Position numbers and translations under genes: made by a program
The notes under the pieces: model-generated
Told to the model about the DNA's origin: nothing
Database searches by the model: none
Seen by the model: only the letters and a program-made list of their open reading frames with translations
DNA from: Solirubrobacterales bacterium
Lineage (GTDB): Bacteria > Actinomycetota > Thermoleophilia > Solirubrobacterales > Solirubrobacteraceae
Assembly: GCA_025964115.1 (NCBI GenBank)
Contig: JAOPZM010000025.1
Coordinates: 1 to 39,559, forward strand
Direction of reading: 5' to 3'
DNA length: 39,559 bases
Shown: positions 1-39,559 of the stretch, piece by piece
Numbering within the stretch: the stretch's first letter is position 1
Layout of the letters: every line of letters begins with the position of its first letter

Positions 1-251
1 ATAGCTCGTAAGCTGGCCACACGCGAGAAATCGGTGCTCGCAAGTTGCGAGCGGTCGTTGAGCGAGACGCTGCGAGGGCATGCTTCGGGGTGCCACGCCC
101 CAGGCTATCCTCGGCGAGGATGAGCCAAGCTAGCTGGCCGTCCGAGTCACAGTCACGGGTTCGCGACCGGGTAGGCGCGGCCAAGTTCACCAGACAAGGT
201 CGCGCCGCCGCCAGACGGTTTGAGGCCGCCGGCCATGGCGGCTTGTGCTGA

Positions 252-1121
252 ATGCCGACGCTCGGACTCTTTGGCGCAAACATGGGCGCGTGCGCGAGCG
301 CGGAGGGAGCAAGCCACATTGGCGCCCTGGCAGAGCAGCTCGGCTTCGATTCTCTCTGGATGGGCGAGCACGTCGTGGCTCCGAGCCCACACGCTGCACC
401 GTCGCCAATCGCGCCTGACTACCCGATTCTCGACCCCGTGGTCGCGCTCGCCATGGTCGCGGCGCAGACCCGCCAGATTCTGCTGGCGACCGGAATAGTG
501 ATCCTCCCTCAGCGCAACCCGGTCGTGCTCGCAAAGCAGCTGGCGAGCCTCGACGTCCTCAGCCGAGGACGACTGATCTTCGGTATGGGCGTCGGGTATC
601 TCGAGCCCGAGATGCGCGCTGTCGGGGTGCCGATGGAGGGCCGAGGTGCACGCGCGACCGAGTACCTGGAGGCCATGCGTTCGCTCTGGGCCGAGCCGTC
701 TCCCGAGTTTCACGGCGAGTACGTCGAGTTCGCCAAGGTCGACGCCTACCCACGACCTGTGCACCCGATCCCGGTCGTCATGGGCGGTCACAGCGCCGCC
801 GCCCATCGCCGAGCAGTGGCGTACGCCGACGGCTGGTACGGCTTCATGCTGGATCGGCACGAGACGGGCACCCAGATCGATTCACTGCGCCGCGAGGCGA
901 AAGCTGCTGGCCGCGAGCTCGAGGAGTTCGAGATCTCGGTCAGCCCCTCGGAGTCATTGGATCCAGAGGCCGTTCAGCACTACGCCGATCTTGGCGTTGA
1001 TCGCCTGGTTCTACTGCCGCCACGCGGGTTCTGGCGAGGAGACTTCACTCTTGCGGACCTCGAGGCGTTCGTTCGGGCCAACGCACCGGAGCCAGTCGGA
1101 GCCGAGCCCACCTTCAGCTAA
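252..1121 (+). CDS. LLM-class F420-dependent oxidoreductase (luciferase-like)
   Basis: ORF 289 aa; LGFDSLWMGEHV...ATGIVILPQRNPVVLAKQLASLDVLSRGRLIFGMGVGY, typical of luciferase-like F420 enzymes. Confidence 0.9.
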   Translation: MPTLGLFGANMGACASAEGASHIGALAEQLGFDSLWMGEHVVAPSPHAAPSPIAPDYPILDPVVALAMVAAQTRQILLATGIVILPQRNPVVLAKQLASLDVLSRGRLIFGMGVGYLEPEMRAVGVPMEGRGARATEYLEAMRSLWAEPSPEFHGEYVEFAKVDAYPRPVHPIPVVMGGHSAAAHRRAVAYADGWYGFMLDRHETGTQIDSLRREAKAAGRELEEFEISVSPSESLDPEAVQHYADLGVDRLVLLPPRGFWRGDFTLADLEAFVRANAPEPVGAEPTFS

Positions 1122-1534
1122 GCGAGCCGCGCGCCTACACACTGCCGCGCGCCTGCGCCGCGACGCGTTTCAGCCTGTTGTCGAACGCTTGCCAAGCTAG
1201 CAGCCGTCGGCCGGCGCGGCTCCAGCGGCAGCCGCCGCGCAATGGATGACGTGGCTCGTCGTCGCCTGTGCGAGCAGCTGGTACGGCGTCTCGCGCTGGT
1301 CGGCGCGCTCGCGCAGTTTCGCGTCGAGGTTCGAGGGCACTCCTGGCAGCCGGCGTCAAGTGCATCTGTCACGCGCCATCTATCCCCCGACGAGCGCTTG
1401 ACCACGAGCGCGGCGCCCAGCGAATCCGACCAAGGGGTGCCTGCCGGTGGAAAAGCGCGGGGCGAAGAGCCCTCGCGTCTCGGCCGCGCTCAACCACGAT
1501 CACGCCATCCTGGGCCGAGTATGGTCGGCTCGGC

Positions 1535-3382
1535 ATGGTCGTGGGACCCGACTCAACCTCCGCCGTTCGCGTCGAGCGCCTCGTCAAGCGCTTCGGTGCG
1601 ACGACGGCCCTCGCCGGGGTCGACCTCCAGGTCACCGAGGGAACGGTCTTTGCGCTGCTCGGTCCCAACGGGGCCGGCAAGACGACGCTCGTCCGAGTGC
1701 TTGCCACGCTGCTCGAGCCAGACGCGGGCCGGGCCGAGGTGTTCGGCCGCGACGTCGTGCAAGACGCCGTCGCCGTCCGCGAGATGCTGGGGCTGACCGG
1801 GCAGTTTGCTGCAGTCGACGAGATTCTCAGCGGCCGAGAGAACCTCCTCATGTTCGGCCGCCTATTCGGCCTCTCCAAGGCCGAGACGCGCAAGCGGGCT
1901 GATGAGCTGCTGGCGCAATTCGAGCTCGCCGACGCGGCGGACCGCCCAGCGAGGACCTACTCCGGCGGGATGCGCCGCCGGCTCGATCTCGCCTCGAGCC
2001 TGCTTACCCGTCCGCGGATTCTGTTCCTCGACGAGCCCACCACTGGGCTCGATCCCCGCAGCCGCAACGAGATCTGGACCACGGTGCGAGAGCTCGTCCG
2101 CGAGGGAACGACGCTGCTACTGACGACGCAGTACCTCGAGGAGGCCGACCAGCTGGCCGACCGGATCGCCGTCATCGACCACGGGAGGGTGATCGCGCAG
2201 GGGACCGGCAACGAGCTGAAGGACCAGGTCGGCGGCCAGATCCTCGAGGTCGAGCTCGCCAGCGCCTCCGAGCGCGACCGCGCCCAGGCGGTGCTCGCCG
2301 GTGTCGGCTGCGGAGAGCCAGAGCCGAGCGAGCGCCCCGACCGGCTGACGCTTCCGGCTCCCCGCGATGGCCTCGAGTTGATCGAGGAGGCGGCCGCCGA
2401 GTTGCGCCGCGCCAGGATCGAGGTGAGCGACCTCGGCCTCCGCCGCCCAACTCTCGATGACGTGTTCCTCCAGCTCACGGGCTCGCCGCCGAGCGAAGAC
2501 GGTGCCGCTTCGCGTTCGGTCGCGTCCGAGTCCGCGACCGACCGTGTCGAGCAGGGCACGTCGGGCAGGCGTTCCGCGCCGCTCGTCCGGCTCCGGGCGC
2601 CTTCCACGCGGGAGATGCGCTCGGCGATCACCGACGCGGGCGTTGTGACCGCGCGCAACCTGCGTCACTTCATCCGCCAGCCGCAGCTACTCATCTTCTC
2701 GACCGTCCAGCCGATCATGTTCGTGCTGCTCTTCGTGTACGTGTTCGGCGGCGCGGTGAGAGGCTCGCTGCCCAAAGGGGTCACCTACGTCGACTTCCTG
2801 CTGCCCGGCATCTTCGTGCAGTCGGTCGCCTTTCGAGCCACGCAGACAGCGATCGGACTGGCCGAGGACCTCGAGCGCGGCGTCGTCGACCGCTTTCGCT
2901 CGATGCCCATGGCGCGGTCGGCCGTGCTGCTCGGCCGGACGTTGGCGGACCTCGTGCGCAACGTCATGATCATTGCCCTGATGATCGGGGTGGGCTACGC
3001 GATCGGCTTCAGCTTCCACGGCGGAGTGCTGCAGGCGCTGGCGTCGATCGCCGTCGTCGCCGCGTTCGGTTTTGCGCTGAGTTGGATCTTCGCGCTCGTG
3101 GCGCTGACCGTGCGCGGCGCCGAGGCCGCACAGGCGGCCGGCTTCGTCGTGATCTTCCCGCTCGTGTTCGCGAGCTCGGTGTTCGTGCCCGTCTCGACCA
3201 TGCCGGGCTGGCTTCAGAGCTTCTCGCGCGCCAGCCCGGTCACGTTGACGGCCGACGTCGCCCGATCGTATGCGCTCACCTCCGGCATTCCGAGTTCGCT
3301 GGGAGAAACGGCCGCCTGGATCGGCGGGGTGCTGGCCGTGTTCATTCCGCTGTGCGTATGGCGATACAGGCGGATGAGCTGA
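1535..3382 (+). CDS. ABC transporter, ATP-binding domain fused to ABC-2 type permease (DrrA-DrrB-like)
   Basis: ORF 1268-3382; likely start ATG 1535 (MVVGPDSTSAVRVERLVKRFG). Walker A GPNGAGKTT, signature YSGGMRRRLDLA, Walker B ILFLDEPTTGLDP; then linker and ABC-2 membrane domain (RNLRHFIRQPQLLIFSTVQPIMFVLLFVYVFGGA). Confidence 0.92.
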   Translation: MVVGPDSTSAVRVERLVKRFGATTALAGVDLQVTEGTVFALLGPNGAGKTTLVRVLATLLEPDAGRAEVFGRDVVQDAVAVREMLGLTGQFAAVDEILSGRENLLMFGRLFGLSKAETRKRADELLAQFELADAADRPARTYSGGMRRRLDLASSLLTRPRILFLDEPTTGLDPRSRNEIWTTVRELVREGTTLLLTTQYLEEADQLADRIAVIDHGRVIAQGTGNELKDQVGGQILEVELASASERDRAQAVLAGVGCGEPEPSERPDRLTLPAPRDGLELIEEAAAELRRARIEVSDLGLRRPTLDDVFLQLTGSPPSEDGAASRSVASESATDRVEQGTSGRRSAPLVRLRAPSTREMRSAITDAGVVTARNLRHFIRQPQLLIFSTVQPIMFVLLFVYVFGGAVRGSLPKGVTYVDFLLPGIFVQSVAFRATQTAIGLAEDLERGVVDRFRSMPMARSAVLLGRTLADLVRNVMIIALMIGVGYAIGFSFHGGVLQALASIAVVAAFGFALSWIFALVALTVRGAEAAQAAGFVVIFPLVFASSVFVPVSTMPGWLQSFSRASPVTLTADVARSYALTSGIPSSLGETAAWIGGVLAVFIPLCVWRYRRMS

Positions 3383-3416
3383 CCGGGCACGCGCCGGATC
3401 CGGTGTGTCGCTATCT

Positions 3417-3440
3417 GACGTCGGCAGGAGTGCCGACGTC
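3417..3440. terminator. Hairpin between convergent genes, 10-bp perfect stem
   Basis: GACGTCGGCA-GGAG-TGCCGACGTC between the ends of the ABC gene (+) and the SDR gene (-). Confidence 0.6.
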
Positions 3441-3448
3441 CGTCGGCG

Positions 3449-4531
3449 CTAGCTGGCGCTCGCTGCTGCCGTCGGCATGCGCTGACCTAACAGGCTTCGA
3501 GCGCAGTCGACGATCGTCTCCTCGATGGGCCGCGGGACCCACCCGACCCGCCGCCTTGCGTTCTCGACCGAGTAGGTCGTCTCTTGTCCCAGCTCGCCGA
3601 CCACGGAGCGGACCTCCGGATCGAACAGCGCCAACAGTCGCACGAGGACGTCTGGCACCCGGCGCCGTGGCACCTTGCGCGCGTCCGGTCCGAGCCGCTC
3701 ACGCAGGATCGCCGCGACGTCCGAGAGCCACAGGAACGAAGCAGCTGCGATCAGTCGCTGGCCCGCAGCGTCCGCAGCGGTCATGGCGCCGACCTCGAGC
3801 GAAGCCACGTCGCGCACGTCGATGAAGCTGAAGCCGAGCCGCGGGAGGCCTGGCATGCGCCCGGTGAGCATCCGCTCCACGGCTTGGAGGGAGTACGACC
3901 GGTCGTCTCCTAGCACGGGTCCGATGATCGCCCCCGGCTGCACTGTCACGAGCCGGTCCTCCGCTCCCTGTGCCCGCATGTGGTCCCACGCGGCGCGCTC
4001 GGCGATGGTCTTCGATCGCGTGTACGGCGTGAGCTGCGGATTATCGGGGTCTGTCCAGTCCGCCTCCGTGAGCTCCCGGCCCCGCGAGTTCGCGTCCGGG
4101 CCCGCGTTGCGTACCGCCGCAACAGAGGAGGTGACCACCACTCGCCTCACGCCGGCTCCGAGGCTCGCGCGCAGCACCCGCAGCGTGCCGTCGCGTGCCG
4201 GAACGATCAGCGCATCCGGGTCCTTCGGCTGTGCAGGCGGGAACGGTGATGCGACGTGCAGGACGTAGTCGCAACCGTCGGCCGCCTCGGCCCAACCCCG
4301 ATCCGCGTTCAGATCGGCTGCGAGCACGGTCAGCCGGTCGCCCACCTCGACCTGCGATCCCACGTTCGCGCGCACCTCCGCCTCGCGGGCCAGGTCTCGG
4401 ACGGTCGTACGTGCCCGGTATCCGCGCTGCAGCAGCTCCACCAGGCACCAGCCGCCAAGGAAACCTGACCCTCCTGTCACCAGGACCGTTTGCTCGCCAT
4501 CCATCATCGCTCCCTTCGCTAGCGTCCACAC
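3449..4531 (-). CDS. NAD-dependent epimerase/dihydroflavonol-4-reductase-like extended SDR
   Basis: VLVTGGSGFLGGWCLVELLQRGY Rossmann motif; VVVTSSVAAV; YTRSKTIAERAAW. Start probably at internal MMDGEQ/MDGEQ. Confidence 0.88.
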   Translation of the reverse strand: MWTLAKGAMMDGEQTVLVTGGSGFLGGWCLVELLQRGYRARTTVRDLAREAEVRANVGSQVEVGDRLTVLAADLNADRGWAEAADGCDYVLHVASPFPPAQPKDPDALIVPARDGTLRVLRASLGAGVRRVVVTSSVAAVRNAGPDANSRGRELTEADWTDPDNPQLTPYTRSKTIAERAAWDHMRAQGAEDRLVTVQPGAIIGPVLGDDRSYSLQAVERMLTGRMPGLPRLGFSFIDVRDVASLEVGAMTAADAAGQRLIAAASFLWLSDVAAILRERLGPDARKVPRRRVPDVLVRLLALFDPEVRSVVGELGQETTYSVENARRRVGWVPRPIEETIVDCARSLLGQRMPTAAASAS

Positions 4532-4707
4532 GAACCGAACACGACCTCGCCATGCCCGACAGGCATACCACGACCCGCAGGCTCGGCGTTCGCTCCTCTG
4601 ACGGTCGCTCAGCCATCAGCCGCGCCCTGGCGCTCGCAGAGCCACGCAGGCCTCGCGTGCACAGTGCGGCGGCGTCGGTTAATGTGCGACAGACGGAGGT
4701 GGGTCGC

Positions 4708-5151
4708 GTGTATGAGTCGATCGTCGTCGGGACTGACGGATCCGAAACCGCCCAGCGCGCGGTCGCGGAGGCAACACGGCTGGCGAAGGAGCTCGGTGGC
4801 GAGCTCCATCTCGTGTCTGCCTATGAACCGCTCCGGGGTGTCCACGTTGTTGGTGAGCGACAGGGCGGTGCAGAGGCCTGGGACATAAAGCCTGATGCAG
4901 CTGTGCAGTCGATCGTGGAGGAGGCCGCGGCGCTGGTTCGCATGAGCGGGGTCGACGTGAAGGCGCACACCGTCATGGGGGACCCAGCGAACTCGTTGCT
5001 CGAGGTCGCGGAGCGGGAGAAGGCCGGCCTGATCGTGGTTGGCAATCGGGGGATGCATGGGATGACACGGGTGCTGGGGAGCGTTCCGAACAAGGTTTCG
5101 CACCGGGCCAATTGCAGCGTCTTGATCGTCTCCACGGACGCCCCCGCGTGA
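4708..5151 (+). CDS. Universal stress protein UspA family
   Basis: GTG start after ggaggt RBS; VYESIVVGTDGSETAQRAV...LIVVGNRGMHGMTRVLGSVPNKVSHRANCSVLIV. Confidence 0.9.
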   Translation: MYESIVVGTDGSETAQRAVAEATRLAKELGGELHLVSAYEPLRGVHVVGERQGGAEAWDIKPDAAVQSIVEEAAALVRMSGVDVKAHTVMGDPANSLLEVAEREKAGLIVVGNRGMHGMTRVLGSVPNKVSHRANCSVLIVSTDAPA

Positions 5152-5155
5152 CCCG

Positions 5156-5449
5156 CTACGCGTCGAGCTCTGCGTTGGCGCGCGCGAGCACGATGCTGAG
5201 GACGCTGCCCGCAGTCGCGAGGTCCTCGGGCGGCAGGTCACCCCACAGTCGCTCGGTGATCTCGGTGACGGCGGCGCGGATTCGGCCATGCAACTGGCGC
5301 CCGGCGTCCGTCAGCTCCACCCCCGCGCCTTCGCCGTCGAACTGCAGCAGCTGAAGAGCGGCCAGCTCGGCGATACGCGCATGCGCTTCCGCTTCGCTGA
5401 CCTTCAGGGCTCCCGCCACCCGCCCGACGAGCTCATCCCGGCCGACGCT
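5156..5449 (-). pseudogene. MarR-type winged-helix C-terminal fragment, 5' truncated
   Basis: GRDELVGRVAGALKVSEAEAHARIAELAALQLLQFDGEGAGVELTDAGRQLHGRIRAAVTEITERLW...; no N-terminal domain upstream in frame (stop at 5480-5482). Confidence 0.5.
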
Positions 5450-5457
5450 TCCGCCGC

Positions 5458-5544
5458 TGGGAAACTCTGCTCGCCCCGCTCAGCTCCGGTGATCGGCGCG
5501 AGCTCATCCGTTTGCTGACCGAGTTGCTCGCGGCGAGCCGCTGA
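5458..5544 (+). pseudogene. MarR-family C-terminal remnant, 5' truncated
   Basis: Frame +1 reads WETLLAPLSSGDRRELIRLLTELLAASR*, resembling a MarR C-terminal helix; no start or N-terminal part present. Confidence 0.4.
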
Positions 5545-5572
5545 GGGCTCCCGGTGTGCGTCCGATCGCTCT

Positions 5573-6247
5573 TCAGCGCCGCAGCTCGCGGCGCGCCTCA
5601 TCGGCCATGCCGAAGAGCGCGAGATGCAGATAGACGAGCGTCGGGATGACATCGAGCAGGCGCTCGGCCTCGCCTTCGCGGAGGCGCGCGGCGACTATCT
5701 CGTCCGCCGCGGCGACGGCAGCCATGAAGACCTCGGCAGGTACGTCGGGCAGCCCGCCGAACTCCGCTCGCGTCGCATCGTGCCAGCGGCGCAGCAGCTC
5801 GGCGTAGCGGCTGTGCACCTCAACACGGGCTGCGCGCGCGCGGGGACCGGCGCCATGGACCTCCGTGAGGAACGTCCGCGCGTAGTCGGGCTCGGCGGCT
5901 AGAACCTCGACGTAGGCGCGCGTTGCCTCGCGGAGCTTGCCAACCCAGCCATCCGTGCGGCGAATCGCAGCTTCCACCTGCTCGAGGTGCGCATGCGCGC
6001 CGCCCCGGTACGCGGCCAGGAAGCACTCCTCCTTGTCGGCGAACTGCTCGTAGAAAGTCGAGCGGGAGACACCCGCGAGGCGGGTGATGTCCTGTACGCG
6101 GGTGGCGGCGTAGCCCTTCTCCGCCACGGCTCGCACGATGGCCTCGAGAAGCCTCGCCCGCTGAGACATGAGCACCACATCGCGGTCGAGTCCATGCACG
6201 CCGCGTGGCAGCGATCGAGGGACGCGGACCGGGTCGAGACGAGTCAT
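5573..6247 (-). CDS. TetR/AcrR family transcriptional regulator
   Basis: LPRGVHGLDRDVVLMSQRARLLEAIVRAVAEKGYAATRVQDITRLAGVSRSTFYEQFADKEECF: TetR_N helix-turn-helix. Confidence 0.92.
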   Translation of the reverse strand: MTRLDPVRVPRSLPRGVHGLDRDVVLMSQRARLLEAIVRAVAEKGYAATRVQDITRLAGVSRSTFYEQFADKEECFLAAYRGGAHAHLEQVEAAIRRTDGWVGKLREATRAYVEVLAAEPDYARTFLTEVHGAGPRARAARVEVHSRYAELLRRWHDATRAEFGGLPDVPAEVFMAAVAAADEIVAARLREGEAERLLDVIPTLVYLHLALFGMADEARRELRR

Positions 6248-6263
6248 GTACTCATACGGTACA
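6247..6263. promoter_or_regulatory. Candidate TetR operator in divergent intergenic region
   Basis: TGTAC-TCATACG-GTACA inverted repeat overlapping the TetR start, between divergent TetR and esterase genes. Confidence 0.35.
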
Positions 6264-6304
6264 GTAGCGGGCGGGAGAGTCCGGGATGCTGATGGGAGGT
6301 TGCC

Positions 6305-8518
6305 GTGCGAGGGCGCATTGCTGGCATATGGGTCTCCATAGTGGTGGCCGCGGTCGCGACCGCGGCAGCGCGAGCGGGATCGCTGCCGTCCGTCTCATCC
6401 GGGCAACGGCCAGGCCCCGACCTGCTCTACGCTCCACCGCCGCGCGCCCCGCAGCTCGAGAACACGGGGATCTGGAAGGCGCCGCCGATCCTGATCTCCG
6501 GGTCGAGCGCATACCGCGCGGGCGAGTACCTCTACCAGGACTACCTCTACGACGACCACGGCGCGGGTGCGGTCGCCTGGCAGCCGAACGACCAGAGCTA
6601 CAACTCGGAGGTCTTCGCGCGGCCCGGCGGCACGTACACCTACCCGACAGCTCCGGAATACGCCAGCAACGCCGCGGACCTCGTGGAGCTTCGGGTCAAG
6701 CCGCTGCGCGACGCGACGGCGTTTCGTATCACGCTCAACACGATGCTCGCCCCGGATCTCGCCGCGATGTCGATCGCGATCGGCGAATCGCCGGTCCCGC
6801 GTGCGTTCCCGCACGGGGCCAACGCCAGCGCGCCGGCGCAGCTGTTCCTGACCATCCACGGCAGCTCGGCGGATCTCGTTGATGCGGCTACAGGCGCCAG
6901 CCTCACCCCGGCCCCGACGGTCGCGCTCGACCTCCAACGCCGCCAAATCGATGTCCGTGTCCCGCACACCGCCTGGAGCCCCGGGACTTCGGTAGTGAGA
7001 CTTGCCGCCGGCGTCGGACTATGGGACAGGGAAAACGGGCGCTACCTGATCCCGCAGGGTCAGGCCGATGCGACGCACCCGGGCGGCGCGGGTGCGCTGC
7101 CACAGCCGACCGCGTTCTTCAACGTCGCCTTTCGCCACTCCGAGCCGATGCCAAATCCATCGAACCTCTCCGACGAGCTGGCCAACGCCTCATGGTGGCG
7201 GGACGCCGCGCAGGCTCAGGCGCTGCGGGTCGGAGACCTGTCGGCATTCCACGACGAGGTCGACTTCGGCAAGCTCGCCCAGGGCGTGACGGACGAAAGC
7301 GGCGTCCCGAGGACGGGGCCGATGGACCGAATCCTGGCCAGCCGTTTCAGCGACGGCCAGGGCGCGGACTGGTCGGCGAAGTGCGGCAGCGCCACGCTCT
7401 GCCGCGGCGAGCTCCGCGGCCAACTGCAACCCTACGCGATCTACGTGCCCACGACGGCACAGCCGACTCGCGGCTACGGCCTGACTCTGCTACTGCACTC
7501 CCTGTCCTCGAACTACAACCAGTTCCTCTCTGACCGGAACCAGTCACAGTTCGGCGAGCGCCCGCCCGGCTCTCTCGTGATCACGCCCGAGGGCAGGGGG
7601 CCGGATGGCTGGTACTACGACTGGGCGGGTGCTGACACATTCGAGGTCTGGAATGACGTCGCCCGCCACTTCCGCCTCGATTCGAGCCGCACCGTGATCG
7701 CCGGCTACTCGATGGGGGGCTACGCGACCTGGAAGTTCGCGACCCAGTTCCCCGACCTCTTCGCAGCGGCCCAGCCCACCGTGGGCCCGACGGTGCTTGG
7801 AACCCTCTACACCGGCGCGGAACCCCCGGCGGCCGGTGAGTCGACCAACACCCTTCACAGCGTCGCGTCGCTGCGCAACGTCCCCTTCCGCGTCTGGGTG
7901 GCCAGCGGCGACGAGCTCGTGCCGATCGCCGGGACGCTGCCCATCGTGCAGGCGATGGACGCCCTGGGCTATCGCTATGAGTACGACGCGTTCGCGCCCG
8001 CCGAGCACCTCACGCTGGCCATCAACGACCAGTTCGGTCCCGCCGCGGACTGGCTCGGTGACCGCCGCATCGACCTGAACCCGCCGCACGTGACCTACTC
8101 GTACAACCCGACAATGGACTTCCCGTCTGACGGGACCGCGGCCGGGCATGCCTACTGGATCTCGGGCATGCAGCTGCGCGACACGACGGGCGATCCGCCG
8201 ATCGGCACGATCGACGCGCGCTCAGACGGCTTCGGCGCGGGAGACCCGCCAACGACGGCCACCGCTGCGGTCGCGGGGACGCTTCCGCCCGGCAACCTGG
8301 GCGTGCTCGGCTTCGCCGGCCAGGCACGCGCATGGGAAGCTGCGCCGTCCCGGCCAAAGGCCGACCGGCTCGACATCGCCGCGGCCAACGTGAAGAGCGT
8401 CACGATCGACCCTCGCCGGGCGCGCGTCACCTGCGGCGCGCAACTCGCGGTGAGCACCGACGGACCGCTGACGGTAACCCTGGCGGGGTGCGGGCGAATC
8501 CAGACCTTCGGACCCTGA
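6305..8518 (+). CDS. Secreted multidomain alpha/beta-hydrolase (esterase/peptidase-like)
   Basis: GTG start after gggaggt; N-terminal signal-like hydrophobic segment; YGLTLLLHSLSSNYNQF; nucleophile elbow GYSMGGYATWKFATQFPDLFAA. Confidence 0.82.
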   Translation: MRGRIAGIWVSIVVAAVATAAARAGSLPSVSSGQRPGPDLLYAPPPRAPQLENTGIWKAPPILISGSSAYRAGEYLYQDYLYDDHGAGAVAWQPNDQSYNSEVFARPGGTYTYPTAPEYASNAADLVELRVKPLRDATAFRITLNTMLAPDLAAMSIAIGESPVPRAFPHGANASAPAQLFLTIHGSSADLVDAATGASLTPAPTVALDLQRRQIDVRVPHTAWSPGTSVVRLAAGVGLWDRENGRYLIPQGQADATHPGGAGALPQPTAFFNVAFRHSEPMPNPSNLSDELANASWWRDAAQAQALRVGDLSAFHDEVDFGKLAQGVTDESGVPRTGPMDRILASRFSDGQGADWSAKCGSATLCRGELRGQLQPYAIYVPTTAQPTRGYGLTLLLHSLSSNYNQFLSDRNQSQFGERPPGSLVITPEGRGPDGWYYDWAGADTFEVWNDVARHFRLDSSRTVIAGYSMGGYATWKFATQFPDLFAAAQPTVGPTVLGTLYTGAEPPAAGESTNTLHSVASLRNVPFRVWVASGDELVPIAGTLPIVQAMDALGYRYEYDAFAPAEHLTLAINDQFGPAADWLGDRRIDLNPPHVTYSYNPTMDFPSDGTAAGHAYWISGMQLRDTTGDPPIGTIDARSDGFGAGDPPTTATAAVAGTLPPGNLGVLGFAGQARAWEAAPSRPKADRLDIAAANVKSVTIDPRRARVTCGAQLAVSTDGPLTVTLAGCGRIQTFGP

Positions 8519-8580
8519 GGTCGGTGCGACTGGGCCGAGGTCGAGATGGACAGCGCTTGCGCGCGCCCGCGCTGGGCCGG

Positions 8581-8622
8581 GTGCCGTCCTATTTGGAGGC
8601 GGTGCCGTCCTACTTCGAGGCC
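8581..8622. repeat. 21-bp tandem duplication spanning the lipoprotein stop codon
   Basis: gtgccgtcctatttggaggcg / gtgccgtcctacttcgaggcc, adjacent copies. Confidence 0.75.
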
Positions 8623-9299
8623 AGGCAGCTTTTGGCGTGGTGCCCCGGCTTGGCGCCTGCACAGCCAAGCCCGCCTTCGCCTTTTTCGATCTCGGTGAGC
8701 AGAATCGTGCTGGGCTTGTGCGGGAAGCTGCTGTCCGGGCCGTAGCCGATGACCACGCTGTCGCCCTTCTGCAGCACGAGCGCCGCCGGGTCTCTCAGCG
8801 GCCTGCCGTTGAGGTAGAAGTGCAGGTGATCGCCGCCGTAGCCGGTGAGCCCGCCGACCTGAGCGGGGCCGAGCTTCACGCCCCACACTGAGAAGAAGTC
8901 GCCGAGCGTGTAGCGGTACGGATGCGGCGCCTCCATGTGGATGATTCCCGTGGAGTCGTGTGTGTGCAGGCTCGACTCCAGGCCCTTGGCGGAGTCGAGG
9001 CCGATGTTGGCCGGCAACGGGCTGAGCAGACCGTTGACATAGATGTGCACCATCGCGTGGATGTGGAACGTTTCCTTCCCGCCCGCGGGTATGCCGATCT
9101 CATGCAGCCGCTGCGCGAGGTGCTGGTATTCCGGCGGCCAAGGTGGCTTACCCGTCTGAAGCCCCGGCCCGGCGATCGTCAGCCCAGGCGGTGCGGCGGT
9201 GCTCGATCCGCAACCTGCGACGGCGAGCGCCAGCAGCCCGACGACGGCGCCGCAGGACAGATACCTGCGCAGAGTTCGTGACGACATACTACGCGGCAT
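8610..9299 (-). CDS. Putative His-rich lipoprotein of unknown function
   Basis: Signal and lipobox LLALAVAGCGSS; repeated His motifs FHIHAMVHIYVNG, LHTHDSTGIIHMEAPHPY, DHLHFYLNG. Confidence 0.8.
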   Translation of the reverse strand: MPRSMSSRTLRRYLSCGAVVGLLALAVAGCGSSTAAPPGLTIAGPGLQTGKPPWPPEYQHLAQRLHEIGIPAGGKETFHIHAMVHIYVNGLLSPLPANIGLDSAKGLESSLHTHDSTGIIHMEAPHPYRYTLGDFFSVWGVKLGPAQVGGLTGYGGDHLHFYLNGRPLRDPAALVLQKGDSVVIGYGPDSSFPHKPSTILLTEIEKGEGGLGCAGAKPGHHAKSCLASK

Positions 9300-9462
9300 C
9301 GTAGCAAGACGGCGTCGGCGCGGGTAACGGCCCTCGCGGCGTGACCACGTCCTGGCAACGGCCAGTTCGTCCGTCGCGTCCGCGAGGCCCGATGAGCCCG
9401 TGATAGCTTTCCCGCGCGAGGGTCATAGAGGCCATCAACTTAGTCCGAGAGGGGTCGAGGGC

Positions 9463-10938
9463 ATGGTGCGCAGGGCCGGGTGCGGTGCCGTCGTCTCGAT
9501 GCTGATCACGCTGGGTACGCTCGGCTTGGCGCCGGCGGCCGGGGCCGCCACAACGACGCAGTTGCTACTGAGCCAGGGGGCGGCCTTCTCGATCCTCGGC
9601 CACTCGTGCGGCGGCATCCAGGAGCACGCGTACGCGACGGGCTTCGGCGGGGGCGGCTATCCCACAGGAAAGGTGTACATGCAGACGCGCTGCGGCGGCA
9701 GCGGGCGCGGCGGTGGCTACAAAGTCACAACGTACTCGGCATGGGCGACGGTGACCTGGGACTGGTACGGGGGCACGCGGAGCTTCGCAAGACTCGAAGG
9801 TGCCCCAGAAGTGAGCACGACGTTCTCGGCCGAAGACGCGTACGGCGATCGGGTCTATAACACTGAAACCGCTGCGTATCTGGAAACGACCGCGCCGCCG
9901 GTGGTCGCACCCGCCGCGCCCACCGGCGTGACCGCGACGCAGTCCAACATCGAAGTCGGTGGGAAACTCGAACTCCGCTTCCAGGTCAGCTGGACTCCGG
10001 CACCGGCTACCGCCGGGCTGATCAGCTCCTCGACCGTGACTGCGACTCCAGTGGGCTCGAGCGCACCCGTCCTCACGGCGGCGGTTAGCGGCGGTGGGAC
10101 CAGCACGATCGTCGGCCCCCTCCAGCCCCTCACGACGTACCAGATCACCGTGACCAACACCGACGCCGAAGGGACGAGCCCGCCCAGTGCCGCGATCGAA
10201 GCGAAGAGCCCCAACGAAGACGGTGAAGTCGCCGGCGCACCGCCCCCGCAACCGCCTGACTTCGGGCGCTGCGTGAAAGTGTCAGGAAGCGGCGAATTCA
10301 CGACCTCCAGCTGCGAGGTGGAAAGCACGGCGCACACAGGCGGCTACGAATGGGTCCCGGGCGTGGTGAAGCCGGGCTTCTCGACCTCGATCAAGCCGAC
10401 CACCACCGTCAAGCTGGAAACGTCGACCAGCAAAGAAAAAGTGACCTGCACCGGCGAGAGCAGCACGGGCGAGATCACCGGCACGAAAACAGTCGGGGAC
10501 GTGACGATCAAGCTCGCCGGATGCGAATCCCTGGGAGGCAAGTGCACAACCGCGGGCCTCGCCGAAGGCGAACTCCAGACCGCGAGCCTCGAAGGCATCC
10601 TCGGGGTCGAACGCGTCACCGAAACGCTCGGCAAAGAAACGGTCCACGCCGCCATCGACCTCTATCCGGCGGGCAAATCCGGCCCGGTCCTGGAATACAC
10701 CTGCAGCACGAGCGGCCTGTCGGTGCTGACCGGATCGGTGATCGCGCCCGTCGCCTCCGGGAAAACGGTGAAGACGACAGCCTTCAAGCTGGTCGCGAGC
10801 GCCGGCAAACAGAAACCCGAATCCTTCGAAGGGGGCCTCCGGGAAGTCCTCATGAACGAGGCCGCCGAACAGGTGGGTGTCTCGCTCACCGCAACGCAGA
10901 CCAACGAAGAAGCGGTAGAGGTCAACACGGTCGTCTAG
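9463..10938 (+). CDS. Secreted protein with fibronectin type III-like domain and C-terminal Thr/Cys-rich domain
   Basis: Signal peptide MVRRAGCGAVVSMLITLGTLGLAPAAGAA; Fn3-like VVAPAAPTGVTATQSN...LQPLTTYQITVTNTDAEGTS; C-terminal VTCTGESSTGEITGTKTVGDVTIKLAGCES. Confidence 0.75.
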   Translation: MVRRAGCGAVVSMLITLGTLGLAPAAGAATTTQLLLSQGAAFSILGHSCGGIQEHAYATGFGGGGYPTGKVYMQTRCGGSGRGGGYKVTTYSAWATVTWDWYGGTRSFARLEGAPEVSTTFSAEDAYGDRVYNTETAAYLETTAPPVVAPAAPTGVTATQSNIEVGGKLELRFQVSWTPAPATAGLISSSTVTATPVGSSAPVLTAAVSGGGTSTIVGPLQPLTTYQITVTNTDAEGTSPPSAAIEAKSPNEDGEVAGAPPPQPPDFGRCVKVSGSGEFTTSSCEVESTAHTGGYEWVPGVVKPGFSTSIKPTTTVKLETSTSKEKVTCTGESSTGEITGTKTVGDVTIKLAGCESLGGKCTTAGLAEGELQTASLEGILGVERVTETLGKETVHAAIDLYPAGKSGPVLEYTCSTSGLSVLTGSVIAPVASGKTVKTTAFKLVASAGKQKPESFEGGLREVLMNEAAEQVGVSLTATQTNEEAVEVNTVV

Positions 10939-10964
10939 GCGGGCTTCGCGGACGTCGGCCCGCC
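10938..10964. terminator. Possible terminator hairpin
   Basis: GGCGGGC...GCCCGCC, 7-bp stem just after the stop codon. Confidence 0.35.
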
Positions 10965-11014
10965 ACCGCCGTGTAGGGTCACTCGACCGCCGCAGACGAA
11001 CTTGGAGAGATCTG

Positions 11015-11806
11015 TTGGATCTAGGGTTAGACGGCAAGGTGGCGCTTGTCGCGGCTTCGAGCAGGGGCCTCGGCAAGGCCTCGGCGCTGGCGCTCGCGCG
11101 CGAGGGGGCGCGCGTCACGATCTGCGCGCGGACCGAGGCGGACCTCGAAGCCGCTGCTGAGGAGATACGACGTGAGACCCACGCCGAGGTGCTGGCCGTC
11201 CCGGCAGACCTCACGAGCGAGGAGGGCATCCGAAGCGTCGTCACGGCGACGGTCGAGCGTTTCGGCGGCGTCGACGTCCTCGTAGACAACTCCGGCGGTC
11301 CCCAGCGAGGCAAGTTCCCCGACCTCACCGACGACGACTGGCGCCAAGCATTCGAGGTTGTGACACTCAACTTCGTCCGCTTCGTCCGCGAGGTCCTGCC
11401 GCACATGCGCGAGAAGCGGTGGGGCCGCGTGATCGGGATCCAGTCGAGCTCCGTGAAGGAACCGGTCGAGTACATCGACCTCTCAAACGGGCTCCGCCCC
11501 GGCATCGCCGGGCTGATGAAGGCCATCATGCCCGACCTCGCCAAGGATGGCATCACGATCAACCTCGTCCTTCCCGGCATGTTCCTGACGTCCCGGATCC
11601 ACCCCGGCCTGGCCGACGGCGCCGCGCACATCGACAAGACGGTCGAGGAGCAGCTCGCGCCCCTCGCCGCGACGATCCCGTTGGGACGCCTCGGCGACCC
11701 GATCGAGCTCGGTTACCTCGTCGCGTTTCTGGCCTCCGAGCAGGCGTCCTACATCACCGGTGCCGTCTACCAGGTCGACGGCGGCAAGATCAGATCCAAC
11801 GTGTAG
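11015..11806 (+). CDS. SDR family oxidoreductase (3-oxoacyl-ACP reductase-like)
   Basis: TTG start; VALVAASSRGLGKASALALAREGARVTICAR; C-terminal ASYITGAVYQVDGGK. Confidence 0.9.
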   Translation: MDLGLDGKVALVAASSRGLGKASALALAREGARVTICARTEADLEAAAEEIRRETHAEVLAVPADLTSEEGIRSVVTATVERFGGVDVLVDNSGGPQRGKFPDLTDDDWRQAFEVVTLNFVRFVREVLPHMREKRWGRVIGIQSSSVKEPVEYIDLSNGLRPGIAGLMKAIMPDLAKDGITINLVLPGMFLTSRIHPGLADGAAHIDKTVEEQLAPLAATIPLGRLGDPIELGYLVAFLASEQASYITGAVYQVDGGKIRSNV

Positions 11807-11872
11807 CGATCACGTGAGACGCTCCGAGTACCGCTGGCGACCCCCCCTGACGAACGCGTCCAGGTTCAACTC

Positions 11873-12685
11873 ATGGTGGACGGCGAGCGCTCAGCTCTGA
11901 GCACCTTCGCTGCCCTGGCACGAGCACGCTGGCCATGGACCGGCAGCGGCCACGGACCGCTGCCGGGGCTGCTGGTCATGCTGACCGTCGTCACCGGCGT
12001 CGTGGACGCCGTCAGCTACATCGCTCTCGGCCGCGTATTCGTCGCCAACATGACCGGCAACGTCGTGTTCCTCGGGTTTGCGCTCGCCGGGACCTCAGGA
12101 CTGTCCGCGCTCGCGTCGCTGGCCGCGCTGGGCGCGTTCCTGCTCGGAGCGCTCGCCGGCGGTCGCATCGCCATCCGCTTTGGCGCGCACCGAGCCCGAC
12201 ACCTGCGGACCGCGATGGCAACCGCGCTCGCGTGGGTGCTTCTCGCCGTTGTCCTCGCGGTAGTGCTCGGCCAGCCGGTGTCGCAGGATGCGCGCTATGC
12301 GTTGATCGCGCCGCTGGCGATCGCGATGGGGATCCAGAACGCAACCGCGCGCCGTCTCGCGGTGCCCGATCTCACAACCACAGTCCTGACGATGACGCTC
12401 ACGGGAATCGCCGCCGACTCCAGGCTCGCCGGGGGAGCAGGAGGCCATCCCATCCGTGGCCTCATCGCCGTGGTCGCGATGTTCACGGGCGCCCTGGTCG
12501 GCGCGGTGCTCGTGATCAACGTCGACCTCGTGCTCCCGCTCTCGATCGCAGCCGTGGTGATAGCCGCGAACGCGCTCGTGGCCGACCGGCTGTCCACCGA
12601 CGCGGGCTCCGACTGGGCCCAACCCGCGGGCCGGACCGACAGCCCTCCGTCCCGCGATCTCAGGGGCGCGGCACCCGGCTCCTAG
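11873..12685 (+). CDS. YoaK/DUF1275 family membrane protein
   Basis: LPGLLVMLTVVTGVVDAVSYIALGRVFVANMTGNVVFLGFALAG, characteristic of DUF1275. Confidence 0.88.
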   Translation: MVDGERSALSTFAALARARWPWTGSGHGPLPGLLVMLTVVTGVVDAVSYIALGRVFVANMTGNVVFLGFALAGTSGLSALASLAALGAFLLGALAGGRIAIRFGAHRARHLRTAMATALAWVLLAVVLAVVLGQPVSQDARYALIAPLAIAMGIQNATARRLAVPDLTTTVLTMTLTGIAADSRLAGGAGGHPIRGLIAVVAMFTGALVGAVLVINVDLVLPLSIAAVVIAANALVADRLSTDAGSDWAQPAGRTDSPPSRDLRGAAPGS

Positions 12686-12723
12686 CTGCTCGCCAAGCGC
12701 GCCTTCGCGTCCGCGGGTGATTG

Positions 12724-13539
12724 TCAGGCGAGCCGATGGGCGAAGAACGAGAGGATCTCGTCGCGGGCAGCGATCGTAGGTTGGCCCGCCTCGTCGATCA
12801 GGTGGGCGGTCACCACGCTGTGCGGGCTCGACACCACGTGCTCGAAGAACGGCGGGGTCTCAGGGTTGGCCGCGCTGTCCGGGAGCACCCTCGCGATGAA
12901 GCGATCGCCGAGCGCCTCCGCGTAGGCGGCGAACCGCTGCGCCTTGCAGAACCGGTCTCCCTTGAAGCGGTAGGCCATCACGGTCAGATCCTCGTGCTCG
13001 AGGCGCTCTCGAACCGCTACGAGCTCGTCCGGAGCCATCTCAAGGCCGGCAGGATCGTCAAGCGGCAGCGACGGCTGGGCGAGGACCGGTGCGAGCATCG
13101 ACGGCTCGAGCATCATCGTGAGCGCGAAGTTGCCCGTGAAGCACATGCCGATCGCGCCGACCCCCGGACCGCCGCACTCCCCGTGTGCCAGCCTCGCAAG
13201 CAACCGGAGCCATTTGGTCACCGGGCTGGACTCGTTGGCGGCGAAGGCCCTGAACTCGGCGCTCATGCACGCCCGCTTGAGGACGGCCGAACCGCCCTCC
13301 ACGTCGGGCACCGCGCCATCGCGGCCGAACAGCGACGGCATGTACACGGTGAACCCCGCATCGCGGACCCAGCGACTGAAGCGAGCGACCTGCGGGCTGA
13401 TGCCCGGCATCTCCGTCATGACGATCACCGCCGGACCCGCGCCGGCAACGTGCACCACCTTCGTGACACCGTCGAGGGTCACCGTACGGGGATCGAAGTC
13501 CCTCAGCGTGTCGGCTTCGTTGATGCTCGGATCCGCCAT
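12724..13539 (-). CDS. Dienelactone hydrolase family protein
   Basis: GPAVIVMTEMPGISPQVARFSRWVRDAGFTVYMPSLFGRDG; nucleophile region GAIGMCFTGNFAL. Confidence 0.88.
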   Translation of the reverse strand: MADPSINEADTLRDFDPRTVTLDGVTKVVHVAGAGPAVIVMTEMPGISPQVARFSRWVRDAGFTVYMPSLFGRDGAVPDVEGGSAVLKRACMSAEFRAFAANESSPVTKWLRLLARLAHGECGGPGVGAIGMCFTGNFALTMMLEPSMLAPVLAQPSLPLDDPAGLEMAPDELVAVRERLEHEDLTVMAYRFKGDRFCKAQRFAAYAEALGDRFIARVLPDSAANPETPPFFEHVVSSPHSVVTAHLIDEAGQPTIAARDEILSFFAHRLA

Positions 13540-13576
13540 CCTCCACCCCTTTCCTCGCTCAGTTCGGGGGATAAGA

Positions 13577-13602
13577 TAGACGATCGTCCGTATAGTTGTC
13601 TA
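13577..13602. promoter_or_regulatory. Candidate TetR operator/promoter
   Basis: Perfect 10-bp palindrome GACGATCGTC (13579-13588) nested in TAGAC...GTCTA, with TATAGT nearby, between divergent DLH and TetR genes. Confidence 0.45.
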
Positions 13603-13653
13603 GCATGCCTGCGATGCCGCATCCGTCGCCCACGACACGCTCGAGGATCGCCG

Positions 13654-14319
13654 ATGACGCGTCGCCTGAATGAGCCACTGGGCAAGGGGCCGCCGCAACC
13701 GAAGCCAAGCGACGGCCGTCGGGCACGCGGGATGCGGAGCCGCACCGCAGTGCTCGAGCGGTCGGTGCAGATGGCCTCGCGAGACGGACTCGAAGGCTTG
13801 ACGATCGGCGCCCTTGCAGCCGAGCTCGGGGTGCACAAGAGCAGCGTGCATGCGCTGTTCGGCTCCAAGGAGGAGCTACAGCTCTCAACGCTGGAGGCCG
13901 CCCGGGCGATTCTCATCGACCATGTGGTCGCTCCGGCGCTCTCGAGCGACGCAGGCCTGCCGCGACTTCGGGCAATCGGAGACGCGTGGTGTGACTACCT
14001 TGCCGCCGATGTCTTCTCAGGTGGTTGCTTTCTCTGCGCCGCTTCCGCCGAGATGGACGGGCGACCGGGGCCGCTCCGAGACGCCGTGGCATCCGTCATG
14101 CGCGAATGGATCGCCGTGCTGGGTGCCAACATCGAGGCGGCGATCAGCGCCGGCGAGCTGCACGCCGAGGTCGAGCCGGCCGCGATCGCCTTTCGACTGA
14201 ATGCCATCGGCATGGCGGCCAACTGGCAGAAGCAGCTGCTGAGGGACCCGTCCGCGATCGGGCACGCGCGCGCTGCCTGGCGATCCGAGCTCGACAGGCA
14301 GCGGCCCGGCGAACGCTAG
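13654..14319 (+). CDS. TetR/AcrR family transcriptional regulator
   Basis: RSRTAVLERSVQMASRDGLEGLTIGALAAELGVHKSSVHALFGSKEELQLSTLEAA; ORF upstream of ATG 13654 is antisense shadow. Confidence 0.88.
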   Translation: MTRRLNEPLGKGPPQPKPSDGRRARGMRSRTAVLERSVQMASRDGLEGLTIGALAAELGVHKSSVHALFGSKEELQLSTLEAARAILIDHVVAPALSSDAGLPRLRAIGDAWCDYLAADVFSGGCFLCAASAEMDGRPGPLRDAVASVMREWIAVLGANIEAAISAGELHAEVEPAAIAFRLNAIGMAANWQKQLLRDPSAIGHARAAWRSELDRQRPGER

Positions 14320-14394
14320 AGGAGCCTCAGCAGGCCCTCCAAGACGGGTTGGGCCTAACCTCCAGCTGTCAGCGACGTTGCCGATATATGACCG

Positions 14395-15831
14395 ATGAGC
14401 GATTTTGCGCTCCCAACTCGGCCCCCGGGCGGGCTTGGCCCCGCAGAGCGGCTGTCGAGCGACGAGTGGCTGGCGAGACGCGTCTCGATGGGCAGCACAC
14501 GTGCGTTTGCAGTGCTGTACGGCCGGCATCATCAGGCGCTCTACCGCTACTGCCGTTCGATCGTCCGCGACGAGGACGACGCTCAGGATGCGATGCAGAG
14601 CGCGATGATGCGGGCGCTCGCGTCACTGCAAGCCCGCCAGCGCGACGTTGCGGTGCGGCCGTGGCTGTTCCGAATCGTTCACAACGAGGCCGTCTCGCTA
14701 TTGCGCAGGCGACGTTCGCACTCAAGTCTGGTCGAGGGCCTCGAGCCGGGGGACGGCGGCCTGGAGAACACGGTGGAGCAGCGAGAGCGTTTCGCCGGGT
14801 TGGTCGCCGACCTCCAGTGCCTTGCCGAGCGCCAGCGCGCCGCGTTGGTCATGCGGGAGCTGAGCGGCCTTTCCATCGCGGAGATCGCCGCGGCGTTGTC
14901 CACCACTCCGGGCGCGGCCAAGCAGGCGATATTCGAGGCCCGCTGCGCACTCCAGGAGTTCGAGGAGGGGCGCGCCATGGAATGTGAAGCCGTCCGCCGA
15001 GCGATCTCCGACGGCGACCGGCGCGCTCTGCGCGCGCGCAAGATCCGGGCGCACGTGCGCGCATGTCCCGGGTGCCGTGGCTTCGAGGCCATGATCAGCA
15101 CGCGTAAAGCCGAGCTGCACGCGCTTGCGCCGCCCCTGCCTGCACTCGCCGCGACCGCGATGCTGGCGAGGCTGCTGGCTCATGGCGCGGGCGGCGGTCA
15201 TTCGGGAGTGGCGGCGGCAGCATCGGGAGCGGCAGTCGGTAACCACGTGGCGATGTCCGTGACGGTGAAGGCGCTCGCTGCCGTGGCGATCGTGAGCGCT
15301 ACGACCGCCGGCGCGGTGCATATCGCCACGAGCCCCGATGGGCACCGTGCGATCCGCGCCCCAACGCACACAACACCGCCCCGCAGCGGCGCGCCCGGCG
15401 CTCAACCGGGCGCTCACGCAGGCAGCCCGCGGGCGACATTGCGACCTGGATCTGCCGCCAAGCTGCACGGCGCCCCAGGGGCCAAGAACGGCCAGGCGCC
15501 GGCGGGTGGGGCTCTCGGCGCTGCGGCGTCGCCGACCGGGGGCCAGCATGGACGAGCAGGACGCGAAATCGCCAACGGTCGCGACCACTCGGCAGGCGGC
15601 TCCGGCGCACGCGCAGTCCGCCGGTCGGGCTCACCGCGATCACACGCTGGCCATGGCCAGCGCTCGACCGGGCCGGGCCAGACCTCGCCGACGCGCAAGA
15701 AGGCCAAGGAAGGGAACGCGCAGGCCTCGACTCCGGCCGCAGAACGCCTGTCTGCGCGCGGAGGACTCGGCCACCCCCTCCCGAGCGGCGAAACCGAAGG
15801 CGCCGTCACGCCGACGACCCCGAGCGGCTGA
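14395..15831 (+). CDS. ECF-type RNA polymerase sigma factor fused to zinc-binding anti-sigma-like, transmembrane and low-complexity extracellular region
   Basis: Sigma region 2 AFAVLYGRHHQALYRYCRSIVRDEDDAQDAMQSAMMRAL; region 4 LAERQRAALVMRELSGLSIAEIAAAL; then RKIRAHVRACPGC (Hx3Cx2C), hydrophobic SVTVKALAAVAIVSATTAGAVHI, then Gly/Ala/His-rich tail, one reading frame. Confidence 0.85.
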   Translation: MSDFALPTRPPGGLGPAERLSSDEWLARRVSMGSTRAFAVLYGRHHQALYRYCRSIVRDEDDAQDAMQSAMMRALASLQARQRDVAVRPWLFRIVHNEAVSLLRRRRSHSSLVEGLEPGDGGLENTVEQRERFAGLVADLQCLAERQRAALVMRELSGLSIAEIAAALSTTPGAAKQAIFEARCALQEFEEGRAMECEAVRRAISDGDRRALRARKIRAHVRACPGCRGFEAMISTRKAELHALAPPLPALAATAMLARLLAHGAGGGHSGVAAAASGAAVGNHVAMSVTVKALAAVAIVSATTAGAVHIATSPDGHRAIRAPTHTTPPRSGAPGAQPGAHAGSPRATLRPGSAAKLHGAPGAKNGQAPAGGALGAAASPTGGQHGRAGREIANGRDHSAGGSGARAVRRSGSPRSHAGHGQRSTGPGQTSPTRKKAKEGNAQASTPAAERLSARGGLGHPLPSGETEGAVTPTTPSG

Positions 15832-15996
15832 CGCGCCAGCACACAGCGCCCGCCGGTTCGCGGCGCGCGTCATCGACTCTGACTTTCGTGAGCCCGATGC
15901 GTTGTAGCCCTAGGACAGCATGCGAAGAGGCGTCAGAACGCCCGGCGCTGCTGCAGATCCGGCAGATGCCCACAACCCAAGGAAGGTAATCCACCA

Positions 15997-16578
15997 ATGA
16001 TCGTCAAGAAGACCATGCTCGCCGCCGCGGCGGGCGCTCTAATGGCAATCCCGGCATTTGCTCTGCCTGGTCTGGCTCCGGCCGACCAGGGCAACGGCCA
16101 TCGGCCGAGCAACACGCCAAACAACACCACCAATCCCGGTAGCTCGCACCGGTCCTCGGAGGGCACCGAGAACGCAGGAGGCCACGGCGCTAAGCCCGGT
16201 AATTCCGGAGCCTCGCACAAGTGCAAGCCGCACAAGGTCGGCTACGTCGCGTCGGGGACGCTCGTCAGCCAGACGCTCACCAAGAATGCTGACGGCAGCT
16301 ACACCGGTGAAGTGACCGTCGAAGTCAAGCACACGAACAAGCACGCCAAGGGCGACAACAACAGCACCAAGACGTACAAAGTCGAAAACGTCCACGTCAC
16401 CTTCGGCCTTGCAGACACGAACGCCGACGGCAGCGTAGGCCTCGACGACCTGGCGAAGGGCGACCGGGTCACGCTGCTCGGCCACATCACGTCTCTGGCC
16501 AAGCACTGCAGCCAGACCGGATTCACCGCCACGACGACGATTCGCCACCTCGTCTTCCATGCGCCGGTGACGCCGTAG
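15997..16578 (+). CDS. Small secreted protein with one dockerin-like Ca-binding loop
   Basis: Signal peptide MIVKKTMLAAAAGALMAIPAFA; DTNADGSVGLDDL motif. Confidence 0.72.
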   Translation: MIVKKTMLAAAAGALMAIPAFALPGLAPADQGNGHRPSNTPNNTTNPGSSHRSSEGTENAGGHGAKPGNSGASHKCKPHKVGYVASGTLVSQTLTKNADGSYTGEVTVEVKHTNKHAKGDNNSTKTYKVENVHVTFGLADTNADGSVGLDDLAKGDRVTLLGHITSLAKHCSQTGFTATTTIRHLVFHAPVTP

Positions 16579-16602
16579 CCTGAACGGCAGGACGCGACCG
16601 CA

Positions 16603-16630
16603 GGTCCGGCCAGGGTCCCCTGGCCGGACC
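16603..16630 (+). terminator. Strong hairpin, 13-bp perfect stem
   Basis: GGTCCGGCCAGGG-TC-CCCTGGCCGGACC just downstream of the secreted-protein stop. Confidence 0.65.
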
Positions 16631-16839
16631 AGGTCACCGGCCCGGCCCGCGACTCTAACGCCCATGTGATCACGCGCGATGAGGCCGGCCGGTGGGGCTT
16701 CACCGTCGCGACGGAGTTCTCCACCTGGGGTGTCCCGGCCGGCGAAGTCGTTCGCAACACGCCGTAGCTGCCACAGCCGCTTGCGACGCTTCAATCGTCA
16801 TGCTGGCTTGCGCGCGACCTCGGTGCGTAGGCTGTGCGC

Positions 16840-17109
16840 ATGCCGATCCCCTGGCTGCCAAGGCGTCGCGCGGCAAAGGACCCGTCGGTGTCGATCGCCG
16901 ACCCGCGTCTGGAAGACTGGGAGACGGTAAGCACCTTCGAGGACCAGACGACGGCGGTGGCATGGTGCGAGCAGCTCCGTCATATGGGCCTCGACGCGCG
17001 ATGCGCCGCCGACCATCCGCTCGACCGGTTTGGCCGCGGCGACATCTACCTGGTCGTCCCGCCAGGGCAGTGGTCCCGCGCGAACGAGATCATCGAGAAC
17101 CTCGACTGA
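16840..17109 (+). CDS. Small conserved-looking hypothetical protein (possibly DUF2007-like)
   Basis: MPIPWLPRRRAAKDPSVSIADPRLEDWETVSTFEDQTTAVAWCEQLRHMGLDARCAAD...; directly upstream of the P-type ATPase. Confidence 0.6.
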   Translation: MPIPWLPRRRAAKDPSVSIADPRLEDWETVSTFEDQTTAVAWCEQLRHMGLDARCAADHPLDRFGRGDIYLVVPPGQWSRANEIIENLD

Positions 17110-17125
17110 CTGCCGTGGAGTCGCA

Positions 17126-19489
17126 GTGAACGAGCCGCCGCCGAGCGCAGCATCTGTGGAGCCGGGCCACGGCCTGACCGACACCGAGGCCGCGCGGCGC
17201 CTGGAGGCACGCGGGAAGCGGCCCCGCCAGCGCTCGAGCCGGTCCTACGCCAGCATCGTCCGGGCGAACACGCTGAACATTCCGAACGGGATCCTGCTCT
17301 TCTTCGGCGTGCTCACGATCAGCTTCGCGTCGTGGCGGGACGCGCTCTTCCTGGGGATCCTGGTCTCGAACGTAGCGATCGGGTCCTTCCAGGAGATCCG
17401 CTCCAAGCGCGCGCTCGACCGGCTTGCCGCGCTGGTCGCGCCGGACGCGGTCGTCGTGCGGGATGGCGTGGACCGGCGCGTGCCGATCGACCAGGTCGTC
17501 GCGGGCGACCTCGTCCGTCTGGCGGCCGGGGACCAGGTCATCGCCGACGGTAGCGTGATCAGCGCCGACGGCCTGGTCCTCGATGAGGCGAACCTCACGG
17601 GCGAGTCCGAGCCGGTCATCCGCGGCGTCGGAGAGCCCGTGTGGTCCGGGTCCTTCGCGGTAGAGGGCGCATCGCTGTTCGAGGCCACCGCCGTCGGGCC
17701 GGACAGCCGGGCCGAGCGGCTGGCCGCGACCGCGCGTACGTTCCGCCACCCGCGCTCGCCCCTGGAGCGCGCCAACGACCGGCTCCTGGTGAGGATCGTC
17801 GCGTTTTCGGCGCCTCTCGCGATCGGACTCACGATCTCAGTTCTCACTCGTGGCGGCAGCGCCGCCTCGCACGTGCAGTCGATCACGGCGGGCATCGTCA
17901 ACCTCGTCCCGGAGGGCCTCATCCTCCTGATCAGCGTCACCGCGGCCGCCTCGGCATTCAAGATGGCCAGGCGAGGCGTGCTCGCGCAGCAGCTCAACGC
18001 GATCGAGTCGCTCGCGTCTGTCGATGTGGTCTGCACGGACAAGACGGGCACGCTGACCGAGCCCACGCCGCGGGTTGTGGCACTCGTGCCCGCTGACGGG
18101 ACCGACGAAGCCGCCTTCGCCCGCGAGCTGGCGATCTATGCGGCCAGCGCCCCCTCCCGCAACCTCACCCTCGAGGCGATCAACGAGGCTGGGCTGGCGG
18201 ATGTGACGAGCGTCGCGGTGTTAGCCCAGGTCCCCTTCTCCTCACGGCGGCGTTGGAGCGCTCTGGACCTCGACGGCGAGCGCCTCTTCATGGGCGCACC
18301 CGAGAGATTCACCAATGCCAATCCATCCCTGCAGGCGCGTGCGCGCGATGAGGCGAGCGCCGGCCGGCGCGTGCTTGCGCTCGGACGCAGCGACGCACCG
18401 CTGGCGGCCGATGCCCTTGACCCGCCGTTCCCCGACGACGTCCAGGCGCTCGGCCTCGTCGTCCTCGCCGAGCGGCTTCGGCCCAACGCGGCCACGACGG
18501 TCGCGTTCTTCGCCGACCAGGACGTGACGCTGAAGGTGCTGTCCGGCGACGCGCCCGCGACGGCCGGCGCGATTGCGCACGACGCGGGCGTGCCCGGCTC
18601 GACGCCCGCGCTTGACGGGGAATCGCTTCCGAGCGAACCGGCGGCTCTGCGCGACGCCGTACTATCGGCGCCGGCAGTCGGAAGGATCTCGCCCGAGGGC
18701 AAGCGCGCGGTGGTAAACGCGCTCGGCGAGGCCGGATGCTACGTCGCAATGGTGGGCGACGGGGTCAACGACGTGCCGGCCCTCAAGGAGGCCCGCTTGG
18801 CGATCGCACAGGGCTCGGGCACGCAGATGGCGCGGTCAGTCGCCGACCTCGTGCTGGTCGAAGACGACTTCGCGACGGTGCCGAGCATGGTTGCCGAGGG
18901 ACGGCAGATCCTGCGCAACGTCCAGCGTGTGGCACAGCTGTTCGTCACCAAGACCGTGTTCACGGCGGTCGTCGGGCTGGCGGTCGGGATCCCCACCGCC
19001 ACCTTCCCGCTGCTGCCGCGGCAGTTCACGATCGCCTCGACGGTCACGATCGGGATTCCGGCCTTCCTTATCGCGCTTGCGCCGAGCTCCGGCCCATGGC
19101 GCCCTGAGCGGTTCCTGCAGTCGGTGGCCCGCTTCGCGATCCCGGCGGGCGTCGCGATCGGGATCGGCATCGTCGCCGGCTACCTGCTGGCGCGCTACGG
19201 ATTCAATCTGGGCCTGACCCGCTCGCGCACGGTCGCCACGGGCATCGTCGTCGTCTCCGGGCTCGCAGTCGTGATGCGCCTCGAGGCCGAACGCGGACGA
19301 CGCCGCGTCGCGATCGCGGGCCTGTGCGCCTTGATGCTGGCCCTCTTCGCGCTCGCGTTCGTGATCCCGTTCCTGCGCGAATTCTATGAGCTCGCAACGC
19401 CCACCGGGGAGAGCGTCGCGGCCTGGGCGGTGGGGACCGTGATCGGAGTCGGCGGCATGCTGGGCATCCTGCGCCTGCTGCGCGTTTGA
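17126..19489 (+). CDS. P-type (HAD-IC) cation-transporting ATPase, CtpE-like
   Basis: GTG start; TGES motif LTGESEPV; PEGL membrane motif; phosphorylation site VCTDKTGTLT; hinge MVGDGVNDVPALKEA. Confidence 0.92.
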   Translation: MNEPPPSAASVEPGHGLTDTEAARRLEARGKRPRQRSSRSYASIVRANTLNIPNGILLFFGVLTISFASWRDALFLGILVSNVAIGSFQEIRSKRALDRLAALVAPDAVVVRDGVDRRVPIDQVVAGDLVRLAAGDQVIADGSVISADGLVLDEANLTGESEPVIRGVGEPVWSGSFAVEGASLFEATAVGPDSRAERLAATARTFRHPRSPLERANDRLLVRIVAFSAPLAIGLTISVLTRGGSAASHVQSITAGIVNLVPEGLILLISVTAAASAFKMARRGVLAQQLNAIESLASVDVVCTDKTGTLTEPTPRVVALVPADGTDEAAFARELAIYAASAPSRNLTLEAINEAGLADVTSVAVLAQVPFSSRRRWSALDLDGERLFMGAPERFTNANPSLQARARDEASAGRRVLALGRSDAPLAADALDPPFPDDVQALGLVVLAERLRPNAATTVAFFADQDVTLKVLSGDAPATAGAIAHDAGVPGSTPALDGESLPSEPAALRDAVLSAPAVGRISPEGKRAVVNALGEAGCYVAMVGDGVNDVPALKEARLAIAQGSGTQMARSVADLVLVEDDFATVPSMVAEGRQILRNVQRVAQLFVTKTVFTAVVGLAVGIPTATFPLLPRQFTIASTVTIGIPAFLIALAPSSGPWRPERFLQSVARFAIPAGVAIGIGIVAGYLLARYGFNLGLTRSRTVATGIVVVSGLAVVMRLEAERGRRRVAIAGLCALMLALFALAFVIPFLREFYELATPTGESVAAWAVGTVIGVGGMLGILRLLRV

Positions 19490-19509
19490 CCGACGAAGAG
19501 CCGTCCCCA

Positions 19510-19563
19510 CGTAGCCCCGGCCAGCGGCCACGGCTACGCCTCGCGGTTGCTGGCTGGCCGCTG
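19510..19563. terminator. Hairpins between convergent genes
   Basis: CGTAGCC...GGCTACG (19510-19538) and CAGCGGCCA...TGGCCGCTG (19522-19563). Confidence 0.45.
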
Positions 19564-19595
19564 CCAGACCCCCGCGCGACGCGGCCACTGTGACC

Positions 19596-19967
19596 TCACG
19601 GATCGACGCGCTCGGACGGGCGCGAGCGCCTCGCAGCATCGATGGCCTGCGCCACGTCGTCGTGGACGGGGATGGCGCTCGGGATCCCGACGATCTCGGC
19701 CAGGCGTCCAAGCTCCGACTCGGGGCTGATCACGAGTCGAAGCGTCGCGCGCCGTTCGCGCATGCGCCGGCTCAGGCGGAAGATCATGTCGATGCCGGCG
19801 CTGTCCAGGTAGCGGGTCTCGCTCAGATCGACGACGAGCTCGAAGCCGTGCTGGCTCGTGTGGGCGCTCAGTTCATCGCGCACCCTGGTCGCATTCGCAG
19901 CGTCGATGTCGACCGGCGTACGCACGACCGGGATCCCGTCGAAATGCTCGACTGGCAACTCGATCAT
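19596..19967 (-). CDS. STAS-domain anti-sigma factor antagonist
   Basis: IPVVRTPVDIDAANATRVRDEL...LVVDLSETRYLDSAGIDMIFRLSRRM. Confidence 0.9.
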   Translation of the reverse strand: MIELPVEHFDGIPVVRTPVDIDAANATRVRDELSAHTSQHGFELVVDLSETRYLDSAGIDMIFRLSRRMRERRATLRLVISPESELGRLAEIVGIPSAIPVHDDVAQAIDAARRSRPSERVDP

Positions 19968-21631
19968 GACGCCTCGGAAATACGCTTGACCAGCGTCACG
20001 GCGGTGCCGCTCTCGTCGTGGCGGACCTCAGTCGCGCCCATCAGCTCGCGCATGATCATCAGGCCACGGCCGCGATCGCTGCGCGTGGATTCCCGCCAGC
20101 GGCCCGTATCGCGCACCGTGACGCGGACCTCTGCCTCCGAATACTGGCACTCAACGTTGAAGACCGCATCACGGAGGCCGTAGGCGTGCTCGATCGCGTT
20201 TGCCGCCGCCTCCGACACTGCGACCGTGATGTCGAAGCGTATCTGCGGGCGGACGCCGTGCCGGACCAGCCAGCGACCGAGCGTCCGGCGCAGGCCGACG
20301 AGCACGCGCGGCGCCGCCTCGAGCGTCAGCTCCAGACGTGATCCGAGGGCCACGGATTCGATCGCGAGCAGGGCGACGTCGTCCTCCAGGGCGACGTGCT
20401 GCACGAGGCCGGCGTAGACGTGATCGGCGAAGGTGAGGCTGTTCGCACCCGCAGCCTCAGCCGCAGCCGCAGCCGCGTTCGCGGCGGATGCCAGCCGCTC
20501 GAGGCCCAGGTCGATCGACTCCCCCCTGCGCTCGACCAGGCCGTCGGTATAGAGCAGCAGCACTCCACCTGCCGGGAATCTCAGCTCCTGCACCGAGTAG
20601 CCCTGCCCAGGACATACGCCCAACGGCGGTGCCTGCGCACCCGCCACGAAGCGGCTCTTCTCGCCGGGGGCGAGCAGCAGTGCGGGCAGATGTCCGGCGC
20701 TCACCGCCGAGAGCTCCTCGCTCTCCAGGTCAAGCGCGAAGATCGCCACCGTCGCGCTGCGATTTCGGCCGATCGAGACGAGCAGCTCGTTGAGCAGCGA
20801 CATCACCGCGCCCAGGTCGTGGCCCTCGACGAGGTAGGCGCGCACGCCAGTGCGTATCTCGGCCATCACGGAGGCGGCTACGACGCCACGCCCGACCACG
20901 TCTCCGATCACGAACGCGACGCGACCGTCCGGCAGCTGGAACACGTCGTACCAGTCCCCGCCGATCTTCACGCCCGAGCCTGCGGGGAGGTACTTTGCGC
21001 TGAAGCGCAGTCCCGGCACCTGCGGGAGCGCCTCGGGGAGCAACGTTCGCTGCATCGCCTGGGTCACCGCACGCTGCTCGGAGAGGCGGGCGTTGTCGAT
21101 CGCCAGCGCCGCACGGTCGGCGGCGAGCTGCAGCAGCCTGACGTCGTCCTCGTTGAACGAACGAGGAACCAGCGTGCCGGCGTGCAGCACCCCGATCACC
21201 CTGCCTTCCACGAGCAGCGGTACACCGAGCAGGGACCTGATCCCGGTCTGCTCGAGGATCGGGTTCACGATCTCGGGTTTGCTGACGCGCTCGAGGATGA
21301 TCGGCCGTCGCTCAGCGGCGATGCGACCCGCGAAGCCGCGCCCGAGCGGTATCTGCACGCCCTGACGAACCTCCTCCTCGATTCCCTTGGCCGCACGGGC
21401 GACCAGCACGCCGCGATCCTCATCGAGCAGCAGGACCGCCGCCGTGTCCGCATTCAGGCTCGATCTGACGCGGTCGAGCAGCTCGGCGAGCATGTCATCC
21501 AGCGAGAGATATGCCAGCGCCGAATCGGTGACCCGCTCGAGGTCCTCCAACCGCTGCTCTGGAGGGTTCGCATCGCTCATCGCCGGCGGCGCTCCCGCGG
21601 GCCCGGTGTCCAGCCGCTGAAGCTCGCTCAT
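19964..21631 (-). CDS. GAF - SpoIIE (PP2C) phosphatase with C-terminal HATPase_c (RsbW-like) domain
   Basis: GAF region; GGDWYDVFQLPDGRVAFVIGDVVGRGVVAA; LLLYTDGLVERRGESID; C-terminal AVSEAAANAIEHAY and GRGLMIMRELM. ORF open to 21667; MSELQRL start at 21631 preferred. Confidence 0.92.
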   Translation of the reverse strand: MSELQRLDTGPAGAPPAMSDANPPEQRLEDLERVTDSALAYLSLDDMLAELLDRVRSSLNADTAAVLLLDEDRGVLVARAAKGIEEEVRQGVQIPLGRGFAGRIAAERRPIILERVSKPEIVNPILEQTGIRSLLGVPLLVEGRVIGVLHAGTLVPRSFNEDDVRLLQLAADRAALAIDNARLSEQRAVTQAMQRTLLPEALPQVPGLRFSAKYLPAGSGVKIGGDWYDVFQLPDGRVAFVIGDVVGRGVVAASVMAEIRTGVRAYLVEGHDLGAVMSLLNELLVSIGRNRSATVAIFALDLESEELSAVSAGHLPALLLAPGEKSRFVAGAQAPPLGVCPGQGYSVQELRFPAGGVLLLYTDGLVERRGESIDLGLERLASAANAAAAAAEAAGANSLTFADHVYAGLVQHVALEDDVALLAIESVALGSRLELTLEAAPRVLVGLRRTLGRWLVRHGVRPQIRFDITVAVSEAAANAIEHAYGLRDAVFNVECQYSEAEVRVTVRDTGRWRESTRSDRGRGLMIMRELMGATEVRHDESGTAVTLVKRISEAS

Positions 21632-21787
21632 ATCAGCTCTAACCCGTTCACCTGCAGCCACCGTCACATCTGTATACCCGGGAACCGGCTACGAAGCACT
21701 TGAGCGTGGCGCACCGCCCCGGGAGCGTCTTCTAACCTGCGTTGTGGCCGCCGGCAAGCCCGCGGTCACCGAGCAAGGAGAGACAGG

Positions 21788-23173
21788 ATGGCCCTGAGAA
21801 GCCCGACCCAGATCAACCCCGAGCGCGTGGAGGAGCTCACCCGGCGCGAGCTCGCGAGCTTGAACGCGCGAACCCAGGGCTCGGCGGCGATGTACGAGCG
21901 CGCGCGGAGCTCCCTCAGCGGCGGAGTGGCCTCCTCTTACCAGCTGCGTGACCCCTGGCCGATCTACCTGGCGTCCGGCGAGGGAGCCACCGTCACCGAC
22001 GTCGACGGGAACCGCTACTGGGACTTCCACAACGGCTTCGGCTCGATGGTGCAGGGTCACGCGCATCCGGCGATCGTCGCGGCGGTCCGCGAGCGGGTCG
22101 CTCTCGCCACGCATTTCGCTGCCGTCACCGAGGACACGGTCATCGTCGCCGAGCAGCTTTCGCAGCGTTTCGGCCTCGAGCGCTGGCGCTTGGTCAACTC
22201 CGGCTCGGAGGCCACGATGGACGCGATCCGCATCGCGCGCGCGCTCACGGGGCGGGAGACGATCATGAAGATCTTCGGCTCCTACCACGGCCACCACGAC
22301 GCGGTGATGGTCTCGATCGGCGTTCCCTACGAGCAGATCGGCGACCGCGACAACCTCGCTTCGCTTCCCTATGGCGCCGGTATCCCGAAGGCCGTGAGCG
22401 ATCTGACCATTCCAGTTCCGTTCAACGACGCCGCCGCGATGGAGCGCCGGATCGAGCGTCTCGCCGCCGAGGGGAGGACGCCCGCCTGCGTGATCATGGA
22501 GGCGGCGATGATGAATCTCGGCGTCGTCCTGCCGGAGCCGGGCTACCTCCAGCAGGTCCGCGAGATCACCTCCCGGCACGGCATCGTGCTGATCTTCGAC
22601 GAGGTCAAGACCGGCCTCGCGATCGCCAGCGGCGGCGCCACCGAGCGATTCGGCGTCACGCCGAACATGGTCACGCTCGCCAAGACACTCGGCGGCGGGC
22701 TGCCATCCGGAGCGATCGGCGGCAGCGAGCAGGTGATGAGCGTCGTCGAGGACGGAAGCGTCTACCAGGTCGGCACATACAACGGCAACCCGCTGTCGAT
22801 GGCCGCCGCGCGGGCCAGCCTCGAACATGTCCTGACCCCGGACGCGTACCGCCATCTCGACCGGCTCAACGACCGCATCCTCGCCGGCTGCGAAGAGGTC
22901 ATCGAGCGTCACGGCCTGCCCGGATACGCCGTCGGCATCGGCTCGAAGGGCTGTGTCACGTTCTCCCCGACGCGGATCCTCGACTATGAAACGTTCAAGG
23001 CCAACCAGGATGTCGCCGTGACCGAACTGGCATGGCTTTGGAACATGAACCGCAGCATCTACATGACGCCGGGGCGCGAGGAGGAGTGGACGCTGTCGGT
23101 GACCCACACCGACGAGGCCATCGACGCCTACGTGCAGGCCTTCGAGGAGATGGCGGCCGCTCTGACGGCGTAG
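21788..23173 (+). CDS. Class-III aminotransferase (glutamate-1-semialdehyde 2,1-aminomutase-like)
   Basis: aaggag RBS; DVDGNRYWDFHNGFGSMVQGHAHP; NSGSEATMDAIRIARALTGRETIMKIFGSYHGHHD; FDEVKTGL; TLAKTLGGGLPSGAIGG. Confidence 0.92.
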   Translation: MALRSPTQINPERVEELTRRELASLNARTQGSAAMYERARSSLSGGVASSYQLRDPWPIYLASGEGATVTDVDGNRYWDFHNGFGSMVQGHAHPAIVAAVRERVALATHFAAVTEDTVIVAEQLSQRFGLERWRLVNSGSEATMDAIRIARALTGRETIMKIFGSYHGHHDAVMVSIGVPYEQIGDRDNLASLPYGAGIPKAVSDLTIPVPFNDAAAMERRIERLAAEGRTPACVIMEAAMMNLGVVLPEPGYLQQVREITSRHGIVLIFDEVKTGLAIASGGATERFGVTPNMVTLAKTLGGGLPSGAIGGSEQVMSVVEDGSVYQVGTYNGNPLSMAAARASLEHVLTPDAYRHLDRLNDRILAGCEEVIERHGLPGYAVGIGSKGCVTFSPTRILDYETFKANQDVAVTELAWLWNMNRSIYMTPGREEEWTLSVTHTDEAIDAYVQAFEEMAAALTA

Positions 23174-23320
23174 AAGCGCCGCAGCGCGGCAAGCCGGAGG
23201 GCACCTGGCATCCGCCAAGATCGAGCTCGCGTAACGCCCAGCCCGGGCCGTGTGTAAGCGCCCGCGCCATCCCTCGACCGGACCCGTCGCCCGCCGGCGC
23301 GGCAGCACTACAGTTGCCCC

Positions 23321-24112
23321 ATGCTCGGCAAGGGCGTCGCGCCGTCTGTGCTGCTCGACATCGACGGGGTGCTGCACGTCGGCGAGCAGCCGATTGCCGG
23401 GGCGATCGACGCGTTAGCGGAGCTGCAGCGCATCAGCGCGGGCGTGCGGCTCGTGACGAACACGACCTCCAAGTCCCGCGGCCAGATCGTCGAGCAGCTG
23501 CGGAGGCTCGGCTTCGAAGTGGCCAGTGACGAGGTGCTGACTCCCGCAGCACTCGCGGTGCACCACTGCCGCGAACGCGGATATCGGTCGGTGAAGCTGC
23601 TGGTGGCCGAGGCCCTGCGGGAGGATCTCGCAGAGCTCCTGAGCGTCTCAGGCGGGGGGCCGGTGGACGCCATCGTCCTCGGAGACCTGGGGGCCGGCTT
23701 CACCGCGGAGGTGCTCAACGACGCGTTTCGGCTGTTGATGGACGGGGCCGAGCTGGTCGCGCTTCAGCACAACCGCTACTGGCAACGGGCAGACGGCCTC
23801 GCGCTCGACGTGGGTGCCTACTCGGCCGCGCTCGAGTATGCCTCGGGCCGCGAGGCGGCCGTCGTCGGCAAGCCGGCTCGCGAGTTCTTCACGGCGGCGC
23901 TGGCTGAGCTCGGCTCAGTCCCCGAGAGCACCCTGATGGTGGGCGACGACGTCGAGGCGGACGTCGGTGGGGCGATGCAGGCCGGCCTTCGCGGCGTCCT
24001 CGTGCGAACCGGCAAGTACCGACAGGAGGCGCTCGCGAGCTCGGGCGTGAGGCCGACGGACATCCTCGACTCGATCGCCGATGTCCCACGGCTGTTGCGC
24101 CAGCTCACGTGA
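23321..24112 (+). CDS. HAD-IIA family hydrolase (LHPP/NagD-like)
   Basis: VLLDIDGVLHVGEQPIAGAIDAL; LVTNTTSKSRGQIVEQLRRLGF; MVGDDVEADVGGAMQAGLRGVLVRTGKY. Confidence 0.9.
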   Translation: MLGKGVAPSVLLDIDGVLHVGEQPIAGAIDALAELQRISAGVRLVTNTTSKSRGQIVEQLRRLGFEVASDEVLTPAALAVHHCRERGYRSVKLLVAEALREDLAELLSVSGGGPVDAIVLGDLGAGFTAEVLNDAFRLLMDGAELVALQHNRYWQRADGLALDVGAYSAALEYASGREAAVVGKPAREFFTAALAELGSVPESTLMVGDDVEADVGGAMQAGLRGVLVRTGKYRQEALASSGVRPTDILDSIADVPRLLRQLT

Positions 24113-24121
24113 ACGGGGACC

Positions 24122-25120
24122 TCAGGCGCGGGCGCCGCGCGCGAGTTCCAGCTCTCGCTGCACCGTCGGGCGCTGGTTGTCGATGCGTAGCCGCTCGCTG
24201 AGAATCGAGACCGCTTCTGCGTGACGGCCCTCGAGCCGCAAAGCTCGGCCGAGATCGTAGAGAGCGTAGGCGAAGGTCAGGCAAGCTTCGCTGGCCGGCT
24301 CGGTGCAGGCCGCCAGAGACTGCCCGCTCGCGCTGATGGCGGACGCGAGCGCAGGGACGGCGCTCGCATAGCTGCCGGCGGCGAGCAGCCGGTGACCCTC
24401 GGCCTCGAGCTCCACGGCAGCCACGGGAGAGATCCGCGTCGGGACGGGCGAGAGGCGGCCGCCTGTCGCGAGCTGCCCGCTCGGCGGCTGAGCCCGGCCC
24501 GCGACGGGCGTCGCCGGCAGGGACTTGCCCTTACGGGAGGATTCCGCGACACTCCGCACCGGCTCGCGCGCAGCGCCGACGCGTGTTGCTCGGTCGGGAG
24601 CGAGATCGCCGAGCGCTATCGCGATGACCGCCGCAAACGCCGCGAGGAGGGCCATGACCGCCAGGAGGGCACGTGGCGGCGGACGACGCCCGGTGAGCGC
24701 GTGCCCGGTGAGCGCGTGCCCGGTGAGCGCGCTCCGGGCCGGCCTGGTCAGCCGCTCGCCGATGGCGCGAGCCCTGCCCAGCGATGCCGGTGCAGGTGCC
24801 GCCGCGGCTTCGAGCGAGCGCGCGCGAGGACGGGAGGAGGAGATCTCCTCCGTTGTGTGTTGCCCGGGTGCGGCCTCAGCGGCGGGAGCCGGCCGGCGCT
24901 CGCACTCCAGCCGCGCGCTAAGTGCGGGCATGCCTTCGGCCGCCGCGGCGGTGCGCGTGATGGGCAGCCCTGCCGCAGCGAGCTCGTAGCAGAGCAGTGC
25001 GGGGTTCTCGATGCCGATGCCGCGAAGCTCATCGAACGTGACCGGTGCGCCGCCGGCCGCGCGCAACCGCTCGACCAGCTGGGCCTGCTGCTCGTCCAGG
25101 GGGACCGGATCGTCGCTCAT
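24122..25120 (-). CDS. Membrane-anchored protein with C-terminal TPR-like repeats
   Basis: Start MSDDPVPLDEQQ; single TM ALLAVMALLAAFAAVIAIAL; C-terminal ASYASAVPAL...LYDLGRALRLEGRHAEAVSILSERLRIDNQ. Confidence 0.7.
   Translation of the reverse strand: MSDDPVPLDEQQAQLVERLRAAGGAPVTFDELRGIGIENPALLCYELAAAGLPITRTAAAAEGMPALSARLECERRPAPAAEAAPGQHTTEEISSSRPRARSLEAAAAPAPASLGRARAIGERLTRPARSALTGHALTGHALTGRRPPPRALLAVMALLAAFAAVIAIALGDLAPDRATRVGAAREPVRSVAESSRKGKSLPATPVAGRAQPPSGQLATGGRLSPVPTRISPVAAVELEAEGHRLLAAGSYASAVPALASAISASGQSLAACTEPASEACLTFAYALYDLGRALRLEGRHAEAVSILSERLRIDNQRPTVQRELELARGARA
24691..24735. repeat. 15-bp tandem repeat x3 inside CDS
   Basis: cggtgagcgcgtgcc / cggtgagcgcgtgcc / cggtgagcgcgctcc, encoding (G)HALT repeats on the minus strand. 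Confidence 0.85.
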
Positions 25121-25196
25121 GGCCCCCTTATGCCCGCCAACGCATCGTGCCAAGCGCGGGATCGAGTACCGGCGGCCGCAGTGGCGCGCAACACCG

Positions 25197-25376
25197 ATGG
25201 CCCTGACGCTCAGGGCATGGCTGCGCAACCCGGGACAGCGCAAGACCATCGCTCATGAGCTGCGTGTCCACCCCCAGACTGTCCGCTACCGGATGACGAG
25301 GCTGCGCGAGCTGTTCGGGCCCGTGCTCGACGATCCCGATGGCCGCTTCTAGCTCGAGCTTGCCCTGCGGGTACGG
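25197..25376 (+). pseudogene. PucR/CdaR-type C-terminal HTH remnant with premature stop
   Basis: MALTLRAWLRNPGQRKTIAHELRVHPQTVRYRMTRLRELFGPVLDDPDGRF*LELALRVRP; TAG at 25350-25352. Confidence 0.6.
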
Positions 25377-25440
25377 CCGTACGCCGAGCTCGCTCCGAGC
25401 GCCGTGGAGCCCGACCCCTCGGCTCGGCCGATCCGCCAGA

Positions 25441-25470
25441 CTCAGGTTTCTCTCAGCAACTCCTAAGATC
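25441..25470 (+). promoter_or_regulatory. Candidate response-regulator binding site (11-bp direct repeat) upstream of yceI
   Basis: CTCAGgtttctCTCAGcaactcCTAAGATC; half-sites 11 bp apart; TAAGAT may be a -10. Confidence 0.5.
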
Positions 25471-25546
25471 GCTGCCAGCCCGACCGGCTCTCATGGGGCT
25501 GACGCGGTGGCCCGTCCGCCGCCTCCCCGATGAAAGGCCGAGACCG

Positions 25547-26320
25547 ATGACGCGGCTGTTTGCGAGACCGAAGACCAGACGCGGCGCCATCGTGGCCATC
25601 GCCGCCGGCATCGCCGCTGTCGCGGTGGTCGGATTCGCGGTGATCTATTTGGTGTTCCTGCCGACCTCCTCTCCGAAGCCGTTCAGGCTGACCACGTCGA
25701 ACGCGGGCTCCCCGACCACCTCCGCGAACAGCTCGACGGCCGGGTCGGCGGCCGGGCCCGCGACCGGCTCGGCGACGGGAGCGGTGGGCCGCTGGCAGAT
25801 CGCCGCGGGCTCGGAGGCGGGCTACCGCGTGCGCGAGCAGCTGGCCTTCCTTCCGGCTCAGAGCGACGCGGTCGGACGTACGTCGTCGCTCACCGGCACG
25901 GCAACCATCGCGCAGTCCCACGGCGGTGTCACCATCACCGAAGCCTCGTTCAAGGTGGCGGTGGACACGCTCAAGAGCGACCGGTCGATGCGCGACGAAA
26001 AAATCCACACGATCGGGCTGGAAAGCGACCGGTATCCGACTGCCACGTTCACCCTCTCCGCGCCGCTCACGCTGCCCGCCAGCGTGCTCAGCGGCAATGT
26101 GGCACACCTGTCCGCGAGGGGCGCCCTCGACATCCACGGCACCTCGCAACGCGTCACGATCCCGCTCGAACTGCGCCTGGCGGGCTCCACGCTTCAGGCG
26201 GCCGGCTCGCTGCGCTTCCCGTGGAGCCAGTTCAACATGAGCGCGCCCAGCATCGGCGGCTTCGTGACCGTCACCGACAAAGCGACGCTGGAATTCGACC
26301 TGCGCCTACAGCGAGGGTAG
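25547..26320 (+). CDS. YceI family protein, N-terminally membrane anchored
   Basis: TM IVAIAAGIAAVAVVGFAVIYLVFL; VGRWQIAAGSEAGYRVREQL; DSRMRDEKIHTIGLESDRYPTATFT-like YceI core; SFNMSAPSIGGFVTVTDKATLEFDL-like end. Confidence 0.88.
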   Translation: MTRLFARPKTRRGAIVAIAAGIAAVAVVGFAVIYLVFLPTSSPKPFRLTTSNAGSPTTSANSSTAGSAAGPATGSATGAVGRWQIAAGSEAGYRVREQLAFLPAQSDAVGRTSSLTGTATIAQSHGGVTITEASFKVAVDTLKSDRSMRDEKIHTIGLESDRYPTATFTLSAPLTLPASVLSGNVAHLSARGALDIHGTSQRVTIPLELRLAGSTLQAAGSLRFPWSQFNMSAPSIGGFVTVTDKATLEFDLRLQRG

Positions 26321-26344
26321 TCATGGACGGAGGAGAATGACGAC

Positions 26345-27046
26345 ATGAGTGAGAGTCCTTCGGGTCATCGAGTGCTCGTCGTCGACGATGAGCCCAACAT
26401 AGTCGAGGTCGTGACGATGGCGCTGCGCTACCAGGGCTTCGAGGTCGAGAGCGCGGCGAGCGGCCGCGAGGCCCTCGCGGCCGTGACCAGATTCAAGCCC
26501 CACCTGATGGTGCTGGACGTGATGCTTCCCGACATGGAGGGCTTCGAAGTGGCATCGCGGCTAGGCGCCCAGCGAGCCGGCGTGCCGATCATCTTCCTCA
26601 CTGCTCGCGACGCCACCGAGGACAAGGTGCGAGGCCTGACCGGCGGCGGCGACGACTACATGACCAAGCCCTTCAGCCTCGAGGAGCTCGTGGCCCGGAT
26701 CCGCACGATCCTGCGTCGCACCGGCCAGGCCTCGCCCGAGTCCGGACGCCTCGTGTTCGAGGATCTCGAGCTGGACGAGGAGTCGCGGGAGGTGACCCGT
26801 GCGGGGGCGCCGATCGAGCTCACCGCGACCGAATACCGCCTGCTGCGCTACCTGATGCTCAACCCCCGCCGCGTGATGACACGCGCCCAGCTCCTCGATC
26901 ACGTCTGGAACTACGACTTCGGCGGTGACGGCCGCGTGCTCGAGACCTACATCAGCTACCTCCGCAAGAAGCTCGACGTGCACGGTCCCTCGCTGATAAA
27001 GACTGTGCGCGGCGTCGGGTATGCGCTTCAGGCTCCGCGCGCCTGA
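26345..27046 (+). CDS. OmpR/PhoB-family response regulator
   Basis: RVLVVDDEPNIVEVVTMAL; LMVLDVMLPDMEG; winged-helix YRLLRYLMLNPRRVMTRAQLLDHVWNYDF...ETYISYLRKKLD. Confidence 0.95.
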   Translation: MSESPSGHRVLVVDDEPNIVEVVTMALRYQGFEVESAASGREALAAVTRFKPHLMVLDVMLPDMEGFEVASRLGAQRAGVPIIFLTARDATEDKVRGLTGGGDDYMTKPFSLEELVARIRTILRRTGQASPESGRLVFEDLELDEESREVTRAGAPIELTATEYRLLRYLMLNPRRVMTRAQLLDHVWNYDFGGDGRVLETYISYLRKKLDVHGPSLIKTVRGVGYALQAPRA

Positions 27047-28527
27047 TGGCGTCGCTGCGCGCGCGCGTACTGGCAAGCGTGCTCCTCCTCGCCGCGGCGG
27101 GCCTCGTGCTGCTGGCCGCCGTGACCTACGCCGAGCAGCGCTCGTTCCTGGAGGAACGGGTCAACCAGCAGCTCGAGGGCGCCGTGCCGACACTGTCATT
27201 CGCGCTGGACCGTCTCGGGGCTGGACCGCTCGGCAGCTCCAAAGGGGCCACTTCCGGGTCACCGAATGCCGGTGCGCCGAGGGGCCCGGGAGGCGCACCT
27301 GGCGGGCAGGTCAACCTGCCTCCGGGGACCTACGGCCAGCGCAGGGACGCCTCGGGCAAAGTCCTCCGTCACATCCAGATCGAGTACAGCGAAACCGAAA
27401 CCGTGCCTCCCACTCCGAAGCTCCCGGCACAGGTCCCGTTGGGGAAGCTCCTCACGGTCGGCTCCGTCGGCTCCTCCGGGCTCCAGTACCGCGTCTTTGC
27501 CAAACGGGATCCCGAGGACACGGGCGTCACAGTCGCGGCGGTACCGCTGCGCGAGGTGAACCAGACGCTGAGCCGGCTGCTCCTGGTCGAGAGCCTCGTA
27601 ATCGGCGGGGTCCTGCTGGCGCTCGGCGTCAGCGCATTCTTCGTGGTCCGCCTGGGTCTGCGGCCGCTGGATCGCATCGAGGTGACCGCCGGCGAGATTG
27701 CCGCCGGCCAGCTTTCGCGCCGCGTCAGCCCGGCGGACTCGCGAACGGAGGTCGGGCGCCTGGGGCTCGCGCTGAACGCGATGCTCGATCGCCTGGAGAA
27801 GGCGTTCGCCGACAGGACGCTCAGCGAAGAACGTCTGCGCCAGTTCCTTGCCGACGCCTCCCACGAGCTGCGGACACCGCTCGCATCGATTCGCGGCTAC
27901 GCCGAGCTGCACCGGATGGGAGCCACCGAGGATGCCGCCGGGACGGAGATGGCGATGCGACGGATCGAGGACGAGTCCAAGCGCATGGGCGTGCTGGTCG
28001 AGGATCTGCTGACGCTTGCACGCCTCGACGAGGAGCCCTCCGTGCGCAGGCAGGAGGTGGACGTCGCGGCGCTCGCCCGCGACGCCGCCGAAGACGCACG
28101 GGCGACCGCGCCCGATCGATCGATCAGCGTGAGCGCGCCAGCGTCGGCGCTCGTCTCGGGCGACCCCCATCAGCTGCACCAGGTGCTGGCGAACCTGACA
28201 CGAAACGCGCTCGTCCACACGCCGGCGGGAACGCCGATCGAGGTGTCCGTGTCGGAGGACGACCAGGCTGTGACCATCCGCGTGCGCGACCACGGGCCGG
28301 GCCTGCCGGCCAAAGCTCAGGAGAACATCTTCGATCGCTTCTGGCGGTCAGAGGGCGGCCGCGAGCGAGGCAAGGCGGGCGCAGGCCTGGGCCTCGCGAT
28401 CGTGCAGGGCGTCGTGGACGCGCACGGCGGACAGATAACCGCGGAAGACGCGCCTGGCGGAGGCGCGCTGTTCGCGGTGCGCCTGTCGACGCTGGCTCCC
28501 GAGCCGTCCCGGAGCGACTCGGCCTGA
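27046..28527 (+). CDS. Sensor histidine kinase (HAMP, HisKA, HATPase_c)
   Basis: LRQFLADASHELRTPLASIRGYAEL; N and G boxes NLTRNALVHT, DHGPGLP, GAGLGLAIVQGVVDAHGG; TGATG overlap with the RR gene. Confidence 0.95.
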   Translation: MASLRARVLASVLLLAAAGLVLLAAVTYAEQRSFLEERVNQQLEGAVPTLSFALDRLGAGPLGSSKGATSGSPNAGAPRGPGGAPGGQVNLPPGTYGQRRDASGKVLRHIQIEYSETETVPPTPKLPAQVPLGKLLTVGSVGSSGLQYRVFAKRDPEDTGVTVAAVPLREVNQTLSRLLLVESLVIGGVLLALGVSAFFVVRLGLRPLDRIEVTAGEIAAGQLSRRVSPADSRTEVGRLGLALNAMLDRLEKAFADRTLSEERLRQFLADASHELRTPLASIRGYAELHRMGATEDAAGTEMAMRRIEDESKRMGVLVEDLLTLARLDEEPSVRRQEVDVAALARDAAEDARATAPDRSISVSAPASALVSGDPHQLHQVLANLTRNALVHTPAGTPIEVSVSEDDQAVTIRVRDHGPGLPAKAQENIFDRFWRSEGGRERGKAGAGLGLAIVQGVVDAHGGQITAEDAPGGGALFAVRLSTLAPEPSRSDSA

Positions 28528-28649
28528 GCGCTCGCATGCGACGTTCTCAGCCGAAGCGCCGGGTCGTGTCGCGGTGTGGCTGGGGCGCCGCAAATTGCGA
28601 GGGTGGCCCTTGCCGGCAGCGATCGGGCGCGCTAGGCTCGCCTCAGTCT

Positions 28650-28670
28650 TCGTGCCCTAAACAGGCACGA
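28650..28670. other. Short hairpin in the HK-STAS intergenic region (terminator or leader)
   Basis: TCGTGCC-CTAAACA-GGCACGA. Confidence 0.35.
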
Positions 28671-28741
28671 GGATAGCTTGAGCGGTAGGACTCACGGCTC
28701 GCGTTCGGGGTGCACGTCGGGCCTGCCGCACACATCACGTT

Positions 28742-29167
28742 GTGTGCGGACACCTGATGCCAATCTCGAGCCACCGCAGACTCAGCCACAGCGCGGCGCG
28801 CCGCACAAGGCGCCCTCGGCTTCAGGTGCAGGAGCTCGCCGACGGCACTCTGCACAGGCTGATCCTGACGGGCGAGCTGGACATTGTGTCCTGCACCGAC
28901 CTGGAAGCCGGGATCTTCTCGCTGTGCAAGAGGGGCATCAGGTGGCTCGTGCTGGACATGAGCCGCGTCACGTTCATGGATCTGTGCGGCCTGCGGATGG
29001 TGCTGTTCGCGAGAGAACTCTGCGAATGGCAGGGATGCGAGTTTGGGCTCATTCCCGGGCCCGGCAGTGTGCAGCGCGTTTTCGAGCTGACCAACCTGCT
29101 CGATGTCCCCGCCGCTCCTAGCCAGGTGGCGAGGCGCTGCTCAGCCGGTCCGCTCCAGCCTTCCTGA
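28742..29167 (+). CDS. STAS-domain protein
   Basis: LHRLILTGELDIVSCTDLEAGIFSL...WLVLDMSRVTFMDLCGLRMVLFARELC. Confidence 0.82.
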   Translation: MCGHLMPISSHRRLSHSAARRTRRPRLQVQELADGTLHRLILTGELDIVSCTDLEAGIFSLCKRGIRWLVLDMSRVTFMDLCGLRMVLFARELCEWQGCEFGLIPGPGSVQRVFELTNLLDVPAAPSQVARRCSAGPLQPS

Positions 29168-29301
29168 GCGTAGTCCCCTTCCCCCTCTTCGGGACCACCT
29201 CAGCAGCTGGAGCGGACCGTGCCTTGCCGGGTCGCGAGATCCCCACCGAGTGCCCAGGCGCTCCACAGCCCGCTCCCAGGAAGCCCCTGTTTGATGGCCC
29301 C

Positions 29302-29880
29302 ATGATCAGCTCCCAGGCACACCTCCTGGCGACGGCGACCGGGCCGCACCTGTACTGGATCACGAGCCGGGCGGCCGGCATCGCCGCCCTGGTGCTCTCC
29401 AGCCTCTCGGTTTGCATCGGGCTGTTGATGGGCGGCCGCCTGATGAGGGGGCGAGGACCCGATCTGCGGGCGACCCACGAGGCGCTCTCACTGGCCACGC
29501 TGGCCGCTCTGCTCGTCCACGGGCTCACGCTGATCGGCGACGGCTTCCTGCGCCCGACGCTGGCGGACATCGCAGTGCCGTTCGTTAGCAGCTACAAGAC
29601 CCTGTGGACCAGCACGGGCATCGTCGCGTTCTGGGCGATGCTCATCCTCGGCCTCTCTTACTACGCGCGGACGCGGATCGGCATGCAGCGCTGGCGCCGG
29701 CTGCACCGGTTCACGGCGCTCGCCTGGGTGCTCGGCCTGGCGCACTCGCTCGGCGAGGGCACCGATGCGGGACAGACATGGTTCCTGGCCATGACCGCGA
29801 TCGTCGTCCTCCCCGCGCTGTCCCTGCTGGCCCTTCGCTGGCTGGGCGCCTCCCGCGAGCCTCAGGCCGGAGTCGCCTGA
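29302..29880 (+). CDS. Ferric reductase-like transmembrane protein (heme b)
   Basis: Multi-TM with paired histidines: ATHEALSLATLAALLVHGLTLIGD and RRLHRFTALAWVLGLAHSLGEG. Confidence 0.82.
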   Translation: MISSQAHLLATATGPHLYWITSRAAGIAALVLSSLSVCIGLLMGGRLMRGRGPDLRATHEALSLATLAALLVHGLTLIGDGFLRPTLADIAVPFVSSYKTLWTSTGIVAFWAMLILGLSYYARTRIGMQRWRRLHRFTALAWVLGLAHSLGEGTDAGQTWFLAMTAIVVLPALSLLALRWLGASREPQAGVA

Positions 29881-31061
29881 TGAGCGGCGTGGTCATCGTC
29901 GGCGGCGGCCTCGCCGGCCAGCGCTGCGCCGAGACGCTGCGCCGCAGCGGGTATCGGGACCCGATCGTGATGGTCTGCGGCGAGCCGCATCTCCCATATG
30001 ACCGTCCCCCGCTCTCCAAGGACCTGCTGTTCGACGGGGCCGCCGAGGAGTCGCTGTCGTTTCGCTCACCAGTGTGGTATGAGGAGAAGGCGGTCGAGCT
30101 GCGCCTCGGCGTCCCGGCCGTAGGGCTGGATACATTTGAACGCAGGGTCCACCTCGGCGACGGCTCGTGCGTCGCCTACGAGCACCTGCTGATCGCCACG
30201 GGCGCCCGTCCCCGCCGGATTCCGACGTTCGAGGGCTATGAGAACGTCACCACCCTGCGCACGCGTGAGGATGCATGCGGGCTTGGGGCGGCGCTCGTGC
30301 CCGGCACGCGGCTGCTCGTGATCGGCGCCGGGTTCATCGGACAGGAGGTAGCCTCGGCCGCGCGCAAGGCGGGTGTCCAGACGACGATCATCGAGGCCGC
30401 TTCCGCACCGCTTGAGAGCGTCCTCGGCAGCGAGCTGGGGGGATGGTTCGCCGATCTTCATCGTGCGAACGGAGCGAAGCTGCTGCTCGAGCATCGCGTC
30501 GCCGCCGTCCACGGGGACCGCCGAGCCGACGCCGTCACGCTCGACGACGGGCGCATGGTCCACTGCGACCACGTGCTGGTCGGCGTCGGGGTCGAACCCG
30601 ACCTGCGATGGCTCGGCTCGAGCGCTCTCGGCCGGCCGATCGCCGATCGTTCGGGGGTGCGCACCGACGCCGACGGCAGAACGGACATCGCGGGCATCTA
30701 TGCCGCAGGGGATGCCGCGGCAGCCTTCGACCCGCTGCTGGAGCGTCACGTGCTCGGCAACCACTGGGAGAGCGCCGGCCGGCAGGGCTCCCGCGCGGCC
30801 AGGGCGATGCTCGGGCTCGAACAGGGGCCAAGGGGCGTGTCGAGCTTCTGGAGCGATCTCTACGGCACGCGCGTGCAGTATCTCGGCCATGCCTCGCTGG
30901 CCGACGAGGTCAACGTCGACGGCGATCCGCAGGCGTGCGAGTTCACGGCGACCTTCACCATGCGGGAGCGGCCCGTGGCCGTGCTGCTCGTGGGCCGGTC
31001 GCAGATGCTTCCACGGGCCCGGGAGCTGCTCAGCGCCGCGACCGAGATGGCGTTCGCATGA
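29880..31061 (+). CDS. FAD-dependent NAD(P)H:ferredoxin reductase family oxidoreductase
   Basis: VVIVGGGLAGQRCAETLRRSGY; YDRPPLSKDLL; LLIATGARPR; LLVIGAGFIGQEVASAARKAG; IYAAGDAAAAFDPLL. Confidence 0.93.
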   Translation: MSGVVIVGGGLAGQRCAETLRRSGYRDPIVMVCGEPHLPYDRPPLSKDLLFDGAAEESLSFRSPVWYEEKAVELRLGVPAVGLDTFERRVHLGDGSCVAYEHLLIATGARPRRIPTFEGYENVTTLRTREDACGLGAALVPGTRLLVIGAGFIGQEVASAARKAGVQTTIIEAASAPLESVLGSELGGWFADLHRANGAKLLLEHRVAAVHGDRRADAVTLDDGRMVHCDHVLVGVGVEPDLRWLGSSALGRPIADRSGVRTDADGRTDIAGIYAAGDAAAAFDPLLERHVLGNHWESAGRQGSRAARAMLGLEQGPRGVSSFWSDLYGTRVQYLGHASLADEVNVDGDPQACEFTATFTMRERPVAVLLVGRSQMLPRARELLSAATEMAFA

Positions 31062-31264
31062 GCTACGTGGCGCACATCGAGGAGAGCGCCTGCGCCGCGC
31101 ATGGCGACTGTGAAGCCATCGCACCCGAGATCTTCCGCGTGGACGACGTCGCCGTCGTGATCGCGGACGGTCCCGACGAGCTGATGCTCGAGGCTGCTCG
31201 GGTCTGCCCGGCGGTCGCGATCCGCATCACCGAGCAGACCACGGGAGAGCAGCTCTTCCCGTGA
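31058..31264 (+). CDS. Single-cluster ferredoxin, CxxHxxC...CP type
   Basis: ESACAAHGDCEAIAPEIFRVDDVA...ARVCPAVAIRI; ATGA overlap with the reductase. Confidence 0.88.
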   Translation: MSYVAHIEESACAAHGDCEAIAPEIFRVDDVAVVIADGPDELMLEAARVCPAVAIRITEQTTGEQLFP

Positions 31265-31272
31265 GCAGTGCC

Positions 31273-31300
31273 TCACGCGTCGAGCGCTGACGGCGCGTGA
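31273..31300. terminator. Possible terminator hairpin after ferredoxin
   Basis: TCACGCG...CGCGTGA, 7-bp stem. Confidence 0.35.
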
Positions 31301-31344
31301 CTCCCGCGCGCCTCGCTGGCTCATGCGGCGAGCACCGGTCGCCG

Positions 31345-31360
31345 CTCAGGATCCTCTCAG
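31345..31360 (+). promoter_or_regulatory. Candidate response-regulator binding site (11-bp direct repeat) upstream of the S/K/E-rich gene
   Basis: CTCAGgatcctCTCAG, same motif and spacing as 25441-25456. Confidence 0.5.
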
Positions 31361-31438
31361 CCTCACTGCAGGGAACTCGGACATGCGGCGCGGAGACTGC
31401 GCCTGCAGGCAATCCGACACCCAACGATTGGAGCCACC

Positions 31439-31870
31439 ATGGACCCCCGCGACACACCCGCTGCCAGGCAGCCTCCCAGCCTCTCGCCGGAGCAACTCGA
31501 TGCCCGTGCGCTCGCCAGAAGCCGGCGCTCGGCGATGCGCCGTCGAGTCCATCGCATCCGCCGGGGCATCGCCGGGCTCGCCGCCGCGCTGTTCTCAGCC
31601 GCGTTCCTTGCCGTGTATGTGCAGCTCGCCTCGGGACACGACCCGGCGCTGTCCACGAAAAAAGGCACGACGGCCGCGAGCACCTCGATCGTCGCTGGCA
31701 CCGCCGCCAGCAAGAGCACCGCCGAAAAGAGCGCGGCCGAAAAACGGGCCACAGCGGAATCGTCGACGAGCTCATCCTCCGCCAGCAAGGAATCCTCGAG
31801 CGAATCGAGTTCCGCCGGTAGCAAAGAATCGAGCCAGGGCACCTCGGCCGTCACCACCTCGCAGTCATGA
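31439..31870 (+). CDS. Single-TM protein with long Ser/Ala/Lys/Glu-rich extracytoplasmic tail
   Basis: TM GIAGLAAALFSAAFLAVYVQL followed by TAASTSIVAGTAASKSTAEKSAAEKRATAESSTSSSSASKESSSESSSAGSKESS; stop overlaps the ApbE start. Confidence 0.75.
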   Translation: MDPRDTPAARQPPSLSPEQLDARALARSRRSAMRRRVHRIRRGIAGLAAALFSAAFLAVYVQLASGHDPALSTKKGTTAASTSIVAGTAASKSTAEKSAAEKRATAESSTSSSSASKESSSESSSAGSKESSQGTSAVTTSQS

Positions 31871-32859
31871 GACCCCAGACCGAGATCAGCGAGACGTTCG
31901 AGTGCTTCGGCTCGACGTGCGAGGCCTTCGTGATCGGCTCCGGGCGGGCAGGCTCAGCACGCGAGGCCAGCGAGCTGGTCAGGCGCAAGCTGCTGAGCTG
32001 GCATCTGCGCTTCTCGCGCTTCCTCGCCGACAGCGAGCTCTCTCGCCTGAACGGCGACCCGCGGGAGCTTGTGCCGCTGAGCCCGTTGATGGCTCGCCTG
32101 ACCAACGCAGTGGTGACCGCCGGATCGCTGACCGGCGGTCTCGTCGATGCGACCCTGATCGACCAGATCGAGCATGCCGGCTACGTTCGTGACCTGCACA
32201 CGGGACTCGCGCTGGCGGACGCTTTGGAGCTCGCCCCCCGGCGCAAACCCGCCGCGCCGGCGAGCTCGCCCGGCTGGCAGCAGCTAGACGTGGACCTCGC
32301 GGAGTGCAGCGTGCGGCGCCCTCCTGCGGTCAAGCTGGACAGCGGAGGCATCGCGAAGGGGCTGTTCGCGGACGTCCTCGCGAAGAGCCTCGCCAGCCAC
32401 GCGAGCTTTGCGATCAACTGCGCCGGCGACATCGCCATCGGCGGCGTCGAGGGGCTCACGCGCCCGGTCAGGGTCGAAAGCCCGTTCGATGGACACATAC
32501 TCCACACCTTCCGACTCGAGCGTGGCGGCATCGCGACGAGCGGCATCGGCCGGCGCAGCTGGCTCGACGCCGATGGGCGGCCGGCACACCACCTGCTGGA
32601 CCCGTCCACGGGTAAGCCCGCGTTCACGGGCGTCGTGCAGGTGACAGCGCTCGCGCCGGGGGCGCTGATGGCCGAGGTCCAGGCCAAGGCCGCGCTTCTC
32701 AGCGGGCCGAGCCGCGCGCCCAGGTGGCTGCCACACGGAGGCGTGATCGTGTTCGACGACGGCTCCCATCAGGTCATCGACCCACCCGGAGTGGTGACGC
32801 TCGGCCAGCTCTCAGCGTTCCGCCAGCGTCCTCGGACGCACGCCCTCGAGGATGCGTGA
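31867..32859 (+). CDS. apbE: FAD:protein FMN transferase (ApbE)
   Basis: LDSGGIAKGLFADVLA; FAINCAGDIAIGG; GIATSGIGRRSW; HHLLDPSTGKPA. Confidence 0.92.
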   Translation: MRPQTEISETFECFGSTCEAFVIGSGRAGSAREASELVRRKLLSWHLRFSRFLADSELSRLNGDPRELVPLSPLMARLTNAVVTAGSLTGGLVDATLIDQIEHAGYVRDLHTGLALADALELAPRRKPAAPASSPGWQQLDVDLAECSVRRPPAVKLDSGGIAKGLFADVLAKSLASHASFAINCAGDIAIGGVEGLTRPVRVESPFDGHILHTFRLERGGIATSGIGRRSWLDADGRPAHHLLDPSTGKPAFTGVVQVTALAPGALMAEVQAKAALLSGPSRAPRWLPHGGVIVFDDGSHQVIDPPGVVTLGQLSAFRQRPRTHALEDA

Positions 32860-33745
32860 CATGAGCACCTCCGTCTCCCCTCGCGCGCGTGGCCTCCTCA
32901 CATCAGCTTCGGCTCGCGACGACGCGCCGGCGGCCCCCGCCGTCGAGATCGTCATACCCGTTCACAACGAGCAGCAGGTGCTCGAGGCGAACGTTCGCAA
33001 GCTTCACCGCCACCTCCTCCGGGAGTTCACATTCACCTTTCAGATCACGATCGCCGACAACGCGAGCGCCGACACGACCCTCGAGGTGGCGCACGGGCTG
33101 GCCCGCGATCTCCCCGGGGTCACGGTCCTTCACCTCGACCGCAAGGGCCGCGGCCGGGCGTTGCGCGCGGCGTGGAGTCGCAGCGAGGCCGACGTGGTGG
33201 CCTATATGGACGTCGACCTGTCCACCGACCTCGCCGCCCTGGAGGACCTGCTGCTGCCGCTGCTGCAGGCTCGAGGGGACATCACGATCGGATCGCGGCT
33301 CGCGCCCGGCGCTCGAGTGACGAGAGGGGTGCGCCGCGAGCTGATCTCCCGCGCCTACAACCTGCTGTTGCACCTGCTCCTGGGCGTCGGCTTCTCCGAC
33401 GCCCAGTGCGGCTTCAAGGCGGCACGCCGTGAGGTGATCGCCGCGCTGCTCGACGACGTCGAGGATGAGTCCTGGTTCTTCGACACCGAGCTGCTCTACC
33501 TCGCGCAGCGGCGCAGGTTCGCGATCCGCGAGATCCCCGTTCGCTGGATCGAGGACGACGACTCGAGGGTCGACATCATCGCCGCCGCGCGTGAGGACCT
33601 GCACGGCATCATGCGCCTGCGAAGGGACGGACACAAGGAGACAGGGCTCCCCGAGAGCAGCCTCCTCGAGCAGGCGCGCCTGCGGCGAGCCGCAAGGCTG
33701 ATGGTCTCGTTCCGACGACGCGGCGTTCGCGATCAGGCCATCTGA
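32852..33745 (+). CDS. Family 2 glycosyltransferase (polyprenyl-phosphate glycosyltransferase-like)
   Basis: VEIVIPVHNEQQVLEANVRKLHRHL; ADVVAYMDVDLSTDLAALEDLL; ITIGSRLAPGARV; overlaps the ApbE end. Confidence 0.92.
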   Translation: MRDMSTSVSPRARGLLTSASARDDAPAAPAVEIVIPVHNEQQVLEANVRKLHRHLLREFTFTFQITIADNASADTTLEVAHGLARDLPGVTVLHLDRKGRGRALRAAWSRSEADVVAYMDVDLSTDLAALEDLLLPLLQARGDITIGSRLAPGARVTRGVRRELISRAYNLLLHLLLGVGFSDAQCGFKAARREVIAALLDDVEDESWFFDTELLYLAQRRRFAIREIPVRWIEDDDSRVDIIAAAREDLHGIMRLRRDGHKETGLPESSLLEQARLRRAARLMVSFRRRGVRDQAI

Positions 33746-33750
33746 GCACC

Positions 33751-35799
33751 ATGTCGACACCCTCGATAGCAGCCCCCACAGCGCACGTCATCGAGCGCTC
33801 ACGGGCAGGCGGCGAGCGCCTGCACCGGCTCCTCCGGGGGAGCGAGGCAGACCCGGCGTGGTCGCGTCCGCTGCTGTGGCTCGTCGCGCTCCTCGCCGGC
33901 GTGCTGACGCTCTGGGGCCTGACCCGCAACGGGTATGCCAACACGTACTACGCCGAGGCCGCCCAGGCCGCGAGCCGGAGCTGGACGGCGTGGCTGACCA
34001 ACGCGATCGACGTGAGCGGGTCGGACAGCCTCGACAAGGGTCCGCTCTCGAACATGCTCATGGGGCTCTCCGGCCGCCTGTTCGGGTTCTCGAGCTTCAG
34101 CATGCTCCTGCCCGAGGCATTGTCCGGCATCGCCTCGGTGCTCCTCCTGCACAACCTCGTGAAGCGAACGCTTGGACACAGGGTGGCCCTCTTGGCGGCG
34201 CTGATGCTCGCCCTCACGCCGATCTTCGTCGCGATGAGTCGCTTCAACAATCCCGACGCGCTGCTCGTGCTATGCGAGGTGGCAGCCGCCTGGGCGCTCG
34301 TGCGGGCCCTCGAGTCCGGGCGCACGCGACACGTGGTCCTGTGCGGCGTGTTCGTCGGTCTCGCGTTCAACGTGAAGATGCTCCAGGCCTACCTGATCGT
34401 TCCCGGCCTGGCGCTCACCCTCCTGCTCGCGGGACGGGGAGCACTGCGAAGGCGCATGGCGCAGACGGCGGCCGGCGCGGGGGCGATGCTCGCGGTCAGC
34501 TTCGCCTGGTATGGGACGATGATGCTGCTGCCGGCCGCTGATCGCCCATGGGTGGGAGACACGACCGACAACTCCTGGCTGACGCTCCTGTTCGGCGCCA
34601 ACGGCCTCTCTCGCGTGTCCGGCGAAGGTGGCGGCGTCGGGACCAACTTCGGAGGCGAACCCGGCCTCCTGCGGATGTTCAACTCGGCCGTCGGCGGCCA
34701 GATCGCGTGGCTGCTCCCACTGGCCCTCGCTGGACTCGCGCTCGGGCTGTGGTCGCGTCGCCGCTCGGCGCGGGGCGACCTGGCACGCTCCGCGTACGTG
34801 CTGTGGGGAGCCTGGGGCCTGGTCTCATGGGCGGTCTTCAGCTTCTCCAAGGGCGTCTTCCACCCCTACTACACGACCGCGCTGGCGCCGGCCGTGGCTG
34901 TCCTCGCCGCCGGTGGCCTGGTCGTGATGTGGGACCGCTCGCGGCGCTCGGCCCGATGGGCCGCCGCTCTCTCGCTGGCCGTTATCGGCACCGCGGCCCT
35001 CTCTGCGTCGCTGCTAGGCCGCTCGGCCGGCTTCGTGCCGTGGCTCGCGCCGCTCGCGGTCGCGCTCTCCCTGCTGGCGGCCGCCGCGCTGATGCTCCCG
35101 CACATGAGAGCTCTCGCCGGAGCGGCCCACCCGCCGCGTGCGAGCGCTCGTGTGGCCGCGATCGCCGCGTTGCTGGCGGTTCTTGCGGGACCCGCGTCCT
35201 ACTCCGTGGCCACGGCGGGCCGGTCACTCACAGGCAGCAATCCGCTCGCCGGCCCTGCCGCAGTCTCGGCCGCCGGGTTCGGCGGCGGCGCACCGACGGG
35301 TGGTGAGCGCGTGGCAAGCCGACATGGGACCCCACCTCTCGGCACGCCGCTCGGCACCGGGACGACCTCAGCCGGTCGCGGTGCGGCCTTCAACGGTGCG
35401 AGGGGCGCCGCCGCGGGGGGCATGGGCGAATCGGTGAGCAAGGCCACGATCAGCTACCTCGAGGCGCATCAGGGAGCCGCCCGCTTCATGGTCGCTGCAG
35501 TCGGCTCGCACACGGCCGCAGCCATCGCGCTTCAGAGCGGACGGAACGTGATCGACATGGGCGGCTTCATGGGCTCAGACCCGAGCCCGAGCCTCTCGCA
35601 GCTCAAGCAGCTGGTGAGCAGCGGGCAGTTGCATTACGTCCTGCTGAGCTCCACCCGCAACGGCGCCGGCGGCTTCGGCTTCTCGACCTCCGCCACTCAG
35701 GTACGCAACAGCTGGATCGAAAGCCACGGCAAGGTGATCAAGGTCGCCGGGGAGACCACCACGGGCGCGACGCTCTATCACCTCGCCGGCGCCGTGTAG
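33751..35799 (+). CDS. Family 39 glycosyltransferase (ArnT/PMT-like, YkcB-like) multi-TM protein
   Basis: LTRNGYANTYYAEAAQAASRSWTAWLTNAIDVSGSDSLDKGPLSNMLMGLSGRLFGFS; many TMs; C-terminal soluble domain. Confidence 0.9.
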   Translation: MSTPSIAAPTAHVIERSRAGGERLHRLLRGSEADPAWSRPLLWLVALLAGVLTLWGLTRNGYANTYYAEAAQAASRSWTAWLTNAIDVSGSDSLDKGPLSNMLMGLSGRLFGFSSFSMLLPEALSGIASVLLLHNLVKRTLGHRVALLAALMLALTPIFVAMSRFNNPDALLVLCEVAAAWALVRALESGRTRHVVLCGVFVGLAFNVKMLQAYLIVPGLALTLLLAGRGALRRRMAQTAAGAGAMLAVSFAWYGTMMLLPAADRPWVGDTTDNSWLTLLFGANGLSRVSGEGGGVGTNFGGEPGLLRMFNSAVGGQIAWLLPLALAGLALGLWSRRRSARGDLARSAYVLWGAWGLVSWAVFSFSKGVFHPYYTTALAPAVAVLAAGGLVVMWDRSRRSARWAAALSLAVIGTAALSASLLGRSAGFVPWLAPLAVALSLLAAAALMLPHMRALAGAAHPPRASARVAAIAALLAVLAGPASYSVATAGRSLTGSNPLAGPAAVSAAGFGGGAPTGGERVASRHGTPPLGTPLGTGTTSAGRGAAFNGARGAAAGGMGESVSKATISYLEAHQGAARFMVAAVGSHTAAAIALQSGRNVIDMGGFMGSDPSPSLSQLKQLVSSGQLHYVLLSSTRNGAGGFGFSTSATQVRNSWIESHGKVIKVAGETTTGATLYHLAGAV

Positions 35800-35817
35800 A
35801 TCAGGCCCGCGCGCCGG

Positions 35818-36831
35818 TCATTCGAGCAGCTCCAGCACCGCCTGCTCGACGCGTGCACGCGTGCGCACGTCGTCGAGATCAGGGCCGTCGCGGGAGCCGC
35901 CGAGCGCCTCGGAGATCGTGTTGCCGGCGTGATAGCGGTCGATCACGCGGGGGTCGATGTAGGAGGCACGGCAGACGGCGGGCGTGTTCCCCAGATAGGC
36001 TGCGACCGTCTTCACCCCAGCGCGGACGACGCGCTCGCGTGCCGCCCTGCCCCTCGGCTCCGCCGGCTCGACCGCGAGCGCCACGGCGGCCAGGACGGTG
36101 GCGTTCCATGTGCGGAAGTCCTTCGCCGTGAACTCCCCGCCGCTCGCCCGCTTGACGTAGTCGTTGACGTCTTCGGAGTGAATCTCGGCCCAGCTTCCGT
36201 TCGAGCGGTGAACGAACAGCTGCGCCCCTCCCCCGCGCCGGCCCTTCAGCGACGCTACGACCTCGAGAGCCGGTTCGTCACGGATTTCCTGCACGCGTCT
36301 CACACCGGACTTGGCCGTGTAGTCGAACACGAGCGCACCGTCACGAACGGACACATGACGCCTGAGCATCGTCGTGAGTCCGTAGGATTCGTTGCGTTCG
36401 GCATAGTCCTCCGTGCCGACCCGGAAGAAGCCCAGGTCGAGGAGCCTCACCACGCAAGCCAGGACCCTGCGCCGCGTCAGGCCCTCGCCCGCCAGGTCTT
36501 TCGCGACGCGCCGACGCAGCTTCGGAAGCGCCCTCCCGAATGAGGTCATCGAGTCGAACTTGAGGCGGTCGCGATGGGCTCGCCATCGGTCGTGATACAG
36601 GTACTGCTTGCGTCCGGCTGCGTCGATGCCCGTCGCCTGAAGGTGACCCTGCGGGTCAAGGCAGACCAATGCGTCGCGCCACGCCGGCGGGATCGCCAGC
36701 TGCGCGATCCTCGCAAGCACCTCGGGATCATCTACGCGGGCGCCATCCGGGTCGACGTATTCGAAGCCGCGGCCGCGGCGCCGGCGGCTGATCCCCGGGC
36801 TGGCACAGTCCGATCGGCGGAGTCTCGGCAC
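35818..36831 (-). CDS. DNA topoisomerase IB (eukaryotic/poxvirus type)
   Basis: IPPAWRDALVCLDPQGHLQATGIDAAGRKQYLYHDRWRAHRDRLKFDSM; VGTEDYAERNESYGLTTM; catalytic region AVCRASYIDPRVIDRY. Confidence 0.93.
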   Translation of the reverse strand: MPRLRRSDCASPGISRRRRGRGFEYVDPDGARVDDPEVLARIAQLAIPPAWRDALVCLDPQGHLQATGIDAAGRKQYLYHDRWRAHRDRLKFDSMTSFGRALPKLRRRVAKDLAGEGLTRRRVLACVVRLLDLGFFRVGTEDYAERNESYGLTTMLRRHVSVRDGALVFDYTAKSGVRRVQEIRDEPALEVVASLKGRRGGGAQLFVHRSNGSWAEIHSEDVNDYVKRASGGEFTAKDFRTWNATVLAAVALAVEPAEPRGRAARERVVRAGVKTVAAYLGNTPAVCRASYIDPRVIDRYHAGNTISEALGGSRDGPDLDDVRTRARVEQAVLELLE

Positions 36832-36890
36832 CGGCAGCCTCTACCCGGGGACTGGGCGTTTTGCACTCGGTGGCGGGAGCCTTGATGAAG

Positions 36891-36916
36891 GTTTGCCACG
36901 CGTGGCGCGCGGGAAT
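36891..36916 (+). promoter_or_regulatory. Candidate general-stress (SigB/SigF-like) promoter
   Basis: GTTTGC-N14-GGGAAT, with perfect palindrome GCCACGCGTGGC (36895-36906) in the spacer; upstream of the DUF2795 gene. Confidence 0.45.
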
Positions 36917-36972
36917 GAGTGAGTGAGCGGACGTCCGGATCATCGACAGGGAAATCAAACGAGGAGAGTGAA

Positions 36973-37161
36973 TTGCTAGCCAACCCGATCGACATACAGC
37001 GCCATCTGAAAGGCGTGGATTACCCGGCGGACCGCGACGAGCTGTTGGAGACGGCCCGTTCGGAGGACGCCCCGCTCGAGGTTCTGGAGGCACTCGAAAG
37101 CCTTCCGGAGGACGAGGAGTTCGACGGCCCAGACCAGGTCATGGAGACGATCGAGCACTGA
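36973..37161 (+). CDS. DUF2795 domain protein
   Basis: gaggagag RBS, TTG start; LLANPIDIQRHLKGVDYPADRDELLETARSEDAPLEVLEALESLPEDEEFDGPDQVMETI. Confidence 0.85.
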   Translation: MLANPIDIQRHLKGVDYPADRDELLETARSEDAPLEVLEALESLPEDEEFDGPDQVMETIEH

Positions 37162-37390
37162 GCCCGGCACGCGCGGGCGTCGCTGGGCCGTGACGCTGCG
37201 CCTCTCCGTTTCACGGTTTCACCAATAAGCCGGTGCGGGAGGAGCTGTTCTGCGTGGCTTGCGCGCGAACCATATCGTCGAGATGAAGAGCCGACGGTGC
37301 GCCTGTCGACTCGACAATCCTCTCCGGCACGCTGGAGACCGAGCAGACCGTGACCGCGAACGAGCGCGCCCAGCCGCCGCTCGGTATGCG

Positions 37391-38020
37391 TCAGGCTGCG
37401 GCCTCGGCGATCGCATGCGCGAGCGCGGCACGGCCATCGTGGAGCACCGGCTCGCCGTGGGAGACGAGTACGCGCTCGATCGGCAGCTCGAGCAGCGGCC
37501 CGAGTACGGCTGCCAGCCCGGGCCGGTTGACGTGGACGCCCTCGAGCCAGCTCTGCGGACACAGGCGTAGGCCGACGCCCGACACCACGATCAGCCGATC
37601 GCCGGCCACGAGCGTCGAGACCGCCGGCAGCCAGAACAGCGTCTCGCCGGCCCCTCGCAGCGGCCGCGGCTTGACGCCCGCCGGTATGGCGTTCCAGGCT
37701 CTCGTCGTGTTGGGCCGGTAGCGCTCGGCGAGCTCCTCGCGGTCGCGGCGGTGCCAGTGGATCGTCGTGAGGATGCTGACCGGGCGCCCGTCTACGCGCC
37801 CGTCGAGCCATCGCAGGAAGTCCTCGCGCCCTACCGAGGGGAGCAGCGGATCGATGAGCGTGACGACATCGGGCTGCTCGTAGAGGACGGACCCGACCAT
37901 CTGGCCCCAGTCACCCGAGCTTCCGGGCTCGGCCGTCGGACTCCAGTCGGGGTGGGGCGCGGTCCAGCGGACCAGGCCGGGGACGATCTCCACTGCCTCG
38001 CCGGAGGGGCTCGTGTTCAC
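37391..38020 (-). CDS. Metallo-beta-lactamase-fold-like protein
   Basis: VEIVPGLVRWTAPHPDW...SVLYEQPDVVTLIDPLLP...SILTTIHWHRRDREELAERY; ERVLVSHGEPVLHDG; GTG start overlapping the TetR stop. Confidence 0.75.
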   Translation of the reverse strand: MNTSPSGEAVEIVPGLVRWTAPHPDWSPTAEPGSSGDWGQMVGSVLYEQPDVVTLIDPLLPSVGREDFLRWLDGRVDGRPVSILTTIHWHRRDREELAERYRPNTTRAWNAIPAGVKPRPLRGAGETLFWLPAVSTLVAGDRLIVVSGVGLRLCPQSWLEGVHVNRPGLAAVLGPLLELPIERVLVSHGEPVLHDGRAALAHAIAEAAA

Positions 38021-38595
38021 GAGCCGTGGGACAAGGCCGAACGGACAGCCGCGACGGCGCAAGCACCCGCGTGCTCGAGCGGCTCGGTGCTGCGCATTGC
38101 GCGGCTGAAGATGAACGCGCCCTCGAGCAGGCAGAGCATCGAGAGCGCCAGCTCGCGAGCCTGTTCGTGCGGGATCCCGCCGGCCACGAAGTACGCGCTC
38201 GCTGCGTCGATCCAGCTGTCGAAGACCTCGGCGGTCGCCTTGCGCAGCGGGTCATTGGTGCTTGCGACCTCCAGCGCGACCGTGGCGATCGGGCACGCGT
38301 CGGCGTAATCGGTTTCGCGCAACGTCTCCGCCGCACCGCTGAAGAAGTCGCCGACCGCCGTGATCGGATCCGGCGCCTGCATCGCGATGGTCGCGAACAG
38401 CTGGAGATACAGACCGCCCGACCAGCGAATCACCTCCTCGCCGAGCTGCTCCTTCCCACCAGGGAAGAAGTGGTAGAGGGAGCCGAAGGGGGCGCTCGCC
38501 ATCGCGGCGATCTGCTTGACGCCGGTGCCCGTGTACCCCTGTCGGCGAAACAGCTCGGCGCTCGAATCCATGATCCGTTCCTTGGTGTCAGTCAC
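38017..38595 (-). CDS. TetR family regulator, LmrA/YxaF-like subgroup
   Basis: TKERIMDSSAELFRRQGYTGTGVKQIAAMASAPFGSLYHFFPGGKEQLGEEVI. Confidence 0.92.
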   Translation of the reverse strand: MTDTKERIMDSSAELFRRQGYTGTGVKQIAAMASAPFGSLYHFFPGGKEQLGEEVIRWSGGLYLQLFATIAMQAPDPITAVGDFFSGAAETLRETDYADACPIATVALEVASTNDPLRKATAEVFDSWIDAASAYFVAGGIPHEQARELALSMLCLLEGAFIFSRAMRSTEPLEHAGACAVAAVRSALSHGS

Positions 38596-38644
38596 CGCGA
38601 CCTCCGCTCTCGGCTGTTCGCTCAGAATGATAGGCTCCTCTCAC

Positions 38645-38656
38645 TAGAACGATCTA
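38645..38656. promoter_or_regulatory. Candidate LmrA/YxaF-type TetR operator
   Basis: TAGAACGATCTA, near-palindrome in the divergent TetR / alpha-beta hydrolase intergenic region. Confidence 0.45.
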
Positions 38657-38689
38657 TCAAATCCGCGAAGCGACGGCCGGAGGTGCGCT

Positions 38690-39526
38690 ATGCCCGCGGT
38701 GGAGCTGACGGCAGGCACGATCGACTACGAGGACACGGGCGGAGACGGCCCTGTGATCGTTCTGCTGCACGGGCTGATCATGGACGGCTCGCTATGGCGT
38801 CACGTCGTCGAGGATCTGCGTGGCGACTATAGGTGCGTGCTGCCCACGCTGCCGCTAGGCGCGCATCGCCGGCCGATGCGAGCGGACGCCGACCTCTCGA
38901 TGCGTGGAATCGCCGAGATCGCGGGAGAGTTCATGGAGTCGCTGGATCTGCGTGACGTGACCCTGGCGATGAACGACTGGGGCGGGGCCCAGCTGCTGGT
39001 CGGCGGCGCGCACGACGGGCGCATCTCTCGGCTTGCCCTCTGCTCGTGCGAGGCCTTCGACAACGTACCGCCGAAAGGGGCTGCCCGAATGCTCCCCTAT
39101 CTCGCGCGCGTGCCGGGCGGCCTGGCCGCCGCGCTGCTGCCGTTTCGCTTCGATCGGCTGCGACGGCTGCCGATGACCTACGGACCGCTGAGCAAGCGGC
39201 CCGTGCCGCGGGAGGTGATGGACCTTTGGTTCGCTCCGGTGGCCGAGCAGCGGGAGATCCGGCGTGACCTGAGGAAGTACGTAGCCAGCTCGGCGCAGGG
39301 TCGTCGCGATCTGATGGAGGCGACCGGCGCGCTCGGCTCCTTCGACCGCCCCGCGCTCGTTGCGTGGGCGACCGAGGACCGCCTGATGCCACGCGAGCAT
39401 GGACGCCGGCTCGCACAGCTGCTGCCGCAGGCGCAGCTGGTGGAGATCGCGGACTCCTACACGCTGATCCCGGAGGACCAGCCGGCGACGCTAGCCGCGA
39501 ACATCCGCGGGCTCATGTCCCGCTGA
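38690..39526 (+). CDS. Alpha/beta-fold hydrolase
   Basis: DGPVIVLLHGLIMDGSLWRHVVEDL; VTLAMNDWGGAQLLVGGA; PALVAWATEDRLMPREHGRRLAQLLP. Confidence 0.9.
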   Translation: MPAVELTAGTIDYEDTGGDGPVIVLLHGLIMDGSLWRHVVEDLRGDYRCVLPTLPLGAHRRPMRADADLSMRGIAEIAGEFMESLDLRDVTLAMNDWGGAQLLVGGAHDGRISRLALCSCEAFDNVPPKGAARMLPYLARVPGGLAAALLPFRFDRLRRLPMTYGPLSKRPVPREVMDLWFAPVAEQREIRRDLRKYVASSAQGRRDLMEATGALGSFDRPALVAWATEDRLMPREHGRRLAQLLPQAQLVEIADSYTLIPEDQPATLAANIRGLMSR

Positions 39527-39559
39527 TCGGCAGGCGCACGTCCGCCTGCGCGCTCCTCA

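What the first reader, a model, noticed from the sequence alone, without database searches (positions are those of the whole stretch)
14395..15831. Single-chain ECF sigma factor fused to a zinc-type anti-sigma-like domain, TM and disordered outer tail
Seen: sigma2 and sigma4 regions, then HVRACPGC (Hx3Cx2C), a TM helix, then about 170 residues of Gly/Ala/His/Pro/Arg-rich sequence, with no intervening stop. Established: Hx3Cx2C is the ZAS zinc anti-sigma signature, normally in a separate protein. Inference: intramolecular membrane tethering, with release probably needing proteolysis or conformational change. The downstream secreted protein (15997) is a candidate target.
Basis: partly seen in the sequence, partly recalled or inferred. 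Interest (0 to 1): 0.6.

Follow-up and report, generated by a model that had tools for sequence, protein, structure and literature searches.

The report
Self-tethered sigma switch with secreted partner
One bacterial protein combines a gene-switching sigma factor, its own zinc-type inhibitor domain, a probable membrane anchor and an outer tail; fusions of this type are known from other actinobacteria, but here the switch appears dedicated to turning on just itself and a small secreted protein made by the next gene.

Summary
One unbroken 478-codon ORF (14395-15831) carries sigma2, sigma4, a CHCC zinc anti-sigma domain (C197, H220, C224, C227), a moderately hydrophobic segment (about 285-308) and a roughly 169-residue disordered tail. 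The fusion is no artefact. All 79 named-genome relatives that could be read, including complete genomes of isolates, carry Hx3Cx2C at the expected place, nearly all in one long frame (a few run off a contig end). All four zinc ligands are invariant in 77 aligned sequences. As an architecture it is not new: ECF48, ECF52 (SCO4117) and ECF53 are already described as sigma-ZAS-membrane fusions, with activation by proteolysis proposed. In the 3 Mb genome it occurs exactly twice, before this gene (14355-14379) and before the secreted-protein gene next to it (15879-15903). The pairing recurs in relatives, even where the neighbour is an unrelated secreted protein, and a sister clade carries a different -35. 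The best reading is a self-inhibited, probably membrane-tethered sigma that autoregulates and drives one dedicated secreted product. Tethering, inhibition and release were not tested. Verdict: a new variant of a known kind.

The parts
14355..14379 (+). ECF-type promoter-like element CTAACCT-N13-ACGTT in front of the fused sigma gene; it ends 15 bp before the start codon, so the leader would be very short
   Evidence: Exact match; one of only two exact matches in the 3 Mb genome; same element upstream of nearly all same-genus orthologues
14395..15831 (+). Fused gene: ECF sigma factor + zinc anti-sigma-like domain + hydrophobic segment + disordered tail (478 aa)
   Evidence: ORF and translation; fused in essentially all relatives
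14515..14715 (+). Sigma region 2 (residues 41-107)
   Evidence: Pfam PF04542 E 9.7e-14
14812..14943 (+). Sigma region 4 (residues 140-183)
   Evidence: Pfam PF08281 E 2.5e-11
14962..15186 (+). Zinc anti-sigma-like domain (residues 190-264) with CHCC ligands C197, H220, C224, C227
   Evidence: Ligands invariant in 77 sequences; zf-HC2 top hit; hhalign to separate ZAS proteins 95.8%; all-helical model at pLDDT >90 up to about residue 240 and 83-85 beyond
15247..15318 (+). Probable transmembrane segment (residues 285-308)
   Evidence: Kyte-Doolittle 19-residue maximum 1.85; same place in most relatives; pLDDT <50 in a model made without a membrane
15322..15828 (+). Gly/Ala/Pro/Ser/Arg/His-rich disordered tail (about 169 residues), presumed extracytoplasmic
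   Evidence: Composition conserved without sequence conservation
15879..15903 (+). Second copy of the promoter-like element, CTGACTT-N13-GCGTT, in front of the secreted-partner gene
   Evidence: Exact match; same position in relatives
15997..16578 (+). Secreted partner (193 aa): signal peptide, low-complexity linker, then a beta-barrel domain with a conserved Cys pair (C76, C171)
   Evidence: Syntenic with the sigma gene in six other genomes of the genus; alignment A2; confident beta domain at about residues 78-188; weak OB-fold-like resemblance, best E 0.013

Best explanation
This is a single-chain ECF sigma switch. In the resting state the zinc-holding anti-sigma-like domain (190-264) folds back on sigma2/sigma4 in cis and keeps them off RNA polymerase, while the following hydrophobic segment anchors the protein in the membrane with the disordered tail outside. 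An envelope signal, by proteolysis of the tail and anchor or by a conformational change, frees the sigma part. The freed sigma reads CTRACYT-N13-RCGTT promoters. In this genome the only two exact ones are its own and that of the adjacent secreted protein, so the output is positive autoregulation plus one dedicated secreted product. Shown: the fusion, the conserved zinc ligands, the conserved neighbour, the shared promoter and its clade specificity. Inferred: that this sigma is the one that reads the promoter (strong), cis-inhibition and membrane anchoring (likely), release by proteolysis (plausible), and the function of the secreted protein (unknown, probably envelope-related).
For: Domains and zinc ligands. 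Essentially all relatives fused, including complete genomes of cultured isolates; matches to this anti-sigma domain across the class lie almost always in long frames. The sigma and anti-sigma regions are equally conserved, unlike the tail. The partner gene lies directly downstream in G008, G009, G010, G013, G017 and G019, with no other conserved neighbour. The promoter element occurs exactly twice in 3 Mb, before these two genes, and the same element precedes orthologous sigma and partner genes. It also precedes an unrelated secreted family B in the complete Conexibacter sp. S30A1 genome, again the only two sites there. The sister clade has GNAACYT-N12-14-NGTT instead: 19/49 there vs 0/57 in this clade, while the CTNAC element is in 30/57 here vs 2/49 there. 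Loci outside the set used to define the motif: 18/38. A site-2 protease family gene (Peptidase_M50) is in the genome. ECF52 SCO4117 precedent (PMC5826349, PMC8999054).
Against: No experiment shows inhibition, tethering or cleavage. The hydrophobic segment is Ala/Val/Thr-rich and only moderately hydrophobic, and the tail outside would be positively charged, against the positive-inside tendency. The model's overall pTM is 0.52 and the tools do not show domain contacts, so cis-docking was not verified. About half of the wider clade shows no recognisable copy of the promoter pattern. An M50 protease is present in all 14 control genomes, so its presence is weak evidence.
Confidence: 0.6

Rival explanations
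1. A cytosolic cis-acting redox or zinc sensor: the CHCC site loses zinc or is oxidised (as in RsrA/ChrR-type anti-sigma factors) and lets the sigma go; the hydrophobic stretch is not a true membrane anchor and the tail is a cytosolic linker.
For: CHCC ligands strictly invariant; soluble class I anti-sigma factors carry the zinc motif more often than membrane-bound ones (PMC7406223); the hydrophobic segment is modest; the tail is positively charged.
Against: A hydrophobic segment recurs at the same place in most relatives followed by a uniformly hydrophilic tail; the promoter-linked neighbour is a secreted protein, which fits an envelope role; about half of membrane-bound anti-sigma factors also carry the motif (PMC7406223).
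Confidence: 0.2
2. The anti-sigma-like domain is not inhibitory; it is a structural module that holds an always-active sigma near the membrane, or helps it bind polymerase.
For: Zinc motifs in anti-sigma domains can be structural (RsiW, PMC7406223); the own genome also has a sigma with a hydrophobic segment and tail but no zinc domain (L002), so the domain is not needed for anchoring.
Against: The domain is homologous to separate ZAS inhibitors and conserved as strongly as the sigma core; in ECF52 a truncated sigma-only form activated expression of its own gene (PMC5826349).
Confidence: 0.1
3. Assembly or sequencing error that fused a sigma gene with a separate anti-sigma gene.
For: Most ECF anti-sigma factors are separate proteins, and separate zf-HC2 proteins lie next to ECF sigma genes elsewhere in this genome (contigs C50 and C181).
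Against: Essentially all relatives are fused, including complete chromosomes of Conexibacter sp. S30A1, Paraconexibacter antarcticus and Svornostia abyssi; no frame break in the window.
Confidence: 0.01
4. The shared element is a site for another regulator (another sigma or a DNA-binding repressor) that happens to control both genes.
For: No direct binding data; several other ECF sigma factors are in the genome.
Against: The element changes its -35 part with the clade of this sigma while the spacing stays about the same; a -35/-10 pair with fixed spacing is typical of ECF promoters; ECF autoregulation is common (PMC5826349).
Confidence: 0.1

Closest known systems
ECF52 group (SCO4117 of Streptomyces coelicolor)
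   Same: One chain with ECF sigma, zinc finger (pfam13490), transmembrane region and long low-complexity extension; actinobacterial; positive autoregulation and proteolytic release proposed (PMC5826349, PMC8999054)
   Different: ECF52 has a Pro-rich region and a carbohydrate-binding domain; here the tail has no recognisable domain, and the inferred direct output is one adjacent secreted protein.
ECF53 and ECF48 groups
   Same: C-terminal extension with a zinc-finger anti-sigma-like domain and one or two membrane helices, expected to be freed by proteolysis (PMC8999054)
   Different: Group assignment could not be tested: the ECF group models are not among the libraries
IutY of Pseudomonas putida (ECF243)
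   Same: Sigma and membrane anti-sigma in one chain; release by Prc and RseP shown experimentally (PMC8999054; see also PMC5411451)
   Different: Iron-starvation cell-surface signalling with an outer-membrane receptor; a different type of anti-sigma part
SigK-RskA of Mycobacterium tuberculosis with its MPT70/MPT83 secreted proteins
   Same: ECF sigma controlled by a membrane anti-sigma factor, with a narrow output of secreted proteins (RskA-SigK: PMC7509140; the narrow secreted output is from own knowledge)
   Different: Sigma and anti-sigma are separate genes; RskA does not rely on a zinc motif (PMC7406223)

Membership tests
ECF (group 4) sigma factors | Sigma2 and sigma4 present, no sigma1 or sigma3 | tested here: met
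   PF04542 and PF08281 above cut-off, NCBIfam sigma70-ECF TIGR02937 71.8 bits vs 42.9 cut-off; no region 1 or 3 match
Class I zinc anti-sigma domain (ZAS) | Hx3Cx2C with an upstream Cys in a helical domain | tested here: met
   C197, H220, C224, C227 invariant in 77 sequences; helices predicted
Class I zinc anti-sigma domain (ZAS) | Sequence homology to ZAS/zf-HC2 | tested here: inconclusive
   zf-HC2 is the best hit but just under Pfam's cut-off (20.7 vs 22.2 bits); hhalign to separate ZAS proteins 95.8% supports it
Class I zinc anti-sigma domain (ZAS) | Binds and inhibits the sigma factor; binds zinc | not testable with these tools
   Needs biochemistry
ECF52 | Sigma + zinc finger + transmembrane region in one chain | tested here: met
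   the transmembrane part rests on hydropathy only
ECF52 | Carbohydrate-binding domain at the C-terminal end | tested here: not met
   No Pfam domain beyond residue 228 at E<=1; the tail is low-complexity
ECF52 / ECF53 / ECF48 | Phylogenetic placement in the ECF group | not testable with these tools
   ECF group HMMs and the reclassification paper are not held
ECF48/52/53-type proteolytically activated sigma | Cleavage that releases the sigma domain | not testable with these tools
   Only an M50 protease gene was found

The most novel reading that the evidence does not exclude
A portable two-gene envelope-signalling module: a self-inhibited single-chain sigma dedicated to itself and to one adjacent secreted protein, where the secreted output has been exchanged several times between unrelated families while the promoter logic stayed the same, and where the secreted product feeds back on the sigma's outer tail.
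Probability: 0.15. Interest if true: 0.75.

Novelty: new variant of a known kind. Interest (0 to 1): 0.5.

Why it matters
Sigma-ZAS-membrane fusions have been proposed as one-protein signalling systems, but in the papers read here only SCO4117 (ECF52) had been studied experimentally among the zinc-finger type. This clade offers a cleaner case: an inferred promoter, an inferred two-gene output, a genome with only two exact sites, and a replicate in the complete genome of an isolate (Conexibacter sp. S30A1). That makes the autoinhibition-and-release question directly testable with a two-promoter reporter. It also assigns a likely regulator to several uncharacterised small secreted protein families in Solirubrobacterales.

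Tried and rejected
A first scan of genome contigs with the single protein found nothing and was repeated with an alignment. A profile of the anti-sigma region against PDB sequences gave no significant match. Foldseek of the sigma plus anti-sigma model matches ECF sigma factors only, several solved in complex with anti-sigma factors, and says nothing about cis-docking. Foldseek of the secreted partner gives only weak OB-fold-like hits (best E 0.013), not enough to assign a function. Pfam finds an EF-hand-like loop in one partner homologue below cut-off, and it is not conserved in the family, so calcium binding was not claimed. With one mismatch allowed, the promoter pattern gives 24 hits in the genome against 19 for the reversed control, so only exact hits were used. 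No Rfam family in the region. The ECF reclassification paper is not held.

Full report
What is there. The stretch 14395-15831 is one open frame of 478 codons. Residues 41-107 are sigma region 2 and 140-183 sigma region 4. Residues 190-264 form a helical domain with C197, H220, C224 and C227, the CHCC arrangement of zinc anti-sigma domains. The four ligands are invariant in all 77 aligned relatives. Pfam zf-HC2 is the best family hit but stays just below its cut-off; a profile-profile comparison with separate anti-sigma proteins from related genomes gives 95.8% probability, E 7.8e-9. A hydrophobic segment follows at about 285-308, then about 169 residues with 6% hydrophobic residues.

Is the fusion real? 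Yes. Relatives in the same genus and order are single long frames. In named genomes (Solirubrobacter, Conexibacter, Patulibacter, Paraconexibacter, Svornostia and many metagenome bins of Solirubrobacterales) all 79 relatives that could be read carry Hx3Cx2C at the expected place, nearly all in one long frame; a few run off a contig end. Across 149 genomes of the class a model of the anti-sigma region finds about a hundred matches in 50 genomes, nearly all inside long open frames. The anti-sigma region is conserved as strongly as the sigma core and changes mainly at third codon positions, while the tail changes almost freely in sequence but keeps its composition and stays open.

Surroundings. 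The gene directly downstream (15997-16578) encodes a protein with a signal peptide, a low-complexity linker and a beta-barrel domain with two conserved cysteines. It lies next to the orthologous sigma gene in six other genomes of the genus, and it is the only conserved neighbour. In other genomes the place is taken by unrelated small secreted proteins. The commonest (family B) has two copies of a C...SKKHVAGQKGTPFSxCV motif; at least two more kinds exist (L073/L077 and L081).

The promoter. Comparing upstream sequences showed a sharp element, CTRACYT-N13-RCGTT, in front of both the sigma genes and the partner genes. In the window it lies at 14355-14379 and 15879-15903, and these are the only two exact matches in the 3 Mb genome. 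In eleven genomes of the genus that carry the sigma gene, 15 of 20 exact matches fall at sigma or partner promoters (tallied; the binomial figure there is not an independent test, because the pattern was derived from some of these sites). Less circular support: (a) in loci not used to define it, a relaxed form is upstream of 18 of 38 sigma genes, against a shuffle mean of 0.35 for 57 genes; (b) it precedes unrelated family B partners too, and in the complete Conexibacter sp. S30A1 genome that strain's version occurs only before the sigma gene and its family B neighbour; (c) the sister clade of fused sigmas (support 100/99 in the tree) has a different -35 at similar spacing, GNAACYT-N12-14-NGTT, in 19 of 49 genes, against 0 of 57 in this clade. 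Roughly half of the wider clade lacks a recognisable copy. The simplest reading is that the sigma recognises this element, drives its own gene and drives the neighbour.

Mechanism. By homology the anti-sigma-like domain should inhibit the attached sigma, and the hydrophobic segment should place the tail outside. Reviews propose for ECF48, ECF52 and ECF53 that proteolysis frees the sigma (PMC8999054); for SCO4117 a truncated sigma-only form activated its own gene (PMC5826349). None of this was tested here. The structure model (mean pLDDT 83.9, pTM 0.52) supports the folds of the separate domains but the tools do not show their contacts. The cytosolic redox-sensor rival stays open because the hydrophobic segment is modest and the tail is positively charged.

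Relation to known systems. It works like the ECF48/52/53 fusions. It is not filed as ECF52 because the carbohydrate-binding domain that marks that group is absent, and placement in any ECF group could not be tested. No paper on such fusions in this order was found in the held library, which is incomplete. The new parts are the Solirubrobacterales clade, the shared promoter, and the dedicated, exchangeable secreted neighbour.

Noticed in passing
L002:724-2043 (- strand), own genome G000:C23: A second sigma in the same genome has a hydrophobic segment and a roughly 200-residue Gly/Ser-rich tail but no zinc-ligand motif, so membrane-anchored-looking sigma factors without the zinc domain also exist here.
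   Followed up: partly
L053:3115-3139 (G015:C64): An exact copy of the promoter lies right after the sigma stop codon with no partner gene behind it; the partner homologue sits on another contig (G015:C1) with its own copy of the element. Looks like a relic of a moved or lost partner.
   Followed up: partly
L057, L058, L061, L064 and L068 downstream of the sigma gene: Small secreted protein family B with two copies of C...SKKHVAGQKGTPFSxCV; no Pfam family above cut-off. Function unknown.
   Followed up: partly
L202, L206, L208 (G028, G025, G026): Long frames (478-511 aa) with a zf-HC2 domain above Pfam's cut-off at about residue 210-244, perhaps another family of sigma-ZAS fusions; the sigma part was not checked.
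   Followed up: no
window 14380-14397 and upstream regions of orthologues: Several orthologues share GCCGATATGTGA between the -10 element and the start codon, leaving a leader of only a few bases: possibly a leaderless transcript.
   Followed up: no
G000:C50 (L004, L199) and G000:C181 (L003, L205): Separate zf-HC2 proteins lie next to ECF sigma genes elsewhere in the same genome, so conventional two-gene pairs probably coexist with the fused kind.
   Followed up: partly
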